Origin: Thiothrix fructosivorans
GTDB taxonomy: Bacteria > Pseudomonadota > Gammaproteobacteria > Thiotrichales > Thiotrichaceae
Length of the DNA stretch: 64,000 nucleotides
Assembly: GCF_017349355.1 (NCBI RefSeq)
Contig: NZ_JAFMPM010000006.1
Location: 1,550,001-1,614,000, forward strand
Direction of reading: 5' to 3'
Shown here: in pieces, positions 1-64,000 of the stretch
Position numbering within the stretch: the stretch's first letter is position 1
Layout of the letters: the number at the start of each line of letters is the position of its first letter
Position numbers and translations under genes: made by a program
Notes under the pieces: generated by a model
What the model was told of the DNA's origin: nothing
Seen by the model: only the letters and a program-made list of their open reading frames with translations
Database searches by the model: none

Positions 1-273
1 ATCAGGGCTGTTGGTGAAGAACCGAGGGTACAGCACGACAAACCGCTCAAACAGGTAATGCCCAAAGGTTTTAATCAAGTCGGGAACACTTATGCCAGTT
101 TGTTTTGAGAGATTCTTTACCAGCGTGACCATTTCGGCATGTGGGTAAGTGCCGACCGAAGTATACGCGCCGCCGGAGGCTAGATCCGCTGCGTCGATAA
201 TGTCATCAACCGTATCGGCGGAAAAAGTGTGTTCGACCATTTCCAAGAACTCAGTAAACACTAAACCTTTCAT
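1..273 (-). CDS. H-NOX (haem NO-binding) protein, C-terminus cut off
   Basis: The first 91 codons are present; the gene runs off the left edge. The start reads MKGLVF, followed by a YTSVGTYPHAEM block and a later KTFGHYLFERF block. This is the pattern of the haem NO-binding (HNOB/H-NOX) domain, which binds NO or O2 through haem and passes the signal to a histidine kinase or cyclase. The proximal haem His (about residue 100 in the family) lies outside the window, so haem ligation cannot be checked. The gene sits 41 nt downstream of the Hpt gene on the same strand and is probably cotranscribed with it. Family assignment is from the N-terminal pattern only. Confidence 0.8.
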   Translation of the reverse strand, partial: MKGLVFTEFLEMVEHTFSADTVDDIIDAADLASGGAYTSVGTYPHAEMVTLVKNLSKQTGISVPDLIKTFGHYLFERFVVLYPRFFTNSPD

Positions 274-314
274 AGGTATTCCCGTTGTTATTATTGTTAA
301 GGCGTATTGTTTAA

Positions 315-671
315 TTAGGCGGTGGCAGTGTGTTGGTTAAGCCAGTCGAGAACTTGGGTAAATTCCACCTGCAATTGGCTTAAATGTTGGGCGGCGGCGG
401 CTTGGTCATGATTTTCACGGTATTCTTCGAGTGAGTGCGCAAATTCTGCCAAGGCAAATGCACCAATCAGTTTGCAACTGGATTTTAACTTGTGGCAAAT
501 AGCACCAACCTGCTCGCTGTCTTGGGTCGTCAGGCAGTGTTGCAACGTGATCAGGCATTGCTGGGTATCGGTGATGAAAAACTCGATCAGTTCCGCGAAT
601 TCATCCGCCATGATGTCCTGTAACTCGGTGTACGTTGCGGTGTCGACGGGGTGGGGTATCATCGTGGTCAT
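315..671 (-). CDS. Hpt-domain histidine phosphotransfer protein
   Basis: A 118-residue single-domain protein with the Hpt signature HKLKSS, in which His60 is the expected phosphorylated residue. A helical bundle surrounds it, as in free-standing phosphotransfer proteins that shuttle phosphate between a hybrid kinase and a receiver. There is no kinase or receiver in the same protein. Its nearest partners are the H-NOX gene downstream and the divergent receiver-PP2C gene. The upstream CGGGAC could serve as ribosome site; M4 is an alternative start. The cognate kinase is not in this window, so the pathway is inferred from location. Confidence 0.85.
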   Translation of the reverse strand: MTTMIPHPVDTATYTELQDIMADEFAELIEFFITDTQQCLITLQHCLTTQDSEQVGAICHKLKSSCKLIGAFALAEFAHSLEEYRENHDQAAAAQHLSQLQVEFTQVLDWLNQHTATA

Positions 672-835
672 CGGTATGTCCCGTTAATGTTATTGACCCA
701 ACAGTAGCGAATCATGCCACTTGCCGGAATTGTATTTTTTATAATTTATATCTATATCTACAGTTTATATTTTGATGGTAGCATACAACTATTCGAGTGT
801 TAATAACATCATAAAAACAAGACAAGATATGCACA

Positions 836-2038
836 ATGAACATCCTAATTGTCGATGATGCCAGAGATATGCAGTTGATTCTGCGCCGTATCTTAACCCT
901 AATGGGTCATCAGGTCATGCTGGCTGACCACGGTCAACAGGCATGGAATCTGATCCAGCAACACAACTTTCAAGTGGTGATCTGTGATTGGGTAATGCCC
1001 GTCATGGATGGCCCCACCCTGTGCCGTACTATTCGTGATGCGGACTTACCCCATTACGTTTACATCATTTTGTTAACGGGGATGTCGGGTAAGCAAAATC
1101 TGATTCTGGGTATGGATGCGGGGGCTGATGATTTTGCCACCAAACCCATCGTGCGCGAAGAATTGGAAGTACGCATCCGCGCCGCTCAGCGGGTCTTGAA
1201 CCTAGAGCACACGTTGGAAGAAAAACACCGTAATCTGGAAAGCGTCAACCAATCCCTATCAGCCGCACAAGCGTTGATCCAGAGTGATTTGAAGCGGGCG
1301 GCGACTTTGCAAACCGGCGTGTTACCTGTGCAGAAAATGTTTGGGCGTTTGTGTGTGGACTGGTTCTTTCAGCCTGCCCAGTACATCGGTGGTGATACCT
1401 TCAATTATTTTCCGATTAACGATGAGTTGCTGTTTTTCTATTCGATAGACGTGTCGGGGCATGGGATCTCGTCGGCGTTGCTGTCGATGTGTTTGCAAAC
1501 GCTACTGAGTTCTACGGGGGAATTGTATTGCGTGGATGAGCTGACACGGACGAATGCTGCCCGCTTTCCATCACGCTTGGCAGAACGTTTGAATTACCAC
1601 CTCAATCATACCCTCGATACGGGTGACCATTATTTGACGCTGATTATGGGCGTGGTGGATACGGTGGATGAACGTTTGTATTTCGTGCAAGCCGGACATC
1701 CGCAACCGTTTCTGTATAACCCTATCACCCAGCGCGTTGAGCGTGTCGACTGCACGGGCTTTCCGATTGGGCTATTGCCCGATATGGAGTATGAAACCAT
1801 TGATCTGCCATTTCCGCCCGGTAGTCGGTTTATTTTGTACTCTGACGGCATTCTGGAATTGCAGCACGCGTCCGGCGCACCGATGACGGAAGATGACTTG
1901 CAGGAACGTTTACAAGCATTGAGTGCGCTGCCAGCACGGTTATTGGTTTCCAAACTCGGCGAACAACTGGGCCTAGGCAGGGCAGGTGAGGACAAACCGG
2001 ATGATATTTCTCTGTTAACCATTGATTTCTGCGGCTAG
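836..2038 (+). CDS. Response regulator with PP2C (SpoIIE/RsbU-type) phosphatase output
   Basis: Residues 1-120 form a receiver domain: acidic pair at D7-D8, phospho-acceptor D51 in CDWVMP, and Lys in ATKP. A coiled linker (about 120-160) follows, then a SpoIIE-type PP2C phosphatase. The phosphatase motifs are all present: GGDTFNYF, IDVSGHG, VQAGHPQP, YSDGILE and a final DDISLL. Such proteins dephosphorylate a STAS anti-anti-sigma factor when the receiver is phosphorylated. The STAS gene is the next gene, 85 nt downstream. The 164-nt A+T-rich gap before the start separates it from the divergent hpt gene and must carry promoters for both. Confidence 0.93.
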   Translation: MNILIVDDARDMQLILRRILTLMGHQVMLADHGQQAWNLIQQHNFQVVICDWVMPVMDGPTLCRTIRDADLPHYVYIILLTGMSGKQNLILGMDAGADDFATKPIVREELEVRIRAAQRVLNLEHTLEEKHRNLESVNQSLSAAQALIQSDLKRAATLQTGVLPVQKMFGRLCVDWFFQPAQYIGGDTFNYFPINDELLFFYSIDVSGHGISSALLSMCLQTLLSSTGELYCVDELTRTNAARFPSRLAERLNYHLNHTLDTGDHYLTLIMGVVDTVDERLYFVQAGHPQPFLYNPITQRVERVDCTGFPIGLLPDMEYETIDLPFPPGSRFILYSDGILELQHASGAPMTEDDLQERLQALSALPARLLVSKLGEQLGLGRAGEDKPDDISLLTIDFCG

Positions 2039-2123
2039 CCAAAACCGTTTATTATAGATATAGTTAATTAACTAATAATCAATATAAATTCACGACAACA
2101 TCAACCCCAAGAGGACAACAAGA

Positions 2124-2462
2124 ATGAAACTCTCAACGCATACCCAAGGTGAATTCACCGTTGCTGTCATTGGCGAAACCCGTATGGATGCCGCCGTTGC
2201 CCCTGAACTTAAACACCAAATTGCGCAATTGCTCGACGATGGCGCAACTCGCATTGTGCTTGATCTCAGCCAAGTCACTTTCATGGACAGTAGCAGCCTC
2301 GGCGCATTGGTCAGTCTGTTGAAAATGGTCGGCAACCGTGGCGACCTGATCATTGCAGGCGCAAAAGGCATTGTTGCCGAACTGTTCAAACTGACCCGTA
2401 TGGATCGCGTGTTCCGTATGGCGGATAGCGTAGACGCAGCCGTTGGTGCTGTCGTGGCGTGA
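2124..2462 (+). CDS. STAS-domain anti-anti-sigma factor
   Basis: A 112-residue protein with the SpoIIAA/RsbV fold pattern: an N-terminal beta region, then the FMDSSSLGALV segment. Ser56, directly after Asp55, aligns with the serine that is phosphorylated in SpoIIAA. In the known mechanism the unphosphorylated form binds and sequesters the HATPase anti-sigma factor. A PP2C phosphatase gene lies upstream and an HATPase gene follows two genes later, so all three partner-switch parts are present. An AGAGGA sequence ahead of the ATG serves as ribosome site. Confidence 0.9.
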   Translation: MKLSTHTQGEFTVAVIGETRMDAAVAPELKHQIAQLLDDGATRIVLDLSQVTFMDSSSLGALVSLLKMVGNRGDLIIAGAKGIVAELFKLTRMDRVFRMADSVDAAVGAVVA

Positions 2463-2498
2463 TTGGGGCAAAAAAGCGTTACTTGAGGGGGGACTTTT

Positions 2499-3695
2499 AT
2501 GAAGGCGATGATATTGGCGGCAGGCAAGGGGACACGGGTACGCCCGATTACCAATGAAATGCCGAAACCGATGATCCCGATCCTGCGCAAGCCGGTGATG
2601 GAATCTATTGTGGAACTGTTGCGCACCCATGACGTGCAAGAAATCGTGGTGAATACCAGCCACCTTGCGCCCGTGATCGAAAACTATTTCCGCGATGGCA
2701 CTCAGTTAGGTGTACACATTGCCTATTCCTACGAAGGCTATATGACTGAAGACGGTTTAGAGGGTAAAGCCCTCGGATCGGCGGGTGGTATGAAGCGCAT
2801 TCAGGAATTTTCCGGCTTTTTCGATGAAACGTTTATTGTGCTGTGCGGCGATGCGTGGATTGATCTCGACATCAGTGCAGCCTTGCGTCAGCACCGTGAA
2901 AAAGGCGGCGTTGCGACCATCATTTTGCAGGAAGTCCCTCACGAGGAAGTGCATAAATACGGCGTGGTGAAGCTGGATGAGCGTCAGCGCATCGTGCAGT
3001 TTCAGGAAAAACCCAAGCCGCAATACGCGGTTTCCAACCTGATCAATACTGGGATTTACATTTTTGAACCGGAGATTTTTGACTACATCCCATCCGGGGT
3101 GGAGTACGACATCGGCAGCCAATTGTTCCCCGCCTTGGTCGGGGCGGGCGAAGAGTTTTTCGGCATCAAGATGGATTTTCAGTGGGTGGATATTGGCTCT
3201 GTGCCTGACGTGTGGGCGGCAACGCGTATGGCATTGCAAGGCAAGATTCACGGTTTCGACATGCCCGGTAAAGAAGTACGCCCCGGTATTTGGACGGGCA
3301 TTAACGTCAGCATCAATTGGGATCGGGTTAAAATCAAACCACCCGTATACATCGGCAGCAGCACCAAAATTGAAGCGGGCAGCAAAATCATGGGGCCTTG
3401 CATGATAGGCGCAAATTGTGTGGTGGAAACGGGGGCGGAAATCAGTGAATGCTTGATCAGTGATTACACCCGTATCGGCGGTATGGCAACGCTCGACAAT
3501 AAGCTGATCTTCGGTGGCGAGTGCATTTCCCCGGATGGCAATGTAATCAATGTCAGTGAAACCCAGATCCGTTGGTTGGTGAATGACACGCGCCGGGTGC
3601 TCAATCCGAGTGATATTCACGATATGTTGCTGTTCAATAATATGCTGAGTTTCTACGGGGAGCTTGAACTGGAACGTGAGAAGGAGATGGCGTGA
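2499..3695 (+). CDS. Sugar-1-phosphate nucleotidyltransferase (mannose-1-P guanylyltransferase-like)
   Basis: A 398-residue protein with an N-terminal nucleotidyltransferase domain; the LAAGKGTR loop near residues 6-13 binds the nucleotide. LCGDAWID (about 114-121) supplies the metal-binding Asp. The C-terminal third is a left-handed beta-helix hexapeptide region of the kind seen in GDP-mannose and glucose-1-P transferases. It would make an NDP-sugar donor, fitting the downstream glycosyltransferase. It lies between the STAS and HATPase genes and overlaps the latter. Sugar specificity cannot be read from the sequence. A strong GAGGGGGG lies before the ATG. Confidence 0.85.
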   Translation: MKAMILAAGKGTRVRPITNEMPKPMIPILRKPVMESIVELLRTHDVQEIVVNTSHLAPVIENYFRDGTQLGVHIAYSYEGYMTEDGLEGKALGSAGGMKRIQEFSGFFDETFIVLCGDAWIDLDISAALRQHREKGGVATIILQEVPHEEVHKYGVVKLDERQRIVQFQEKPKPQYAVSNLINTGIYIFEPEIFDYIPSGVEYDIGSQLFPALVGAGEEFFGIKMDFQWVDIGSVPDVWAATRMALQGKIHGFDMPGKEVRPGIWTGINVSINWDRVKIKPPVYIGSSTKIEAGSKIMGPCMIGANCVVETGAEISECLISDYTRIGGMATLDNKLIFGGECISPDGNVINVSETQIRWLVNDTRRVLNPSDIHDMLLFNNMLSFYGELELEREKEMA

Positions 3696-4126
3696 TGGAA
3701 ACGGTTTACAAACAATACAATATCCGCCTTTCCATCGACAGCCGTTTTGAGCAAGTGCGTTTACTGTCTGGTGCATTGCGTGGTATCGGCAAGGAATTGG
3801 AGTTGTCAGACGATAAGCTGGGGCAACTGGAATTGATGATGGTCGAAGCCGTTAACAATGTCATCGAACATGCTTACGAAATGCAGGGTGGTAACGATGT
3901 GCGGGTGCGGGTGGAATACAACCCTGAAGTGGTGCATCTGATTATCTCCGATAGCGGGCGCACTATGCCGGACGAATTGCATTCCGAAGTGAAGGATATG
4001 CCAGACCCGGAAGGTTTGCCGGAAGGCGGTTGGGGCATGGGTTTGATTCATTTGCTGGCAGATTCCATCCGCTACAGCAATGATGCCAAGGGCAACCACT
4101 TGCACGTTAGCAAGCAGTTGGCCTGA
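3695..4126 (+). CDS. HATPase_c anti-sigma regulatory factor (RsbW/SpoIIAB-like)
   Basis: A GHKL ATPase of about 143 residues with N-box EAVNNVIEHAY, G1-like SDSGR and G2 GGWGMGL. These are the motifs of serine kinases that hold a sigma factor or other client and phosphorylate the STAS partner. I chose ATG at 3695 because AAGGAG lies 8 nt upstream. The in-frame GTG at 3692 is possible. The start overlaps the stop of the preceding gene (TGATG), so translation is coupled. No sigma factor gene is nearby, so the final client may be something else. Confidence 0.88.
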   Translation: METVYKQYNIRLSIDSRFEQVRLLSGALRGIGKELELSDDKLGQLELMMVEAVNNVIEHAYEMQGGNDVRVRVEYNPEVVHLIISDSGRTMPDELHSEVKDMPDPEGLPEGGWGMGLIHLLADSIRYSNDAKGNHLHVSKQLA

Positions 4127-4128
4127 AC

Positions 4129-6279
4129 ATGAAACGGCTGGTCGGGGCAGTCATGGTGGTGTGGCTCTTGCTGGTGCAGGGGTGCAGCGTCATGCCATCC
4201 AGTCAGCCCGATACTGTCAGCAAAACGGGGTCGCTGGCGGGACAGTGGGAATTTTTGCCATCCGGTTCGGAGGCGATGCCTGCTGCCAAAGCATCATGGC
4301 AAGCCATCAACGTTCCCGGCAACTGGTACACGCAAGGCTATGACCATCATGGCGTGGCGTGGTATCGGCTCAAATTTAACGCGAATACCGCCCCTGAAAC
4401 CGTGTCGACCCTGCATTTTGGCGGGGTGGACTACTTTGCGGCTGTGTGGTTGAACGGGCAAAAGCTCGGTTCGCACGAAGGCTATTTTCAAGCCTTTGCG
4501 TTTGATGTTTCGCAGCATCTGAAGGCTGGCGAGAATATTTTGTTGGTACGGGTGAACAGTCCGCAGGAAAAGGCGGAAGATTATTCGCTGCGTAAGCGAC
4601 TGATTAAAGGCATTTTTGCTCACCACGATACGCGCCCCGGTGGGGCTTGGTCGGATCGGGGGCAGGAACAGAATACCGGCGGTATTTGGGGTGATGTGCG
4701 TTTGCAGCAATCGCAGCAGGTACAGCTTGCACCGCAACGTGTGCAGGTGCAGCCAGTGCAAGGGCTGGAACAGTGGCAGGTGTTGGTGGATTTGGATGTG
4801 TTGGGGACATTGCCAGCAAACACTAAACTGCAATGGCAAATAGGGGGTTGGCAGGGGGAATTTCCCGTCCGTGCATCATTATCTATCCCCATTACTAACC
4901 CCAAACTCTGGAATCCGCACGGCTACGGTGACCCCAATCTCTACAAGCTAACCGTCAGCGCCGTACACGATGGCAAAGTACTTGACTCCTTCGAACGCAC
5001 CATCGGCTTCCGCAAAATCCGCCGTTCGCCGCAAGAAATCTGGACTATCAACGATCAGCGTATCCAGCTTAAAGGCACGAATTACATCGCCAACCAGTGG
5101 CTCAGTGAGATGTCATCGGCTGATTTTCGCCGCGATATTCAATTAATGCTGGATGCGAATATCAACACCGTGCGGGTTCACGCGCATGTGACATCCCCCG
5201 AATTTTACCGTTTGTGCGATGAAATGGGTTTGATGGTGTGGCAAGATTTTCCACTTCAATGGGGCTACCAAGATACGCCTGACTTTCATCAGCAAGCCGT
5301 GTCGCAAGTCGGTGACATGATCCGCCAGTTCGGGCAATACACCTCCATCATCCAGTGGACGTTGCACAATGAACCACCGTGGGATGCGGATTGGATGAAG
5401 TGGAAGTACAAAGATTACAACCCGCAGCAAAACAAAGTGCTGGATAACAAGTTGCATCATGCAGCACTGGCGTTGGAAAAAACTCGCCCGATCAGCATGA
5501 TTTCTTCCACCAAAGAACACCCGTGGTTGGGTTGGTATTCTGGTCATTGGCTCGATTACGCCAAGCCGACCAAGCCTGCCACCATTGCTGAATTCGGGGC
5601 ACAAGCTTTGCCGGATAAGGCAACATTGCGCAAGATTCTGGGGCATGAAGCAGAATTGCCCACCACGGATGCAGCTTGGGAAGCATGGGCATTCCACAAT
5701 TTCCAGCGCAAGGAAACCTTGGAAATTGCCAAAGTTCCGCAAGGCAAAACGTTGGATGAATTCATCGCTAATACCCAACAATACCAAGCACGCTTAAACC
5801 AGCTTGCAGCAGAATCCTACCGTCGCCAAGCCTACCGTCCAGTCGGGGCGTTGTTCCAATTCATGCTGGTGGAAGACTGGCCGTCGATGAACTGGGGCAT
5901 GGTGGATTTTTGGCGCAAACCCAAGCCGGGTTATTACGCGTTGCAACGTGCCTACCAGCCCATTTTGCCGAGTCTGGCGTGGAGCAAGGTGGATTATGCC
6001 GTCGGTGAAACCATTACTTTTGGCGCATGGGCGTTGAATGACAGTACCACGAACTACGCCAATGCACGCTATGCCATCAAGCTGTTACGCGGCAAGCAAA
6101 CGCTGGATACACAAACATGGGCATTCAATCTGACGGCGGATATGCACCAGCACTTGCGCGATTACACCGCACCTGCATTGGATGCGGGCGAATACCGTCT
6201 GGAAGCCGCTATCCACGATACGCAAGGCAAGCTGGTAAGCAGCAACGAATACCGTTTCACCGTTCAACCACAACAATAA
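4129..6279 (+). CDS. Glycoside hydrolase family 2 lipoprotein
   Basis: A 716-residue protein. It begins with a lipoprotein signal ending in LVQGC, so it should be anchored in a membrane facing the periplasm. Domain order matches GH2: jelly-roll sugar-binding domain (about 40-190), immunoglobulin-like domain (200-300), then a TIM barrel from about 305. The acid/base Glu is probably E415 in HNEPPWD and the nucleophile E488 in IAEFG. Beta-galactosidase, glucuronidase or mannosidase activity cannot be told apart. It starts 2 nt after the HATPase gene and precedes the glycosyltransferase, so it may trim or edit the polysaccharide made there. Confidence 0.87.
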   Translation: MKRLVGAVMVVWLLLVQGCSVMPSSQPDTVSKTGSLAGQWEFLPSGSEAMPAAKASWQAINVPGNWYTQGYDHHGVAWYRLKFNANTAPETVSTLHFGGVDYFAAVWLNGQKLGSHEGYFQAFAFDVSQHLKAGENILLVRVNSPQEKAEDYSLRKRLIKGIFAHHDTRPGGAWSDRGQEQNTGGIWGDVRLQQSQQVQLAPQRVQVQPVQGLEQWQVLVDLDVLGTLPANTKLQWQIGGWQGEFPVRASLSIPITNPKLWNPHGYGDPNLYKLTVSAVHDGKVLDSFERTIGFRKIRRSPQEIWTINDQRIQLKGTNYIANQWLSEMSSADFRRDIQLMLDANINTVRVHAHVTSPEFYRLCDEMGLMVWQDFPLQWGYQDTPDFHQQAVSQVGDMIRQFGQYTSIIQWTLHNEPPWDADWMKWKYKDYNPQQNKVLDNKLHHAALALEKTRPISMISSTKEHPWLGWYSGHWLDYAKPTKPATIAEFGAQALPDKATLRKILGHEAELPTTDAAWEAWAFHNFQRKETLEIAKVPQGKTLDEFIANTQQYQARLNQLAAESYRRQAYRPVGALFQFMLVEDWPSMNWGMVDFWRKPKPGYYALQRAYQPILPSLAWSKVDYAVGETITFGAWALNDSTTNYANARYAIKLLRGKQTLDTQTWAFNLTADMHQHLRDYTAPALDAGEYRLEAAIHDTQGKLVSSNEYRFTVQPQQ

Positions 6280-6291
6280 GAATGCACAGTT

Positions 6292-8160
6292 ATGGGATTC
6301 TATTTCGACAAGTTTGAAGACCGCAAACCCGAACCGCCGTTGGAATATTCGGCAGTAACGGAAAGCATTTGGCAATTCCTCGCCGTCATCGCTCTGACCT
6401 TGGGGGCGTGGTATTTGTGGTGGCGGTGGACGGCTTCGCTTAACCCAGATGCGCTGTGGTATGCGATTCCGCTGGCGTTTGCGGAAACCGCCTCCTATTT
6501 TGGGCTGGGCTTGTTCGTGTTCAACTTGTGGAAAGTGCAGGATTATGAGCAATTGCCGCCGCCTGAAAAATTGAGCGAAGTGGTGCGTCCTGATCATGGT
6601 GAAGAACGCCCGTTGAAAGTGGATGTATTTTTCCCCAGCTACAACGAAGATGTGGAGCTGGTGCGTTTGAGTATTCGTGATGCGAAAAAGGTCACGTATC
6701 CGCATTCGATTGAGCTGAAAATTTTCGTGCTGGATGATGGCAAACGCCCAGCAATGCGCCAAGTGGCGGAAGAAGAGGGTGTAGGCTACATCACCCGCAC
6801 CAGCAATATCGGTTTCAAAGCGGGCAATTTGCGCAATGCGATGGAGCAAACCCACGGCGATTTCATCGTGATTTGCGATGCCGATACGCGCCCATTCCCG
6901 ACGATTTTGGAACACACGCTGGGCTATTTTCGTGACCCGGATGTGGCGTGGGTACAAACCCCACAATGGTTTTTCGATTTGCCGGAAGGCAAACGTTTGC
7001 CCGATGTGTTGGGTAAATACTTGAAAGCACCGGGACGTTGGCTTGGCAAAGGCGTAGAAGCGGTGATTGGTGAAATGCGCGTCGGCGAAGACCCGTTCGT
7101 GAATGAGCCGAAAATGTTTTACGACATTATCCAGCGTCGCCGTAATTGGGCGAATGCGTCGTTTTGTTGCGGGGCAGGCTCGATTCATCGGCGTGAAGCA
7201 GTGATGGAAGCGGCGCTCAAAACCTATTCCGATACCATCGAGAAACAGGTCGGTAAGCAATCCAAACAGTTGCAAAAGCTGATGGGTGGAGAAGTGCTTG
7301 ACAGTGGTTTGGTGCAGGAAATGCGCCATCAGGTAGCGGGTGAGGAAGAGTTTACCCCGTACCGTTTCCACGTTTCGGAAGACATTTACACCTCGATTGT
7401 GCTGCATTCGGACGAAGATCGGCATTGGAAATCGGTGCTGCATCCGGCGGTTGAGTCCAAAATGTTGTCACCGCAAGATTTGTTGAGTTGGACGGTGCAA
7501 CGTTTCAAATACGCGGGTGGTACGTTGGATATTGTCATGCACGACAACCCGATGACGCGCAAGGGCATGAGTTGGGCGCAACGCTTGATGTACGGTGCAA
7601 CCGCGTGGTCATACCTTGGCGGTATCTGGAATATGCTGTTTTTGGCAGCGCCGTTGATTTATTTGTTTAGCGGGATTGCGCCCGTGAGTGCGTATACCGG
7701 GGATTTCTTCCTGCACATTTTGCCGTTCCTGATTGCGATGGAATTGGCGTTTATGGTGGGAACGTGGGGGATTGCGGGCTACCGTTCCAAAGCCAGTTAC
7801 TTGTCGTTTTTCCCGGTGAATCTTCAGGCGATTTGGACGGTGTTGAAGGGCGAACAAATCAAATTTCCCGTAACACCAAAAGACCGGCAAGAAGGTAATT
7901 TTTTCCATCTGGTGCTGCCGCAATTTGCGGTGATTGTGCTGACGGTGTTGGGGATTGCGTATGCCAGTGTGCAGTTTTTTGTGCTGGGTAACGATGATTA
8001 TTCGCTGGGTGGGATTTTGACCAATTTGTTTTGGGGGATGAATAATATTTTGGCGTTGAGTGGGATTGTGATGGCGGCGTTTTGGCAGCCGGAGGCAGAC
8101 GAGGTTGCTGAGGAAGTGGCTCAACCTCAACAGTATAATAATAACGAGGTGACAGTATGA
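6292..8160 (+). CDS. Membrane glycosyltransferase family 2, cellulose-synthase-like
   Basis: A 622-residue integral membrane enzyme. Two N-terminal membrane helices (about 27-45 and 58-80) precede a cytosolic GT-A domain. The domain shows VLDDGKR (D148/D149), the DAD metal motif (D196, D198), TPQWFFD, a SED motif and QRFKYAGG in place of QxxRW. Four or more helices follow from about residue 435. This matches processive beta-glycan synthases, but there is no C-terminal PilZ domain, so direct c-di-GMP control in cis is unlikely. The preceding sugar-nucleotide and GH2 genes and the coupled DUF3131 gene point to one exopolysaccharide pathway. Confidence 0.88.
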   Translation: MGFYFDKFEDRKPEPPLEYSAVTESIWQFLAVIALTLGAWYLWWRWTASLNPDALWYAIPLAFAETASYFGLGLFVFNLWKVQDYEQLPPPEKLSEVVRPDHGEERPLKVDVFFPSYNEDVELVRLSIRDAKKVTYPHSIELKIFVLDDGKRPAMRQVAEEEGVGYITRTSNIGFKAGNLRNAMEQTHGDFIVICDADTRPFPTILEHTLGYFRDPDVAWVQTPQWFFDLPEGKRLPDVLGKYLKAPGRWLGKGVEAVIGEMRVGEDPFVNEPKMFYDIIQRRRNWANASFCCGAGSIHRREAVMEAALKTYSDTIEKQVGKQSKQLQKLMGGEVLDSGLVQEMRHQVAGEEEFTPYRFHVSEDIYTSIVLHSDEDRHWKSVLHPAVESKMLSPQDLLSWTVQRFKYAGGTLDIVMHDNPMTRKGMSWAQRLMYGATAWSYLGGIWNMLFLAAPLIYLFSGIAPVSAYTGDFFLHILPFLIAMELAFMVGTWGIAGYRSKASYLSFFPVNLQAIWTVLKGEQIKFPVTPKDRQEGNFFHLVLPQFAVIVLTVLGIAYASVQFFVLGNDDYSLGGILTNLFWGMNNILALSGIVMAAFWQPEADEVAEEVAQPQQYNNNEVTV

Positions 8161-9473
8161 GTTTTAAGCAGGGCTTGGTGCGTGCGCGTAGCCATTTGAT
8201 TTTTTTGACAGGGTTAGTCACCGCGTTTGGTTTGGTGGGCTGGTTGGAAGGGCTTAGTGTGGGCAATGCGAATACCCCGGAGGCTGTTATTGAAACCAGC
8301 ACCGAGGTGAATATTGCCCCAACGCGTGCCTTAACCGCGCAGGAATTGGCGTGGGCAAAAACCGCGTGGAAGTATTTTCAGAACAACACGATTTCTGGCA
8401 CGGGTTTAGTGAATTCGGTGGATAACTACAATGCCTCGACGTTGTGGGATACCTCCTCTTATCTGATGGCGGTCATTTCAGCGCAACGTTTGGGGATTAT
8501 TGATCAGACGGAATTCGATGCACGGATTGGCAAAGCGTTGGACTCTTTGACGAAAATGGCGTTGTTTGAAGGCAAGTTGCCGAATAAATCTTACAACACC
8601 ATTTCCCTACAAATGGTCGATTACAATAATCAGCCGAGCGAGAAAGGTATTGGTTGGTCGGCTATCGACATCGGGCGCGTACTCGTGCCATTGAATGTGT
8701 TGGCGTGGCATTACCCGCAACACACTGCCTCGGTTAAAAAGGTGATGGAACGTTGGGATACGCAGCCGATGCTGGTCAAGGGTGTCTTGCAGGGGGCGGT
8801 GGTCAAGGATGATGGCGAAACCAAATACCTACAGGAAGGGCGCTTGGGGTATGAAGAATATGCTGCTAAATCCTTCAATTTGATGGGGCTGGATGTCTCC
8901 AATTCATTGCGTTACACCGATTTCCTGACGTTTGTGGATATTAGCGGCATTCAAGTGGCGACCGATAGCCGCAGTGCGCAGCAATACGGGGCGCATAACT
9001 ACGTGGTGAGTGAACCGTACATTTTAGATGGCGTGGAATTTGGTTGGGATCATCTGTCGCAAGAATTGGCATGGCGCGTGTACAAAGCGCAAGAAAAACG
9101 CTACGCCGAAACAGGCATTCTCACCGCTGTGTCCGAAGATAATATCGACCAACCGCCATACTTCGTTTACAACACCGTGTTTACCGATGGCAAAATCTGG
9201 AATGCGATTAGTGAAAAAGGCGACGATGCCAGCCAGTTTAAAACACTGAGCACCAAAGCAGCGTTTGGTTGGCACGCGCTATATGAAACTGACTATACCC
9301 AAAAGCTGGTGGAGAAAGCCGCGACTTTGGCTGACCCAGAACGCGGCTGGTATTCCGGCATGTATGAAGTCAGTGGTCAGCCGAACAAAGCGATTACCGC
9401 CAACACCAACGGCATCATCTTGGAAGCGTTGGCGTATAAACAGGGTGGTAAGCTGATGAAATTGGGAAAATAA
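8157..9473 (+). CDS. DUF3131 domain protein, exported or membrane-anchored
   Basis: A 438-residue protein with one hydrophobic N-terminal segment (LIFLTGLVTAFGLVGWL), probably a signal anchor. The rest matches the DUF3131 pattern: repeated helices with conserved Trp/Tyr/Asp, for example SSYLMAVISAQRLG, EKGIGWSAIDIGR and the late TANTNGIILEALAY. This looks like an (alpha/alpha) barrel of the kind used by glycan-active enzymes. The start overlaps the synthase stop (ATGA), so the two are coupled. The catalytic role is unknown; a periplasmic glycan-processing step is an inference. Its stop codon directly abuts the stop of convergent aroB. Confidence 0.8.
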   Translation: MSFKQGLVRARSHLIFLTGLVTAFGLVGWLEGLSVGNANTPEAVIETSTEVNIAPTRALTAQELAWAKTAWKYFQNNTISGTGLVNSVDNYNASTLWDTSSYLMAVISAQRLGIIDQTEFDARIGKALDSLTKMALFEGKLPNKSYNTISLQMVDYNNQPSEKGIGWSAIDIGRVLVPLNVLAWHYPQHTASVKKVMERWDTQPMLVKGVLQGAVVKDDGETKYLQEGRLGYEEYAAKSFNLMGLDVSNSLRYTDFLTFVDISGIQVATDSRSAQQYGAHNYVVSEPYILDGVEFGWDHLSQELAWRVYKAQEKRYAETGILTAVSEDNIDQPPYFVYNTVFTDGKIWNAISEKGDDASQFKTLSTKAAFGWHALYETDYTQKLVEKAATLADPERGWYSGMYEVSGQPNKAITANTNGIILEALAYKQGGKLMKLGK

Positions 9474-10550
9474 TCAAATTTCCCGATTCAACACGCGTTT
9501 GAGTGCCGCCGGATCAAAGTCGGCGGTGACGATGGATTCGCCCAGCGATTTCATTAGGATGAGGCGTAATGTGCCATCCATCACTTTCTTATCCACCGAC
9601 ATATAACGGGTGAAGTCTTCGCCCGTCATTTGCGTCGGTGGGTCAACCGGCAAGTTGGCGCGTTGCAAAATGTGGCGCGTGTAAGCCACGTCATCCGCCG
9701 CTAACCAACCCATTTGCTGTGACAATTCCGCCGCCATTACCATGCCTGTTGCGACTGCTTCGCCGTGTAACCAGTTGCCGTAACCCATTGCCGCTTCAAT
9801 CGCGTGCCCGAAGGTATGCCCCAGATTCAGCAAGGCGCGTTGCCCAGACTCACGTTCATCTGCCGCGACGACTTCGGCTTTGTGTTCGCAGGAGCGGAAA
9901 ATCGCATACGTCAACGCTTCGGGGTCACGCGCAAGCAGCCGATCCATATTGGTATCCAGCCATTGCAGAAAAGCTGGATCACGGATCAGACCGTATTTCA
10001 CCACTTCCGCGATACCTGCGCTGAGTTCGCGGTCAGCCAGCGTATTCAGGCTGTCGGTGTCGATCAGTACGCATTGCGGCTGGTGGAATGCGCCGATCAT
10101 GTTCTTGCCAAGTGGGTGGTTTACGCCGGTTTTGCCGCCGACGGAAGAATCGACCATTGCCAATAGCGTTGTTGGAATTTGGATGAAGTTGATACCGCGT
10201 TGATAGCTGGCTGCTGCATACCCCGTCATATCGCCCACCACACCGCCGCCGAGCGCAATCAGCGTGGTTTTGCGATCCGCTTTGCTTTCCAGCAAGTGGG
10301 TGTAAATCTGATTGAGGACATCGAGGTTTTTGTAGCCTTCGCCATCCGGTAAAATGACGGTGGAGTGTTTCAACCCTGTCAGCAAACGTTGCGTGGCTTC
10401 CAGATACAGTGGCGCAACGGTGGTATTGGTGACGACTACCGCGCTTTTGCCTTTGATGTGTGGCGTGACCAGCTCGGACTGTTGCAGCAAACCTTGCCCG
10501 ATGTGAATCGGGTAGCTGCGCTCGCCAAGGTCGAGGTTAAGGGTTTGCAT
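9474..10550 (-). CDS. aroB: 3-dehydroquinate synthase
   Basis: A 358-residue protein, the usual length for AroB. It catalyses conversion of DAHP to 3-dehydroquinate, step 2 of the shikimate pathway, using NAD+ and a divalent metal. The [16 protein letters not shown] segment, the [20 protein letters not shown] segment, and the metal-site [12 protein letters not shown] and WLHGEAVA blocks are all intact. The gene overlaps the end of aroK by 14 nt, giving the classical pil-aroK-aroB order. Confidence 0.97.
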
Positions 10551-11073
10551 GGGTAACTTCCTGTAATTGTTTGAGTTTGTTGTGGATTTCGCGCAGGATG
10601 ACGTTCACTTTCTGCTTGCCTGTGGGAATAATCAAATCAGCCACTTCCATGTAATACGGTTCGCGGGCTTTGAGTAGATCGCGCAAGGTTTGCACGGGAT
10701 TAGCGGTTTGCATGAGCGGGCGGCCTTGGTCGTGCTTAATGCGTTGGAACAGGTGGTCAGCACTGGCGCGTAGATAGATGACGCAACCACTCGCTTTGAT
10801 ACGTTCACGGTTGCTGTCGCGTAAAATACTGCCGCCGCCGGTGGCAAGCAAAATGCCCTGCATGGCGGTGAGTTCGGCAATGACCTGCTCTTCACGCTCA
10901 CGAAAGCCTGCTTCACCTTCGACTTCAAAGATGGTGGGAATAGGCACACCCGTGCGTTCTTCGATCACCTTATCGGAATCGTAGAACGTTAAGTTAAGAC
11001 GGCGAGCGAGTTGTCGACCTATGGTGGATTTTCCCGCGCCCATCAAACCCACCAGAATGATGTTATGTTGCAT
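10537..11073 (-). CDS. aroK: Shikimate kinase
   Basis: A 178-residue P-loop kinase that phosphorylates shikimate with ATP. Walker [10 protein letters not shown] lies at residues 8-16. The shikimate-binding [11 protein letters not shown] region, the GGG motif (ATGGGS) and the lid-like QGRPLMQ segment are present. It lies 53 nt downstream of pilQ and overlaps aroB, probably at the end of a long pilMNOPQ-aroKB transcript, a common arrangement in gammaproteobacteria. Confidence 0.97.
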
Positions 11074-11126
11074 GGTGGATTTATGCCAGTAGTGGGCGCG
11101 GGAATCAAGCCGCTTGTGTGTTTCGC

Positions 11127-13526
11127 TTAGGATTTACTGTCCACAATTTTCGGTGTGACAAAGATCAGCAACTCATTTTTGGTATTGCTGTTATTGTCGG
11201 TGCGGAACAGTCTGCCTAAAACCGGCACGTCACCCAGTACGGGCACTTTGCTAGTACCGCTGGTATTGCGTTCTTCATGAACACCGCCCAACACCACCGT
11301 TTGACCGTTTTCGACCAAGACTTTGGTCTGGATTTCACGGGTATTGATGCTCGGCACGCCGCTGTAAATGCTGCCTACCGTGTCTTGGTTAACTTTCAAA
11401 TCCATCGAAATGTGCTCATCCGGCGTGATTTGCGGGGTCACTTCCATGCTCAATACCGCTTTTTTGAAGGCAACGTTCGCCGCACCGCTGGACGAGGCTT
11501 GCAGGTACGGTACTTCCACCCCTTGTTCGATCAACGCTTTGGTTTGGTTGGAGGTGATCACTTTCGGGCTGGAAATGGTTTCGCTCTTGTTTTCCGATTG
11601 CGAAGCGGACAATTCCAAATCCACTAAGAAATCTTTGCTCAAAATCGAGAAGCCGTAGCTGCCGACTGCGCCCGTCACTGGCAGGTTCACGCTGAGGCGG
11701 TCACTCAAGCCGGGAATGGTGATGGTGCTTGTGCCAGTGGTATCTGCCATCGCTTTGGTCGCGCTTTCCCAGTATTTGTCTGTGCCTGAGCCAAGTTTGC
11801 CTGCGCCGATACCGATGCTGTCTTGGTTTGCCCACGTTGGGGTAATGCCAAAGCGTGCGCCGAGTTCTTTGCCGAACGAGTCGCTGGCAATGACGATGCG
11901 GGATTCAATCAGCACTTGCTCCACGGGCACATCCAGCACTTTGATCAATTCACGGATGGATTTGACCTGTGTGGCGGTGTCTTGCACCAGTAAGGTATTG
12001 GTACGTTCGTCGACCGAGACTTTGCCGCGTGGCGAGAGCAGGGACTTTTTGTCTTCATCGGCACTTTTGGATTTTTCAATCAATGCCATAATGTCGGCGG
12101 CTTTGGCGAAGTTGATGCCGATGTATTCGGTGACGAGTGGCTCTAGCTCTTGCTTGGCTTTGAGTGCTGTCATTTCTTGCTCGTCCTTGGCGGCTAATTC
12201 TGCGGCGGGGGCGACCCAGATGACATTGCCATTTTCGCGCATGGCGAGGCTTTTGGATTCCAGTACGATGTCGAGGGCTTGATCCCACGGCACGTCTTTG
12301 AGGCGCACGGTGATATTGCCTGCCACGGTATCGCTGACCACGATGTTTTTGTCGGTAAAGTCGGCAAGCAATTGCAACACCGCCCGCACTTCAATGTCTT
12401 GGAAATTCAGCGAGAGTTTTTCGCCTGTGAAATTCTTCTTTTTCTTGTCGCCAATTTGCAGCTTGTCTTCCGGCGTGGCTTTCAGTTTGTCGATGTAAAC
12501 CGTGTATTCGTCGCCATTGCGGTTGGTGCGGTGTTCAAAGCCCTCGTGCGCGGCAATGCGAATCCGTGCACTGTTGTCGCGTTGCGATACATTGATGTCG
12601 CTGACGGGTGTGCCAAAATCCATCACATCCATGCGTTGTTGCAGGTTGGCGGGTACATCTGCGTTTTTAACGGTAAGAGTCACGGTATTGCCGCTTTTGT
12701 CGTCCGTGACCACGCTATCGGCAGACGGCAAGCGCACGATTAAACGCCCACTGCCATCCGCATCGCGGCGGAAATCGACGGATTGTAACTGTGCTGATGT
12801 GTTTGCCGCGACAGGTTTGGGCACAGGCGGCGCGACGACTACTGGCGGTGCAGCGGCGACCACGGGTTTGGCGGCAGGTGCGGGCGGTGTGGCAGGCATG
12901 ACCACGGGCGCAGACGCGGGTGCTGGCAGCGGTGTGAGTGCCGCCGGTTTGCCACCAGGCGGGGCGTACCACGCGTAATCCGGCGGTAATTCAGTGGGGA
13001 CAGGCAATTCCGGTAAGGGCAAGGCTGCTTGCGTGGCAGCCGGTTTCGGGACAGCCGCTGGGGTAAATTTATCGGGTGCGGACTTGCCGCTGCGGTGCAT
13101 TTCAGGTGCAGCCGGTGCGGCAGCGGCTTGTTTGCTGCCTTTATTGTCGAACAGCATCACCACGGTATTGCCGTGGGCTTCCACCGAGTGATCCACCAGA
13201 TCGCTTAAATGCACCACCACTCGCGCTTTGCCTTTGTTATTGGCAGCGTCGATGGTTTGAATATTGCCTAAGTTAACCGCTTTGCTGCGGCTATTGGCGC
13301 TCACTTCGGTAGCGGGGAAATCGAAAACCAAGCGTGCGGGGTTTTCCATAAGGAAACCCTTGGGTAAGGTGACAGGCGCACTGAACTGCAACTGGACTTC
13401 TGTTTTATTGCCAGCGGCTTGGGCAGAAATATTTTGAAGTTGAGCATCCGCTGCCAGTGCTACATTGCTGGCAGGCAGACAGGTCATGAGAAGTGCCAAA
13501 GCAACACTTTGCTTTATTGTTTTCAT
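11127..13526 (-). CDS. pilQ: Type IV pilus secretin PilQ
   Basis: A 799-residue outer-membrane secretin through which the type IV pilus passes. A signal peptide ends near ALA-AD. Two AMIN domains (about 30-120 and 245-350) bind peptidoglycan. A Pro/Ala-rich linker lies between them, with many short P/A/V repeats. An STN/N0 domain (about 370-440), an N1 domain, and the secretin domain with VPVLGDVPVLGRLF and the final ELLIFVTPKIV follow. It is the last pil gene before aroK. Confidence 0.97.
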   Translation of the reverse strand: MKTIKQSVALALLMTCLPASNVALAADAQLQNISAQAAGNKTEVQLQFSAPVTLPKGFLMENPARLVFDFPATEVSANSRSKAVNLGNIQTIDAANNKGKARVVVHLSDLVDHSVEAHGNTVVMLFDNKGSKQAAAAPAAPEMHRSGKSAPDKFTPAAVPKPAATQAALPLPELPVPTELPPDYAWYAPPGGKPAALTPLPAPASAPVVMPATPPAPAAKPVVAAAPPVVVAPPVPKPVAANTSAQLQSVDFRRDADGSGRLIVRLPSADSVVTDDKSGNTVTLTVKNADVPANLQQRMDVMDFGTPVSDINVSQRDNSARIRIAAHEGFEHRTNRNGDEYTVYIDKLKATPEDKLQIGDKKKKNFTGEKLSLNFQDIEVRAVLQLLADFTDKNIVVSDTVAGNITVRLKDVPWDQALDIVLESKSLAMRENGNVIWVAPAAELAAKDEQEMTALKAKQELEPLVTEYIGINFAKAADIMALIEKSKSADEDKKSLLSPRGKVSVDERTNTLLVQDTATQVKSIRELIKVLDVPVEQVLIESRIVIASDSFGKELGARFGITPTWANQDSIGIGAGKLGSGTDKYWESATKAMADTTGTSTITIPGLSDRLSVNLPVTGAVGSYGFSILSKDFLVDLELSASQSENKSETISSPKVITSNQTKALIEQGVEVPYLQASSSGAANVAFKKAVLSMEVTPQITPDEHISMDLKVNQDTVGSIYSGVPSINTREIQTKVLVENGQTVVLGGVHEERNTSGTSKVPVLGDVPVLGRLFRTDNNSNTKNELLIFVTPKIVDSKS

Positions 13527-13544
13527 TTTGTTGCTAGTCCTGTG

Positions 13545-14078
13545 TTATTTTTTTTCGTTCTTTAAGTCGGAGAGGGCAATGGCATTTTCCCGTTCTTTGA
13601 AACCACCGAAACCATTTTCGACAATTTCTTGCACACTCACTTTCGTTTCTTCCACTTTGTTGATCTTACCGTAGTTTTTACCAAGGTAATTGCCCGCTTT
13701 GGCGCGATGCACCGCCCCGTCAGGGATGCGAATCAGCGCCCACAATGCACCGTTTTGGTTAATCGTACCGACCATGCGTAGGCTATCCAAAGGGAAACTT
13801 TCCAAAAACTCTGGAATACGGTTTGGGTCGGGCATGATGGTGCTACCCGTTTCGGTCGCTTTATCCGGTGCGAGTATTTTGGAGTCAAACGGATTGAGTT
13901 CATGCCCCGGATAAATAAACCGCACATACGGTTTAATTTCGGGGATAGGGTCAATCGGTGTGGCGGGTTTCGCTTTGACCGTTTGCACGAATTGCTCCAA
14001 ATCACTCATGTCACTGTTACAGGCGCTTAATGAGAGGAATAGGCAGCAACTGGTGGCTATTTTTAGGGTGCGTTTCAT
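13545..14078 (-). CDS. pilP: Type IV pilus inner-membrane lipoprotein PilP
   Basis: A 177-residue lipoprotein with signal ending LSAC (lipidated Cys19). The C-terminal domain with LRMVGTINQNGALWALI and KAGNYLGKNYGKI is the conserved PilP beta-sandwich that links PilNO to PilQ. The start overlaps the pilO stop (ATGA), so expression is coupled. An 18-nt gap separates it from pilQ. Confidence 0.95.
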   Translation of the reverse strand: MKRTLKIATSCCLFLSLSACNSDMSDLEQFVQTVKAKPATPIDPIPEIKPYVRFIYPGHELNPFDSKILAPDKATETGSTIMPDPNRIPEFLESFPLDSLRMVGTINQNGALWALIRIPDGAVHRAKAGNYLGKNYGKINKVEETKVSVQEIVENGFGGFKERENAIALSDLKNEKK

Positions 14079-14713
14079 CCTTTTTTGCCCTCTTTGCTCG
14101 CCACTTTATCGCCGGGTGCGGCGGGTTTGTCGCCAGTACCGTCTTCAATGTAACGGTAGGTTTTCAGGATGGCTTCCATCTGTAAGCGCCCATCATTTTC
14201 TTGTGGTTTTAGGTCGATATTGTTGATGGTAACAATACGTGATAACCCTGAAATGTCGCTGACAAACGTCGCGAGTTCACGGTACGAACCTTTGGCAGTA
14301 ATCTTGATGGGCTTTTCCGCATAGAATTCCATTTGGGCTTCATTTTGCGGTTCAAACAACACCAGCTCTAAGCCGTTCGATAAGCCTTTTTCGGAAATAT
14401 CGAGGATCAAGCCCGGAATTTCGGTGTCACTGGGTAATTGGCGCAGCAACATGCTGAAGGAGCGTTCCATTTCTTCCAATTGCGTTTTGTATTGGGGCAA
14501 TTGACTGGCACGCTTTTGCTTGGTTTCGACATCTGTGCGCAAGGTTTGCTCTTTCGCTTCGACCGTTTCTAAGGTAGCAAGCTGATCAACAATAATGAGT
14601 TGATACCCCAACAACAGGATGATGATCATGATGGCGGCAATCGCCATGGACTTGATCGACCACGAGACACTACCGGGGTCGTCTGCAAGGTTATTGAGTT
14701 CATGCAGATTCAT
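14075..14713 (-). CDS. pilO: Type IV pilus alignment protein PilO
   Basis: A 212-residue protein with a short cytoplasmic N-terminus, a single membrane helix (about 27-46), a periplasmic coiled coil and a ferredoxin-like domain. This is the PilO architecture; it heterodimerises with PilN in the alignment subcomplex. It is coupled to pilN by a 4-nt overlap. The C-terminus carries an extra charged tail rich in Lys and Gly. Confidence 0.95.
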   Translation of the reverse strand: MNLHELNNLADDPGSVSWSIKSMAIAAIMIIILLLGYQLIIVDQLATLETVEAKEQTLRTDVETKQKRASQLPQYKTQLEEMERSFSMLLRQLPSDTEIPGLILDISEKGLSNGLELVLFEPQNEAQMEFYAEKPIKITAKGSYRELATFVSDISGLSRIVTINNIDLKPQENDGRLQMEAILKTYRYIEDGTGDKPAAPGDKVASKEGKKG

Positions 14714-15351
14714 TTGCCAGCCTCCGGTTTTTTGTTGGGCGTGGGGGCTTTGTTCGGTTTACCCGTTGTGGCAGCTTCTTCTGCTTCTTGACCTTGGCGT
14801 AATAGTTGGGTCACATCCAGTTTGAAATCACGCAGCAAAATCGTGTCTGTGGCTTCTTTGGCATCCTTCTCGGTCGAAATGATGTTCAGATTGGAGGAAC
14901 TCAGCCACTGCGACGCATCCAACCGATTCATGTAGCTGGATACGCGGGCGTAGGATTCGGCTTTGCCTTCCAGTTGTACTTTCGTGCCTTCTTGTTTCAG
15001 GTGCAGTAAGTACATGCCTTTGGGCATGGCGTTCACCATTTCGTCAAACAAATGCACAATCGCTGGGCGGGTGCTTTGTAAGTCGTCAATGACCTGCATC
15101 CGATCCAGCAAGGCTTGGCGCGTCGCATCAAGTGCTTCAATTTCCTTGATTTGCTTATCCAGTTGCGCAATTTCTTGAGTGAGAAAGGCATTGCGTTGGT
15201 CTTGGTTTTCAATCGAAGCTTGCACGTATTGCTGTGCGCCAAACACGCCCGCCGCCGCGAGCAGCGCACTGGCACCGGCTAAGCCGAAGAATTGCTTTTT
15301 CTTCTCTTCACGGGCTTTTTCCCGCCAAGGGAGGAGGTTAAGACCTGCCAT
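14710..15351 (-). CDS. pilN: Type IV pilus alignment protein PilN
   Basis: A 213-residue protein beginning with the INLLPWR-like motif (NLLPWREK) that docks in a groove of PilM. One membrane helix (about 22-42), a coiled coil and a periplasmic domain follow. It pairs with PilO. The C-terminus has an unusual Lys/Pro/Asn-rich tail after residue 190. It overlaps pilM by a single base. Confidence 0.95.
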   Translation of the reverse strand: MAGLNLLPWREKAREEKKKQFFGLAGASALLAAAGVFGAQQYVQASIENQDQRNAFLTQEIAQLDKQIKEIEALDATRQALLDRMQVIDDLQSTRPAIVHLFDEMVNAMPKGMYLLHLKQEGTKVQLEGKAESYARVSSYMNRLDASQWLSSSNLNIISTEKDAKEATDTILLRDFKLDVTQLLRQGQEAEEAATTGKPNKAPTPNKKPEAGK

Positions 15352-16409
15352 TACTCCAATCCTCGCAGTGACAAGCCCGCCGCAATCAGCAGAGCCTGCA
15401 TGTCATTGGTGAAGCGCACTGGGCTGACCCGCGAACCCAGTGCCACGCGTGTGAAGGGGTTAATGACCCTGACAGGAATACCGATGGTCGATTGAATTTG
15501 CTCATCGACCCCCGGAATACGCGCACAGCCGCCACAAATCAGGATTTGTGCCACGCTGTCTTTTTGGCTGGATGCGTAATAAAACTGAAGAAAACGGTGC
15601 AGTTGCCGCACCATATTGTCTTTGAAGGGTTCGAGCACTTCGGACACGTAGTTTTCGGGCAGATTGCCTTCTTTTTTCGCCAAACCTGCTTCCTGCCACG
15701 TTAAACCGTAGCGGTGCATGATTTCTTCGGTCAGTTGCCGACCACCAAAACTTTGCTCACGCGAAAAGGTCAGGCGGCTTTGTTCAAACACACTGATGCC
15801 GGTCATGGTTGCGCCAAAGTCGACAATGGCGAGGGATTCGTGCTGTTCCAGCTCGTTGGTCAAATGCCGTAGAACTTTTTCCAAGGCGTGGGTTTCGGTA
15901 TCCACGATGTCCACGGTTAACCCCGCCATTTCCGCTGCCGCCACGCGGACTTCGACGTTTTCTGAGCGCGTAGCGGCGAGCAGGACATCGACCGTTTCGG
16001 GCGAATTGGCGGAGGGACCGAGAATTTCAAAGTCGTAATTGACTTCGTTCATCGGGTAGGGAATGTGTTGTTCAGCTTCCATCGACATTTGCGCTTCTAG
16101 CTCCGCTTGCGGAATGGAAGCAGGCATGGGAATGATTTTGCTAATCGCCATCGAGGTAGGGATGGCGAGTGCGCAATGTTTCAATTTGGAACGACTGTCC
16201 CGCAACGCACGGCGGATGGCTTCACCCACAGGTTCAGGCTCTACGATGTCTTTTTCATTAGCAACCCCCTCAGGCAAGGGTGCGACCGCATAGCTTTCAA
16301 TGCGGTAGTCACGCCCTTTACGGGTCATCTCCACCAACTTGATGGCGGAAGAGCTGATGTCCAGACCGAGCAGGCTTTCTTTGCGAGGATATATTGAAAA
16401 CACAGGCAC
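15351..16409 (-). CDS. pilM: Type IV pilus actin-like ATPase PilM
   Basis: A 352-residue cytoplasmic protein with the FtsA/MreB actin-like fold. LLGLDISSSAIKLVEM is the phosphate-1 loop, AIVDFGATMTGISVF the phosphate-2 loop, and ILICGGCARIPGV the adenosine region. It assembles under the inner membrane and recruits PilN. The start is GTG at 16409. The 165 nt upstream is A+T rich and lies between this gene and divergent mrcA, so it should hold both promoters. Confidence 0.95.
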   Translation of the reverse strand: MPVFSIYPRKESLLGLDISSSAIKLVEMTRKGRDYRIESYAVAPLPEGVANEKDIVEPEPVGEAIRRALRDSRSKLKHCALAIPTSMAISKIIPMPASIPQAELEAQMSMEAEQHIPYPMNEVNYDFEILGPSANSPETVDVLLAATRSENVEVRVAAAEMAGLTVDIVDTETHALEKVLRHLTNELEQHESLAIVDFGATMTGISVFEQSRLTFSREQSFGGRQLTEEIMHRYGLTWQEAGLAKKEGNLPENYVSEVLEPFKDNMVRQLHRFLQFYYASSQKDSVAQILICGGCARIPGVDEQIQSTIGIPVRVINPFTRVALGSRVSPVRFTNDMQALLIAAGLSLRGLE

Positions 16410-16574
16410 ACCGGGGGTTATTGTTATTATTAAACGTTATTCTTCATATCTTTTAATTATTTTCAAGGCAATGGTAGCGTCGAATCTCAAAATAGTCTAC
16501 TCTGCCCGTCTTGGGTGGCGTGCTTTCAGATAAACGGAGAGCCGTGCGTAAATGAATAAAAGTCCAATGTAGTC

Positions 16575-19133
16575 ATGCGGTTCATCTATAAATTTCTTCA
16601 GCTTATTCTAGGTGCTTTTTTCGCGCTTCTAACGTTAGGGGCTTTGGGTTTGTTCGCCCTGTATTCTCACTATGAACCTCAATTACCCGATGAAGCTGAG
16701 CTGCGCAAAATTGATATTCAAGTCCCCTTACGTATTTATACTCGCGATGGTGAGTTATTAGCCGAGTACGGTGAGCGCCGCAGCCGTCCGGTATCGCTGA
16801 GCGAAGTCCCGAAAAACTTGAAGATGGCCTTTTTGGACATTGAAGACGCGCGTTTCTACCAACATCAAGGGGTTGACTGGAAAGGTGTGGCGCGGGCGAT
16901 CAGTAGCGCGGTATCCACCGGCTCGACCAATCAAGGTGCAAGCACCATTACCATGCAGTTGGCAAAAAACGTTTTTCTCGATGCTGATAAAACCTTTGAG
17001 CGCAAATTCAAGCAGACCCTGCTGGCGATCAAAATGGAGCGTAATCTTGGTAAAGATGAAATCCTTGAGTTGTACTTAAACAAGATTTATCTGGGCAACC
17101 GCGCTTACGGAATTGCCTCAGCGGCGGAAACGTATTACGGCAAAACCTTGGGTGAGTTGACGCTTGCGCAATGCGCCATGATTGCCGGTTTGCCGAAAGC
17201 CCCATCGCGCTACAACCCCTTAGCGAACCCAGAACGCGCCATGATTCGCCGCAATTACATTCTCAAGCGGATGCTGGAATTGGGGGATATTTCCCAGCTT
17301 GATTACCAAACTGCGTTGAATGAACCTAATACGGCAGCCAAGCATAAAACCGAAATTGACGCGAATGCGCCGTATCTGGCTGAAATGGTACGTGCCGACA
17401 TCGTAAAGCGTTTTGGTGAAGAAAATGCCTACGCACAGGGTTATCATGTCTACACGACCTTGGATAATGAAAAACAAACCGAGGCGGCAGAGTCCCTACG
17501 CAAAGCCCTTACAGCGTATGATTTCCGGCATGGCTATCGGGGTGCGGAAGACAAGGTTGATCTTGGCGACTTGAAAACCGAAGATGATATGCGTGACAAA
17601 CTGTCGACTTATCCGGTGTTTGGTGATTTACACCCCGCGTTGGTATTGAGTGCTGACAGTAATGCCGCTGAATTATTAGTAGGTGAAACTCGCGTAACGC
17701 TCGATTTTAATGACGTAAAATGGGCGCGTGAATTCAAAACCGAAGATCGGCGTGGCGCTGCCCCGAAGCGAGTCAGTGACGTGTTGAAAGCGGGCGACAT
17801 TGTGCGTTTGCGTCAAACCGATAAAGAAAAAAATACGTGGACGCTATCGCAAGTGCCCACCGTAGGCGGGGCATTGGTATCCCTCGATCCCAGTGATGGG
17901 GCGGTGCGTGCGGTCATGGGTGGATTCGATTTCTACCATTCCAAGTTTAATCGCGCCACGCAGGCGGTGCGTCAACCCGGTTCTAGTTTTAAACCGATTA
18001 TCTATGCGGCGGCACTGGCAAAAGGCTTTACGCCCGCTAGTGTGGTTAATGATGCGCCGCTGGAGATTCCGGGCAGTACGTGGAAACCGGAAAACTTCGG
18101 GGGCAAGTACATCGGCCCTACCACCTTGCGCGAAGCATTGGCGAAATCCCGTAATTTGGTGTCGATTCGTTTGTTACGCAGCATTGGCATTAACTACGCC
18201 ATTGATTTTGCGACGCAATTCGGCTTCGCTAAAGAAAATCTGCCTGCCAATCTGACGCTGGCATTAGGCACGGCGATGACCACACCGCTGGAAATGGCAA
18301 CGGCTTACGCCGCTTTTGCGAACGGTGGTTATAAGATTAACGCCTATTTCATTACGCGTATTGAAGATCGTAACCACAAGGTATTGTTTGAAGAAACCTC
18401 GCCGCGCATTTGTGACGATGCTGCTGAGATTTGCACCATCAAAAAACCAACGGATCAAGCAGGCGATAAGCAAGTCACGGGTGAAGCAGGCAAAGCGGGT
18501 GCCGATAAACCGGCTGCGCCCGAAAAACCGATTTGGGAAACGCCTGCGGTTGAAAGCCCGAAAGTGGGTGACGCTGGGGTATACCCCGCCGCAAAGCGCA
18601 TTATGAGTAACCGCACCCACTACCAGATTGTCAGCATGATGCAGGGTGTTACCCAATTTGGCACCGCTGCGCGGGCGGGACGTACCTTAAACCGCAAGGA
18701 TATTGCGGGTAAAACCGGCACGACCAATGACCAAAAAGATGCGTGGTTTTGTGGTTTTACCCCTGATGTGGTAACAATTGCGTGGGTCGGTTTTGATGAC
18801 ATGGCGAAGCTGGGGGAAGGTGAAACCGCGACCAATGTGGCTTTGCCGATGTGGATTGATTTCATGCACCGTATCCTGAAAGGCGAACCCTCGAAAGAGT
18901 GGGAAAGACCTGTGGATCTGAAAGAAGCGGATTTGGGGCTGGAAGTTGAGGAAGATGCCAAGCCTAAAAAGCGTAGTCAGGCGGCGAATACGGCGGATAG
19001 CAGTTTCCAATACCAAAATGAACGGGATCTTGCGCCACGTCGCCCCGCTCCTGCTGCCGGACAACAAGCTGCACCGCGCCCTGCACCGCAGCGTACCCCT
19101 GAGCGTGTCGAAATTCCTGAGCAGCTTTTCTAA
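16575..19133 (+). CDS. mrcA: Penicillin-binding protein 1A
   Basis: An 852-residue bifunctional peptidoglycan synthase. After one N-terminal membrane helix (about 7-30), the transglycosylase domain shows EDARFYQHQGVDW, GASTITMQLAKN and KDEILELYLNKIYLG. An OB-like insertion follows, then the transpeptidase domain with SSFK (catalytic S470), SRN and KTGTTNDQKDAWF. A Pro/Gln/Ala-rich tail ends the protein. The location divergent from pilM is the usual one in gammaproteobacteria. Confidence 0.96.
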   Translation: MRFIYKFLQLILGAFFALLTLGALGLFALYSHYEPQLPDEAELRKIDIQVPLRIYTRDGELLAEYGERRSRPVSLSEVPKNLKMAFLDIEDARFYQHQGVDWKGVARAISSAVSTGSTNQGASTITMQLAKNVFLDADKTFERKFKQTLLAIKMERNLGKDEILELYLNKIYLGNRAYGIASAAETYYGKTLGELTLAQCAMIAGLPKAPSRYNPLANPERAMIRRNYILKRMLELGDISQLDYQTALNEPNTAAKHKTEIDANAPYLAEMVRADIVKRFGEENAYAQGYHVYTTLDNEKQTEAAESLRKALTAYDFRHGYRGAEDKVDLGDLKTEDDMRDKLSTYPVFGDLHPALVLSADSNAAELLVGETRVTLDFNDVKWAREFKTEDRRGAAPKRVSDVLKAGDIVRLRQTDKEKNTWTLSQVPTVGGALVSLDPSDGAVRAVMGGFDFYHSKFNRATQAVRQPGSSFKPIIYAAALAKGFTPASVVNDAPLEIPGSTWKPENFGGKYIGPTTLREALAKSRNLVSIRLLRSIGINYAIDFATQFGFAKENLPANLTLALGTAMTTPLEMATAYAAFANGGYKINAYFITRIEDRNHKVLFEETSPRICDDAAEICTIKKPTDQAGDKQVTGEAGKAGADKPAAPEKPIWETPAVESPKVGDAGVYPAAKRIMSNRTHYQIVSMMQGVTQFGTAARAGRTLNRKDIAGKTGTTNDQKDAWFCGFTPDVVTIAWVGFDDMAKLGEGETATNVALPMWIDFMHRILKGEPSKEWERPVDLKEADLGLEVEEDAKPKKRSQAANTADSSFQYQNERDLAPRRPAPAAGQQAAPRPAPQRTPERVEIPEQLF

Positions 19134-19732
19134 TGCGTAACAGTCGTGATGAGCTGCGTTACCAAGTCGCAGAGGAAGCCGCTCGTTTGATTTACGAGGA
19201 AGGAATGCGTGATTATCGGTTGGCTAAGTTACGCGCTGCCGATAATCTGGGGGTGCGCTTACAGGGCAGTGCGCAGCCTACCAATGAAGAGGTGGAAGAC
19301 GCGATCCACCAACGTATCCAATTATTCGACGCGGAAACACAACCCCGCTTACTGCGTCAGCATCGTGAAGTGGCACTTGAAGCGATGGAATTTTTACACG
19401 CCTATAAACCTTATTTGACGGGCGCGGCATTGGAGGGGACATCCAGCTCCCATTCCGCTATCACCTTGTATCTGGCGGCGGATAGTGTCGAAGAGGTGAT
19501 GTTTTTTCTGGATGACCAACATATTCCGTTTCAAACGCATGAACGTTTGACGCGTTTGGGCAGCAAAAAGCAGGAATATTTTCCGTTACTGCGCTTTTAT
19601 GCGGATGATGTCGAAGTTGAATTGATGGTCTTTCCACACGATGAGCGTTTTGCCGGAGCGCCGATCAGCCCGATTACCGGTAAGGCAATGAAACGGGCGG
19701 ATCGGAAGAAAGTCGCCGCACTATTAGGTTAA
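19133..19732 (+). CDS. Uncharacterised protein, possible nucleotidyltransferase fold
   Basis: A 199-residue soluble protein whose ATG overlaps the mrcA stop (TAATG), so it is translated with mrcA. The N-terminal half is helical and charged. The second half (from about residue 98) has GAALEGTSSSHSAI, then beta strands and acidic pairs such as YADDVEVELMVF. That resembles small nucleotidyltransferases, but the exact GS-DxD motif is not clear. No signal peptide or membrane helix. I do not recognise a defined function. Confidence 0.72.
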   Translation: MRNSRDELRYQVAEEAARLIYEEGMRDYRLAKLRAADNLGVRLQGSAQPTNEEVEDAIHQRIQLFDAETQPRLLRQHREVALEAMEFLHAYKPYLTGAALEGTSSSHSAITLYLAADSVEEVMFFLDDQHIPFQTHERLTRLGSKKQEYFPLLRFYADDVEVELMVFPHDERFAGAPISPITGKAMKRADRKKVAALLG

Positions 19733-19735
19733 AGC

Positions 19736-20863
19736 ATGACCGATCACCGCACCCAATTATTAGATATGTATGCCGCTGGTTTGGTCGCCGTTGAAGGTGA
19801 AATGACGGTGTATCAGGCGCTACAGGCGAAGAGGTTACGCCAGCCTTGCCATGTGGTTGCGCTTGGCAAAGCGGCTGATGCCATGCTGTGGGGGGCATAC
19901 CGTTACTTACGTGATGCCATGCAAAGCGCCTTGCTGATCACCAAACACCAACATGTTTCCGCCGCCACCCAAGCACTGACGCAGGTGCAAGTCTTGGAAG
20001 CGGCACATCCCATCCCGGATGAGTCATCCCTACAAGCCGGTGCAGCGTTAATTAAGTACCTGCAAGCGTTGCCTACCGATGAACCCGTGTTATTCCTCAT
20101 TTCTGGCGGTACTTCCAGTTTAGTGGAGGTGCTAGAAACAGGTTGGACAGTAGACCGCTTGCAACAAGCGACCTACGCTATGCTGGCGAATGGCGCGGTG
20201 ATCAGCGAGATTAACGCCATGCGGTGCACGCTCTCATTAATCAAGGGCGGTAAATTGTGGCAATACGTGGGCGAACGTCCTGTAACGTGTTTGTTGATGT
20301 CGGATGTGCCGGGTGATGACCCAGCGGTGATTGGTTCAGGCTTGCTATTTCCCGCACCTCGTGAAGATTTTGCGTGGGAAATTGTCGCCAGCAATCGCCA
20401 ACTATTGGCGGCGCTAGCAGCGACTACTGCGGTGAACGTGATGCCCGAATTTCTCGAAGGTGATGCGGAAGAAGTGGCGCAGCGTTGCGTTGCATACTTA
20501 CGCAACAGCTTACCCGGGTTGTATGCTTGGGGCGCAGAAACGACTTTGCAACTTCCCCTCAATCCCGGCTACGGTGGGCGCAATCAACATTTGGCGCTAG
20601 CGGCAGCGCTGTGCTTGCAGCCAGATGATGACATTTTCCTGCTGGCAGTCGGCACAGATGGAACGGATGGCGTGACCGAAGACACGGGTGCATTAGTCGA
20701 TAATGGCACGGTGCAACGCGGTAATGCGCAAAACCTTGACGCAGCCGCTTGTTTGCAAGCTGCTGATGCAGGAACATTCCTCGCTGCCAGCGGCGACCTC
20801 ATCCACACAGGGCCGACGGGTACGAATGTGATGGATGTGATTATTGGCTGGAAAGTGTCATGA
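19736..20863 (+). CDS. Glycerate 2-kinase type-2 (DUF4147/MOFRL) family protein
   Basis: A 375-residue protein with the DUF4147 N-terminal region (VVALGKAADAM, EAAHPIPDESS, LFLISGGTSSLVE) and a C-terminal MOFRL domain (GGRNQHLALAAAL, AVGTDGTDGVTEDTGA, TGPTGTNVMDV). Family members phosphorylate D-glycerate at C2. It is shorter than the roughly 420 residues usual in the family, mainly by a compact N-terminus. It begins 3 nt after the preceding gene and overlaps the next (ATGA). Substrate is inferred. Confidence 0.86.
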   Translation: MTDHRTQLLDMYAAGLVAVEGEMTVYQALQAKRLRQPCHVVALGKAADAMLWGAYRYLRDAMQSALLITKHQHVSAATQALTQVQVLEAAHPIPDESSLQAGAALIKYLQALPTDEPVLFLISGGTSSLVEVLETGWTVDRLQQATYAMLANGAVISEINAMRCTLSLIKGGKLWQYVGERPVTCLLMSDVPGDDPAVIGSGLLFPAPREDFAWEIVASNRQLLAALAATTAVNVMPEFLEGDAEEVAQRCVAYLRNSLPGLYAWGAETTLQLPLNPGYGGRNQHLALAAALCLQPDDDIFLLAVGTDGTDGVTEDTGALVDNGTVQRGNAQNLDAAACLQAADAGTFLAASGDLIHTGPTGTNVMDVIIGWKVS

Positions 20864-21675
20864 AAAACCTTTACGCGGCAACGTATGCTTGCCTGATGCA
20901 ACCCGATGTAGACCAAAAACTGGCGTGTGCCACGCAATTGTATGCGGATTGGCAGACGGGCAGTTTGGTGAGGGAAACACCAGTGGATTGCCCAGTGCAA
21001 GCCATACCGATACCGGGACGCCCTGTTTTGCCGGAACTTGTCCATCCTAAGTTGGTCAAACAACGCAAACTGACCACCCCCGCAGGGCGGCGAGCGTTGT
21101 TACACGCAGTTGCACATATCGAATTTAATGCGATTAATTTGGCGTTGGATGCGGTATACCGTTTTCGGGAGATGCCGGATGCGTATTATGGCGATTGGCT
21201 ACAAGTAGCGGCGGAAGAAGCCTACCATTTCAGCTTATTGCGTGAGCGCTTGCAGGCAGATTTTGCTTGTGTTTACGGTGACTTACCTGCGCATAACGGT
21301 TTGTGGGAACAAGCGTGTAAAACGGACTACGACGTATTAGTGCGGATGGCGTTAGTGCCACGCGTGCTGGAGGCGCGAGGTTTGGATGTCACGCCGGGCA
21401 TGATGCAACGCTTACGTGATGCTGGGGATGAGCCAAGCGTGGCAGTGTTGGAAATCATCTTGCGGGATGAAATTGGGCATGTGCGGATTGGTTCGCGTTG
21501 GTTTTGGTATTGCTGTGAGCAACGTGGTTTAGAGCCGGAAGCGACGTTTCGTCAGTTGATAATGGATGTGTTGCATGGGCCGTTACGTGGGCCGTTCTAT
21601 ACCGAAGCACGTTTACAGGCAGGGTTTAGTGCAGCGGAGCTAGAACAGTTGCAGGAAATGGAAAAGACGGGTTAG
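20860..21675 (+). CDS. DUF455 family ferritin-like protein
   Basis: A 271-residue protein with a four-helix ferritin-like core. HAVAHIEFNAINLALD, WLQVAAEEAYHFSLL and EIILRDEIGHVRIGSRWF supply the repeated Glu and ExxH-type residues of a di-metal site. DUF455 proteins are widespread and lack an agreed function. The ATG overlaps the stop of the glycerate kinase-like gene. Confidence 0.86.
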   Translation: MKNLYAATYACLMQPDVDQKLACATQLYADWQTGSLVRETPVDCPVQAIPIPGRPVLPELVHPKLVKQRKLTTPAGRRALLHAVAHIEFNAINLALDAVYRFREMPDAYYGDWLQVAAEEAYHFSLLRERLQADFACVYGDLPAHNGLWEQACKTDYDVLVRMALVPRVLEARGLDVTPGMMQRLRDAGDEPSVAVLEIILRDEIGHVRIGSRWFWYCCEQRGLEPEATFRQLIMDVLHGPLRGPFYTEARLQAGFSAAELEQLQEMEKTG

Positions 21676-21803
21676 TGGCTGACCGTTTATCGGGTTAAAT
21701 AGCCGTAAATTAAATGGTCGCAAGCATTTCTTGGTATTTTCCGGCAGAATCCGCTGTATTGGCCTACAGTAAAGGTTGGGCTATTCAATGAGTGTCTACT
21801 ATC

Positions 21804-23582
21804 ATGAAAAAAATGTATAAAGCACTGCTGTCAGCGTTGTTGGCAGGTAGTTTTATCAGTATGTCGTGCGCCGCTTACGCAGCCGATGCTCCCAGTTGTC
21901 TGAGTGTCAGCGCTAAAACTCTCAATAAACGCGCTGAATCCTATAAAGCGGACATACAAACAGCAGCACAACGTTACGCGATTAGTCCTGCACTCATTAA
22001 GGCCGTGATGGCGACGGAAAGTTGCTTCAACCCCGTGCTTGTTTCCTCTGAAGGGCGCATTGGTTTAATGCAGCTCACCCCCACGACTGCCAAGCGTTTC
22101 GGCGCGTTGGATATGCTCAACCCTGCCGCGAATATTGATGCAGGCGCACGCTACCTGAGTTATTTGTCGAAGCGCTACGAAGGCAGTTTAGCTGAAGTAT
22201 TAGCGGCGTATGTGAGTGACAGCGGCAGTTTGTGGCAAGACGCACCACGCCCGACACCTGTTGGTGAGATTCGCGAACCAGTGAATCAGCTTCTCAGCAC
22301 CTTACTCAAGTTAGACAATAACAAAAAAGCCAACCGCCAAGCGCAAGCCTTGCTAAAACGTTGGGGCGTGGCGGACGATGAATTCCAGATGGCGTTACGT
22401 TCATTGCCTGATCCCGCGAGTAAAGCGACCAAAGCGTGGTTTAAGGAACGCTTAGCGCATGTGCATTATGCGCGTACTCCAGAGGCACGCGGGTGTGGCG
22501 GTTTCAGTGCTAAAGCCTTGCAAATCAAAGCCGACCCTTACGAAGCGATTATTCAAAAGGCAGCTAAGCGTTATGGGGTTGATCCCGCCTTGGTGAAGTC
22601 GGTGATTGCTTCCGAAAGTTGTTACCGCGAAATGGTGGTGTCTTACATGGGGGCATCCGGCTTGATGCAGCTTATGCCAGAAACTGCTGCTGAACTGGGT
22701 GTGCTGGATATTTTTGACCCCGAAGAGAATATCAACGGTGGCACGCGTTACCTGAGTTGGCTGCTGAAACGTTACAACGGCAGTTTTACTCATGCTATCG
22801 CTGCCTACAATGCAGGGGTGGGCAGGATTGCACCGAATGAGCCTGTGACCATCGCCTTTACGGAAACACGCGGGTATATCCGTAACGTATTGACGCATCT
22901 GACCCGCTTTGAAAAGGGTAAACAGGCAAGCACCAATGCGCAGTTTTTGCTGGCGAACTGGGAACAAACCGATTTGGAATATCAAGCGGCATTGCGTGGT
23001 GAAACCCTTGACGTTGCTGAGCCGGAGGCGACATTGCCATCGGTTGATGGCACACAGTCATTATTACCCGTCGTAGACCCCAATCAGCCGCAAGTGACAT
23101 TGGCGTTATTGCGTACTGAAAAAGTTTCTCTGGAATCTGCTCAGGCCGATGTCCAGCCAAATACACCCTTGCAGGCGGCGATTGATGACGGCATTGTGCG
23201 GGTCAAGCGGGTTAGTGTAACGTCAGCAGATACGGGCAAGATCATGCCTATTTCTGTCGAGCCTGCGGTGATGGCAGAATCCACGGCTACCATACAGACG
23301 TTACCTACATTGCCGACACTACCCGCTGAACCTGTTGTCGACAACGCGTTACCCAGTTGTAATGCCTTGCCACAGTCCTTGTTGGAGCAGACGGAGGAAC
23401 GTGGCAGTGGGCGTTACGGTGCGTTTTTCTACCTTGCACAAGCGGGTGATACAGCAGAATTGGTGGCGGGCAAGTTAGGGCTTGATCTGCAAGAGATGGT
23501 GCGTATTGGGAATCTTCCGGTAGGTGGTATACTCGCGGCGGGTCAGTCGGTGAAAGTTGCCGAGTGTGCGCGGAGTTTATAG
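21804..23582 (+). CDS. Lytic transglycosylase with two SLT domains and a LysM-like end
   Basis: A 592-residue exported protein. I chose ATG at 21804, which gives a clean signal peptide ending AYAAD; the GTG at 21792 would add four residues and neither has a good ribosome site. Two Slt/MltC-type lysozyme domains follow, with catalytic Glu at E72 (MATESC) and E271 (IASESC) and the GLMQL motif in both. The second keeps AAYNAG, whereas the first reads AAYVSDSG, so the first may be weakened. A Pro/Thr/Val-rich linker leads to a C-terminal LysM-like segment (LAQAGDTAELVAGKLGL). It should cleave peptidoglycan glycan strands. Confidence 0.88.
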   Translation: MKKMYKALLSALLAGSFISMSCAAYAADAPSCLSVSAKTLNKRAESYKADIQTAAQRYAISPALIKAVMATESCFNPVLVSSEGRIGLMQLTPTTAKRFGALDMLNPAANIDAGARYLSYLSKRYEGSLAEVLAAYVSDSGSLWQDAPRPTPVGEIREPVNQLLSTLLKLDNNKKANRQAQALLKRWGVADDEFQMALRSLPDPASKATKAWFKERLAHVHYARTPEARGCGGFSAKALQIKADPYEAIIQKAAKRYGVDPALVKSVIASESCYREMVVSYMGASGLMQLMPETAAELGVLDIFDPEENINGGTRYLSWLLKRYNGSFTHAIAAYNAGVGRIAPNEPVTIAFTETRGYIRNVLTHLTRFEKGKQASTNAQFLLANWEQTDLEYQAALRGETLDVAEPEATLPSVDGTQSLLPVVDPNQPQVTLALLRTEKVSLESAQADVQPNTPLQAAIDDGIVRVKRVSVTSADTGKIMPISVEPAVMAESTATIQTLPTLPTLPAEPVVDNALPSCNALPQSLLEQTEERGSGRYGAFFYLAQAGDTAELVAGKLGLDLQEMVRIGNLPVGGILAAGQSVKVAECARSL

Positions 23583-23637
23583 GTCAGTAGGTGTGAAATT
23601 CTCAGTGTATTTCGTCATGTTTTGCTAGAATGCACTG

Positions 23638-24633
23638 ATGGAAGAATCTCTATCATTTGTTGTCACGTTAGAAGGTGGTGCGCCTTCTGTACAGCTTGTT
23701 GTACTGGAAGGTTATAGTCACCCCGACCGTATTATGGAAATCCCGTTTGGATTACTGGATTTCCGTGCGCTTGTGCGTAGCGCTCAAGCGACCGGCGATT
23801 ATTGGATTGTGAATACCACGCCAGATTTGCCTGAATTTCAAGTGGAATCGGCGATCTTTGTACGTCATCACGACGGCAAAATTTTCTGGGACATCGTATA
23901 CGAACACTACGAGCCTTTTCTGGATATTGAATTGGCTGAGGATGAAGACGACGAGCCGCCCGAAGAGTTTGATGAAAATGTCATTACGCTGAGTTTCGAC
24001 CCGTTTCAGTACGTGAGTGCGTTGTACCAGTTCTGCCAGCTTTATCCACAGCTTAAACCGATTACGTTCTTGCCCAAGTCGGCAGATGAACATTTGCGGC
24101 TGGAACAGTTTTTACCACAGTTGCATATTCTGTGGCGACGGCACGGTGAAGAACACGGCTCGGTTAGCTCGGATGGTTTGTTAATCAGCGAGATGGATGC
24201 TTTTGCTAAACATGCCGAAGAGCAGTGGACGGATGAAGTACTCCGCGCCTTGCTGGAAATGCGTTTCGGGAAAATTCTTGGCAATATTGACGAGTATTTG
24301 AACTCGCTTCCCAGCGATGTCTTGGCTAAGTTAGAAGCGGATAGCGCAAGTATCGAGCAGGCACTTAATGAGCGTTGGGAAAAACTGGTCAATTCCTTGA
24401 CCGAAGAAGAAGCGGAAGCGCTCGAAAACGATCAAAGCCAAAGCAAGTTCCCGAATAGTCTGAAATTACGTCTGATGCGCGAGTTTCTGGCGGGCAATCC
24501 TTCGGTATTGTTGGGGCACGCGCATGTCGCAGGCAAAAACAGTGATACGCCCGACAAAGTGATCAGTTTGGAATCGTGGAAAAAAGATAAGGATTCGGGT
24601 GCAGCTCAGCACAATGCGACACCCGATGAATAA
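23638..24633 (+). CDS. Uncharacterised acidic cytoplasmic protein
   Basis: A 331-residue protein with no signal peptide or membrane helix. The N-terminal half is beta-rich, followed by a very acidic stretch near residues 100-117 (ELAEDEDDEPPEEFDE). The rest is helical and rich in Glu and Leu. The final 25 residues are polar and probably disordered. I recognise no family. It stands alone, convergent with the sorted-protein genes that follow. Confidence 0.75.
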   Translation: MEESLSFVVTLEGGAPSVQLVVLEGYSHPDRIMEIPFGLLDFRALVRSAQATGDYWIVNTTPDLPEFQVESAIFVRHHDGKIFWDIVYEHYEPFLDIELAEDEDDEPPEEFDENVITLSFDPFQYVSALYQFCQLYPQLKPITFLPKSADEHLRLEQFLPQLHILWRRHGEEHGSVSSDGLLISEMDAFAKHAEEQWTDEVLRALLEMRFGKILGNIDEYLNSLPSDVLAKLEADSASIEQALNERWEKLVNSLTEEEAEALENDQSQSKFPNSLKLRLMREFLAGNPSVLLGHAHVAGKNSDTPDKVISLESWKKDKDSGAAQHNATPDE

Positions 24634-24673
24634 GCAAACTGCCCGTTAGTGGGCAATTGCTCTGATTAGGTAT

Positions 24674-26377
24674 TTACCGTTTACGTGCTTGGTAGCCGCA
24701 AACAGCGACTACACCTAGTAGCAAGGCTGTAAGCGGGAAGCTACCGCCACCACCACTAGTGCTTTGTACTACGCTCGACGTTGGTTCGTTGGATACACCG
24801 CCTGAGTTTGTTGTGTTCCCCGCAGTGCTGGGGTTACTACCGTCTGTATTGGTTTGCCCACGGTTTTTTAAACGGTCGATGACGTTTTTGGTAATCCTCC
24901 CTACTTGTGAATCGTTTAAGCCTTCCGCCCAATCAATCGTAGGGGCAACAAAGACTGTGCCACTATTGGCACTGGGTTGGAAAATACCTAGTGTTCCCCA
25001 GCCGCGTCCGGCATGGTTGTTATACACAACACCGGGAACAAGCGAGGGAGAGTTAACGGCAAACGCAGGCGTTGTTGCCAAAATCTGGAAGTTTTGTGGC
25101 GTACTGTCTTCACCCGTCACCGTGGGTTTGCCGCCATTCATATTGAATAATGCCCCATCGACTTCATAACCAGCAATCGGGTAACTGTTGATACCATCAC
25201 CGCGTCCGAAAACGTTGCCATTGCCTAAGCCTGTGCCAGCAAAGACCCAATGGGTTGCATCGGCAACTTTAAAACCGCCATTAGAACCATCATCGCCAGA
25301 ACCATTTTTTACGTAATATTGCACACCCGCTTCGGTGTAGTTCGCGTAGCCACCGTGTTTAAAACTCACGCCAGTTGAGAGGTTTTCTGGGCGATTAACG
25401 GGATCTTTAAACCAGTTGGTGGTCACACGACTATTATCGCGCCCGTAATACGGGTCGCTATTGGCGTTTTTATAGCAAATCATGTGCTTATTGTCATCGC
25501 TAAAGCGCACTTGCCACCACATGGTATTGCCACTGAAAATGGCGGCATTGCCACCGGCTGACAGATAGCTGTCCCAGTTGTCGCGCATTTCTTTCGACCA
25601 ATATTCATTGTGTCCAACTAATAGCACTAAATTGTAGTGACTTAATAAGGAGGGATCACGGTGCAGATCCATCATGGAGGCGGCTTCGTAAGCGATGCCT
25701 TGCTGATCTAGCCATGTAACGAAATTACGGTGCTCGACCCATTGGCCTCGCCCAGTGGGACGTTCCATCGACACTTGCGAACTAGCTTGACCATTGGTGG
25801 AATTGAATCCATACATGGATTTGCCGCCAATCGGCGAGTAAGCGAGCTTGGTGGGCAAACTGTCGAGTACCAACACTTTGGAGTGACTGCCCGGTTGTGC
25901 GGATTTAATGGCAACAAATTCTGAGTAACTGCCGCGTCCATTATTGAAGCTGAGTTCGTAAAAACCACTAGTCCAATGGGTGGGAATGCTTATATTGAAA
26001 GCAGAACCCCAGTTCAAACCGTCATGGCTATTCGTGGCGGGGTTGTGATTGCCTGCGCCGCTCAACGAAACCGTTTGCAAATTAGGATTGGCATTGCCTG
26101 CACGGCGCATATGCACATCAAAATTCGAGGTGGTGCTAGCTACATGAACCTTGAGTTGCCCGCCTGTTTGCACGCTGCCTGCTTCGAGGTAGCCGCAGAT
26201 TTCGGTGAATACGTCGCCATTTTTGAAGTCACAGGATACCGCCATCGCGCTTTGTGACAGCATGATGCCGAGGAATCCAACCACTCCTGCTAGCCCGGTC
26301 GATAATGTGCGGGAAGTGGGCTGGATACGCGTGAGTAATACATTAGCCATATAGTCTTCTCCAGAACTGATCATCAT
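24674..26377 (-). CDS. Secreted DMF-like (DMFA2_C) protein with Gly-rich C-terminal sorting tail
   Basis: A 567-residue exported protein. The signal sequence is long and M10 (ANVLLTRI) may be the true start; cleavage is likely after AMA. Residues about 180-500 match the C-terminal domain of the N,N-dimethylformamidase large subunit (YSPIGGKSMYG, ASMMDLHRDP, VGHNEYWSKEMRDNW, SGNTMWWQVRF). The end carries a Ser/Thr-rich spacer, GGGGS, a hydrophobic helix and RKR. That tripartite tail is typical of sorting signals. Enzymatic activity is not established. Exosortase H lies nearby. Confidence 0.82.
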   Translation of the reverse strand: MMISSGEDYMANVLLTRIQPTSRTLSTGLAGVVGFLGIMLSQSAMAVSCDFKNGDVFTEICGYLEAGSVQTGGQLKVHVASTTSNFDVHMRRAGNANPNLQTVSLSGAGNHNPATNSHDGLNWGSAFNISIPTHWTSGFYELSFNNGRGSYSEFVAIKSAQPGSHSKVLVLDSLPTKLAYSPIGGKSMYGFNSTNGQASSQVSMERPTGRGQWVEHRNFVTWLDQQGIAYEAASMMDLHRDPSLLSHYNLVLLVGHNEYWSKEMRDNWDSYLSAGGNAAIFSGNTMWWQVRFSDDNKHMICYKNANSDPYYGRDNSRVTTNWFKDPVNRPENLSTGVSFKHGGYANYTEAGVQYYVKNGSGDDGSNGGFKVADATHWVFAGTGLGNGNVFGRGDGINSYPIAGYEVDGALFNMNGGKPTVTGEDSTPQNFQILATTPAFAVNSPSLVPGVVYNNHAGRGWGTLGIFQPSANSGTVFVAPTIDWAEGLNDSQVGRITKNVIDRLKNRGQTNTDGSNPSTAGNTTNSGGVSNEPTSSVVQSTSGGGGSFPLTALLLGVVAVCGYQARKR

Positions 26378-26523
26378 AAGTCAGTTCTTTGTCGATTTGT
26401 GATCATAAGCTGGATTATTTTAGTGCAGTTTCATGGATTTGCATTAACTTAAATCATTGTTGTTTATTAATATGATCTTATTGTTTGATTGTTGTTTAAT
26501 TAATCATTAATTTTATCAAATGG

Positions 26524-28185
26524 TTAATGTTTGCGCTTGCGCAGGGTTAGACCAAAAATAGCCATTAAACCGAGTAATAGTGTCGTCACGGAGAGGCTGC
26601 CACCGCCACCGTTGTTCTGCAAGATAACTTGAGGGGAGGCGCTGACGACGACTCCAGCATTGCCGTTAACACTGCTAGGCGGTGTACTGGTGTTGGTTGT
26701 TGTTGGGGAAGAATGGTGTGGTGTGCGCGTTTTTAATTCATTGATTACGTTTCGAGTGATTTGCGCAACGGCTGCTTCGCGTAAGCCTTCTGCCCAGTCA
26801 ATGGTGGGGGCAACGAACACGCTACCACTGGTATCGGAAGGTTTGAAGATACCCAATGTGCCCCAGCCTTGCCCATTATGATTGTTGCTGACGACTCCCG
26901 GAATGCCTGACGGTGAGTTGATGGCGTAAGTGGGGGAGGTCGCTAAAATCTGGAAATTAGTGGGCGTGCCATCTGCGCCGGTAGCAACGGGTTTGCCGTT
27001 GACCATCTGGAATAATGCGCCATCCACTTCGTAACCCACGATACTGTTGTCGCGCCCAAACACGCTGCCATTGGCTAGTCCTGTGCCTGCAAAGATCCAG
27101 TGGGAAGCATCCGCCACTGTGAAGCCACCGTTAGCGCCGTCATCGTTGCGCCCATTTTTAACGTAATACTGTACACCATTTTCGGTGTAATCATGGTAGC
27201 CGCCGTGGCGGAAACTGACCCCGATGGACTGATTTTCAGGGCGATTCAGCGGTTGGCTGAACCAATTGACGGTAACGCGGCTGTTATCAACGCCATACAG
27301 CGGGTCAGCGGCGGCATTTTTGTAGCAAATCATTTGTTTGGTGTCAGGGCTGAAGCGTACTTGCCACCACATGGTATTGCCGCTGAGAATCGCGGCATTG
27401 CCGCCGTTGGCAAGGTAGCTATCCCAGTTGTCGCGCATTTCTTTTGACCAGTATTCGTTATGCCCGACGATCACGACCAAGTTGTAGTGATTCAATAGGG
27501 TAGGGTCGCGGTGCACATCCATCATGGAGGCAGCTTCATACGCGATGCCTTCACGGTCGAGCCAACCGACCAGTTCGCGATGTTCTGTCCACTGCCCGCG
27601 TCCGCTGGGGCGTTCCATTGATACTTCAGGTGCGGCTTGTCCATTGCTGGAATTGTAGCCGTACATGGATTTGCCCCCGATAGGTGAGTAAGCAATTTTG
27701 GTTGGCAGGCTATCCAGCACCAGTATTTTGGAATGTGTGCCCGGTTGTGCGGCTTTAATCGCCACGAATTCGGGATAACTCCCGCGTTGATTATTCAGAG
27801 TGACTTCGTAAATGCCGCTCGTCCAGGTTGCTGGAATATCGACGGCGTAAGCTGTACCCCAGTTCAATTGGGTGTGGCTGGTTGCACTATGATTTCCTGC
27901 ACCTGTAAACGTTGTGCTCAGTAAGTTGTTGTTATCATTGCCTGCCCGTCTGATGTTTACGTTGAAGTTGGGGGTGGTGCTGGAAACATGCAGATTCATC
28001 TTGCCGCCCGTTGCCACTGTGCCTGCTTCGAGGTAGCCGCAAATCTCTGTAAAGTTATCCCCGTTTTGAAAGTTACAGGAAACCGCCCATGAACTGGGTG
28101 ACAGTGCCAAGGCAAGTAAACTGAGGGTGATGGCGAGTGGTGTCGATGAATACTGTTGTTTTGTCATGACTAGATACTTCTGCAT
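26524..28185 (-). CDS. Paralogue of the preceding DMF-like protein with the same sorting tail
   Basis: A 553-residue exported protein, colinear with its neighbour over almost the whole length. It shares CNFQNGDNFTEICGYLEAG, the DMFA2_C core and the tail of NNGGGGS plus hydrophobic helix plus RKRKH. M7 (MTKQQY) is a plausible alternative start. The two genes are a tandem duplication; the gap of 146 nt is A+T rich. It is probably exported by Sec and processed at the tail. Substrate unknown. Confidence 0.82.
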   Translation of the reverse strand: MQKYLVMTKQQYSSTPLAITLSLLALALSPSSWAVSCNFQNGDNFTEICGYLEAGTVATGGKMNLHVSSTTPNFNVNIRRAGNDNNNLLSTTFTGAGNHSATSHTQLNWGTAYAVDIPATWTSGIYEVTLNNQRGSYPEFVAIKAAQPGTHSKILVLDSLPTKIAYSPIGGKSMYGYNSSNGQAAPEVSMERPSGRGQWTEHRELVGWLDREGIAYEAASMMDVHRDPTLLNHYNLVVIVGHNEYWSKEMRDNWDSYLANGGNAAILSGNTMWWQVRFSPDTKQMICYKNAAADPLYGVDNSRVTVNWFSQPLNRPENQSIGVSFRHGGYHDYTENGVQYYVKNGRNDDGANGGFTVADASHWIFAGTGLANGSVFGRDNSIVGYEVDGALFQMVNGKPVATGADGTPTNFQILATSPTYAINSPSGIPGVVSNNHNGQGWGTLGIFKPSDTSGSVFVAPTIDWAEGLREAAVAQITRNVINELKTRTPHHSSPTTTNTSTPPSSVNGNAGVVVSASPQVILQNNGGGGSLSVTTLLLGLMAIFGLTLRKRKH

Positions 28186-28282
28186 TCAGATAAAATTAAT
28201 TTATCTATTAAATAATTATTTTGAGCAGAAGACATGCATAAGCAGACGAACAGGGATAATTCGGGGATGGAGTGGTGCGTGT

Positions 28283-28390
28283 TTAGAGAGAAAACGGTGA
28301 CAAATCATTCATGGTCAAAATGACATTTAAGATGATCAGTGCGGTCATAATCGCCATAGCGACGTACAGGTTTTTGATTGAGCGTTCCAT
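28283..28390 (-). CDS. Small membrane protein ORF, 35 residues
   Basis: This ORF is too short for usual calling. It starts MERSIKNLYV, has one hydrophobic helix (about residues 8-26) and ends SPFSL. AGGA lies about 8 nt before the ATG. It sits alone in a 346-nt gap between the exosortase pair and the sorted paralogues, on the same strand. The positively charged start followed by a helix suggests an inner-membrane peptide. Function unknown; coding status is inferred from the ribosome site and helix only. Confidence 0.45.
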   Translation of the reverse strand: MERSIKNLYVAMAIMTALIILNVILTMNDLSPFSL

Positions 28391-28531
28391 TGTTGTAATC
28401 CTAATAGTTAACGTGCGTAATCGCGCGGAGTAGACCTGATTCTAGCGTAATGCTCAAGGCAAAATGTTGCTGTGCACACTGGGGTTTTCCCTAATAAATC
28501 CAATGTTTGTGCAGGTTTTCAATCTGCTGAG

Positions 28532-29143
28532 TCAGCGTTTTAGGGTGTGTTCTAGGTGTGGGGCAAGCTGGGTTAGAAAGTCGCGGTGCAAGGCTACCCA
28601 GATGACTAACGGGGCGATCATTGGCAATAAGAGTGTGCCCATTTGATACCCCAGTGCGAGCATATCGGCATGGGTTTGGGTCATGCCTTGTTGGGTTTGG
28701 AAAGCGATGCCGACTTCAAACGTTAGTGTTTTGAGCACACTGAAGGTCATGCTGAATACTTCGGTGGGTAACAGCAGCAGCAATCCCCAGAAAAGGTTGC
28801 TACCTTTTTGCTTGCTTGGTGTGGCTAGGATCAAAGCAGCTAACAGCGGCAAGCTGTAGCTGTAAATCAACGGATTTAGGTGAAAACCCAACACATCATC
28901 GCCAACCGGCGGAGACACGATAGCGCCACTGGCATCGTGTCCGAAATTGGATGCCAACACCAAGGTATGCCCATCTAAGCGCAACCACAGGAGCGCATCC
29001 GGCACGAGCCATGCCAGCAATTTACCCGTGAGTAGTGTAATCGGGGCAAGGTGGAACGCGGCGGAGATGTACCAGACAAAAAACGTCAGCGGAAAAAAAA
29101 TCAGCACGCCCAACATAAAACGGTGCAAGGGTTTAGGGGTCAT
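28532..29143 (-). CDS. Exosortase H-associated membrane protein
   Basis: A 203-residue protein when started at ATG 29143, which overlaps the xrtH stop (ATGA). It has about four membrane helices and two conserved-looking blocks, HLAPITLLTGKLLAWL near the start and LALGYQMGTLLLPMIAPLVIW near the end. This resembles the membrane protein regularly encoded next to exosortase H. An upstream in-frame extension to 29266 lies inside xrtH and is unlikely to be translated. Role in sorting is inferred from linkage. Confidence 0.75.
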   Translation of the reverse strand: MTPKPLHRFMLGVLIFFPLTFFVWYISAAFHLAPITLLTGKLLAWLVPDALLWLRLDGHTLVLASNFGHDASGAIVSPPVGDDVLGFHLNPLIYSYSLPLLAALILATPSKQKGSNLFWGLLLLLPTEVFSMTFSVLKTLTFEVGIAFQTQQGMTQTHADMLALGYQMGTLLLPMIAPLVIWVALHRDFLTQLAPHLEHTLKR

Positions 29144-29655
29144 GCGATTGCCTCCGTCATGGAGGATGGTGGTGTGGTTTGCCCCGGTAAGTAACGAATC
29201 CAAATCAGAAATACGACCAAGGCATCCAGCATGATCAAAGCTTGCCAGATGTACAGATGCGCCCAATCAAACAGTTCTTGACTCCATTGCCCCAAGTAAA
29301 ACAGGCTGATAATGCGCAATAAGTTCATGCCTTGAATAGCGATGAATCCCCAGGCTAGACCCGTTAATTTATACAGAAAGGGCGCTGGGAAGGCGATAAT
29401 CGCAGCGAGCAGCACAATCATGGCTTCCACACCATTGCAGCCGGGTTCGATGGAGACGGCAAAGCCGTTCAGGGTACTGCGCACCACTTTACCTGCGGTG
29501 GCAACGTTGGGGTCAAACGCAGACATGAGCCAACCGCTGACATCCGCAATCAGGCTTGTCCACGGGAGAATAATGGCAGTTTGTATCGGTTGTAGCATTT
29601 CCACCCCGAACAACACGCCTTGTACTAACAGGAAGAACAGAAGAAAACGTAACAT
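29140..29655 (-). CDS. xrtH: Exosortase H (XrtH), transpeptidase-like sorting enzyme
   Basis: A 171-residue integral membrane protein. The catalytic triad is present: C73 in EPGCNGVEA, R114 in NLLRIISLFYLG and H133 in WAHLYIWQAL. These are the exosortase/archaeosortase hallmarks, and the short length and context with an associated protein fit XrtH. XrtH is linked to IPTLxxWG-CTERM tails in other genomes. No such tail occurs in this window; the nearby tails are Gly-rich instead. It cleaves and probably transfers exported proteins at their C-terminal helix. Confidence 0.88.
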   Translation of the reverse strand: MLRFLLFFLLVQGVLFGVEMLQPIQTAIILPWTSLIADVSGWLMSAFDPNVATAGKVVRSTLNGFAVSIEPGCNGVEAMIVLLAAIIAFPAPFLYKLTGLAWGFIAIQGMNLLRIISLFYLGQWSQELFDWAHLYIWQALIMLDALVVFLIWIRYLPGQTTPPSSMTEAIA

Positions 29656-29731
29656 AGACCACTTTAATTTTAATTTTTTATGATTTGATTATTTTATAGG
29701 ATAATGCAGGTGGAAGGTAGCCCAATCAACC

Positions 29732-30043
29732 TTATACTTGGCGAATTTTCGTGAGACTCACGGTCGATACTTTTACGCACGTACCACAGCGTCGTTTGAT
29801 GGCACAGTCACTTTTCATGATGCAGTGACCAATCCAGAACAAAATCACGCCACACACAATGCACACTGAAAAAAACATCCAGTTGATTTCCTGATGGCGT
29901 TGGAACTGAAGGAGTGCGCCTATAAAGCCAATTCCGAGGAGTAAGGATAAAGCAATCCATTTGGCCACTCGCATAAAGTGGAACACCAGCGAGGGCTGGC
30001 ATTCTATCTGTTGGGTATGGATGCATTGTGTTTTTCGTTTCAT
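29732..30043 (-). CDS. Small membrane protein with two helices
   Basis: A 103-residue protein with a basic start, two hydrophobic helices (about 26-47 and 54-74) and a Cys-rich tail (CIMKSDCAIKRRCGTC). GGGAG about 11 nt before ATG is a candidate ribosome site. It follows the kinase stop by 28 nt on the same strand, so the two are likely cotranscribed. The alternative 79-residue frame (29808-30047) lacks these features. Not recognised. Confidence 0.6.
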   Translation of the reverse strand: MKRKTQCIHTQQIECQPSLVFHFMRVAKWIALSLLLGIGFIGALLQFQRHQEINWMFFSVCIVCGVILFWIGHCIMKSDCAIKRRCGTCVKVSTVSLTKIRQV

Positions 30044-30071
30044 ACACTGGGGTCTCCCGGTATCTAACCCA

Positions 30072-30899
30072 TTAACGTTGCTGTATTTCCTGCAACAATC
30101 GTACCACTACGTCGGTAGACTGTAGCCTGTTTTCAGGAAACTTTGCCAGTAACCCGTTAAGGAGTGGCTGATAGACATTTAGGGCAGGTGGTAAGTGGGG
30201 AATGGGGGCAATCGCATGTTTTTTCAAGAGTTCTGCTAAAGAAGTGGATTCGTAAGGTTTGTGACCGACCAGTAACTCATACAGTATTACCCCTAGGGCA
30301 TAAAGATCAGCGCGTTCATCGGGTGGGTCGCCGATAATGCGTTCTGGGCTAACATAATAGGGTGTGCAGTAAATTTCATCGGCACGCATGAAGCCTGCTG
30401 CGACCAGTAGGCGCGTTTCCAAACCGAAATCCAGTAAAGCTAATGAGTTATCGCCACGCACCAGTATATTGGCCGTTTTCAAGTCTTGATGCAGTAAACC
30501 AATGTCATGAATCTCGCCTAACGCCAAGGCAATATCTTTAAACCATTGCAAGGCTTGCGCCAGCGGTAGGCGTGGCATCAACGCAAGGTAACGCCGTAAC
30601 GTATCACCCGGCACGTATTCCATGATCATATACAGTGCACCTGCGCTTAAACCGGCATCAATGGGGTGCACCAACCCCCGATGATCTAACAAACCTAACG
30701 CCCAGCTTTCCATTAAGAATTCGTCGACGAGGTGCTTGGCGAGCTTGCTGGCATCGAACTTAAAGCGCTTGATCACCACCGGCTGTCCGCTAGGGGCATT
30801 TGCCAACACAATAATGGCATTCTCGCTTTCATGAAGCACTTGCAGCCACTGGTAGCCCGCTAATGCTATCGGGTAGCGTGTTAGTGCTGGGTGGTTCAC
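30072..30899 (-). CDS. Eukaryotic-like Ser/Thr protein kinase
   Basis: A 275-residue kinase domain with little else. ATP-binding Lys K44 lies in VVIKRF, catalytic D139 in HQDLKTAN and metal-binding D157 in DFGLE. The APE-equivalent reads SPERIIG and DERADLYALGVILYEL is the F helix. The HRD motif is HQD, so the Arg that reads activation-loop phosphate is absent. There is no membrane helix or PASTA/FHA domain; it should be cytosolic. The adjacent two-helix membrane protein is a possible partner. Target unknown. Confidence 0.9.
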   Translation of the reverse strand: MNHPALTRYPIALAGYQWLQVLHESENAIIVLANAPSGQPVVIKRFKFDASKLAKHLVDEFLMESWALGLLDHRGLVHPIDAGLSAGALYMIMEYVPGDTLRRYLALMPRLPLAQALQWFKDIALALGEIHDIGLLHQDLKTANILVRGDNSLALLDFGLETRLLVAAGFMRADEIYCTPYYVSPERIIGDPPDERADLYALGVILYELLVGHKPYESTSLAELLKKHAIAPIPHLPPALNVYQPLLNGLLAKFPENRLQSTDVVVRLLQEIQQR

Positions 30900-31003
30900 A
30901 AAGGTGTTCCTGTGGTAGTGATCATTGGCCCGGTCATTCCTTATTTTCTAGTGCTTGCTCTAAGCAGTAGTGTAGGACATGGATGGTAGCTATCCAACTT
31001 AAA

Positions 31004-31032
31004 TTGACAATGCACCCCAACTCACGGATAAT
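31004..31032 (+). promoter_or_regulatory. Sigma70-type promoter of the rpsF operon
   Basis: TTGACA at 31004-31009 and GATAAT at 31027-31032 are separated by exactly 17 bp. Transcription would start near 31039, about 75 nt before the rpsF ATG. This is the best consensus promoter in the window and suits a highly expressed ribosomal operon. Confidence 0.8.
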
Positions 31033-31070
31033 CCCGCGCTTTTCTATGGGCTTATGCCCTTGGAATCCTT

Positions 31071-31091
31071 GCCTCACCGTTAGTGGGAGGC
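31071..31091 (+). promoter_or_regulatory. Leader hairpin before rpsF, candidate S6:S18 binding site
   Basis: GCCTC and GAGGC pair around a loop with CACCG and TAGTGG, just upstream of the rpsF ribosome site. Many bacteria autoregulate this operon through an rpsF leader that binds the S6-S18 complex via a CCG-containing hairpin. A CCG lies in the loop here, but I cannot fold or align it, so it is a candidate only. Confidence 0.35.
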
Positions 31092-31115
31092 TGTTTAACC
31101 CGAAAGGAAACCGTC

Positions 31116-31505
31116 ATGAGACATTATGAAATTGTCTTTCTGGTCCACCCGGATCAGAGCGAACAAGTACCTGCGATGGTAGAACGCTACCGTGGTATGG
31201 TGCAAGAAAGCGGTGGTGCAATCCACCGTTTGGAAGATTGGGGTCGCCGTCAATTGGCTTACCCAATCAACAAGCTGCATAAAGCACACTACGTGCTGAT
31301 GAATATCGAATGCGGCGCGGAAACACTGGCTGAACTGGAAAGCATTTTCCGCTTCAACGACGCGGTTATCCGTAACGTCACCATGCGTATGGACGCTGCG
31401 GTCACTGAACCATCCCCACTGCGGAAAGATGGCGAAGCGAAACCGGCACGTCGTATGCGTGAAGAAGTCCAGTCCGATGATGATGATTCATCTGACGACG
31501 AATAA
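31116..31505 (+). CDS. rpsF: 30S ribosomal protein S6
   Basis: A 129-residue protein beginning [18 protein letters not shown], with [14 protein letters not shown] typical of S6. It ends in an acidic tail (DDDDSSDDE) that resembles the Glu-modified tail of enterobacterial S6. I chose ATG 31116 because GAAAGG lies just upstream; the GTG at 31083 is inside the leader. It starts the rpsF-rpsR-rplI operon; S6 pairs with S18 in the 30S platform. Confidence 0.97.
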
Positions 31506-31528
31506 TGACGCTTATCTGGAGATAAAAT

Positions 31529-31756
31529 ATGTCACGTCAATTCCGCCGCAAAAAATACTGCCGTTTCACGGCTGAAAAGATCACCGAGATCGACTACAAA
31601 GATCTCGACATCCTGAAGAGCTTTATTACCGAAACCGGTAAAATCGTACCTAGCCGCATTACGGGTACTAAAGCGATTTATCAGCGTCAACTGGCTACCG
31701 CTATCAAGCGTGCGCGTTTCCTCGCGTTGCTGCCATACACTGATCAGCACAAGTAA
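31529..31756 (+). CDS. rpsR: 30S ribosomal protein S18
   Basis: A 75-residue basic protein with [12 protein letters not shown], the conserved YKDLDIL segment, the [12 protein letters not shown] motif and [17 protein letters not shown]. It binds S6 and helps form the mRNA platform. Located 23 nt after rpsF with GGAG in the gap. Nothing unusual. Confidence 0.97.
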
Positions 31757-31768
31757 AAGGTGAGTACG

Positions 31769-32215
31769 ATGCAAGTCATTCTTCTGAAAAAAGTGGAAAA
31801 CCTCGGCGCGTTAGGCAACATCGTGTCAGTACGTCCTGGTTATGCCCGCAACTTCCTGATCCCGCAAGGCAAAGCACAAATGGCGACTAAAGCCAATATG
31901 GCAGCCTTTGAAGTTCGTCGCGCTGAATTAGAAGCCGAAGCCGAAGCGATTCTGGCGTCTGCGCAATCACGTCGCGACCAACTGGCTGAAATGGTACTGA
32001 CCATCAAAGGCAAAGCGGGTAACGAAGGCAAACTGTTCGGTTCTGTATCCAACATTGAAATTGCGGAAGCGATTCAAGCAGCGGGTATCAACATTGAACG
32101 TCGCGAAATCCGTATGCCGGATGGTGCTATCCGCCATTTGGGTGAGTTTGAAATCGGCCTGCACTTGCACGCTGAAGTCGATACCACCATCAAGGTTGTT
32201 GTTGAATCAGAATAA
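31769..32215 (+). CDS. rplI: 50S ribosomal protein L9
   Basis: A 148-residue protein starting MQVILLKKVENLGALGNIVSVRPGYARN, the L9 N-domain. A long linking helix rich in Glu/Ala and a C-terminal rRNA-binding domain follow. ATG 31769 fits the family start better than the in-frame GTG 31760. The operon ends here with a perfect terminator hairpin. Confidence 0.97.
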   Translation: MQVILLKKVENLGALGNIVSVRPGYARNFLIPQGKAQMATKANMAAFEVRRAELEAEAEAILASAQSRRDQLAEMVLTIKGKAGNEGKLFGSVSNIEIAEAIQAAGINIERREIRMPDGAIRHLGEFEIGLHLHAEVDTTIKVVVESE

Positions 32216-32240
32216 TTTCTGATTTAACAATGCCTTGTGC

Positions 32241-32282
32241 AAAATGCCCCGTAATGCTTGATCGTGTTGTGGGGCATTTTTA
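32241..32282 (+). terminator. Rho-independent terminator after rplI
   Basis: AAAATGCCCC and GGGGCATTTT form a perfect 10-bp stem around a 20-nt loop, and the descending arm runs into a T tract. It separates the ribosomal operon from dnaB. Confidence 0.85.
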
Positions 32283-32321
32283 GTTCTAACGCTTGCCGTC
32301 GATTTTCGTTAAACTGCGTGC

Positions 32322-35009
32322 ATGGCAGACTCATACGAATCACTCAAAATTCCTCCCCATTCCATCGAAGCCGAACAATCTGTTCTGGGCGGCTTATTGC
32401 TGAGTGGGTTAGCAAACGACAATACAGCATGGGATACTATCGCTGACAAAGTGGTGGAAGAGGACTTCTACCGACAAGATCATCGCCTGATTTTCCGCGC
32501 CATTGCCGATCTGGTCGAAGACAGCAAGCCGCTGGATTTGGTGACGGTATCCGAATGGCTGAAACAGCGTAATGAGCTGGAAAATGCGGGTGGCTTTGCT
32601 TACCTCGCAACGATGGCGAAAGACACCCCTAGTGCGGCGAATATTAAGGCGTATGCCGAAATCGTGCGTGAAAAATCGGTGTTACGTCAGTTGATCACGG
32701 TGGGAACGGGTATTGCGGATTCCGCTTTCACGGCGCAAGGTCGTCCCAGCAAAGCGTTGTTGGATGAGGCGGAGCAGAAAGTTTTCAAGATTGCCGAGCA
32801 GGGTGGTAAGCAAGGGCAAGTCTTCAAGTCGCTGAAAAATCTTCTAAAAGTCTCGCTAGCGCATATTGAGGAATTGAGTAAGCTCGATAGTAATATTACG
32901 GGCGTTTCCACGGGGTATGCGCAGCTTGATGAAATGACATCGGGTTTGCAGAAAGGCGATTTGATCATCGTGGCTGGCAGACCGTCGATGGGAAAGTGCA
33001 TTGTGGCGGGCAGTCGGGTATTAGATCCAACCACAGGGCGATTGGTGTTGATTGATGATCTGGTTACGCGTCAACAAGGATCACTGGCGACGCTGGATGC
33101 ACAATTTCGTTTACAAGTGACTCAGCCATCACAATTTGTCGATGATGGTATGAAGCCTGTTTTCCGCGTGCGCACGGCATTAGGGCGTGAAATTACCACG
33201 ACGGCGAGCCATCCTTTCCTGACTCTGCAAGGCTGGAAAAAATTGGCAGAGTTAGCGGTAGGTCAATGCATTGGCGTACCGCGTGTCTTACCGTTTTTTG
33301 GTCAAGGCGCATTGTCTGAGCAACGGACAAAGCTGATTGCGTATTTCTTAACGGATGGTGGTTTGACGCAAACCTGCCCGCAATTCACCAATATTAATCC
33401 ACGCATTCGGGATGATTTTACGGCGGCATTACGAGATTTTCCGGGTGTTAGTTGGCGCTTGGAAGACAGTAAAGGCACACGTACACCGTCAGTGCGCGTG
33501 ATGACCGATAGTGAGTTTCTGCAAGTATCTCGCCAAGATTTTGCGCATCGTCTCAAACAGCGTTTAACGGAGTTATCCCTGAGTCTCACGGGTCTGGCGC
33601 GTCAATTGGGCGTTGCTGTGGCAACCGTACATTATTGGACGGTGGGCAAAGCCGTACCTGCTGGTGATATGTTGGGTATTTTGTGTCGAGAGCTGCAACT
33701 TGAACCACAAGTATTGATGCCACATGGCACGGCAGCGACGACCCGTTCAGCGCCGAGTCCTGTTACAGAATGGCTGCAAGCCTTGGGTTTGATGGGTAAA
33801 AGTGCGCACGGTAAGCGTGTTCCTGATGCCGTATTTGAGTTACCCCGCGCATTAATGGCGACGTTTTTGAATCGTGCTTTTGCCTGTGATGGCAGTGTTT
33901 ACGTGCAGAATGGGGATCAAGTTGGCATTTCCTACAGTACGGTGAGTAAACCGTTAGCGCGAGATATGCAGCACTTACTGCTGCGCTTCGGCATCTTAGC
34001 GAAGCTGCGCGAGCGTCAAATTCAATACCGTGGTGAATATCGCCCCGCTTATGAGTTGCGCATTACGCATCAGCAGCATGTGCGCTATTTCCTCGAAACC
34101 ATCGGTGTACATGGTAAAGAAGAGGCTGTGCAACAGGCACTAGCGGTAAGTCAACGTAAATTCCCCAATGCTGATTTGGTCAGTGGTGATGTGTATTGGG
34201 ATGAGATTGAATCCATCGAGTGTTTGGGAGAGCAACAAGTCTATGATTTGAGCGTGCCGGAAACACACAATTTTGTTGCCGAAGATGTTTTGGTGCATAA
34301 CACTACTTTTTCGATGAATATCGCCGAATACGCCGCTGCCCACAAAAAATTGCCAACCGCTATTTTCAGTATGGAGATGCCCGCTGAGCAGTTAACGTTG
34401 CGGATGTTGTCGTCGATGGGGCGAGTTGATCAGCACCGTATTCGTACCGGTAAACTGACGGACGAAGATTGGCCGCGTATTGCCACGGCGGTCAAAATTT
34501 TTAGCGATGTTCCGATGTTCATTGATGACAGCCCTGCGTTGTCGCCCACTGAGGTACGGGCGCGGGCGCGGCGTTTAATGCGGGAACACGGGCAGCTCGG
34601 TTTAATCGTGCTTGACTACTTGCAGCTCATGCAAACGGGGAGTGCTACCGATAACCGTACTGCGGAAATTTCTGAAATTTCCCGCTCGCTGAAATCCTTA
34701 GCCAAAGAGTTGAGTGTGCCTGTGATAGCTTTGTCGCAGCTCAACCGTAGTCTGGAACAGCGCCCCAATAAACGCCCAATTATGTCGGATTTACGTGAAT
34801 CGGGTGCGATAGAGCAAGATGCTGATTTAATTATCTTTATTTACCGCGATGAAGTCTATAACCCAGAATCTCCCGACAAAGGTACAGCAGAAATCATCAT
34901 CGCCAAACAACGGAATGGCCCAATTGGCAGCGTGCGCTTAACGTTCCTTGGTAAATACACGCGTTTCGAGAACTTTACCCCTGACATTTATACCCCAGGA
35001 TTTGAATAA
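32322..35009 (+). CDS. dnaB: Replicative DNA helicase DnaB with an in-frame intein
   Basis: An 895-residue precursor. Residues 1-225 hold the DnaB N-terminal domain and the start of the RecA-like domain up to GRPSMGK. Residues 226-660 are an intein (C226 to N660). Residues 661-895 continue with TTFSMNIAEYAA, GLIVLDYLQLM and the SDLRESGAIEQDADLI segment. The spliced helicase is 460 residues, close to E. coli DnaB (471), and only then has a complete Walker A (GRPSMGK-T). Intein removal is therefore essential for ATP binding. Promoter lies in the 40 nt after the rplI terminator. Confidence 0.96.
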   Translation: MADSYESLKIPPHSIEAEQSVLGGLLLSGLANDNTAWDTIADKVVEEDFYRQDHRLIFRAIADLVEDSKPLDLVTVSEWLKQRNELENAGGFAYLATMAKDTPSAANIKAYAEIVREKSVLRQLITVGTGIADSAFTAQGRPSKALLDEAEQKVFKIAEQGGKQGQVFKSLKNLLKVSLAHIEELSKLDSNITGVSTGYAQLDEMTSGLQKGDLIIVAGRPSMGKCIVAGSRVLDPTTGRLVLIDDLVTRQQGSLATLDAQFRLQVTQPSQFVDDGMKPVFRVRTALGREITTTASHPFLTLQGWKKLAELAVGQCIGVPRVLPFFGQGALSEQRTKLIAYFLTDGGLTQTCPQFTNINPRIRDDFTAALRDFPGVSWRLEDSKGTRTPSVRVMTDSEFLQVSRQDFAHRLKQRLTELSLSLTGLARQLGVAVATVHYWTVGKAVPAGDMLGILCRELQLEPQVLMPHGTAATTRSAPSPVTEWLQALGLMGKSAHGKRVPDAVFELPRALMATFLNRAFACDGSVYVQNGDQVGISYSTVSKPLARDMQHLLLRFGILAKLRERQIQYRGEYRPAYELRITHQQHVRYFLETIGVHGKEEAVQQALAVSQRKFPNADLVSGDVYWDEIESIECLGEQQVYDLSVPETHNFVAEDVLVHNTTFSMNIAEYAAAHKKLPTAIFSMEMPAEQLTLRMLSSMGRVDQHRIRTGKLTDEDWPRIATAVKIFSDVPMFIDDSPALSPTEVRARARRLMREHGQLGLIVLDYLQLMQTGSATDNRTAEISEISRSLKSLAKELSVPVIALSQLNRSLEQRPNKRPIMSDLRESGAIEQDADLIIFIYRDEVYNPESPDKGTAEIIIAKQRNGPIGSVRLTFLGKYTRFENFTPDIYTPGFE
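32997..34301 (+). other. DnaB intein with LAGLIDADG endonuclease and internal HTH
   Basis: The insert begins CIVAGSRVL (block A, catalytic Cys) and carries TTASHPFLTL (block B, with His). It ends VYDLSVPETHNFVAEDVLVHN (blocks F and G, with terminal HN). The next residue is Thr, the +1 nucleophile. Two LAGLIDADG-like motifs, IAYFLTDGGL and RAFACDGSV, each keep an acidic residue, so the homing endonuclease may be active. Between them LTGLARQLGVAVATVHYWT reads as a helix-turn-helix. The intein is 435 residues, in the usual size range of endonuclease-bearing inteins. Confidence 0.95.
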
Positions 35010-35035
35010 TTATTGTAAACCGTTACACTGCCAGC

Positions 35036-36109
35036 ATGAAACGATCTGCCCGCGCCATTATTGATTCCAGTGCCTTGCGGCATAACCTTGCTCGCTGCCG
35101 TGAGGTTGCGCCTAATAGTTTGGCAATGGCAGTGATTAAAGCCGATGCCTATGGGCATAACATGCTCAAAACGGCAGAAACGCTCAGTCATGCCAACGGT
35201 TTTGCGGTGTCTTGCCTTCAGGAAGCCATCGAGTTACGCCAAGCCCGTTTCATCCACCCCATTCTGGTCTTGCAGGGTTTCAATACTATGCAGGGGATGA
35301 AAGCGGCGGCGGAACATCGCTTGCGGGTGGTGTTACACGATTTATCCCAGCTTGAGCTATTGGACAGTGCGGCGGCGGCGATCAAATTGGATGTGGCGCT
35401 GAAACTGGATACCGGAATGCACCGCCTCGGTTTTCCGGTGGAACAAGCGCCGCACCTGTTCGAGCGCCTCAGCAAACACCCCAATGTTAAACCCACGCCG
35501 TGGCTCATGACCCACATGGCGTGTGCCGATGAATTGGATAGCCCACAAACCCCGTTGCAATTGGAACGCTTCACCAAATACACGGCGAGCTTACCAGCAC
35601 CGCGCAGTATTGGTAATTCCGCGAGTATCCTTGGCTGGCCGCAAACGCATGTGAACTGGGTGCGCCCCGGTATTATGTTGTACGGTTCATCACCGTTTGC
35701 CAATGGCGATGCCAAACGTGACGGATTGCGGCCAGTGATGAGTGTGGTAGCACCGCTGATTGCTGTGCACACTATTCCTAAAGGTGAATCCATCGGTTAC
35801 GGCGCAAGTTGGACATGCCCAGAGGATACCCGTACCGGGGTGGTTGCTATTGGATACGCCGACGGCTATCCACGTCATGCCCCAACGGGTACGCCTATTT
35901 GGATCAATGGCAAGCTGACCCGCATTCTTGGGCGTGTATCGATGGATATGATTGTGATCGACCTGACCGCGATTGAAGCACGCGCCGGGGATCAAGTGGA
36001 ATTATGGGGAAAAAACCTCTCGGTGGATCAGGTGGCGCAAGCCGCCGGTACAATTAGCTACGAACTACTCTGCAATGCAGGCAATCTGTGTAAGCATGAA
36101 TATATTTGA
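35036..36109 (+). CDS. alr: Alanine racemase
   Basis: A 357-residue fold-type III PLP enzyme. K35 in AVIKADAYGHN forms the Schiff base, and the catalytic Tyr lies in SIGYGASW (about residue 256). It converts L-Ala to D-Ala for the cell wall. Located 26 nt after dnaB, the usual dnaB-alr order, so probably cotranscribed. Length is normal. Confidence 0.96.
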   Translation: MKRSARAIIDSSALRHNLARCREVAPNSLAMAVIKADAYGHNMLKTAETLSHANGFAVSCLQEAIELRQARFIHPILVLQGFNTMQGMKAAAEHRLRVVLHDLSQLELLDSAAAAIKLDVALKLDTGMHRLGFPVEQAPHLFERLSKHPNVKPTPWLMTHMACADELDSPQTPLQLERFTKYTASLPAPRSIGNSASILGWPQTHVNWVRPGIMLYGSSPFANGDAKRDGLRPVMSVVAPLIAVHTIPKGESIGYGASWTCPEDTRTGVVAIGYADGYPRHAPTGTPIWINGKLTRILGRVSMDMIVIDLTAIEARAGDQVELWGKNLSVDQVAQAAGTISYELLCNAGNLCKHEYI

Positions 36110-36202
36110 TGAAATAAATAATTCATGGGTGCTGATAATCCGATAAGAATTTGCTATCCTATTTATTGTTCAAATAAATCTGAATCATGGATGGGCTTAA
36201 AC

Positions 36203-36886
36203 ATGGCAACAATAAGATATGCTATTCAAGGTGGTCGACGCGAGCAAATGAAGCGTGAGCTTATTGGTTTGGTGATCGGCACAACACTCTTAATGGCAGG
36301 TATGGCTTTCCTCTTTTCGCAAACACTGGTCGCTGACAATTCGAGCAGTGATGCCGCAGTAACGGCAGCAGTTGCAACACCGCCTGTCGCCGCCAAAGCG
36401 GATATTCCGGCACTTGCTGCTCTTGATGTTGCAAGCAATAATGCAACCGTTAATCCTGTGAATGCACCAGCTCCAGTAGTGGTTAGTACACCTGCCGCGG
36501 TTCTTACACCACCCGAACCCGCAGTGACTCCACCAGCAGTGCTCCCGACTTCTCCAGCCGTTGAAGCTGTCGCAACAGTGGAAACACCTAAAGCTGATGA
36601 AACGACCAGCGGTACAACAGGTTGGATTTACGGTGGACAATTTGCTAACGGTAAATGGTTAGAACAGGGGCTGAAAATCGGCGCTGAATTACCGGTGGCG
36701 GGAAATAAGTACCCACTAAGCTGGGGCGCAACCGTGCGTGAACACCCCCCCGGCAAACGCAGTGAAGGCGGCGGCAAGCTCGGTAAAACGCTCGGTAATC
36801 TGGCGACGGGGCACGAAGTTGAAATCGTTCAAGTCAAAAAATCCGGTAGTAAAGGTCACGTCTGGTTGGAAATCAAATACCAATGA
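36203..36886 (+). CDS. Membrane-anchored protein with C-terminal SH3-like domain
   Basis: About 227 residues when started at MATIRYAIQ; upstream in-frame starts at 36125 and 36191 and a downstream M (36248) are possible and none has a clear ribosome site. One membrane helix (IGLVIGTTLLMAGMAFLF) follows a basic N-terminus. A long Ala/Pro/Val/Thr linker leads to a compact domain from about residue 150 with ATVREHPPGKRSEGGGKLGKT and VWLEIKY. This looks like a bacterial SH3 repeat. It is likely periplasmic and may bind cell-wall material. Gene name not recognised. Confidence 0.72.
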   Translation: MATIRYAIQGGRREQMKRELIGLVIGTTLLMAGMAFLFSQTLVADNSSSDAAVTAAVATPPVAAKADIPALAALDVASNNATVNPVNAPAPVVVSTPAAVLTPPEPAVTPPAVLPTSPAVEAVATVETPKADETTSGTTGWIYGGQFANGKWLEQGLKIGAELPVAGNKYPLSWGATVREHPPGKRSEGGGKLGKTLGNLATGHEVEIVQVKKSGSKGHVWLEIKYQ

Positions 36887-36953
36887 ATCCCCCCGATTAA
36901 GATGGTGCTAGACTAGCAACTATTTATGGGTTGCGGGTGTCTGACTGAATACC

Positions 36954-38426
36954 ATGATTGTAAGTATTCGTACCAAACTGTTTATCGCTATTTTCCTAGC
37001 CTGCCTGCTGATTGCCGGTGGGCTAGCGACTATCTTGCAATACCGTTTAAATCGCAGCTTTTTGGACTACCTGAATGAGCAGGAAAGCCGTTCCCTCACC
37101 CAGCTTGAAACACGTCTGATTGAAGTCTACGAAGCGCGTGGTGATTGGGGCGAACTCGAACAAAATCCCGAATTATGGACATCTATTCTGGATACAGCGG
37201 TGCGCAGTAGTTTTTTTCCTGCCAACGGAGATGGCACAGACCATGAACCGCCGCCGCCACCACCACCCCCAGAATTTCGGGCGCATCGCGAATTCGAGGG
37301 AATGCCACCCCGTTCGCATGTTGCGCAACGCATGGAACGCTTCATTGGGCGCATTGTATTGCTGGATGCCAAACGCGACGTGGTTAAAGGCAGCATTCGT
37401 CTCGGTGTGCCAGAGGATTTGCACGAACTCAAAGCCCAAGGCAAAACCATCGGCTATCTCGGAATGCACCGTCGCCAACGCCTCACCGAAAAGGTGGATG
37501 TGGATTTTGCCGATCGCCTGCAACGCACGCTATGGTTGGTGGTGCTGCTGTTAGCATTACCGATGGCGGGGGTGCTGTCTTTCTTATTGGCGCGTCACCT
37601 CGGCAGACCGATCCAAGCGCTGCGTAACGGCACACGTCAGCTCACCGCTGGCAATTACAGCTTGCGCATGACTCCGCAAGGGCGCGATGAACTGGGTTTG
37701 TTAACCCGTGATTTCAATCATTTGGCAGAACGTTTGCAGCAAAACGAAGCTTCTCGCAAGCAGTGGATTGCCGATATTGCCCACGAATTGCGCACGCCGT
37801 TGGCGATTTTACGCGGTGAAATCGAAGCCTTGCAGGATGGTATCAACCAACCTGATGCCAGCACACTTGCATCGTTGCATCAGGAAGTGAGTCACTTGCA
37901 GCGCCTCGTGAGTGACCTGTACGACTTGTCGATGTCGGACAGCGGGGCACTCAGTTACCGTAAGGAAAGCCTCGACCTTTGTGCTTTATTGCAGGAAACC
38001 TTGACGTTACACAGCTCGCCCTTACAAGAACAAGGCTTGCACATCAGTTTGCAAGGGCTTAGCTCACAGCCGATCCGCATTCAAGGCGACCCGCAACGCT
38101 TGCAACAATTGTTCAAAAACTTGTTGGAAAACAGTCTGCGTTATACTGACAAACCGGGGCAATTGCAGGTCAGTACGCAGTTACACGCGGGTACAGTCAC
38201 GATAATATTTGCCGATTCGCCGCCCGGTGTACCCGATGAGGCATTGCCACATTTATTTGAACGCCTGTATCGTGTGGAAAACTCACGCAACCGTGCCACG
38301 GGTGGGGCGGGGCTTGGCTTAAGCATTTGCTACAATATTGTCGAGGCGCATGATGGCAATATCAGTGCGGCACATTCTTCCTTGGGCGGCTTAGAAATTC
38401 GCGTAAACTTGCCCCTGCAACGCTGA
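36954..38426 (+). CDS. baeS: Envelope-stress sensor histidine kinase, BaeS-like
   Basis: A 490-residue kinase: membrane helix 8-28, a periplasmic sensor (30-190), helix 192-212, HAMP (212-262), then HisKA with phosphorylated H277 in IAHELRTPLA and a HATPase domain. The G boxes DNAL is not standard; ENSLRY and GGAGLGLSI are present. The sensor holds eight consecutive Pro (99-106) in a His/Glu/Pro-rich loop. It precedes baeR by 11 nt and, two genes on, a Spy-like protein, as in the BaeSR-Spy system. Confidence 0.88.
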   Translation: MIVSIRTKLFIAIFLACLLIAGGLATILQYRLNRSFLDYLNEQESRSLTQLETRLIEVYEARGDWGELEQNPELWTSILDTAVRSSFFPANGDGTDHEPPPPPPPPEFRAHREFEGMPPRSHVAQRMERFIGRIVLLDAKRDVVKGSIRLGVPEDLHELKAQGKTIGYLGMHRRQRLTEKVDVDFADRLQRTLWLVVLLLALPMAGVLSFLLARHLGRPIQALRNGTRQLTAGNYSLRMTPQGRDELGLLTRDFNHLAERLQQNEASRKQWIADIAHELRTPLAILRGEIEALQDGINQPDASTLASLHQEVSHLQRLVSDLYDLSMSDSGALSYRKESLDLCALLQETLTLHSSPLQEQGLHISLQGLSSQPIRIQGDPQRLQQLFKNLLENSLRYTDKPGQLQVSTQLHAGTVTIIFADSPPGVPDEALPHLFERLYRVENSRNRATGGAGLGLSICYNIVEAHDGNISAAHSSLGGLEIRVNLPLQR

Positions 38427-38437
38427 CGGATACCTTC

Positions 38438-39124
38438 ATGGCACAAATTCTCATCGTCGAAGACGAACCCAAAATTGCCGATTTGCTGCAAAAATACCTG
38501 CAAAACGCTAACTACCAGACGCACTGGCTCAATACGGGGTTGGGTGTGGGCGATTGGGTACGCAAAGAACAGCCGCAATTGATTTTGCTGGATTTGATGC
38601 TGCCCGGTAAAGACGGCTTGGAAGTGTGCAAGGAAGTGCGCCAGTTTTCCCCTGTCCCCATTATTATGTTGACGGCGCGAGTGGAGGAAATCGACCGCTT
38701 GCTGGGCTTAGAATTGGGTGCGGATGATTATATCTGCAAGCCGTTTAGCCCGCGTGAAGTGGTCGCCCGTGTCAAAGCCGTGTTGCGGCGTTTGCAAGCA
38801 TTCATGCCCACCGAACATAATGGCATGACTCTCAACCCTGCGTTGTTGGAGCTGGATCGTGACCGTTTGCTGGTAAAAACAGCGCAGGGCGAAATCACGC
38901 TCACGTTGGTGGAGTTCGAGCTACTCGCCACCCTCAAGCAACAGCCCGGTAGAATTTTCGGGCGTGACCAGCTCATGACCAAGGTTTACACCGACAATCG
39001 TATTGTGTCCGACCGTACTATCGACAGCCACATTAAGAAATTACGCAAGAAACTTGCTGAAATTCTACCAGATCAAGAGCTTATCCATTCCGTTTACTCC
39101 GTGGGCTACAAATTCGAACCGTAA
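38438..39124 (+). CDS. baeR: OmpR-family response regulator, BaeR-like
   Basis: A 228-residue regulator. The receiver has ILIVEDEPK, acceptor Asp in LLDLMLPGKDGLEVCKEVR, and KPFSPREVVARVKAVLRR. The winged-helix effector ends with VSDRTIDSHIKKLRKKL and VYSVGYKFEP. The EEIDRLLGLELGADDYICKPFSP stretch closely follows BaeR. It likely activates the spy-like gene 123 nt downstream. Confidence 0.9.
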   Translation: MAQILIVEDEPKIADLLQKYLQNANYQTHWLNTGLGVGDWVRKEQPQLILLDLMLPGKDGLEVCKEVRQFSPVPIIMLTARVEEIDRLLGLELGADDYICKPFSPREVVARVKAVLRRLQAFMPTEHNGMTLNPALLELDRDRLLVKTAQGEITLTLVEFELLATLKQQPGRIFGRDQLMTKVYTDNRIVSDRTIDSHIKKLRKKLAEILPDQELIHSVYSVGYKFEP

Positions 39125-39247
39125 TTTAACCTCTCTTGCTTGGCTACTTCCTCATTGTTTGCACAGTTGTAGCCAATTTCGTGCGCAATCGACGCGTATT
39201 ATCTTTCCTATCGAAACAACTTAACCAAGTCACGGAAGGATACTCAA

Positions 39248-39670
39248 ATGAAAAAAGCATTAATTGCAACGGCATTGATTAGCGCAATTGGCATGTCAGC
39301 CGCATTCGCTGGTCACGACGGCGGTTTTGGCGACTGTGGTGGCAAAGGCGGTCACGGTGGCTTTGGCGGCTTGGGTGGGCGCGGCGGCGAAAAAATGGCT
39401 GAAGTCATGACCGATAAGCTGCAATTGGATGACGCGCAAAAAGCCCAGTTGGACACTATCCAGCAAGAGCAAAAGATCAAAATGGAAGCCTTACGCACCC
39501 AAATGCAGGCACAAATGCAAGCCCTGCGTACTGAAAACGAAACCAAAATTGTGGCAATCTTGACACCGGAACAGGCGACCACCTTCAAGCAAATGCAGGA
39601 CGAACGTCAAAAACGTCAGCAAGAACGTTTGGACGACATGAAAAAGCGTCTAGACAGCGGCAATCTCTAA
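39248..39670 (+). CDS. Spy/CpxP-like periplasmic protein
   Basis: A 140-residue exported protein. The signal peptide ends AFA-GHDGG; a Gly/His-rich segment (about 22-47) follows and may bind metal. The remainder is helical with LQLDDAQKAQL and LTPEQATTF, the LTxxQ-type motifs of Spy/CpxP chaperones. AAGGA lies before the ATG. It follows baeSR, its probable regulator. A terminator lies downstream. Confidence 0.85.
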   Translation: MKKALIATALISAIGMSAAFAGHDGGFGDCGGKGGHGGFGGLGGRGGEKMAEVMTDKLQLDDAQKAQLDTIQQEQKIKMEALRTQMQAQMQALRTENETKIVAILTPEQATTFKQMQDERQKRQQERLDDMKKRLDSGNL

Positions 39671-39725
39671 GCTGCATTGATTTTTCTCGTTTGGTTTAAT
39701 TTTCTCGCATATTTCACCTCGCTTA

Positions 39726-39753
39726 GGGCAGCCCATTGGCTGCCCATTTTTTT
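39726..39753 (+). terminator. Rho-independent terminator after the Spy-like gene
   Basis: GGGCAGCC and GGCTGCCC form a perfect 8-bp stem with a CATT loop, followed by ATTTTTTT. It ends the baeSR-spy-like block. The rest of the 297-nt gap to the next gene is A+T rich and shows no other structure I could support. Confidence 0.85.
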
Positions 39754-39967
39754 GTGGCCTCAGTAAAATTTCTTATTTCAATGATTTATCTTGCCAATGT
39801 GCTCGATAAAAATTTCTTTCTTTTGATTATTTCACTGTAAATTCATTGTCAAATAACGCCAAAAAAATCCTGCCGATTTTAAAAAGTTGTCTAAAATTAG
39901 CGGAGAGTATCCGTACGTAGCGTTTATTGTTAGCGCAAATAGATAATAATTAGCATGGAAGGTGAAT

Positions 39968-40825
39968 ATGGTGGAAAGTACCTCGGATAATGACGACCTG
40001 ACTCCTGCGCAGGAATATGCGATTGCCAGTGGGGTAATCCTATTGTTTGGATTGCTGTATTGGTTTCTCAATAACGGTGGCGATGGGCTAACCAGCACGG
40101 CATTGCCAACGGCACAAACAATCACCCATCAGGCAGCGCCAGTGTTAGAGACGCAAGCCGTTGAGACAGTGAATGGATCGGTGAATACCCGTCCTATTAA
40201 TGTTGCCGCTGCGCCCGTTGCTGCCGCTGCGTTACCCCCGTCCGCCGCCGTTAATACGACCGCGCCCGCTGTTGTCACCACTCACGTTGCGCCCGCCGCA
40301 CAAACTGCCGCGCCTGCATTAGCAACAACGGCAATACCTGCGCCGTTAGCGCAGCATGGTTTGGGAACATCCGCAAAAGGTGCATTAGGTACGCCTAGCC
40401 CTGTGCCGAATGGCAAAACCCTTGATATTGGCACGAGCGGTTTTGGGGGCATTTTCCGTGATGCCATTGCCAAACGCCAAACAGATCGACCGATTGTGTT
40501 GGATGGCATTTATTTTGACTCCGGTTCAAGCAAGCCCAATGCCCAATCTATCGAGCAGATTAACGTCATCGTTGCTTTATTGCAGGCGAATCCCGACATC
40601 CGCTTATTGATCCGTGGGCATACCGATGAAGTCGGCTCTGCCAAGGAGAATACGGAGCTGTCCTTAGTGCGTGCCAACGAAGTCGGCGTTGCTTTGGTGC
40701 AAGCCGGTGTGGATAGAAAACGTCTGCGCATTATGGGCATGGGCAATGCCGAACCCATCAGCATTGATAACACCGATTTTGCGAGGCAGCGTAATCGGCG
40801 TATTGATGCGCTGATTCTTAAGTAA
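39968..40825 (+). CDS. OmpA-domain membrane protein
   Basis: A 285-residue protein from ATG 39968, chosen because GGAAGGTG lies just upstream; GTG at 39962 is the alternative. A membrane helix (about 18-36) anchors it. An Ala/Pro/Thr/Val linker of about 110 residues spans to a C-terminal OmpA domain, which has IYFDSGSSKPN, LIRGHTDEVGSAKEN and RQRNRRIDALIL. This domain binds peptidoglycan diaminopimelate. It may link the inner membrane to the wall. The next gene is a channel-like protein. Confidence 0.86.
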   Translation: MVESTSDNDDLTPAQEYAIASGVILLFGLLYWFLNNGGDGLTSTALPTAQTITHQAAPVLETQAVETVNGSVNTRPINVAAAPVAAAALPPSAAVNTTAPAVVTTHVAPAAQTAAPALATTAIPAPLAQHGLGTSAKGALGTPSPVPNGKTLDIGTSGFGGIFRDAIAKRQTDRPIVLDGIYFDSGSSKPNAQSIEQINVIVALLQANPDIRLLIRGHTDEVGSAKENTELSLVRANEVGVALVQAGVDRKRLRIMGMGNAEPISIDNTDFARQRNRRIDALILK

Positions 40826-40860
40826 CGAACGTTCACCACTTTTTTGATAGGAGTAACACT

Positions 40861-42021
40861 ATGGATGGTCTTTCATCATCGTTGACGAATATGCTGGGGG
40901 GGCTTACCTCCGGTAAACTGGGTCATGCTTTGGTTGGCTTGGCAATTTTAATCGTTGGCTTGATTGTCGTCAGTTTCATTGCAGGCATTATTAAGCGGCT
41001 GTTCGGTAAAGTGGATTTTCTGGAACGCACTAATTTAGCGAAACCGCTGGCATCGTTGGTAAAAGCCTTGCTGACCATTTTTGTATTGATGGCTGTGTTA
41101 CAGCATTTCGGTTTAACCGATGTGTTAGCGCCATTGAAAACCATGCTGAATAAGTTCTTGGCGGCAGTTCCGAATATTATCGGTGCGGGTGTCATTGGTT
41201 ATGCTGGTTGGGTGATTGCGAAAATCGTTTCCGAATTGACGGGCGTTGCGTTGGGGCGGGTTGATCGCCAATTGGCGCTGAAAATGGGCGACCAAGGTAC
41301 GCAAGGTATGAAGCTGTCTAAAATCGGCAGCTCGTTCATGTTCGCGGCTATTCTGATTCCGATTGCGGTGAGTGCGTTGGGGGTTTTGAATATTCCGTCG
41401 ATTACACAACCTGCTTCGGAAATGTTGAATAAGTTGTTGACAGCGATTCCGAATATTATTGGTGCTGGTATTATTTTGGCTGTTACATATTTTGTGGCAA
41501 AATTTGTGATTTCTATGCTGACCAGCGTATTGGATGGCGTTAATGTGAATGGTCTGCCGCAAAAGTTAGGTCTGGCTGGCATGTTTAATGAGTCTTTCAC
41601 GCCGACCAAATTGATTGGCAATGTGATTATGTTCTTTGCCATGTTAACAGCGGCGACGGCAGCGGTTAATACATTGGGTATCGACATTATTTCCACTATT
41701 TTCGCGAAAGTCTTGGAGTTCGGCGGCGGCATCTTGGTGGGTGGTGTGATTTTGCTGGTGGGTTATTTCCTCAGCACCTTGGCGTACAACAAACTGAGCC
41801 AGTATGGCAGCGCGGGTCTGGCGAGCATTGCGCGTTTCGCGATTCTGGGCTTGGTATTGGCAATGGGTCTGCGGGCAATGGGTCTGGCGGATAACATCGT
41901 CAATATGGCCTTCGGTTTCACGCTGGGCGCGGTAGCGATTGCGGCGGCATTGGCATTTGGCTTGGGTGGTCGCGAAGCCGCAAAAACCCTTGCGAATAGC
42001 TGGGCAGCTAAAATCAAATAA
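40861..42021 (+). CDS. Mechanosensitive-channel-like protein with repeated TM-helix segments
   Basis: A 386-residue protein with about eight hydrophobic segments. Several share an internal repeat (AVPNIIGAGVIGYAGWVIAK, AIPNIIGAGIILAVTYFVAK, GGGILVGGVILLVGYFLS). This is the conserved TM-helix repeat found in MscS-related proteins that lack the full MscS beta domain. ATAGGAG lies before ATG. It may respond to membrane tension, but channel activity is inferred. It is 36 nt from the OmpA-like gene, so likely cotranscribed. Confidence 0.82.
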   Translation: MDGLSSSLTNMLGGLTSGKLGHALVGLAILIVGLIVVSFIAGIIKRLFGKVDFLERTNLAKPLASLVKALLTIFVLMAVLQHFGLTDVLAPLKTMLNKFLAAVPNIIGAGVIGYAGWVIAKIVSELTGVALGRVDRQLALKMGDQGTQGMKLSKIGSSFMFAAILIPIAVSALGVLNIPSITQPASEMLNKLLTAIPNIIGAGIILAVTYFVAKFVISMLTSVLDGVNVNGLPQKLGLAGMFNESFTPTKLIGNVIMFFAMLTAATAAVNTLGIDIISTIFAKVLEFGGGILVGGVILLVGYFLSTLAYNKLSQYGSAGLASIARFAILGLVLAMGLRAMGLADNIVNMAFGFTLGAVAIAAALAFGLGGREAAKTLANSWAAKIK

Positions 42022-42029
42022 AGCTTGAT

Positions 42030-42066
42030 GGGGGTGGGTGGCTTATGCTGCTTACCTCCTTCTTTT
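42030..42066 (+). terminator. Probable terminator after the channel-like gene
   Basis: GGTGGGTGGC (42033-42042) can pair with GCTGCTTACC (42047-42056) through several G-U pairs around a TTAT loop, and TCTTTTT follows. It would separate the channel gene from convergent sdhD. Confidence 0.5.
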
Positions 42067-42076
42067 TAGCGGTTTT

Positions 42077-42457
42077 TCAATGGGCGAAAAATAGCCGTAG
42101 AATTAAAACCATGCTGAGCATTCCCAACAAGATCAGCAGGAAATTGACTACCAACAGCGCTGCAATCTTGGTAGGTTGGTGGTGAATGTAATCTTCAATC
42201 ACCACTTGTAAACCCAAGCTGGCGTGGTAAGTGGCAAAAAATACAAACAGTGACAGCATGACAGTCGTCAAGGGTTCTCTAAACCATGCAGTCACACTGG
42301 CGTAATCTTCCCCTACCCGTAAAGCGACTGAAAACACTACCCACAAGGTTAACGGAATTAGGGCAATAGCCGTGACACGCTGTACCCACCAGTGGTGAAC
42401 ACCCGTTTTCACAGAGCCTAAACCGTGGGTTTTTTTGATAGGGGTTTCAAAATCCAT
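42077..42457 (-). CDS. sdhD: Succinate dehydrogenase membrane anchor subunit SdhD
   Basis: A 126-residue membrane protein starting MDFETPIKKTHGLGSVKTGVHHWW, with three helices and the YHASLGLQVVIEDYIH block, which holds the haem-ligand His and conserved Asp-Tyr. AAGGA lies 7 nt before this ATG; the longer upstream frame is unsupported. SdhD helps bind haem b and quinone in complex II. No sdhC, sdhA or sdhB is next to it on either side, which is unusual. Confidence 0.85.
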   Translation of the reverse strand: MDFETPIKKTHGLGSVKTGVHHWWVQRVTAIALIPLTLWVVFSVALRVGEDYASVTAWFREPLTTVMLSLFVFFATYHASLGLQVVIEDYIHHQPTKIAALLVVNFLLILLGMLSMVLILRLFFAH

Positions 42458-42644
42458 GAAAAATCCTTTGAATAATAAGCTGCCCATATGGGGATAGGGC
42501 AAGATGCCATAATTATTACCTTTCGACACCTTGCCTAAAGGATTATCCCGAATGGGGAGACATGGGACATGACCCGCGTTTGCTGGCATGAAAAGGGAAG
42601 GGGAGTATGCGATATACTCCCTTTTTTTTGCTTGAAGATTTGCC

Positions 42645-42998
42645 ATGACCTTGCCACCCGTTCTTATCAGTATCCTGCTGCTAGTGTGCAGCAATGTGTT
42701 CATGACGTTCGCGTGGTATGCGCACCTCAAAGAGCTGAATCACAAGCCGTGGCTGATTGCCGCATTGGTGAGCTGGGGAATTGCGCTGTTTGAATACTTA
42801 TTGCAAGTACCAGCAAACCGCATCGGTTTTACCGTGTTGAGCGTCGGGCAACTCAAAATCATGCAGGAAGTAATTACGCTAACGGTGTTCGTGCCGTTTG
42901 CGGTGCTGTATTTGAAAGAACCGCTCAAGCTGGATTACCTGTGGGCAGGATTGTGCTTGCTTGGAGCGGTGTATTTTATGTTTCGGGATAAGCTTTAG
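42645..42998 (+). CDS. DMT-superfamily (DUF486) membrane protein
   Basis: A 117-residue protein with four helices, including NVFMTFAWYAHLKELNHKPW and LYLKEPLKLDYLWAGLCLLGAVYFMF. This is the DUF486 pattern in the drug/metabolite transporter superfamily, half the size of EamA transporters, so it likely dimerises. Substrate unknown. It is preceded by a 187-nt gap shared with divergent sdhD; its stop overlaps the 3' half of the interrupted gene on the other strand. Confidence 0.86.
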   Translation: MTLPPVLISILLLVCSNVFMTFAWYAHLKELNHKPWLIAALVSWGIALFEYLLQVPANRIGFTVLSVGQLKIMQEVITLTVFVPFAVLYLKEPLKLDYLWAGLCLLGAVYFMFRDKL

Positions 42999-43165
42999 AA
43001 TCCTGCTTTTTCCCATTTAATGCCCGTCATTTTTGATAGCGCTTTTGCATCAACTGCCTCGCCCATCGGGGCGCAAGTGCCGGAAAAGATCACATCACCT
43101 TCACGCATGGATTTGCGCTGATCACGTACCGTCAGCGTATCGCTGCTTTCCGGTGTTGCCATGCC
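42995..43165 (-). pseudogene. 3' half of a small secreted-protein gene split by the IS607-type element
   Basis: A 55-codon frame reading MATPESSDTLT to KWEKAGF. Joined at the GG dinucleotide to the 5' half at 44986-45077, it gives one 86-residue frame (92 + 169 nt after sharing GG, divisible by 3). The product would have a signal peptide, then a hydrophilic domain with VRDQRKSMREGDVIFSGTCAP. Function not recognised. As it stands, this half lacks a good ribosome site and is probably silent. Confidence 0.6.
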
Positions 43166-43187
43166 GTTCTTTTAAACTTATGCAAAC

Positions 43188-44396
43188 TTAACCAAGGTCA
43201 AGTTTGCGGTTAAATTCCTGCTTCATTGGGGCTGGTTTCGTCTTCGGCTTGCGCCCAAGACCAGCGCCTTCCCCTTCACAGGCAGACACCGTGGAACTCA
43301 CGGCGTATTTTTCCAAATTATTGGCGGCGTTGATGTCACGGTCATGGACTGCACCGCAAACGGGGCAAGTCCATTCACGTATCGACAGCGGCAGCTTGTC
43401 CACTTTATGCCCACAACCGGGGGCAGAACAGGTCTTGCTGGAGGCAAAAAACCGATCAGCCACTACGACCACCGCACCCCGCATTCCTGCCTTGTATTCC
43501 AACTGACGGCGGAACTCGAAGAAGCCCATGTCACTGATCGCACGGGATAAATAGCGGTTCTTGACCATGCCGGACACGTTTAAATCTTCAATACCGATGG
43601 TGTGGAAACGGCGGGTCAAATTCGTGGTGAGTTGGTGCAAACTGTCTTGGCGGATGTTGGCAATACGTGCGTGAAGTGTTGCCAACTTCTGTTTTGCCTT
43701 GTGGCGGTTAGCACTACCTTTGATCTTGCGTGACAAGCTGCGCGAGAGCCGTTGTAGGCGCGAAAGCAAGGCTTTATGCGGTTTCGCCCCGATCACTTTT
43801 TCCCCCGTTGACAGGGTTGCCAGTGCAGATACGCCCAAATCCACACCCACTGCGCCTTGGTTTTCAGCAGGCGGGAGGTGATTTGAGGTGGTATCCACGG
43901 TGATGCTGGCGAACCACTGGTCAGCGGTGCGGGAAATCGTGGCGGAGAGGATTTTACCGGAAAAGCGTAACGTTTCCCGCATTCGCACTAACCCAAGGTT
44001 GGGAATGCGGATGCGGCAATCGTCAAGGCTGAACTGGTCGTTGGTGAGGGTGAAACTGTCGCGGCTTTTGCCTTTCTTTTTGAATTGCGGGTACTGGGCA
44101 CGTCCTGCAAAGAAGTTATTGAAAGCCTGCCCCAATTGGATAATCGCCATTTGTGGGGCATTTTTGGTGACTTCCAACATCCACGGGAATTGGTCGCGTT
44201 TGATGGCGTTCAACTGGCGGCGCAAGCCCATTTGGTTGGGTTTGGGCTGGCTGTTATCGTCTTTCCATGCGGCGTATTGGGTTTGCCATTCTGCCAACGC
44301 CCAGTTGTAAGCAAACCGAGCTGTACCTGCGGCTTTCGCCAAGTACGTGGCTTGCTTATTGCTGGGGTCAAGGCGGATTTTGTGACTGATGATCAT
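43188..44396 (-). CDS. tnpB: TnpB RNA-guided nuclease (IS605/IS607 family OrfB)
   Basis: A 402-residue protein with complete RuvC residues: D186 in GVDLGVS, E270 in GIEDLN and D354 in HDRDINAAN. A zinc ribbon uses C323, C328, C344 and C347. All motifs are intact and no frameshift is seen, so nuclease activity is plausible. TnpB uses an RNA made from the 3' end of its gene and the element's right end; that would lie near 43166-43300. It is not the transposase. Confidence 0.93.
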   Translation of the reverse strand: MIISHKIRLDPSNKQATYLAKAAGTARFAYNWALAEWQTQYAAWKDDNSQPKPNQMGLRRQLNAIKRDQFPWMLEVTKNAPQMAIIQLGQAFNNFFAGRAQYPQFKKKGKSRDSFTLTNDQFSLDDCRIRIPNLGLVRMRETLRFSGKILSATISRTADQWFASITVDTTSNHLPPAENQGAVGVDLGVSALATLSTGEKVIGAKPHKALLSRLQRLSRSLSRKIKGSANRHKAKQKLATLHARIANIRQDSLHQLTTNLTRRFHTIGIEDLNVSGMVKNRYLSRAISDMGFFEFRRQLEYKAGMRGAVVVVADRFFASSKTCSAPGCGHKVDKLPLSIREWTCPVCGAVHDRDINAANNLEKYAVSSTVSACEGEGAGLGRKPKTKPAPMKQEFNRKLDLG

Positions 44397-44859
44397 GCTT
44401 GCGATTCTTCCACGGCTTTCTTTACCCCGTCCAGCAGCTTTTTGTTTTTGCGCGAACGTGAGCCGTACAAACGGGCGGAAAATACCGTGATGATTTCCAG
44501 CACATCGGTTGCCAAGTCTTCTTTAAAGGGGGTGTCTTCACCTTTATTCACCATGACCACTTCCACCTGTTTGGCTTCACAGATGGAAAACACCGTTGGG
44601 CGCAATAGAGTTCCAGCACTTGCTTTTGGCGTTCCAAATCGTCTTTTTGGTCGTGGCTAGAAACACGGGCGTAGGCGAGCGTTTTTCTGTCCTGTTGGCG
44701 CAGGTGCGTGGCAGGTTCAATTTGTGAAAGGCGGTAGCGGCGTTGGTTGCCTTGTGTCCGTTCCGGTATCAGTTTGCCGGACTCCTCCCAACGCCGTAAG
44801 GTCGTCGGGCTGATGCCTAACCGTTCTGCTGCTTCGCTGATCGTGATTAACTTATCCAT
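44393..44859 (-). pseudogene. tnpA: IS607 serine transposase TnpA, internally deleted
   Basis: The N-terminus (MDKLITISEAAERLGISPTTLRRWEE) is a MerR-like DNA-binding domain. The resolvase start LAYARVSSHDQ keeps the catalytic Ser. At LELYCAQR the frame breaks and resumes one frame over at FSICEAKQVEVVMVNKGED, then runs to the normal end SRKNKKLLDGVKK. About 45-50 codons of the resolvase core are missing. The transposase should be inactive. Confidence 0.88.
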
Positions 44860-44985
44860 TTTGGATAGTTTAGTACAAGTTTGTGGAAGTTTCTGGTTTA
44901 CTGTTTCAAACCCCGCTTTGGGTGACAACGTTTTAGAGGCACACAGAGAAACCGTTTTTTTCTTATCCAACTGGCAAGAGAACAG

Positions 44986-45077
44986 CCTTCCAGTGTGGTT
45001 GGCTTGGGTGCAGCATTCGCGGGCAGACCCACGGTGTAAGTGGTCGCTACTATCAGGATGTTAATCAGCATTTTCAT
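44986..45077 (-). pseudogene. 5' half of a small secreted-protein gene split by the IS607-type element
   Basis: Begins MKMLINILIVATTYTVGLPA with a signal peptide, likely cleaved after NAA, and continues PKPTTLEG to the GG junction. AGGA lies about 9 nt before the ATG. Past the junction the frame runs into the element and stops at 44898, so a short fusion peptide of 60 residues may still be made. See the 3' half at 42995-43165. The region 45078-45202 holds nothing I can support. Confidence 0.6.
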
Positions 45078-45202
45078 AGGTTTGCATCCTCGCATTGATG
45101 ATGGCTCATAGATTATCCAGTTGCCTCAATAAGTCTGCTTTAAAGTCATTGGCTCGCCACGTTTGCTACTATGGCACTGGTTTGTCTTTAAAGGAGTTCG
45201 TC

Positions 45203-45562
45203 GTGGTGGAACCTAATCCCTGTATGACTTGTGGCGCGTGTTGCGCTAGTTTTCGTGTCTCGTTTTACTGGGGCGAAACCGATGCTGCGTCCGGCGGCTT
45301 AGTGCCTGCGCACCTGACCGAAGCGATTGCACCGCATCGCGTCGCAATGTTGGGTACGAATCAAGCCAAACCGCATTGCATCGCGCTGCAAGGGGTGGTC
45401 GGTGAATGCGTCAGTTGCACTATTTACGCGCTGCGCTCTTCCACTTGCCGCGAATTCAGTGCTTCGTGGGAACACGGTGAACCTAACCCTACCTGTGATC
45501 GTGCTCGTGCTAACTATGGCTTGCCGCCAATACCTGAGCCTTTAACTCAACCTTTCGTCTGA
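45203..45562 (+). CDS. YkgJ-family cysteine cluster protein
   Basis: A 119-residue protein from GTG 45203, chosen because AAGGAG lies 6 nt upstream; the longer ATG start at 45095 gives a poor N-terminus. [11 protein letters not shown] and [17 protein letters not shown] match the YkgJ cysteine cluster, thought to bind zinc or an Fe-S cluster. Function unknown. Stands alone. Confidence 0.82.
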
Positions 45563-45652
45563 CACGGAATTAAATCACGGATTGGCGGGTCAATATGAAC
45601 TAGAGTCATGGAATAGTAGTATAGAAAACAACGGCGCACCGTAGGAGGAGGT

Positions 45653-46624
45653 ATGAAGTTTACCGACTGGTTATGGCAACGGGGTATCGACTGGCTTAAT
45701 GCCACACCCCGTGAAGAAGACTTCAGCGCTCTGTGTAACTTTGAATTTTTGGAACGCGAAATTCGTCCCGCTGATGTGATTTTGTTTGCCGGTCAATCGC
45801 GGGTGAGCAAAGTCATCCAAACCGTGGCCTTGTCGCCGTGGACACATGCAGCCTTGTACGTGGGACGACTCAACGACATCCGCGACCCCAAAGCCCGTTC
45901 CCGTTTAGCCGCTTATTACGACGGCGATTTGAGCGAGCCGCTGGTGATCGAATCGCTACTCGGTAAAGGCACGATTGTCACCCCTCTACGTTACTACCGC
46001 AAAGAACACCTGCGCCTGTGCCGTCCCGCTACGCTGACATGGCAAGATACCGATAAAGTGGTGGATTTTGCGATTGAGCACCTCGGTATGGGTTACGACG
46101 TGCGCCAATTGCTGGATCTGGCGCGGTTCATGTTTCCTTATGCGATTTTGCCGCGTTACTGGCGTTCCACCTTATTTCAACACAATGCGGGGCAGCCGAC
46201 GCATATCGTGTGTTCGAGCATGATTGCCCGCTGTTTCCAGCAAGTGCATTACCCGATATTGCCGATTGTGCAAAACGCCCAACAGGATCAGGTGCGTTAT
46301 TACGAGCGCAATTTCCGCCTGTTTACCCCCAGTGATTTTGACTACTCACCCTACTTTACGATCATTAAATATCCGGCTTGGAACGCGGGACGCGAGCCTG
46401 CGTACCGCACATTGCCGTGGCATCAAGAGGAGGAATCCCATGAGTTGGCTAACAAAATACCGTTATCACTACATCAGCCGCCCCGTGATGCGTCTGATGA
46501 AGCAGCAACTGCCGCCGATTTCGCCGACCGAACAGGACGCGCTGGAGAGCGGCAACGTCTGGTGGGACTCCGAACTTTTTTCCGGCAAACCGGACTGGTG
46601 TCGTTTGCACGACCTTTCCATTAG
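45653..46624 (+). CDS. YiiX-like permuted NlpC/P60 cysteine hydrolase
   Basis: A 323-residue protein with RPADVILFAGQSRVSKVIQ, then His65 in SPWTHAALYVG and Cys187 in THIVCSSMIARCF. His before Cys marks the permuted YiiX/YaeF papain-like fold. GGAGGAGG lies before the ATG. The recognisable domain ends near residue 245. The last 62 residues overlap the fadE coding region in another frame and look unlike a domain. It may cleave amide bonds in lipid or peptide substrates; substrate is unknown. Confidence 0.82.
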   Translation: MKFTDWLWQRGIDWLNATPREEDFSALCNFEFLEREIRPADVILFAGQSRVSKVIQTVALSPWTHAALYVGRLNDIRDPKARSRLAAYYDGDLSEPLVIESLLGKGTIVTPLRYYRKEHLRLCRPATLTWQDTDKVVDFAIEHLGMGYDVRQLLDLARFMFPYAILPRYWRSTLFQHNAGQPTHIVCSSMIARCFQQVHYPILPIVQNAQQDQVRYYERNFRLFTPSDFDYSPYFTIIKYPAWNAGREPAYRTLPWHQEEESHELANKIPLSLHQPPRDASDEAATAADFADRTGRAGERQRLVGLRTFFRQTGLVSFARPFH

Positions 46625-48722
46625 CAAGCTACGTCCCGACGAACAAGCCTTTCTCGATGGCCCCGTGGAAGAGCTGTGTCGCCGTTTAGATGACTGGCAC
46701 ATTACCCACGAATTGTACGACCTACCACCCGACATCTGGGATTTTATCAAGCAAAACCGCTTTCTCGGCATGATTATTCCCAAAGCATACGGGGGCTTAG
46801 GCTTTTCCGCGCTCGCGCATTCGCAGGTAGTCATGAAAGTCTCCAGCCGTAGCGCTACCGCCGCCGTGACCGTCATGGTGCCGAATTCACTTGGCCCCGG
46901 TGAATTGCTGATGAAATACGGCACACCAGCGCAAAAGGATTATTACCTGCCGCGTTTGGCGGATGGGCGCGAAATTCCGTGTTTTGCGCTAACCGGCCCC
47001 GAAGCGGGTAGCGATGCCAGCTCCATCCCCGATAGTGGGGTGGTGTGCCGTCAAGATTTTAGTGGCGAAAAAGACGTGCTGGGCATTCATCTGAATTGGG
47101 AAAAACGTTATATCACCCTTGCACCCGTGGCGACGTTGTTGGGGTTGGCGTTCCAACTTTATGACCCTGAGCATCTGCTGGGCGATAAGGAAACCTTGGG
47201 GATTACGGTGGCGTTGATCCCCACCAACCACAAAGGCGTGGAGATTGGCACGCGGCATTTTCCGTTGAATATTCCGTTTCAAAATGGCCCAACCTACGGG
47301 CGTGACGTGTTTATTCCGATGGATTGGTTGATCGGTGGACAAGCGCAAGCAGGCAAAGGTTGGCGCATGTTGGTGGAATGTTTAAGCGAAGGGCGTGGTA
47401 TTTCCTTGCCTGCGCTATCCACGGGGGCGGCGAAAGTGGCAGCGCGGTATACGGGGGCGTATGCACGAGTCCGCCAGCAATTCGGGATGTCAATTGGTCA
47501 TTTTGAAGGCGTGGAAGAGCCGTTGGCACGGATTCTGGGCAATGCGTATTTGATGGATGCGGGGCGCATTTTGACGGCGACTGCGCTTGATCAAGGGCAA
47601 CGCCCTGCGGTGATTACCGCGCTGTTGAAGTACCAGTTGACGGAGCGGATGCGGCGGCTGATCAATGATGCGATGGATATTTCCGGTGGTGCGGGGATTT
47701 GCATGGGCCCCTCTAACTATTTGGCGCGGGCGTATCAGTCGATTCCGATTGGGATTACGGTGGAGGGTGCAAATATTTTAACCCGTTCACTGATTGTATT
47801 TGGGCAGGGGGCGATGCGTTGCCACCCGTGGTTATTGCAGGAAATACAGGCGGCGCAGGCGGAGGATGTGGCGGCGTTCGACACGGCATTCATGGGGCAT
47901 GTGAAGCATATTTTCAGCAACTTAGGGCGTAGCGCTTGGTATGGGCTGACGAATGCTAAATTGGTGGCGCATGGTTCACCGTTGACCCGCGATTATTACC
48001 GTCATTTGACGCGCTTGAGTAGCCAGTTTGCGTTATTGGCGGATTATGCGGTGTTGTCGTTAGGCGGCAATTTGAAGCAGCGCGAACGGGTGTCGGGGCG
48101 TATGGCAGATATTCTAGCCAATCTGTATCTGTGTTCGGCGGTGCTGAAGCATTTCGAGGAGCAGGGCGAGCCGGAGGCGGATGTGCCGTTGATGGCGTAT
48201 GCGTGTAAGTTGACGATACATCGGGCGCAACAGGCAATGTTGGCGGCATTTCATAACTTGCCGTATCCGTGGTTGGCGAAGACGTTGCGCACCTTGATGT
48301 TCCCGTATGGCAAGCCGTTTAGCCCGCCGGATGATGCATTGATTCATCAGGTAGCACGGTTGGCGCTTGAGCTTTCAGCAACGCGGGATCGCTTAACGGC
48401 GGGCATTTTCATTACCAACGATCCGGCGGATCGCATGGGGCGGATTGAGGATGCGCTGCATAAAACATTGGCAGCGGCAGAGATCGAAAAACCGTTACGC
48501 AAATTGATGAAAGAGGGCAAATTGGCGGCACATACCGTGGCGGAAGCGATTGTCGAGGCAGGAAAGAAGGGCTTGCTGGATAAGTTCAGCGTGGAAAAAT
48601 TGCTGGCGGCACGGCGTGCGACGGCGAATGCGGTGCGGGTCGATGATTTTCCGGCGGATTATTTTCGGCAGGGTGAGGAGAAGAATCCTCTCCTCAGCCC
48701 TTCTTCCGTGAGAGGCGCTTAG
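46440..48722 (+). CDS. fadE: Acyl-CoA dehydrogenase FadE
   Basis: A 760-residue protein aligned with E. coli FadE throughout, for example GNVWWDSELFSGKPDW, MIIPKAYGGLGFSA, NSLGPGELLMKYGT, CFALTGPEAGSDA and EGANILTRSLIVFGQGA. It carries out the first step of fatty-acid beta-oxidation using FAD. I chose ATG 46440 with GAGGAGG just upstream; the longer frame from 46224 lies in the hydrolase gene. It overlaps that gene by 185 nt. Its stop overlaps the stop of the convergent gene. Confidence 0.95.
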   Translation: MSWLTKYRYHYISRPVMRLMKQQLPPISPTEQDALESGNVWWDSELFSGKPDWCRLHDLSISKLRPDEQAFLDGPVEELCRRLDDWHITHELYDLPPDIWDFIKQNRFLGMIIPKAYGGLGFSALAHSQVVMKVSSRSATAAVTVMVPNSLGPGELLMKYGTPAQKDYYLPRLADGREIPCFALTGPEAGSDASSIPDSGVVCRQDFSGEKDVLGIHLNWEKRYITLAPVATLLGLAFQLYDPEHLLGDKETLGITVALIPTNHKGVEIGTRHFPLNIPFQNGPTYGRDVFIPMDWLIGGQAQAGKGWRMLVECLSEGRGISLPALSTGAAKVAARYTGAYARVRQQFGMSIGHFEGVEEPLARILGNAYLMDAGRILTATALDQGQRPAVITALLKYQLTERMRRLINDAMDISGGAGICMGPSNYLARAYQSIPIGITVEGANILTRSLIVFGQGAMRCHPWLLQEIQAAQAEDVAAFDTAFMGHVKHIFSNLGRSAWYGLTNAKLVAHGSPLTRDYYRHLTRLSSQFALLADYAVLSLGGNLKQRERVSGRMADILANLYLCSAVLKHFEEQGEPEADVPLMAYACKLTIHRAQQAMLAAFHNLPYPWLAKTLRTLMFPYGKPFSPPDDALIHQVARLALELSATRDRLTAGIFITNDPADRMGRIEDALHKTLAAAEIEKPLRKLMKEGKLAAHTVAEAIVEAGKKGLLDKFSVEKLLAARRATANAVRVDDFPADYFRQGEEKNPLLSPSSVRGA

Positions 48723-49072
48723 GCTGCGCAAGCACCTGATTTTTTGCCGCTGTGTTGTTGCTGTTGTTCAGAGCCTTTGCCTGACTCTTTGCCGCCAGCT
48801 TCGGAAGAGTCAGCGCCTTGCATTTTTTCCATCATGCTTTGTAGCAGTTGCATGATCATTTCCAGCATTTGGGACAGGGTGTCGCCTTGTTCGCTGCCAG
48901 CCGCGCCCGTTTGACCGGATGCACCTTGAGCCCCGCCGCATTTGCTGCTGCCTTGTCCGCTCATGGCTCTGTTGAATTGTTGAACGCTATCAGCAGACGG
49001 CGCGGAGGTAGGGCTAGAGATGGCGCTGTTTTGCGAGGTTACGCTGCTTGAACCAATTCCATTCATGTTCAT
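48719..49072 (-). CDS. Low-complexity Ser/Gly/Gln-rich protein, harpin-like in composition
   Basis: A 117-residue protein without signal peptide. The first 55 residues are Ser/Gly/Thr/Gln rich, then a Met-rich amphipathic helix (LSQMLEMIMQLLQSMMEKMQG-like), then a Glu/Lys/Gly/Gln tail with QQQQ. AAGGAG sits 8 nt before the ATG. Composition and helix resemble harpins secreted by type III systems, but no such system is in the window. The 270 nt upstream, before the SNF2 gene, shows no gene. Function unknown. Confidence 0.6.
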   Translation of the reverse strand: MNMNGIGSSSVTSQNSAISSPTSAPSADSVQQFNRAMSGQGSSKCGGAQGASGQTGAAGSEQGDTLSQMLEMIMQLLQSMMEKMQGADSSEAGGKESGKGSEQQQQHSGKKSGACAA

Positions 49073-49342
49073 GATACGACTCCTTGTCGTGGTTTAGTAA
49101 AATCCGTTAGACATAGCTTATACCGGATGAACGGTAAAAAGGGGGATTGTGCAGACGGCTTGTCGGGGGATTGGGACGGTTGGTCGAGTGGGATCGGAGC
49201 TGCCTGTTAATCTGAAGCGGGCAATCAAACCGGGCTGGAAACTGCTGCCGAATTCCCGGTGCTACGTGCATGATTGCTGAGTTACCGAAAATAAAACCAA
49301 CGATCTGCGCTTTCCCGCCACGGTTTTTCGATCCTGTCGCGG

Positions 49343-52300
49343 ATGCGCCGCCATTTTCCGCACACCCAATTCTTGCTGATGGATGCGTCAACCTTACAGC
49401 AATACGCGCATTTATGCGTCGAAGAGCCGGAAAACGCCCGCTGTACTGATATACTCCAGCATTTGCAGCCGGAAGAAGCCGCCGTTTACCAGCGCTTGCA
49501 ACAAACCCATCAGCGGCTGGAGCAGGAACGGATTCCGATGGCATATTTCCAACAACAATTGACCCAGTTGAACATGACTTCGATATTTGACGAACAAAAA
49601 TTCCTCCATCTCGCCGAAAGTACCCAGCAGTTACTGGAATTCATGTCCATCATCTACGCGCCGATAGCGGCTACGCCATTGTCAAAACTTGCTCCAGTGG
49701 CGCTGGATGTCAAAGTATTACGCCCCTTGTTAAACGATTTGGTCAACCTCGGTTTTCTGACGGTCAATGGCGTTAATTACTACGCTTGTGTAGAGGAAAT
49801 TCGTGACGAATTGACCCGTCGCAGCTTGCGTGAAGGACGTTTTGTTAACTGGGCAAAGATTGTCGTGGAAAACCTTAGCCCCGAAGCCCCGCGTCATGCC
49901 TATGGTCATGAGTTCTGGGCAGATGTGAACCATGCTTTGCGTGATCTGCGCCTACAGGCATTGCTGGGAAACGGTCAATGGCTGGCAAAACTGTTGGAAC
50001 ATGCCAACCGACAGTATGCTGTTGCGACAAAGTTTCGCCCGCATCCGTGGTTCACATTGTGGGGAGATACGCTTGATCCCGCGTGGCTGCCGTTTATTCC
50101 TGAAACCATTTTCCTGCAATTTATCGCCCCGATTTACTTATCCGTCGCTGACAAGAATAACGAGAATGCCAGCCCACTTTGGGCGCATTGCCAGCAATTA
50201 CTGCAAGCCGAACAGATGGATACCAGCGCAGTCTGGACAGTGTTTGGCAGCACGTATTACTGGCAACTGTTCCAACGTCAACAATGGGCAAGTCCCTTAG
50301 CGGCGCAACCTCCCGCCGATAGTGGAGGGCGATTGGAAGATTGGCATCTGTTTGCTTCGGCGCAAGCACTTTCCCAAGGTAAGCGGGATGAGGCTATCAA
50401 CCTGTATCAAGCAGGTTTGAAACTGTTACGCAAACGTCAAAGCAGCCGCAAGGCGTTGTACGGTACACCGCTGGAAGCCTTGTATGTCCTTGCGCTATTG
50501 CTGGATGGTTCTGACAAAGCTATCAAAGAAATTCCTTCATATTTCAAAGAGTTTGGCGCTAAGAACCAAACATATCAAATACTGGTGTATTTCGCCAATT
50601 CTCGACTGTTCGGCAAGTCAGAGGCATTGGATAAGGACGTGGAAGCATGGCAACAAACGCCCCTATCATTCCTATTTGCTTTGATCGTGTGCCATTGGTT
50701 AGAGCAAGCGATCCCCAGCGCATGGTTGGATCGGGCAGAAAGCGTTAGTGAACAAGTTGCCCAAGTGGGTTATATCTGGTTGGTGGGCGAATATGCGGCT
50801 GTTTTAGCACAATGCCTGCCTAAGAATGACAAGCGCAAACCTATTTTTACCGATTTATCCGCCGCTGCGCACACCAAGGCAGGCACGCAACCGCTGATTA
50901 CCCTGTACCAACCTCAACCCGCGTGGGAACGTACTTTGCAGGCGTTGCAGCGTTTGGGTGCTGCAACGCCCAGCAAATCGACTGGAACTGCCAAAGTCGG
51001 TGCTGAACGGGTCATCTGGGAATTAAGCAAGCAAAAATACGCTTCCCAAACCGAGTATTCGCTGCACCCCACCTTACAAAAAGCCACCAAAACGGGCTGG
51101 TCGGCGGGGCGCAATATCGCCCTGAAACGGCTTGCCACCGAACCGGAAACCGTTGCTGCGTTGACCGATGAAGACCGCCGCCTTTGCCAAGGCATCCACC
51201 TTTACAGCTATGGCTATTACGAAAAAAGCTACGAACTGCACATTACTAATGCATGGCAGCACCTGATCGGGCATCCGCGTGTATTCTGGGTAGGGGCGAC
51301 GAATTCCCCGCTCGACATCCAGCAAGGACGCGAAGAACTGCAAATCCTCAAGGAAAAAGGCAAGCTACGCATCAAGCTATTCCCCGAATTACCGCATCCC
51401 AGCGACGCATACAAAGCCGACAGCTATTTTGTGGTGGAAGAAACCACCCTGCAACTCAAGCTCTACAAACTCACTGCCAGCGTGTTGCAATTGCACAGCA
51501 TTTTGGGCAAAGACGGTTTGCTTGTCCCCAATGAAGCGGAAGCGACTGTCCGCCAAACTCTGTCTGCACTTGCGCCGTTGATCACCATTCAGTCCGACAT
51601 CGCTGGCATGGATAATGCCGAAACGGTCGAAGCCGATCCGCGTTTGCACCTCCATCTATTGCCGTGGGGCGAAGGCTTGCGGATGTTAATGCGGGTGCAA
51701 CCCTTCGGCGACATTGGCCCAATCTTTCCACCGGGCAGTGGGCGCAGCAATGCCATGACCGAAGTTGATCGCAAGCTGCTCAAAACCACCCGCAACCTCA
51801 AGCAAGAGCGCAAACAGGCGGATGCACTGCTACAAGATTGCCCCGCCTTATCCACTTGGGAAGATCCCAGCGATGACCTGTTGCTGGACGACCCCGAACA
51901 ATGCCTTGAAGCACTGCAACAACTCCACGCCCTCGGCGACAAGGTAACGTTGGCATGGCCGGAAGGCGAGAAGTTGCGCATTACCCAGCAAGTCAGCGGC
52001 AACAATCTCTCGCTCAAGATCAAGCAGTCCGGCGAATGGTTTGACATCGACGGCAAGCTGCAAGTCGATGACAATCTCGTGTTGACCTTGCGTCAATTGC
52101 TCGACCTCAGCCAAACCGCGACAGGGCGTTTCGTACAATTGGCAGACGGGCAATTTCTCACCCTGACGCGCCAGTTCCAGAAAAAGCTTGATACCTTACG
52201 CGCTTATGCGGAAACGTCCGGCAAGCAGGGTTTGAAAGTCGGCGCACTCGCAGGCATGGCGCTGGAAGATTTCATCGACGAAGCAGGCAAACTCGAAACC

Positions 52301-53758
52301 GACAAACACTGGAAAGCACAAGTCACCAAGCTGAAAAACGTCCGTGATAGCCAGCCAGTTGTACCTGCCAACTTGCAGGCGGACTTGCGTGACTACCAGA
52401 CGGAGGGTTTCCGCTGGATGATGCGTTTGGCGGAATGGGGCGTGGGCGGCTGTCTGGCAGATGATATGGGTTTGGGTAAAACCGTGCAGACGCTGGGCTT
52501 GCTGCTGGCGCGTGCTGACAAGGGCGCGGCGTTGGTGGTTGCCCCCGTGTCGGTGTGCAATAACTGGTACAGCGAATGCCAGCGCTTTGCCCCCAGCTTG
52601 CGTCCGGTGTTTTACCGTGGCAAAGACCGCCAAGCCTTGCTAGATGATTTGCAGCCGCATGACCTGTTGATTGCCAGTTACGGGCTGTTGCAACAAGACA
52701 GCGAGGCTTTCCAAGCCATCCGCTGGACAACGATTGTGCTGGATGAGGCGCAAGCCATTAAGAACGCCAACACCAAGCGCACCCAAGCGGCTTACCAGTT
52801 GCAGGGCGATTTCCGGTTTGTCACCACGGGTACGCCGATTGAAAACCATCTGGGGGAATTGTGGAGCTTGTTCCGTTTCCTCAACCCCGGTTTGCTGTTT
52901 TCGCAGCAAAAGTTTGGCGAACGCTTCCAAACCCCGATTGAACGCGACCACGACGACAAGAGCCGCCACGCGCTGAAAAAATTGGTACAGCCCTTCATGT
53001 TGCGCCGTACCAAAAATCAGGTATTGCAGGAATTGCCGCCGCGCACGGAAATTACCCTCTCTGTGAGCTTGAGTGATGCGGAAATGGCTTTGTATGAAGC
53101 CTTGCGCCAACAAGCCTTGGAGCGCCTTAGCGAAGAAACGGCTGAGGGTGAGAACAAGCATTTGCAAGTGTTGGCGGAAATTACCCGTTTGCGTCTGGCG
53201 GCGTGCCATCCGCAATTAGCGATGCCGGGCAGTGCGTTGCCGTCCAGCAAATTGCAGGCATTCGGCGAATTGGTGCTGGAATTGCGCGAAAACCAGCATA
53301 AAGCACTGGTGTTCAGCCAGTTCGTCAAACATTTAACGCTGTTGCGCGAATGGCTGGACGGGCAGGGCATTGCGTACCAGTATTTGGATGGCTCGACCCC
53401 GATGGAACAGCGCAAGGAACGGGTAGATGCCTTCCAGCGCGGCGAAGGCGACATTTTCCTGATCAGCCTCAAGGCAGGTGGATTTGGGTTGAATCTGACG
53501 GCGGCGGATTACGTGATTCACATGGATCCGTGGTGGAATCCGGCGGTGGAAGATCAAGCCTCCGACCGTGCGCACCGCATTGGGCAACAACGCCCCGTGA
53601 CGGTGTACCGTTTGGTGGCGGAAAACACCATCGAAGAAAAAATTGTTAAACTGCACGCACTCAAGCGCGATTTGGCGGATAGTTTGCTGGAAGGCTCGGA
53701 TGTGAGCGGCAAATTGTCGGCGAAGGATATGCTGGAGATGATTCGTTGCGGCGTTTGA
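49343..53758 (+). CDS. SNF2-family helicase
   Basis: A 1471-residue protein. The first 1000 residues have no motif I recognise and include a helical region. The SNF2 ATPase follows: Walker A DDMGLGKT (about 1040), LDEAQAIKN (about 1133), TGTPIENHLGELWSLF, then the C-terminal helicase domain with VFSQFVKHL, YLDGST, SLKAGGFGLNL and QASDRAHRIGQ. Bacterial SNF2 proteins remodel nucleic acid-protein complexes. The start has no clear ribosome site; M13 (49379) is an alternative. A 22-nt gap separates it from the exonuclease gene. Confidence 0.9.
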   Translation: MRRHFPHTQFLLMDASTLQQYAHLCVEEPENARCTDILQHLQPEEAAVYQRLQQTHQRLEQERIPMAYFQQQLTQLNMTSIFDEQKFLHLAESTQQLLEFMSIIYAPIAATPLSKLAPVALDVKVLRPLLNDLVNLGFLTVNGVNYYACVEEIRDELTRRSLREGRFVNWAKIVVENLSPEAPRHAYGHEFWADVNHALRDLRLQALLGNGQWLAKLLEHANRQYAVATKFRPHPWFTLWGDTLDPAWLPFIPETIFLQFIAPIYLSVADKNNENASPLWAHCQQLLQAEQMDTSAVWTVFGSTYYWQLFQRQQWASPLAAQPPADSGGRLEDWHLFASAQALSQGKRDEAINLYQAGLKLLRKRQSSRKALYGTPLEALYVLALLLDGSDKAIKEIPSYFKEFGAKNQTYQILVYFANSRLFGKSEALDKDVEAWQQTPLSFLFALIVCHWLEQAIPSAWLDRAESVSEQVAQVGYIWLVGEYAAVLAQCLPKNDKRKPIFTDLSAAAHTKAGTQPLITLYQPQPAWERTLQALQRLGAATPSKSTGTAKVGAERVIWELSKQKYASQTEYSLHPTLQKATKTGWSAGRNIALKRLATEPETVAALTDEDRRLCQGIHLYSYGYYEKSYELHITNAWQHLIGHPRVFWVGATNSPLDIQQGREELQILKEKGKLRIKLFPELPHPSDAYKADSYFVVEETTLQLKLYKLTASVLQLHSILGKDGLLVPNEAEATVRQTLSALAPLITIQSDIAGMDNAETVEADPRLHLHLLPWGEGLRMLMRVQPFGDIGPIFPPGSGRSNAMTEVDRKLLKTTRNLKQERKQADALLQDCPALSTWEDPSDDLLLDDPEQCLEALQQLHALGDKVTLAWPEGEKLRITQQVSGNNLSLKIKQSGEWFDIDGKLQVDDNLVLTLRQLLDLSQTATGRFVQLADGQFLTLTRQFQKKLDTLRAYAETSGKQGLKVGALAGMALEDFIDEAGKLETDKHWKAQVTKLKNVRDSQPVVPANLQADLRDYQTEGFRWMMRLAEWGVGGCLADDMGLGKTVQTLGLLLARADKGAALVVAPVSVCNNWYSECQRFAPSLRPVFYRGKDRQALLDDLQPHDLLIASYGLLQQDSEAFQAIRWTTIVLDEAQAIKNANTKRTQAAYQLQGDFRFVTTGTPIENHLGELWSLFRFLNPGLLFSQQKFGERFQTPIERDHDDKSRHALKKLVQPFMLRRTKNQVLQELPPRTEITLSVSLSDAEMALYEALRQQALERLSEETAEGENKHLQVLAEITRLRLAACHPQLAMPGSALPSSKLQAFGELVLELRENQHKALVFSQFVKHLTLLREWLDGQGIAYQYLDGSTPMEQRKERVDAFQRGEGDIFLISLKAGGFGLNLTAADYVIHMDPWWNPAVEDQASDRAHRIGQQRPVTVYRLVAENTIEEKIVKLHALKRDLADSLLEGSDVSGKLSAKDMLEMIRCGV

Positions 53759-53780
53759 ATAGTTACCAAAGGATATTAAA

Positions 53781-54569
53781 TTGAACACTTTAGTCTTCGA
53801 CATCGAAACCATCCCCGACATTGAAGGCGGGCGCAAACTCTACGACCTTGGCGACCTTGGCGACCTCGACGCTGACGGCATCGCCAAAGCCATGTACCAC
53901 CTGCGTTTCCAGAAAACTGGCACGGAATTTCTGGCGCACCACCTGCACAAAATCGTCGCCATTTCCGTCACCTTCCGTGGCAAAGGCGACGATTTCAAAG
54001 TCTGGACGCTGGGTGACGAATCCGCCGACGAAAAAGAAATCCTGCAACGCTTTTTCGACGGCATCGACCGTTACACCCCCACCATCGTGTCGTGGAATGG
54101 CAGCGGTTTCGACCTGCCCGTAATCCACTACCGCGCTATGAAGCACAAAATCTGCGCTCCGCGTTACTGGGACATGGGCGAAGACGACAGCAGTTTCAAG
54201 TGGAACAACTACATCAGCCGCTACCACACCCGCCACACCGACCTGATGGATTTGCTGGCACTTTACAGCGGACGCGCCAATGCGCCATTGGACGAACTCG
54301 CCTCGCTCTTCGGTTTCCCCGGCAAAATGGGCATGAGCGGCGCGAAAGTGTGGGATGCGTATCAGGCAGGCAAACTCGCCGACATCCGCAACTATTGCGA
54401 GACCGATGTGCTGAATACCTGGCTGGTTTACTTGCGCTTTCAGTTGATGCGCGGGCATATCCTCATCGACAAATACAACAGCGAGTGCGAATTAGTGCGC
54501 AAACATTTACAGCATTCCGGCAAGGAACATTTGCTGGCATTTGAGGCTGCTTGGGAGGTAGGTGCATGA
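53781..54569 (+). CDS. Predicted 3'-5' exonuclease, PolB-type
   Basis: A 262-residue DEDDy exonuclease: VFDIETIPD (motif I), [14 protein letters not shown] (motif II) and [13 protein letters not shown] (motif III). This is the DNA polymerase B-like exonuclease family found as a stand-alone protein. The start is TTG at 53781 with AAAGGA in front. It follows the SNF2 helicase and overlaps the next gene (ATGA). Processing of DNA or RNA 3' ends is likely; the link with SNF2 is inferred from position. Confidence 0.88.
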
Positions 54570-55327
54570 ATGCTGCGACCGTTCCACCCGATTACATGAT
54601 CGAATTTGCCAAGGTGAATAAGTGGTACGGCAATCATTTCCACGTCCTGCGTGACATTGATTTGCAAGTCCGCCGTGGGGAACGCATTGTCATTTGCGGC
54701 CCTTCTGGTTCGGGCAAATCCACGCTAATCCGCTGCATCAACCGTTTGGAAGCACACCAGCAAGGCAAGCTCACCGTCGACGGGCTGGAACTCAGCGATG
54801 ACGTGAAAGTGTTGCACGAAGTCCGCCGCAAAGTCGGCATGGTATTCCAGCAATTCAACCTGTTCCCGCATTTAACCGTGCTGGAAAATCTTACGCTAGC
54901 ACCGATTCAGGTCAACAAACTCTCCAAAGCCGATGCGGAAGAACGCGCCATGGCGCAACTCAAGCGCGTACAAATTGCCGAACAAGCGCACAAATACCCG
55001 CTGCAATTGTCCGGCGGGCAGCAACAGCGTGTTGCGATTGCGCGTACCTTGTGCCTTACCCCGCAAGTGCTGCTGTTCGATGAACCCACCTCCGCCCTTG
55101 ACCCTGAAATGATCAAGGAAGTGCTGGATGTGATGACCGAACTCGCCGAGCAGGGCATTACCATGCTGTGCGTCACTCACGAAATGGGCTTTGCCAAATC
55201 GGTGGCGGATCGGGTGATTTTCATGGATGCGGGGCAAATTGTGGAAGAAAACAACCCACATGACTTCTTCAACCGCCCGCGCAACGAGCGCACGCAGGCG
55301 TTTTTAGCGAAGATTTTGGCGCATTAA
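54566..55327 (+). CDS. Amino-acid ABC transporter ATP-binding protein (GlnQ-like)
   Basis: A 253-residue ATPase. Walker A is GPSGSGKST, the Q-loop [18 protein letters not shown], the signature [14 protein letters not shown], Walker [15 protein letters not shown] and the His switch [10 protein letters not shown]. These match the polar amino-acid uptake family. ATG 54566 has GGAGG 8 nt upstream. No permease or binding protein is adjacent, so it is an orphan here. It overlaps the exonuclease stop. Confidence 0.92.
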
Positions 55328-55329
55328 GC

Positions 55330-57204
55330 CTACAGCGTCACCTGCGTTCCAATTTCCACCACCTGATCCGATGGTAGATTGAAGTAGGTGGCGGCACTTT
55401 CCGACTGGCGCATCATCCAGCCAAACAGCGCACAACGCCAATACGGCAGCACGCCTTCGCAATCGACAATCGCGGTACGCGCCACGAAAAACGTGGTGCT
55501 AGCCGCTGGTAATGCCAGTTGGTAATTGATTGTCCCGCGCAATGCTTTGCTCAAATCCGGGTTTTCGCGGAAACCAAAGCGTACAGTCACGCTGTAAATC
55601 CCCGGTGCAAGCCCCGTCACCATCAAACGATCTTCCTCCTCAACATACGGCACTTCCTCATTATCCACATGCAGGAACACAATTTGCTCGTGCATCACCT
55701 TGTAATGCTTGATGTTATAAAACAAGCGGCTAGGCACAAGGTTGGGGTTAGAAGCCAGATACACCGCCGTCCCAGCCACACGCGGAATCTCGCTGTGCGG
55801 GTCGGCGACAAATTTGCGCATGGTCACATTGATTTTGCGCCGATGTTCCGCAATCAATTCGCTGCCTTTCTTCCACGTTGTCAGCAAGGTGAAAATGACC
55901 AGTCCCAGCAAAATCGGCAACCACCCACCATGCCCGATTTTGCTCAGGTTGGAACTGAAGAACATGATTTCAAACACAATCGCTACCAGTACACTGGCAA
56001 TAATCGCCTTACGCAAGCGTTGATTGGGGCGTGCTAATGCGACCAGCAAAATCAGTACGCTGGTAATAACCATCGTGCCAGATACCGCAATACCGTAAGC
56101 CGCAGCCAAACCACTGGATGAGCCAAATCCCAACACCAGCAGAATAACCCCTAGCAACATCAACCAATTCACGCTGGCAATGTAAATTTGCCCTTGTTCC
56201 GAATCAGAGGTGTGTTGCACCCGAATGCGCGGCAAATAGCCCAAGCGCGTCGCTTGCTGGGTAAGCGAATACGCTCCAGAAATAGTGGCTTGCGAGGCAA
56301 TCACGGTCGCCATTGTTGCCAATATGACTAACGGCACGAGCAAGCTATCTGGTGCGAGAAAATAGAATGGGTTCTGCGCCATTGTGGGGTCACGCATTAC
56401 CAAGGCCCCTTGCCCAAAATAATTCAGCATCAAGGCAGGCCACACCAAGCCATACCAAGCCAGCCGGATGGGTTTTGCACCAAAATGCCCCATGTCGGCA
56501 TACAAGGCTTCACCGCCAGTCAAAGCCAGAAACACAGCGGAGAGTAATACAAACGCGGCAATCGGGTGATGGAGAGTAAAGTCCAGCGCGTACAATGGGT
56601 TCAGGGCTTGTAACACCTCCGGCGTTTGCAGAATGCTGCTGATACCCAACGTTCCCAAACTCACGAACCACACCACCGTAATCGGGCCAAACAAGATGCC
56701 CACTTTCGCCGTGCCAAACCGCTGGATCAGGAACAGGCTGATTAAAATGCCCAAGGTAATCGGGATAATCAGGTGTTCAAATTGCGGGGTTGCCACGCTG
56801 ATCCCTTCTATCGCCGACAATACCGAAATGGCGGGGGTAATAATGGCATCGCCGTAAAACAACGCGGCAGCAAACACCCCGATCAGTGCCACCGCTTTTG
56901 ACCATTGCGGCAGGGTACGGCGCGTATGCCGATGCGCAAGGGCTTGCAAAGCCAACACGCCGCCTTCGCCCTTATTGTCGAAGCGCAAGACCAGCCATAC
57001 GTATTTGAGCGAAATAATCAGGGTAATCGCCCAAAACAGTGCCGACAGCGTAGCCAGCACATTCGCGTGGCTGGGTGCTAACCCATGCGTAAAGGCTTCT
57101 TTGAAGGCATACAGCGGGCTAGTGCCAATGTCGCCGTAAACAATGCCCAAGGCGGCTAGGGTCAATGCCCCCAGCTTTTGTTTGGGAACGTGCGAGTGAG
57201 TCAT
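55330..57204 (-). CDS. kup: Low-affinity potassium transporter Kup
   Basis: A 624-residue protein with about 12 membrane helices and the KUP signature near the start (GIVYGDIGTSPLYAFKEAF). LFYGDAIITPAISVLSA is also typical. It takes up K+ with protons. A soluble C-terminal region follows residue 440. The stop lies 2 nt from that of the convergent ABC gene. The adjacent kdpE-kdpD pair suggests potassium-linked control. Confidence 0.95.
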   Translation of the reverse strand: MTHSHVPKQKLGALTLAALGIVYGDIGTSPLYAFKEAFTHGLAPSHANVLATLSALFWAITLIISLKYVWLVLRFDNKGEGGVLALQALAHRHTRRTLPQWSKAVALIGVFAAALFYGDAIITPAISVLSAIEGISVATPQFEHLIIPITLGILISLFLIQRFGTAKVGILFGPITVVWFVSLGTLGISSILQTPEVLQALNPLYALDFTLHHPIAAFVLLSAVFLALTGGEALYADMGHFGAKPIRLAWYGLVWPALMLNYFGQGALVMRDPTMAQNPFYFLAPDSLLVPLVILATMATVIASQATISGAYSLTQQATRLGYLPRIRVQHTSDSEQGQIYIASVNWLMLLGVILLVLGFGSSSGLAAAYGIAVSGTMVITSVLILLVALARPNQRLRKAIIASVLVAIVFEIMFFSSNLSKIGHGGWLPILLGLVIFTLLTTWKKGSELIAEHRRKINVTMRKFVADPHSEIPRVAGTAVYLASNPNLVPSRLFYNIKHYKVMHEQIVFLHVDNEEVPYVEEEDRLMVTGLAPGIYSVTVRFGFRENPDLSKALRGTINYQLALPAASTTFFVARTAIVDCEGVLPYWRCALFGWMMRQSESAATYFNLPSDQVVEIGTQVTL

Positions 57205-57218
57205 ATCAGGATTCCTTC

Positions 57219-57911
57219 CTACAGTTGGAAACGGTAGCCAATGCCGGTTTCGGTGAGTAAATGGCGGGGTTGGCTGGGGTCATCTTCGAGCTTCTGGCGC
57301 AAATGCCCGACATACACGCGCAGGTAGTGATTGCTCTCCACATACGTGCTGCCCCAAACCTCGCGCAGCAAATGGCGGTGAGTCATGACCCGACCTGCAT
57401 TCAGCAGCAGCAGGCTTAACAGGTGAAACTCAATCGGAGTAATGCGCACGGCTTCCCCGCGACGGCGCACTTGGCGTTGGGACAAATCCACTTCAATATC
57501 ACCGAAATGAATCAGCGGACTGGCGGTTTCCGGGTTGAACTGGCTGCGGCGCAACAGGGCGCGTACCCGTGCCAGCAATTCGCCCGTCGAAAACGGTTTG
57601 CTGAGGTAATCGTCAGCCCCGGCATCCAGTGCCTTGATCTTGTCTTGGTCAGCACTGCGGGCAGACAGCACCAATACCGGCAATTTTGACCAAGTGCGCA
57701 AGGTCTGAATGAGTTGCACGCCATCACCGTCGGGCAGCCCCAAGTCCAGAATGAGCATGTCCAGCCGTTGGGTGCGGATGTCTTGCAAGCCTTGGGTGCA
57801 AGTACCTGCTTCGGTAACTTGATAGGCTTCGCTTTCCAAGGCGGTGCGGACGAAGCGGCGGATGTGTTGTTCGTCTTCCACCACCAGAATATGGTTGATG
57901 GCTGTGGTCAT
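57219..57911 (-). CDS. kdpE: KdpE response regulator
   Basis: A 230-residue OmpR-family regulator starting MTTAINHILVVEDEQH; the longer frame to 57989 is inside kdpD. The receiver has LILDLGLPDGDGVQ and ADDYLSKPFSTGELLARVRALLRR. The DNA-binding domain ends TETGIGYRFQL. Close to KdpE in the RRR.G EAVRITPIEFHLL region. It overlaps the kdpD stop by 4 nt and lies 14 nt before kup, which it may regulate. Confidence 0.9.
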   Translation of the reverse strand: MTTAINHILVVEDEQHIRRFVRTALESEAYQVTEAGTCTQGLQDIRTQRLDMLILDLGLPDGDGVQLIQTLRTWSKLPVLVLSARSADQDKIKALDAGADDYLSKPFSTGELLARVRALLRRSQFNPETASPLIHFGDIEVDLSQRQVRRRGEAVRITPIEFHLLSLLLLNAGRVMTHRHLLREVWGSTYVESNHYLRVYVGHLRQKLEDDPSQPRHLLTETGIGYRFQL

Positions 57912-59059
57912 GGGGTATTGCCTGTGGGGTGGAAGGGTTCGGGTTCGATGATCGGCGGCGTGCCGAGGGGCAGATGAAAGCAGATACATCCGCCGCCCTG
58001 CGCTGGATTGCTGGCAGCAATATCGCCGTCGTGTGCTTCAATAATGGCACGGCAAATGCTTAAACCCAGCCCCACACCGGGGATGGTGGATTCGTGGTTG
58101 CCGCGTTCAAACAGCTCGAACACTTGGTTCAGCTTGTCAGCCGGAAAGCCTTCGCCGGGGTTGCACACGCAAATTTCGACCTGTGTGGGCAGCAGTTTGG
58201 CGGTGATGTGCAGGGTGGAATCGGCAGGCGAATACTTCGCGGCATTTTCCAGCAAATTGCAAAACACCCGTTCCATGAGGATGGCATCGAATTCCAGCAA
58301 GGGTAAATCGGCGGGCAGGCTGACTTTGACGGGGTGATGGCGCAGGGCAACTTTGAGCAGCTTGGTGCTTGCGCCGATGACTTCTTCCAGCGGCTGCCAT
58401 TCCTTGCGGAACTTCATGCCGCCTGCTTGCAGCCGTGCCATTTCCAACAAATTGCTGACCATGCTATTGAGGTGTAAGGCTTGGTCGCGGATGGCGGTAA
58501 TGGTTTCCTGTGTGTCGGGCGGCAAGGGCGGTTTGCTCAGTTTCAGGGATTCTGCCAGCCCGTACAGCGAGGTGAGCGGGGTACGGATGTCGTGTGACAG
58601 GGCGGAGAGAATGGTATTGCGCAAGCGTTCCGAGAGCATTTGCATCCGCGCTTCGTGGGCGACTTTTTCGAGTTCGTACAGGCTCAAGGCTTGCTGTTCA
58701 CGGGTGTTGGCATCGGTGGCTTGCTGGCGTAATCCGGCAGTCAGGTGGGTAATGATGAGGGCAACGACCAGCATGACGGCAAAGGTGACGAGGTATTGGG
58801 CGTGGGCAACCGAGAGTGACCAATGCGGTGGCACAAAAAAGAAATCGAAGGCAATCACGCTGCAAAACGCGGTGAGGATAGCGGGGCGACGACCCAGCTT
58901 GACCGCTACCAGTGCCACGGTCAGCAAAAACAGCATGGCGGTATTGGCTAAATCGAGGTGGTTATGCAGCGGCACTGCCAGCAGGGTGGTGATGCCGACC
59001 GCCAGCAATGCCAATAAATGCCGTTGCCATAAAGGGCGGGCTTCCAATCCATTTTTCAT
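57908..59059 (-). CDS. kdpD: KdpD-like sensor histidine kinase lacking the N-terminal half
   Basis: A 383-residue protein: four membrane helices (DUF4118, about 12-108), a coiled linker, HisKA with H156 in LSHDIRTPLTSLYG, and a HATPase with PGEGFPADKLNQVFELF and GVGLGLSICRAII. Full KdpD has about 890 residues, with an N-terminal KdpD sensor and USP domain; both are absent here. No KdpABC pump is nearby. Signal input must therefore differ. Upstream 156 nt separates it from the toxin-antitoxin genes. Confidence 0.88.
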   Translation of the reverse strand: MKNGLEARPLWQRHLLALLAVGITTLLAVPLHNHLDLANTAMLFLLTVALVAVKLGRRPAILTAFCSVIAFDFFFVPPHWSLSVAHAQYLVTFAVMLVVALIITHLTAGLRQQATDANTREQQALSLYELEKVAHEARMQMLSERLRNTILSALSHDIRTPLTSLYGLAESLKLSKPPLPPDTQETITAIRDQALHLNSMVSNLLEMARLQAGGMKFRKEWQPLEEVIGASTKLLKVALRHHPVKVSLPADLPLLEFDAILMERVFCNLLENAAKYSPADSTLHITAKLLPTQVEICVCNPGEGFPADKLNQVFELFERGNHESTIPGVGLGLSICRAIIEAHDGDIAASNPAQGGGCICFHLPLGTPPIIEPEPFHPTGNTP

Positions 59060-59177
59060 CTGACACCAGATTCACAGTGGGGCTATGGCGCGAAGTCTGG
59101 CAGTTTGGAAATAAAAATGGTGTAGAAATTTGTCGCCAAGGTTTGCCCCTTAACAATACTAGTGGTGGGCGTGGCGA

Positions 59178-59208
59178 TTCCGTGAACCCATGCTAATATA
59201 GCTATAAT
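59178..59208 (+). promoter_or_regulatory. Possible promoter of the RHH-MazF operon
   Basis: A perfect TATAAT at 59203-59208 has a weak -35 (TTCCGT, 19-bp spacing). It lies only 8 nt before the first ATG of the antitoxin. Transcription would start near 59215, so the message would be almost leaderless from 59216 or start translation at the internal ATG 59228. Confidence 0.4.
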
Positions 59209-59215
59209 CATCCAC

Positions 59216-59461
59216 ATGGAAACCACTATGCGAACCTTGCAAATGACCTTTGATGACGATCTGGTGGCTGAACTCGATCAGGTTGTTCAGGAAAACCGTA
59301 CCAACCGTTCCGCTTTCACCCGCGAAGCCTTGCGCATGGCAATTGCACTCTATCACCAACGCAAATTGGTGGAAAAACACCGCGCTGGTTACTTGCGCCA
59401 CCCTGTTGCCCCCGACGAATTTTCAGTGTGGGAAGAGGAACAAGCATGGGGTGATGAATGA
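59216..59461 (+). CDS. Ribbon-helix-helix antitoxin
   Basis: An 81-residue protein. MRTLQMTFDDDLVAELDQVV and NRSAFTREALRMAIALY form the ribbon-helix-helix domain; the acidic tail (WEEEQAWGDE) should bind and block the toxin. ATG 59228 is a possible start that removes METT. The stop overlaps the toxin start by 4 nt. It likely represses its own promoter. Confidence 0.88.
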   Translation: METTMRTLQMTFDDDLVAELDQVVQENRTNRSAFTREALRMAIALYHQRKLVEKHRAGYLRHPVAPDEFSVWEEEQAWGDE

Positions 59462-59787
59462 AGCGTGGCGAAATTCGTTGGTACACGTTCAAAGAGCCGG
59501 ATAAACGCCGTCCGGTAATGATTTTGCTGCGCTCTGACATTATCCCGTATTTGGGTGAAGTGACTATCGCACCGATTACTACCACCATCCGCGACATCCC
59601 CAGCGAAGTGGCATTGAGCGTGCAGGATGGTATGCCGCGTGAATGTGCCATCAATTTCGACCATATCCAGACGGTGCAAAAAGGCAAGTTGGGGGCTTTG
59701 ATTACCACGCTTTCCGCGCACAAACTGGCGGAAGTGGATCAGGCTGTCAGCTTTGCCTTGAGTTTGAATGGTTTTGACGGGTTTTGA
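59458..59787 (+). CDS. MazF/PemK-family toxin ribonuclease
   Basis: A 109-residue protein with the MazF fold: KRGEIRWYTF, KRRPVMILLRSDIIPYL, VTIAPITTTIRDIPSEV and NFDHIQTVQKGKLG. These toxins cleave mRNA at short sites. The key Arg (RRPV) and the Thr/Ser of ITTTIR are present. It converges with the Fic-like gene 4 nt away. Confidence 0.9.
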   Translation: MKRGEIRWYTFKEPDKRRPVMILLRSDIIPYLGEVTIAPITTTIRDIPSEVALSVQDGMPRECAINFDHIQTVQKGKLGALITTLSAHKLAEVDQAVSFALSLNGFDGF

Positions 59788-59791
59788 TTAA

Positions 59792-60490
59792 TCATGCCTC
59801 GCGCATAATCCGCAACACCCGCTCATCCATGCACGAACGCATAAACGCATTCATCGCGCTTTCATCACCCGAATCATAAAACGCCAGCATCAAGGTGTTG
59901 AATTCCAGTTGGCGTTTGGCGGGTAGGTTGATTGCGGGATAGCCGTGCTGGAGCAAATGCCCGTTCATCATGAAACGCCCCATGCGCTTGTTCACGTCGT
60001 AGAAAAACTGGCAACGCGCCATCGTCAGGAAAATGTGGATGGCTTGGTCGTAAATGTCGTCGATGTAGGCAAGGTCGGTAATCAATGCCTCGAAACGGGC
60101 GGGCAATTCGGCGACGGGTGGGGGCATGTAATCTGTTCCCGCGATGAATACGCCACCGGAGCGGAAGCGTCCCCATTCTAATGCCTCTTCTTTGCCCGCA
60201 GCGGCGTGGAGTGCGCAGGCTTTTTCGGCGGAAATAGTGAATTCGCCGCGTTCGAGCCAGCTAAACAACAGCCGCCATGCGTTGCCTTGATTTACCGTAA
60301 TTTGCTGGTCGGAAAGTTTGTGTCCGCCTACGGTGATGCCGTCCAGTAGGGTCTGGACTTCTGGCAGGGTCATGTTGATGCCTTCCAGATTGACCGCATC
60401 GCAGACGAATTCGCTGAGTTGGCGTTTTGCCAGCATTAGCGCGGTGGCGGGGTTGGGGGGGATTTGCCAGTGGAGGTCGTTCATAATCAT
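59792..60490 (-). CDS. Fic-fold protein with degenerate catalytic motif
   Basis: A 232-residue protein with the Fic domain. The HxFxDGNxRxxR motif reads QFFYDVNKRMGR (161-172), so the catalytic His is Gln161 and Gly is Val166. Asp165, Asn167, Lys168, Arg169 and Arg172 are kept. An N-terminal helix contains NLEG (34-37), like the inhibitory helix motif of class II Fic. AMP transfer is therefore doubtful; binding or a different reaction is possible. The ATG overlaps the stop of the NACHT gene (ATGA), so translation is coupled. Confidence 0.85.
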   Translation of the reverse strand: MIMNDLHWQIPPNPATALMLAKRQLSEFVCDAVNLEGINMTLPEVQTLLDGITVGGHKLSDQQITVNQGNAWRLLFSWLERGEFTISAEKACALHAAAGKEEALEWGRFRSGGVFIAGTDYMPPPVAELPARFEALITDLAYIDDIYDQAIHIFLTMARCQFFYDVNKRMGRFMMNGHLLQHGYPAINLPAKRQLEFNTLMLAFYDSGDESAMNAFMRSCMDERVLRIMREA

Positions 60491-63156
60491 GAAATCCCTG
60501 CTTCTTTGCTAAGTTTTTCATATGTAACCATCATTTTTTTTCCAATATATTTTCTTATTTCTTCATCAGAAATTTGTAGCTCCCTGCAAATCAAAAACCA
60601 AAGACTTGACGTTATCAGAAACTTCGAGATGAAGATTGAGGTGATTCCCATTCCCACGCCAAGCCCAACTAAAAATAACAATGATGGCGTTAATAACAAA
60701 AATTTCTCCAAGCTCACATTTCCCACTACCGATAACATCCCCCACATCCCCGACAACGTCCCCAGCGACAAAAAAAACGCGGATAATGGCAACGACGATA
60801 AGCGCAGGCGTGGGAGCGGCGCTAAAAGACTAAAAATATAGATATTAATGAATGTTGCGACTGATTTTGCAAATGGAAAGTACTTGAATTGCGGTTCGTC
60901 AAATAATACGCGCCATGTTTTTTCTTGGATGGGTATCTCAGAGTGGTTTTTTGATAAATCGGCTTTTAACAGCTCTGCAAAGAATGTTAAGACTTCTTTT
61001 GTTCTTAATGCATCATTAATATGCATATTCATTGTGTTTTTTATAGAAGTGGCAGATGTTTTATTGAAGGAGAATAATTGGCTAATGACTTTGGCTTGCA
61101 GAAGTTCCATGTAGGATTTGTGAGCAAATTTGAACATGCCATCTTTGCTCAAGTCTGTTACCAATAAACCACAGGAACGTACATCAGTATTGATCTTTTC
61201 GATAATTTCAGTTCGGCGAGTATTCCACTCAAATCGTGCATTACTACGTAGAGGACATGCATCCTCACCTTTTAATGAACTGACGGAACGCGAAACATCT
61301 TCTGGAACTGCATCAATCAGTCTGTTGACCGTTTTGGTTAATTCATCTTTGCCTATTTGATTGGGTAAGTTTTTGACAGCCATGTATGCAGCTATCCCCA
61401 TCATAAAATAATGACGTTCCGCTGTATTTAATATCATGAATGGGCGTTCATCATTTTTATCTTGTTGGCGTTTTAATGTTTGTTGAATGAATAGATCAAT
61501 AACAGTTGCTGAATTGATATGTTCATGTTTATGAAGCTCTTCGCGTTTCCAAAGTAATGCCACCAAATGCAGTAACGATGGGCGTGAAGCAACCTCTAAA
61601 AATTTCTTATCTTCTTTGGCGAGTTGCACAATTTCATGGCGAACTTGCTCATCTGCTGAACGTAAGCTATTTTCAATCTGTTCAACATTAAATGGCTGAA
61701 GATACAGTGTATGTGTTTGGTCTGTTTCTCCTAGTGCGCGAGTTAACTCCTTGCTATCCAGAAAGAAGTTAGGTCGTCCGGTAATGATTAGTTTTGAGCG
61801 CTGATAGTTTAATTTCCACAAACTATGAAAATGACTAATTCGTGCTTCAGTATCACCACTCAAATCAATTTCATCAAAGCCTTCAAAAATCAGCAGCAAT
61901 CTCCCCGCCATGTGTAAATGCAATAGTGCCTTAACATTAATCCCATAACGATAAGCCCATGTTGCCAATAACTCTTCTGGTGGAAGGCTTCTTAATGTTT
62001 TACCTCGAAGCTCAATCAGTATTGGAATACTAGTGTGAGTATCGAAACTGTACTGCTTGATCAAATGGTAACTAAGTAACAAGGAAACAGTACTTTTACC
62101 CTGTCCATATTCACCTAGCACTGCTAGTTGCTTGCTAGAATTATCTCGTAGCCATTGTTGAATATACACCTCTAATGATTCAGGTTGAGGTTCTGCTTCT
62201 TTTGCCAACCGATACAAAGAGGGAGTGTAAGTGTCCTGCAAAGTTAAATGACTTTCTGGAAGTTTTGCACGTTCAACCCGATATTGAATGTCGGCAAAAT
62301 AATCGGAAAAGTCCACTAACTCCAATAACAGTGCGGCTTCATTGGTGTAAGTGATGCTGTAGTCAGGATGATGCTCTGCTGGATTGGGTTCACCCTCTTT
62401 ATGGGTGATGATGAGTTCAATCGCTTTTTTCTCTTGATGATCAGCAACTTTGCGAGCGTAATCGAGCCACGCAGATAACGCAGCAGCACTAGGGACATAC
62501 TGTGGGCAAGCGAGTAACACTAATGCCCCTGTATGCTTTTCCTCACCTATCCAACATTTGTGCGCAGGGTCGAATTCACCCCCAAACAAGTAGCTACGAT
62601 TACGCAAGCACCACAATTGTTTGGCGCGTTCGTGCCATGTCAGTGTCTCCGGTCTATCCAACAGCGTATTGTACTGATCAGCTTCAGCGGAATAGGGTTT
62701 ACGTTTCTCCTTCGCATCCGGTGTTCTTTCCAAGAACAGACGAATATCACGCAAAATACTGGCTGGGTCGCAGTTTTGCTCTTGTTCATGCTGGGCAAGG
62801 CTTTTTTGCCCATTCCAGTTTTTGAATACGCTTACGTATGCGACGGCTAACACCAGAATGACGAAGAAAAATAGCACTGCTTCCAATGGACTGAGCGGCG
62901 GTGTTAGCGGCTGAAGATTGAAGCCAAAAGGCTTAAGTAAGATCATCAGCACACTGCCGATGATGGAGTTCTCTAGGAGGAAGGCACTCAGATACAACCC
63001 CACAAAACCAAAGATCCCTATAAAACCAAAAAAGGCAAAGCGTTCGCGGGTGTGACGATCTTTCTTCCACCATACATAGAAAGCCCACAGTGCCATGCCA
63101 CTCACCGCGATAAGTAGCGCGAAAAGAAGCCAGTCAAACGCAATACTATTGGTCAT
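60487..63156 (-). CDS. Membrane-anchored NACHT-type NTPase
   Basis: An 889-residue protein. Three N-terminal helices (about 8-28, 42-62, 91-111) lead to a soluble middle domain of unclear family (130-320) with LTLQDTYTP. The NTPase has P-loop GEYGQGKS (348-355), Walker B LLIFEGFDEID (421-431) and the KLIITGRPNFF sensor strand (about 455). A helical arm and further membrane helices near residues 750-850 follow. This is the STAND/NACHT plan used in bacterial immune and signalling proteins; there is no obvious C-terminal sensor repeat. Base composition at the 3' end is A+T rich relative to neighbours, suggesting transfer. Coupled to the Fic-like gene. Confidence 0.8.
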   Translation of the reverse strand: MTNSIAFDWLLFALLIAVSGMALWAFYVWWKKDRHTRERFAFFGFIGIFGFVGLYLSAFLLENSIIGSVLMILLKPFGFNLQPLTPPLSPLEAVLFFFVILVLAVAYVSVFKNWNGQKSLAQHEQEQNCDPASILRDIRLFLERTPDAKEKRKPYSAEADQYNTLLDRPETLTWHERAKQLWCLRNRSYLFGGEFDPAHKCWIGEEKHTGALVLLACPQYVPSAAALSAWLDYARKVADHQEKKAIELIITHKEGEPNPAEHHPDYSITYTNEAALLLELVDFSDYFADIQYRVERAKLPESHLTLQDTYTPSLYRLAKEAEPQPESLEVYIQQWLRDNSSKQLAVLGEYGQGKSTVSLLLSYHLIKQYSFDTHTSIPILIELRGKTLRSLPPEELLATWAYRYGINVKALLHLHMAGRLLLIFEGFDEIDLSGDTEARISHFHSLWKLNYQRSKLIITGRPNFFLDSKELTRALGETDQTHTLYLQPFNVEQIENSLRSADEQVRHEIVQLAKEDKKFLEVASRPSLLHLVALLWKREELHKHEHINSATVIDLFIQQTLKRQQDKNDERPFMILNTAERHYFMMGIAAYMAVKNLPNQIGKDELTKTVNRLIDAVPEDVSRSVSSLKGEDACPLRSNARFEWNTRRTEIIEKINTDVRSCGLLVTDLSKDGMFKFAHKSYMELLQAKVISQLFSFNKTSATSIKNTMNMHINDALRTKEVLTFFAELLKADLSKNHSEIPIQEKTWRVLFDEPQFKYFPFAKSVATFINIYIFSLLAPLPRLRLSSLPLSAFFLSLGTLSGMWGMLSVVGNVSLEKFLLLTPSLLFLVGLGVGMGITSIFISKFLITSSLWFLICRELQISDEEIRKYIGKKMMVTYEKLSKEAGIS

Positions 63157-63277
63157 AAGAAATGATTTTAGTTAGACAAGAATTTGCGCAGTATAACATA
63201 TTGATGACCTTCACCACTGTTCGCTTATGCTATGTTTGGTAGCAAGCACACAAGAGCTTTATCGCAGGGGTAAACGC

Positions 63278-63655
63278 ATGAACCAAAACATCCTGACCAT
63301 CAAAGTAGGCACAAGCATCCAGTCCTCACTGGCACTCGCCCAACAAATGCTAGAACGCCTCGAAGTCGGCGAAGAACCCGCTCCTTACTTCGGTGTAGGC
63401 TTCAAAAACGTCAGCCAGATGCTCAGTGTTTTCACCCCCAAACGTTGGGACTTGCTGGCAGTGTTACGCGAACACGGCGTAATGAGCATTGCCGAACTCG
63501 CCCGCACCTTGCAACGCGACTACAAAAACGTCCATAACGACGTGGAACGCCTGATGGAATGGCTTGCCATCGAACGCGATGCTAACGGCAAAATTTTCAC
63601 GCCCTACTCAGAAATCGTAGTTGACGTGCATCTGCCCCAGCAAAAAGCGGCTTGA
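63278..63655 (+). CDS. HVO_A0114-family winged HTH regulator, probable antitoxin
   Basis: A 125-residue protein from ATG 63278, with AGGGG 8 nt upstream; the longer 63227 start lacks support. SVFTPKRWDLLAVL and MSIAELARTLQRDYKNVHNDVERL form a winged HTH. HVO_A0114-type proteins are often paired with TumE-type toxins. The toxin-like gene begins 65 nt downstream. Divergent from the NACHT gene across 121 nt. Confidence 0.82.
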   Translation: MNQNILTIKVGTSIQSSLALAQQMLERLEVGEEPAPYFGVGFKNVSQMLSVFTPKRWDLLAVLREHGVMSIAELARTLQRDYKNVHNDVERLMEWLAIERDANGKIFTPYSEIVVDVHLPQQKAA

Positions 63656-63720
63656 GGAAATAACGCTAACAACACCAAACAGCATTGATTTCACCCCTCA
63701 TCCGTTGTCATAATGTCAAC

Positions 63721-64000
63721 ATGAAAGCAACACTCATCCTGAAAGACAGAATCGTGTACGAAGGCGGATACATACAAGAAATGGTGATCTGGGAAGTGCC
63801 GCAACCCGTGGCAGGCAGTCAGCATCTCTACAAATATCGCCTATTCTTCGGACTACCAAATGATCGGATTGTCGGTTATGACAACGAACGCCCCAAAGGT
63901 GATCACCGACACTATGGCGAGCGCGAAGAGGCTTACCCTTTCGTTACCATCCAGCAACTGGTTGGAGATTTTTTAGCTGATGTAGAAGAACAACGGAGGC
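63721..64000 (+). CDS. TumE/DUF6516-family toxin, right end cut
   Basis: A 93-codon partial ORF starting MKATLILKDRIVY and continuing with EMVIWEVPQPVAGS, HLYKYRLFFG and YDNERPKGDHRHYGEREEAY. The conserved NERPKGDHRH segment is characteristic of the TumE/DUF6516 toxin family. The end lies outside the window, but the family is close to this length. Presumed partner of the HTH gene upstream. The mode of action is not settled in this sequence. Confidence 0.8.
   Translation, partial: MKATLILKDRIVYEGGYIQEMVIWEVPQPVAGSQHLYKYRLFFGLPNDRIVGYDNERPKGDHRHYGEREEAYPFVTIQQLVGDFLADVEEQRR

Follow-up and report, generated by a model that had tools for sequence, protein, structure and literature searches.

A Gln-for-His Fic-like gene behind exchanged defence-type genes, including a NACHT NTPase gene, in Thiothrix

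Toward the end of the window, by which we mean the whole 64,000-nucleotide stretch of Thiothrix fructosivorans DNA analysed here, a gene for an 889-aa NACHT/STAND NTPase (60487..63156, minus strand; identified by ORF, Pfam and motifs) is followed on the same strand by a gene for a 232-aa Fic-like protein (59792..60490, minus strand; identified by ORF, Pfam and an alignment of copies), and the end of the first ORF and the start of the second have an ATGA in common. Do these genes constitute a coupled two-gene defence system, as a first-pass annotation proposed? The components of that proposal are in place: a NACHT-type NTPase and a degenerate Fic with Gln for the catalytic His lie in one tight operon, located, as had also been noted, between two toxin-antitoxin loci recognised by Pfam, a convergent RHH_1 antitoxin with a PemK/MazF-type toxin (59216..59787, plus strand) and a divergent HVO_A0114-type regulator with a TumE-type toxin (63227..64000, plus strand, running past the window end). 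The coupling itself did not survive comparison with other genomes, because nine of the ten Fic copies in the genus sit behind other genes. The Fic-like gene, which is conserved and encodes a probably non-AMPylating protein, is better described as a tail gene, within one genus, of defence-type operons whose leading genes are exchanged. The reading that we prefer, at a probability of about 0.5, is of a defence slot with changing occupants, in which Fic is the resident accessory tail gene.

Base composition sets the two genes apart. GC content is 0.37-0.42 across about 60500-62500, whereas intervals from 57000 to 60500 have 0.50-0.58; the A+T richness previously ascribed to the 3' end of the NACHT gene is present and spans most of that gene. 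At third codon positions, GC is low in NACHT (0.40) and is 0.68 both in Fic and in a neighbouring sensor kinase gene, so that Fic resembles its own genome in base composition and NACHT does not. This contrast probably reflects different histories of NACHT and Fic, and the NACHT gene is probably an A+T-rich slot occupant that arrived recently. The ATGA overlap is likewise real at the level of the ORFs, but the conserved Fic start is probably the second ATG, at 60484: homology among Fic copies begins there, 2 nt beyond the NACHT stop, and the start within the ATGA may therefore not be in use.

The NACHT core (residues 344-499; 61660..62127, minus strand) was placed by the structure model and by a Pfam NACHT match with an E-value of 9.5e-5 and 22.7 bits, under the gathering cut-off of 26.7. 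It contains a Walker A motif, GEYGQGKS (residues 348-355; 62092..62115, minus strand), and a Walker-B-like motif, LLIFEGFDE (residues 421-429; 61870..61896, minus strand), in which Glu replaces the usual first Asp. A Walker B motif with trailing acidic residues is the form found in NACHT/STAND proteins, and both Walker A and a Walker B of this form are present here and in a fuller relative, L025. Hydrophobic segments at both ends, reported earlier, are evident as five partly overlapping hydropathy peaks within residues 1-111 of an N-terminal hydrophobic region (residues 1-113, with peaks at 1-30, 43-74 and 93-111; 62818..63156, minus strand) and as two overlapping peaks in a C-terminal segment (residues 814-843; 60628..60717, minus strand). 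The full structure model is poor (mean pLDDT 46.9) and was used for residues 163-280 and, cautiously, for the core. It predicts a PD-(D/E)XK-fold domain N-terminal to the NACHT core (residues 163-280; 62317..62670, minus strand), the catalytic motif of which is doubtful: by eye, strand 212-216 has no (D/E)xK motif, with LACPQ, LVCQN and LACFS following in three relatives, and an E-E-K triplet one strand earlier (residues 205-207) is conserved in L025 and replaced by K-H-K in a second fuller relative, G094. A Foldseek search returned no match at E<=0.001, which we do not accept as a sign of a new fold. The first impression that the locus resembles no familiar defence type agrees with the finding that none of the PADLOC models matched the NACHT protein at E<=1.

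Among characterised proteins, the clade-6 bNACHT25, described as carrying an N-terminal PD-(D/E)XK effector (PMC12169576), offers a likeness at the level of that description, in that one protein carries a nuclease fold ahead of a NACHT core; the window protein differs in its hydrophobic segments at both ends and its doubtful nuclease motif. From these features, the NACHT protein is probably an NLR-like defence protein anchored in the membrane. It would detect a phage component and assemble through its NTPase core, and its terminal helices would then damage the membrane, leading to abortive infection; that the PD-(D/E)XK-like domain acts as a nuclease is a less probable alternative.

The Fic-like protein matches Pfam Fic (PF02661; E 5.1e-8, 34.1 bits against a curated cut-off of 24) and FICD (E 2e-7). 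Where FICD has HPFIDGNGR, it has the degenerate motif QFFYDVNKR (59984..60010, minus strand), with Gln at the position of the His that marks AMPylases and kinases in HxFx[DE]GN[GK]R. Among 29 aligned homologues, this position is Gln in 28 and Glu in one, and 26, the window protein included, fit Qx[FY]x[DE][GV]NKR. Within 28 rows of the alignment, N167, K168 and R169 are invariant and the inhibitory-motif residues E36 and G37 are conserved in at least 90%, while the Ser/Thr of the inhibitory motif is Ala in the window protein. The pseudo-Fic thus retains Glu-Gly in the inhibitory motif and Asn-Lys-Arg in the Fic motif. Median dN/dS is 0.067 (36 pairs among nine intact genus copies), which indicates strong purifying selection and rules out a decaying gene. 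One copy, in G005, contains a single TAG, and G060 has a C-terminal piece only. The genus also contains another Gln type: among ten more distant Fic loci, six have Gln and four a canonical His motif. Nearest neighbours shift along the Fic gene; the difference counts are small, and no mosaic is claimed.

By its motif and its single domain, the protein fits Fic/Doc clade D2, a bacterial group with Gln for His described as having no known function (Khater and Mohanty, 2015; PMC4454073). The tie to defence-type operons, found here in one genus, has no counterpart in the available text of that study, which treats D2 without genomic context. Could the protein be an enzyme that is active through some unfamiliar chemistry and serves as a common effector or toxin, freed when the upstream system fires? 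The same authors argue that D2 need not be catalytically dead (PMC4454073), and the invariant Asn-Lys-Arg and strong purifying selection fit such a role, but they also hold the His to be catalytically essential, and measured D2 activity is not reported in the available text (PMC4454073); we regard this possibility as very improbable. Sofic shares with the protein the Fic fold and the link of a single Fic gene to phage defence, and its PADLOC HMM gives a weak match (E 1e-5); yet Sofic is described as an AMPylating Fic with its own small antitoxin, AS1 (PMC12249575), whereas the 232-aa window protein lacks the catalytic His on which that definition depends. The best PADLOC match, E 1.4e-7 over residues 26-220, is to PDC-S04, a low-scoring hit to a model that is a candidate only and is judged Fic-type from this match.

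In Campylobacter fetus, Fic2 is neutralised through binding by Fic1 (PMC5651007), a precedent for biological activity of a degenerate Fic and for neutralisation by Fic-Fic contact. It raises the alternative that the window protein is an antitoxin that, independently of NACHT, neutralises active Fic/Doc toxins of the cell itself, of plasmids or of phages via mixed complexes. The nearly invariant Glu-Gly of the inhibitory motif (28 rows) is in keeping with this, as is a Doc-like ORF seen by eye about 200 nt upstream of Fic in L066, a locus outside the genus. Against it, by eye no second Fic lies among the ORFs adjoining the genus copies, the inhibitory-motif Ser/Thr is Ala, and Fic1 is described as keeping active-site residues that the window protein has lost (PMC5651007). 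In that system, the degenerate Fic2 is the toxin and keeps its histidine, and the partners are Fic genes rather than NTPases (PMC5651007). An antitoxin role of this kind appears improbable.

What precedes Fic in related genomes bears directly on the proposed pairing. At an identity of at least 88%, ten Fic copies occur in nine of 16 genus genomes, that of the window (G000) included. In G000, Fic follows NACHT; in G014, a type III Mod-Res restriction-modification system; in G002, G013 and G015, Roc-COR GTPases; in G005, an LRR-Roc-COR gene in a decaying locus; in G012, the 3' scar of a Roc-COR gene; and in G006, a type III restriction-modification scar with an HNH ORF before the first copy and a membrane protein without family before the second (G006b). 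In G010, the nearest named ORF, which we take to be YqaA-like, ends 68 nt away. In a further genome, G011, a kinase locus has an ORF, presumably xfp-like, before the kinase, and neither a long Fic match nor a clean insertion point was found there. An immune-type gene or its remnant therefore stands before Fic in eight of ten copies, the exceptions being G010 (neighbours judged by eye) and G006b, where a recognised defence gene is absent. Roc-COR proteins are counted as immune-type because AP-GTPases are described as having a predicted immune role (PMC8195603).

The junctions with these upstream genes are close. For all ten copies, the end of an upstream ORF of at least 60 codons falls at -20..+8 nt relative to the start of the Fic ORF (in G010 this is possibly a chance ORF). 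The same holds for 62 of the 196 ORFs of at least 150 codons in these loci, taken at their starts, and for 1882 of 20000 positions drawn from them at random. With the interval narrowed to -16..+4 and measured from the Fic start as aligned, the figures were 9/10 for Fic, 59/208 for ORFs and 1455/20000 for random positions. In both counts, the comparison ORFs are mechanical calls on both strands, some of which are not genes, and the ten Fic copies share ancestry and are not independent trials.

Comparison of flanking DNA linked five of these genomes to a single chromosomal region, the right flank being common to G000, G014, G012 and G013 and the left flank to G012, G013 and G015. Within this region, the occupant before Fic is NACHT (G000), type III restriction-modification (G014), a Roc-COR scar (G012) or Roc-COR (G013, G015). 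Other Fic copies lie at other genomic places, with flanks common to G010 and G006b. In 38 of 45 copy pairs, DNA homology is limited to the Fic ORF, with edges no more than 25 nt before its start and about 27 nt past its stop; of the seven exceptions, four extend upstream into a common Roc-COR or restriction-modification stretch and three slightly further downstream. Because the same Fic stands behind quite different defence-type genes, it is more readily seen as a shared accessory than as half of a dedicated pair.

Relatives of the NACHT protein lead to the same view of the pairing. Searching for the gene pair in other genomes, the check set in advance, found full-length NACHT in one of 16 genus genomes, its own, against nine with Fic. 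Neither of the closer, fuller relatives has this Fic: tblastn at E<=1e-10 gave no match in the 18 kb of L025, and the 16 of 369 class genomes that match Fic at E<=1e-25 do not include G094. A dedicated NACHT-Fic defence system, for which the same-strand ATGA overlap speaks, must also contend with the difference in GC3 and with identical 4-nt overlaps between Fic and Roc-COR or non-defence genes, and is hardly credible. With regard to the source of NACHT, a plasmid origin was rejected, as the eight matching plasmid records cover 24-43% of the query at 25-28% identity; a pattern scan of viral_contigs found no NACHT relatives.

The history of Fic was assessed against that of gyrB. Fic dS follows gyrB dS (Spearman 0.77 and median ratio 0.47 over 44 pairs), although many gyrB values exceed 1 and are close to saturation. 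Tracking at about half the gyrB value is compatible with a gene that is resident for the most part and has undergone some transfer, and low ratios for G002 paired with five shared-region genomes (0.24-0.32) indicate that some Fic transfer is possible. Given this correlation, recent spread of Fic as a mobile gene is disfavoured as a complete account.

Outside the genus, the association with defence genes fades. Tight junctions (-20..+8 nt, counted from ORF starts) were found at three of 22 Fic loci, a lower share than the 34 of 122 long-ORF starts there; these loci include three with less than 310 nt of upstream DNA (L063, L068, L074) and two fragments (L064, L075). The three junctions involve a WD40-like C-terminus (L062) and 4-nt overlaps in L071 and L073, with genes that we take to be rlmB-like and regulator-like, respectively, and neither defence-looking. 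Many copies adjoin ordinary genes, presumably including rpsA and rlmB, and on Piscirickettsia plasmids a serine recombinase comes next after Fic. Conversely, 15 of 18 matches to the Roc-COR family are without Fic in their 1.5 kb flanks, some of these loci ending at contig ends; with Fic near only three of 18, an obligate Roc-COR partnership is rejected. Among 63 genomes, a type III Res relative at E<=1e-60 was confined to G014. The fading outside the genus suggests that the link of Fic to defence is a trait of one genus, which could have arisen from local chance or shared ancestry.

Such findings lend some weight to a passive alternative, in which Fic is an unrelated resident of a rearranging, toxin-antitoxin-rich hotspot, perhaps a recombination anchor, where arriving genes survive if Fic stays expressed, with no link at the protein level. 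Roc-COR and NACHT relatives that exist without Fic, Fic copies outside the genus that lack defence genes or overlap non-defence genes, and the correlation of Fic with gyrB divergence all accord with it. The recurrence of immune-type partners or remnants in eight of ten genus copies and the tight junctions run counter to it, and the Fic copies at other genomic places do not fit one anchored site. We consider it a possible but doubtful explanation. Regulation or buffering of the partners by Fic is slightly ahead of passive neighbourhood, because purifying selection is combined with recurrent immune-type partners.

The preferred reading, an exchangeable slot with a resident tail gene, draws together five observations: the junctions are tight and co-directional, partners differ within a single region, DNA homology stops sharply at the limits of the Fic ORF, Fic is conserved, and the two genes contrast in base composition. 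Under it, a conserved Gln-Fic, usually placed directly behind an immune-type gene in the genus, would probably be translated from the mRNA of that gene, and the defence-type genes ahead of it would have been replaced over time, NACHT being the present occupant. As the most tentative step, the pseudo-Fic may work by binding, with no AMPylation, as a regulator or antidote accepted or exploited by several defence proteins. A more specific version, in which the silent Fic is a portable 3' subunit common to NACHT, Roc-COR GTPase and type III restriction-modification systems, read from the partner's mRNA and setting or limiting the activity of the current occupant, seems unlikely.

Clade D2 itself was already known (PMC4454073), and, as far as the available texts go, the new element is a Gln-Fic behind swapped defence genes; no such arrangement was found in searches of the open-licence PMC literature. 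The locus also cautions that an ATGA overlap by itself does not prove a two-gene system. Should it act on its upstream partner, the pseudo-Fic would serve as one general regulator for immune mechanisms that are otherwise unrelated, and clade D2 would gain a role open to testing. Failing that, the locus would still illustrate cleanly how defence genes are replaced ahead of a kept tail gene.

The replacement of His by Gln that marks the Fic-like gene under study recurs elsewhere in the genus. A second, larger Fic protein of T. fructosivorans (locus L002, G000:C6:440746-441330, in an open frame of 461 aa) likewise carries Gln for His (LQAFIDVNKRTSR). Among ten more distantly related Fic loci examined within the genus, six show this substitution.

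At three loci (L059, L060 and L068), which come from two Piscirickettsia plasmids and one further genome, a serine recombinase gene lies 4-5 nt 3' of a Fic gene with about 64% identity. On a viral contig (L041), the Fic is 56% identical, and a reverse transcriptase gene (1109-2503; RVT_1, E 1.2e-21) is located about 2.5 kb upstream of it.

Ala-Val dipeptide repeat runs were observed within hydrophobic stretches of the NACHT relative from G094 (L080, 297-1628), and also in those of the membrane protein preceding the second Fic of the congeneric genome G006 (L035, about 9505-10836), a region partly masked as N.

In the window, a transporter gene followed by response regulator and kinase genes occupies 55330-59059; we take these to encode a Kup-type potassium transporter and a KdpE/KdpD-like pair, the kinase without the long N-terminal part of KdpD. 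These genes are absent from the equivalent place in the congeneric genome G013, and a search of G013 for a close match to the kinase found none. At the end of the Roc-COR-Fic unit opposite Fic, a divergent gene pair recurs upstream of the Roc-COR genes or their scar (L028-L031 and L033), with nucleotide homology extending over about 690-860 nt; from its sequence, we presume this pair to be an antitoxin and a PIN-like toxin.
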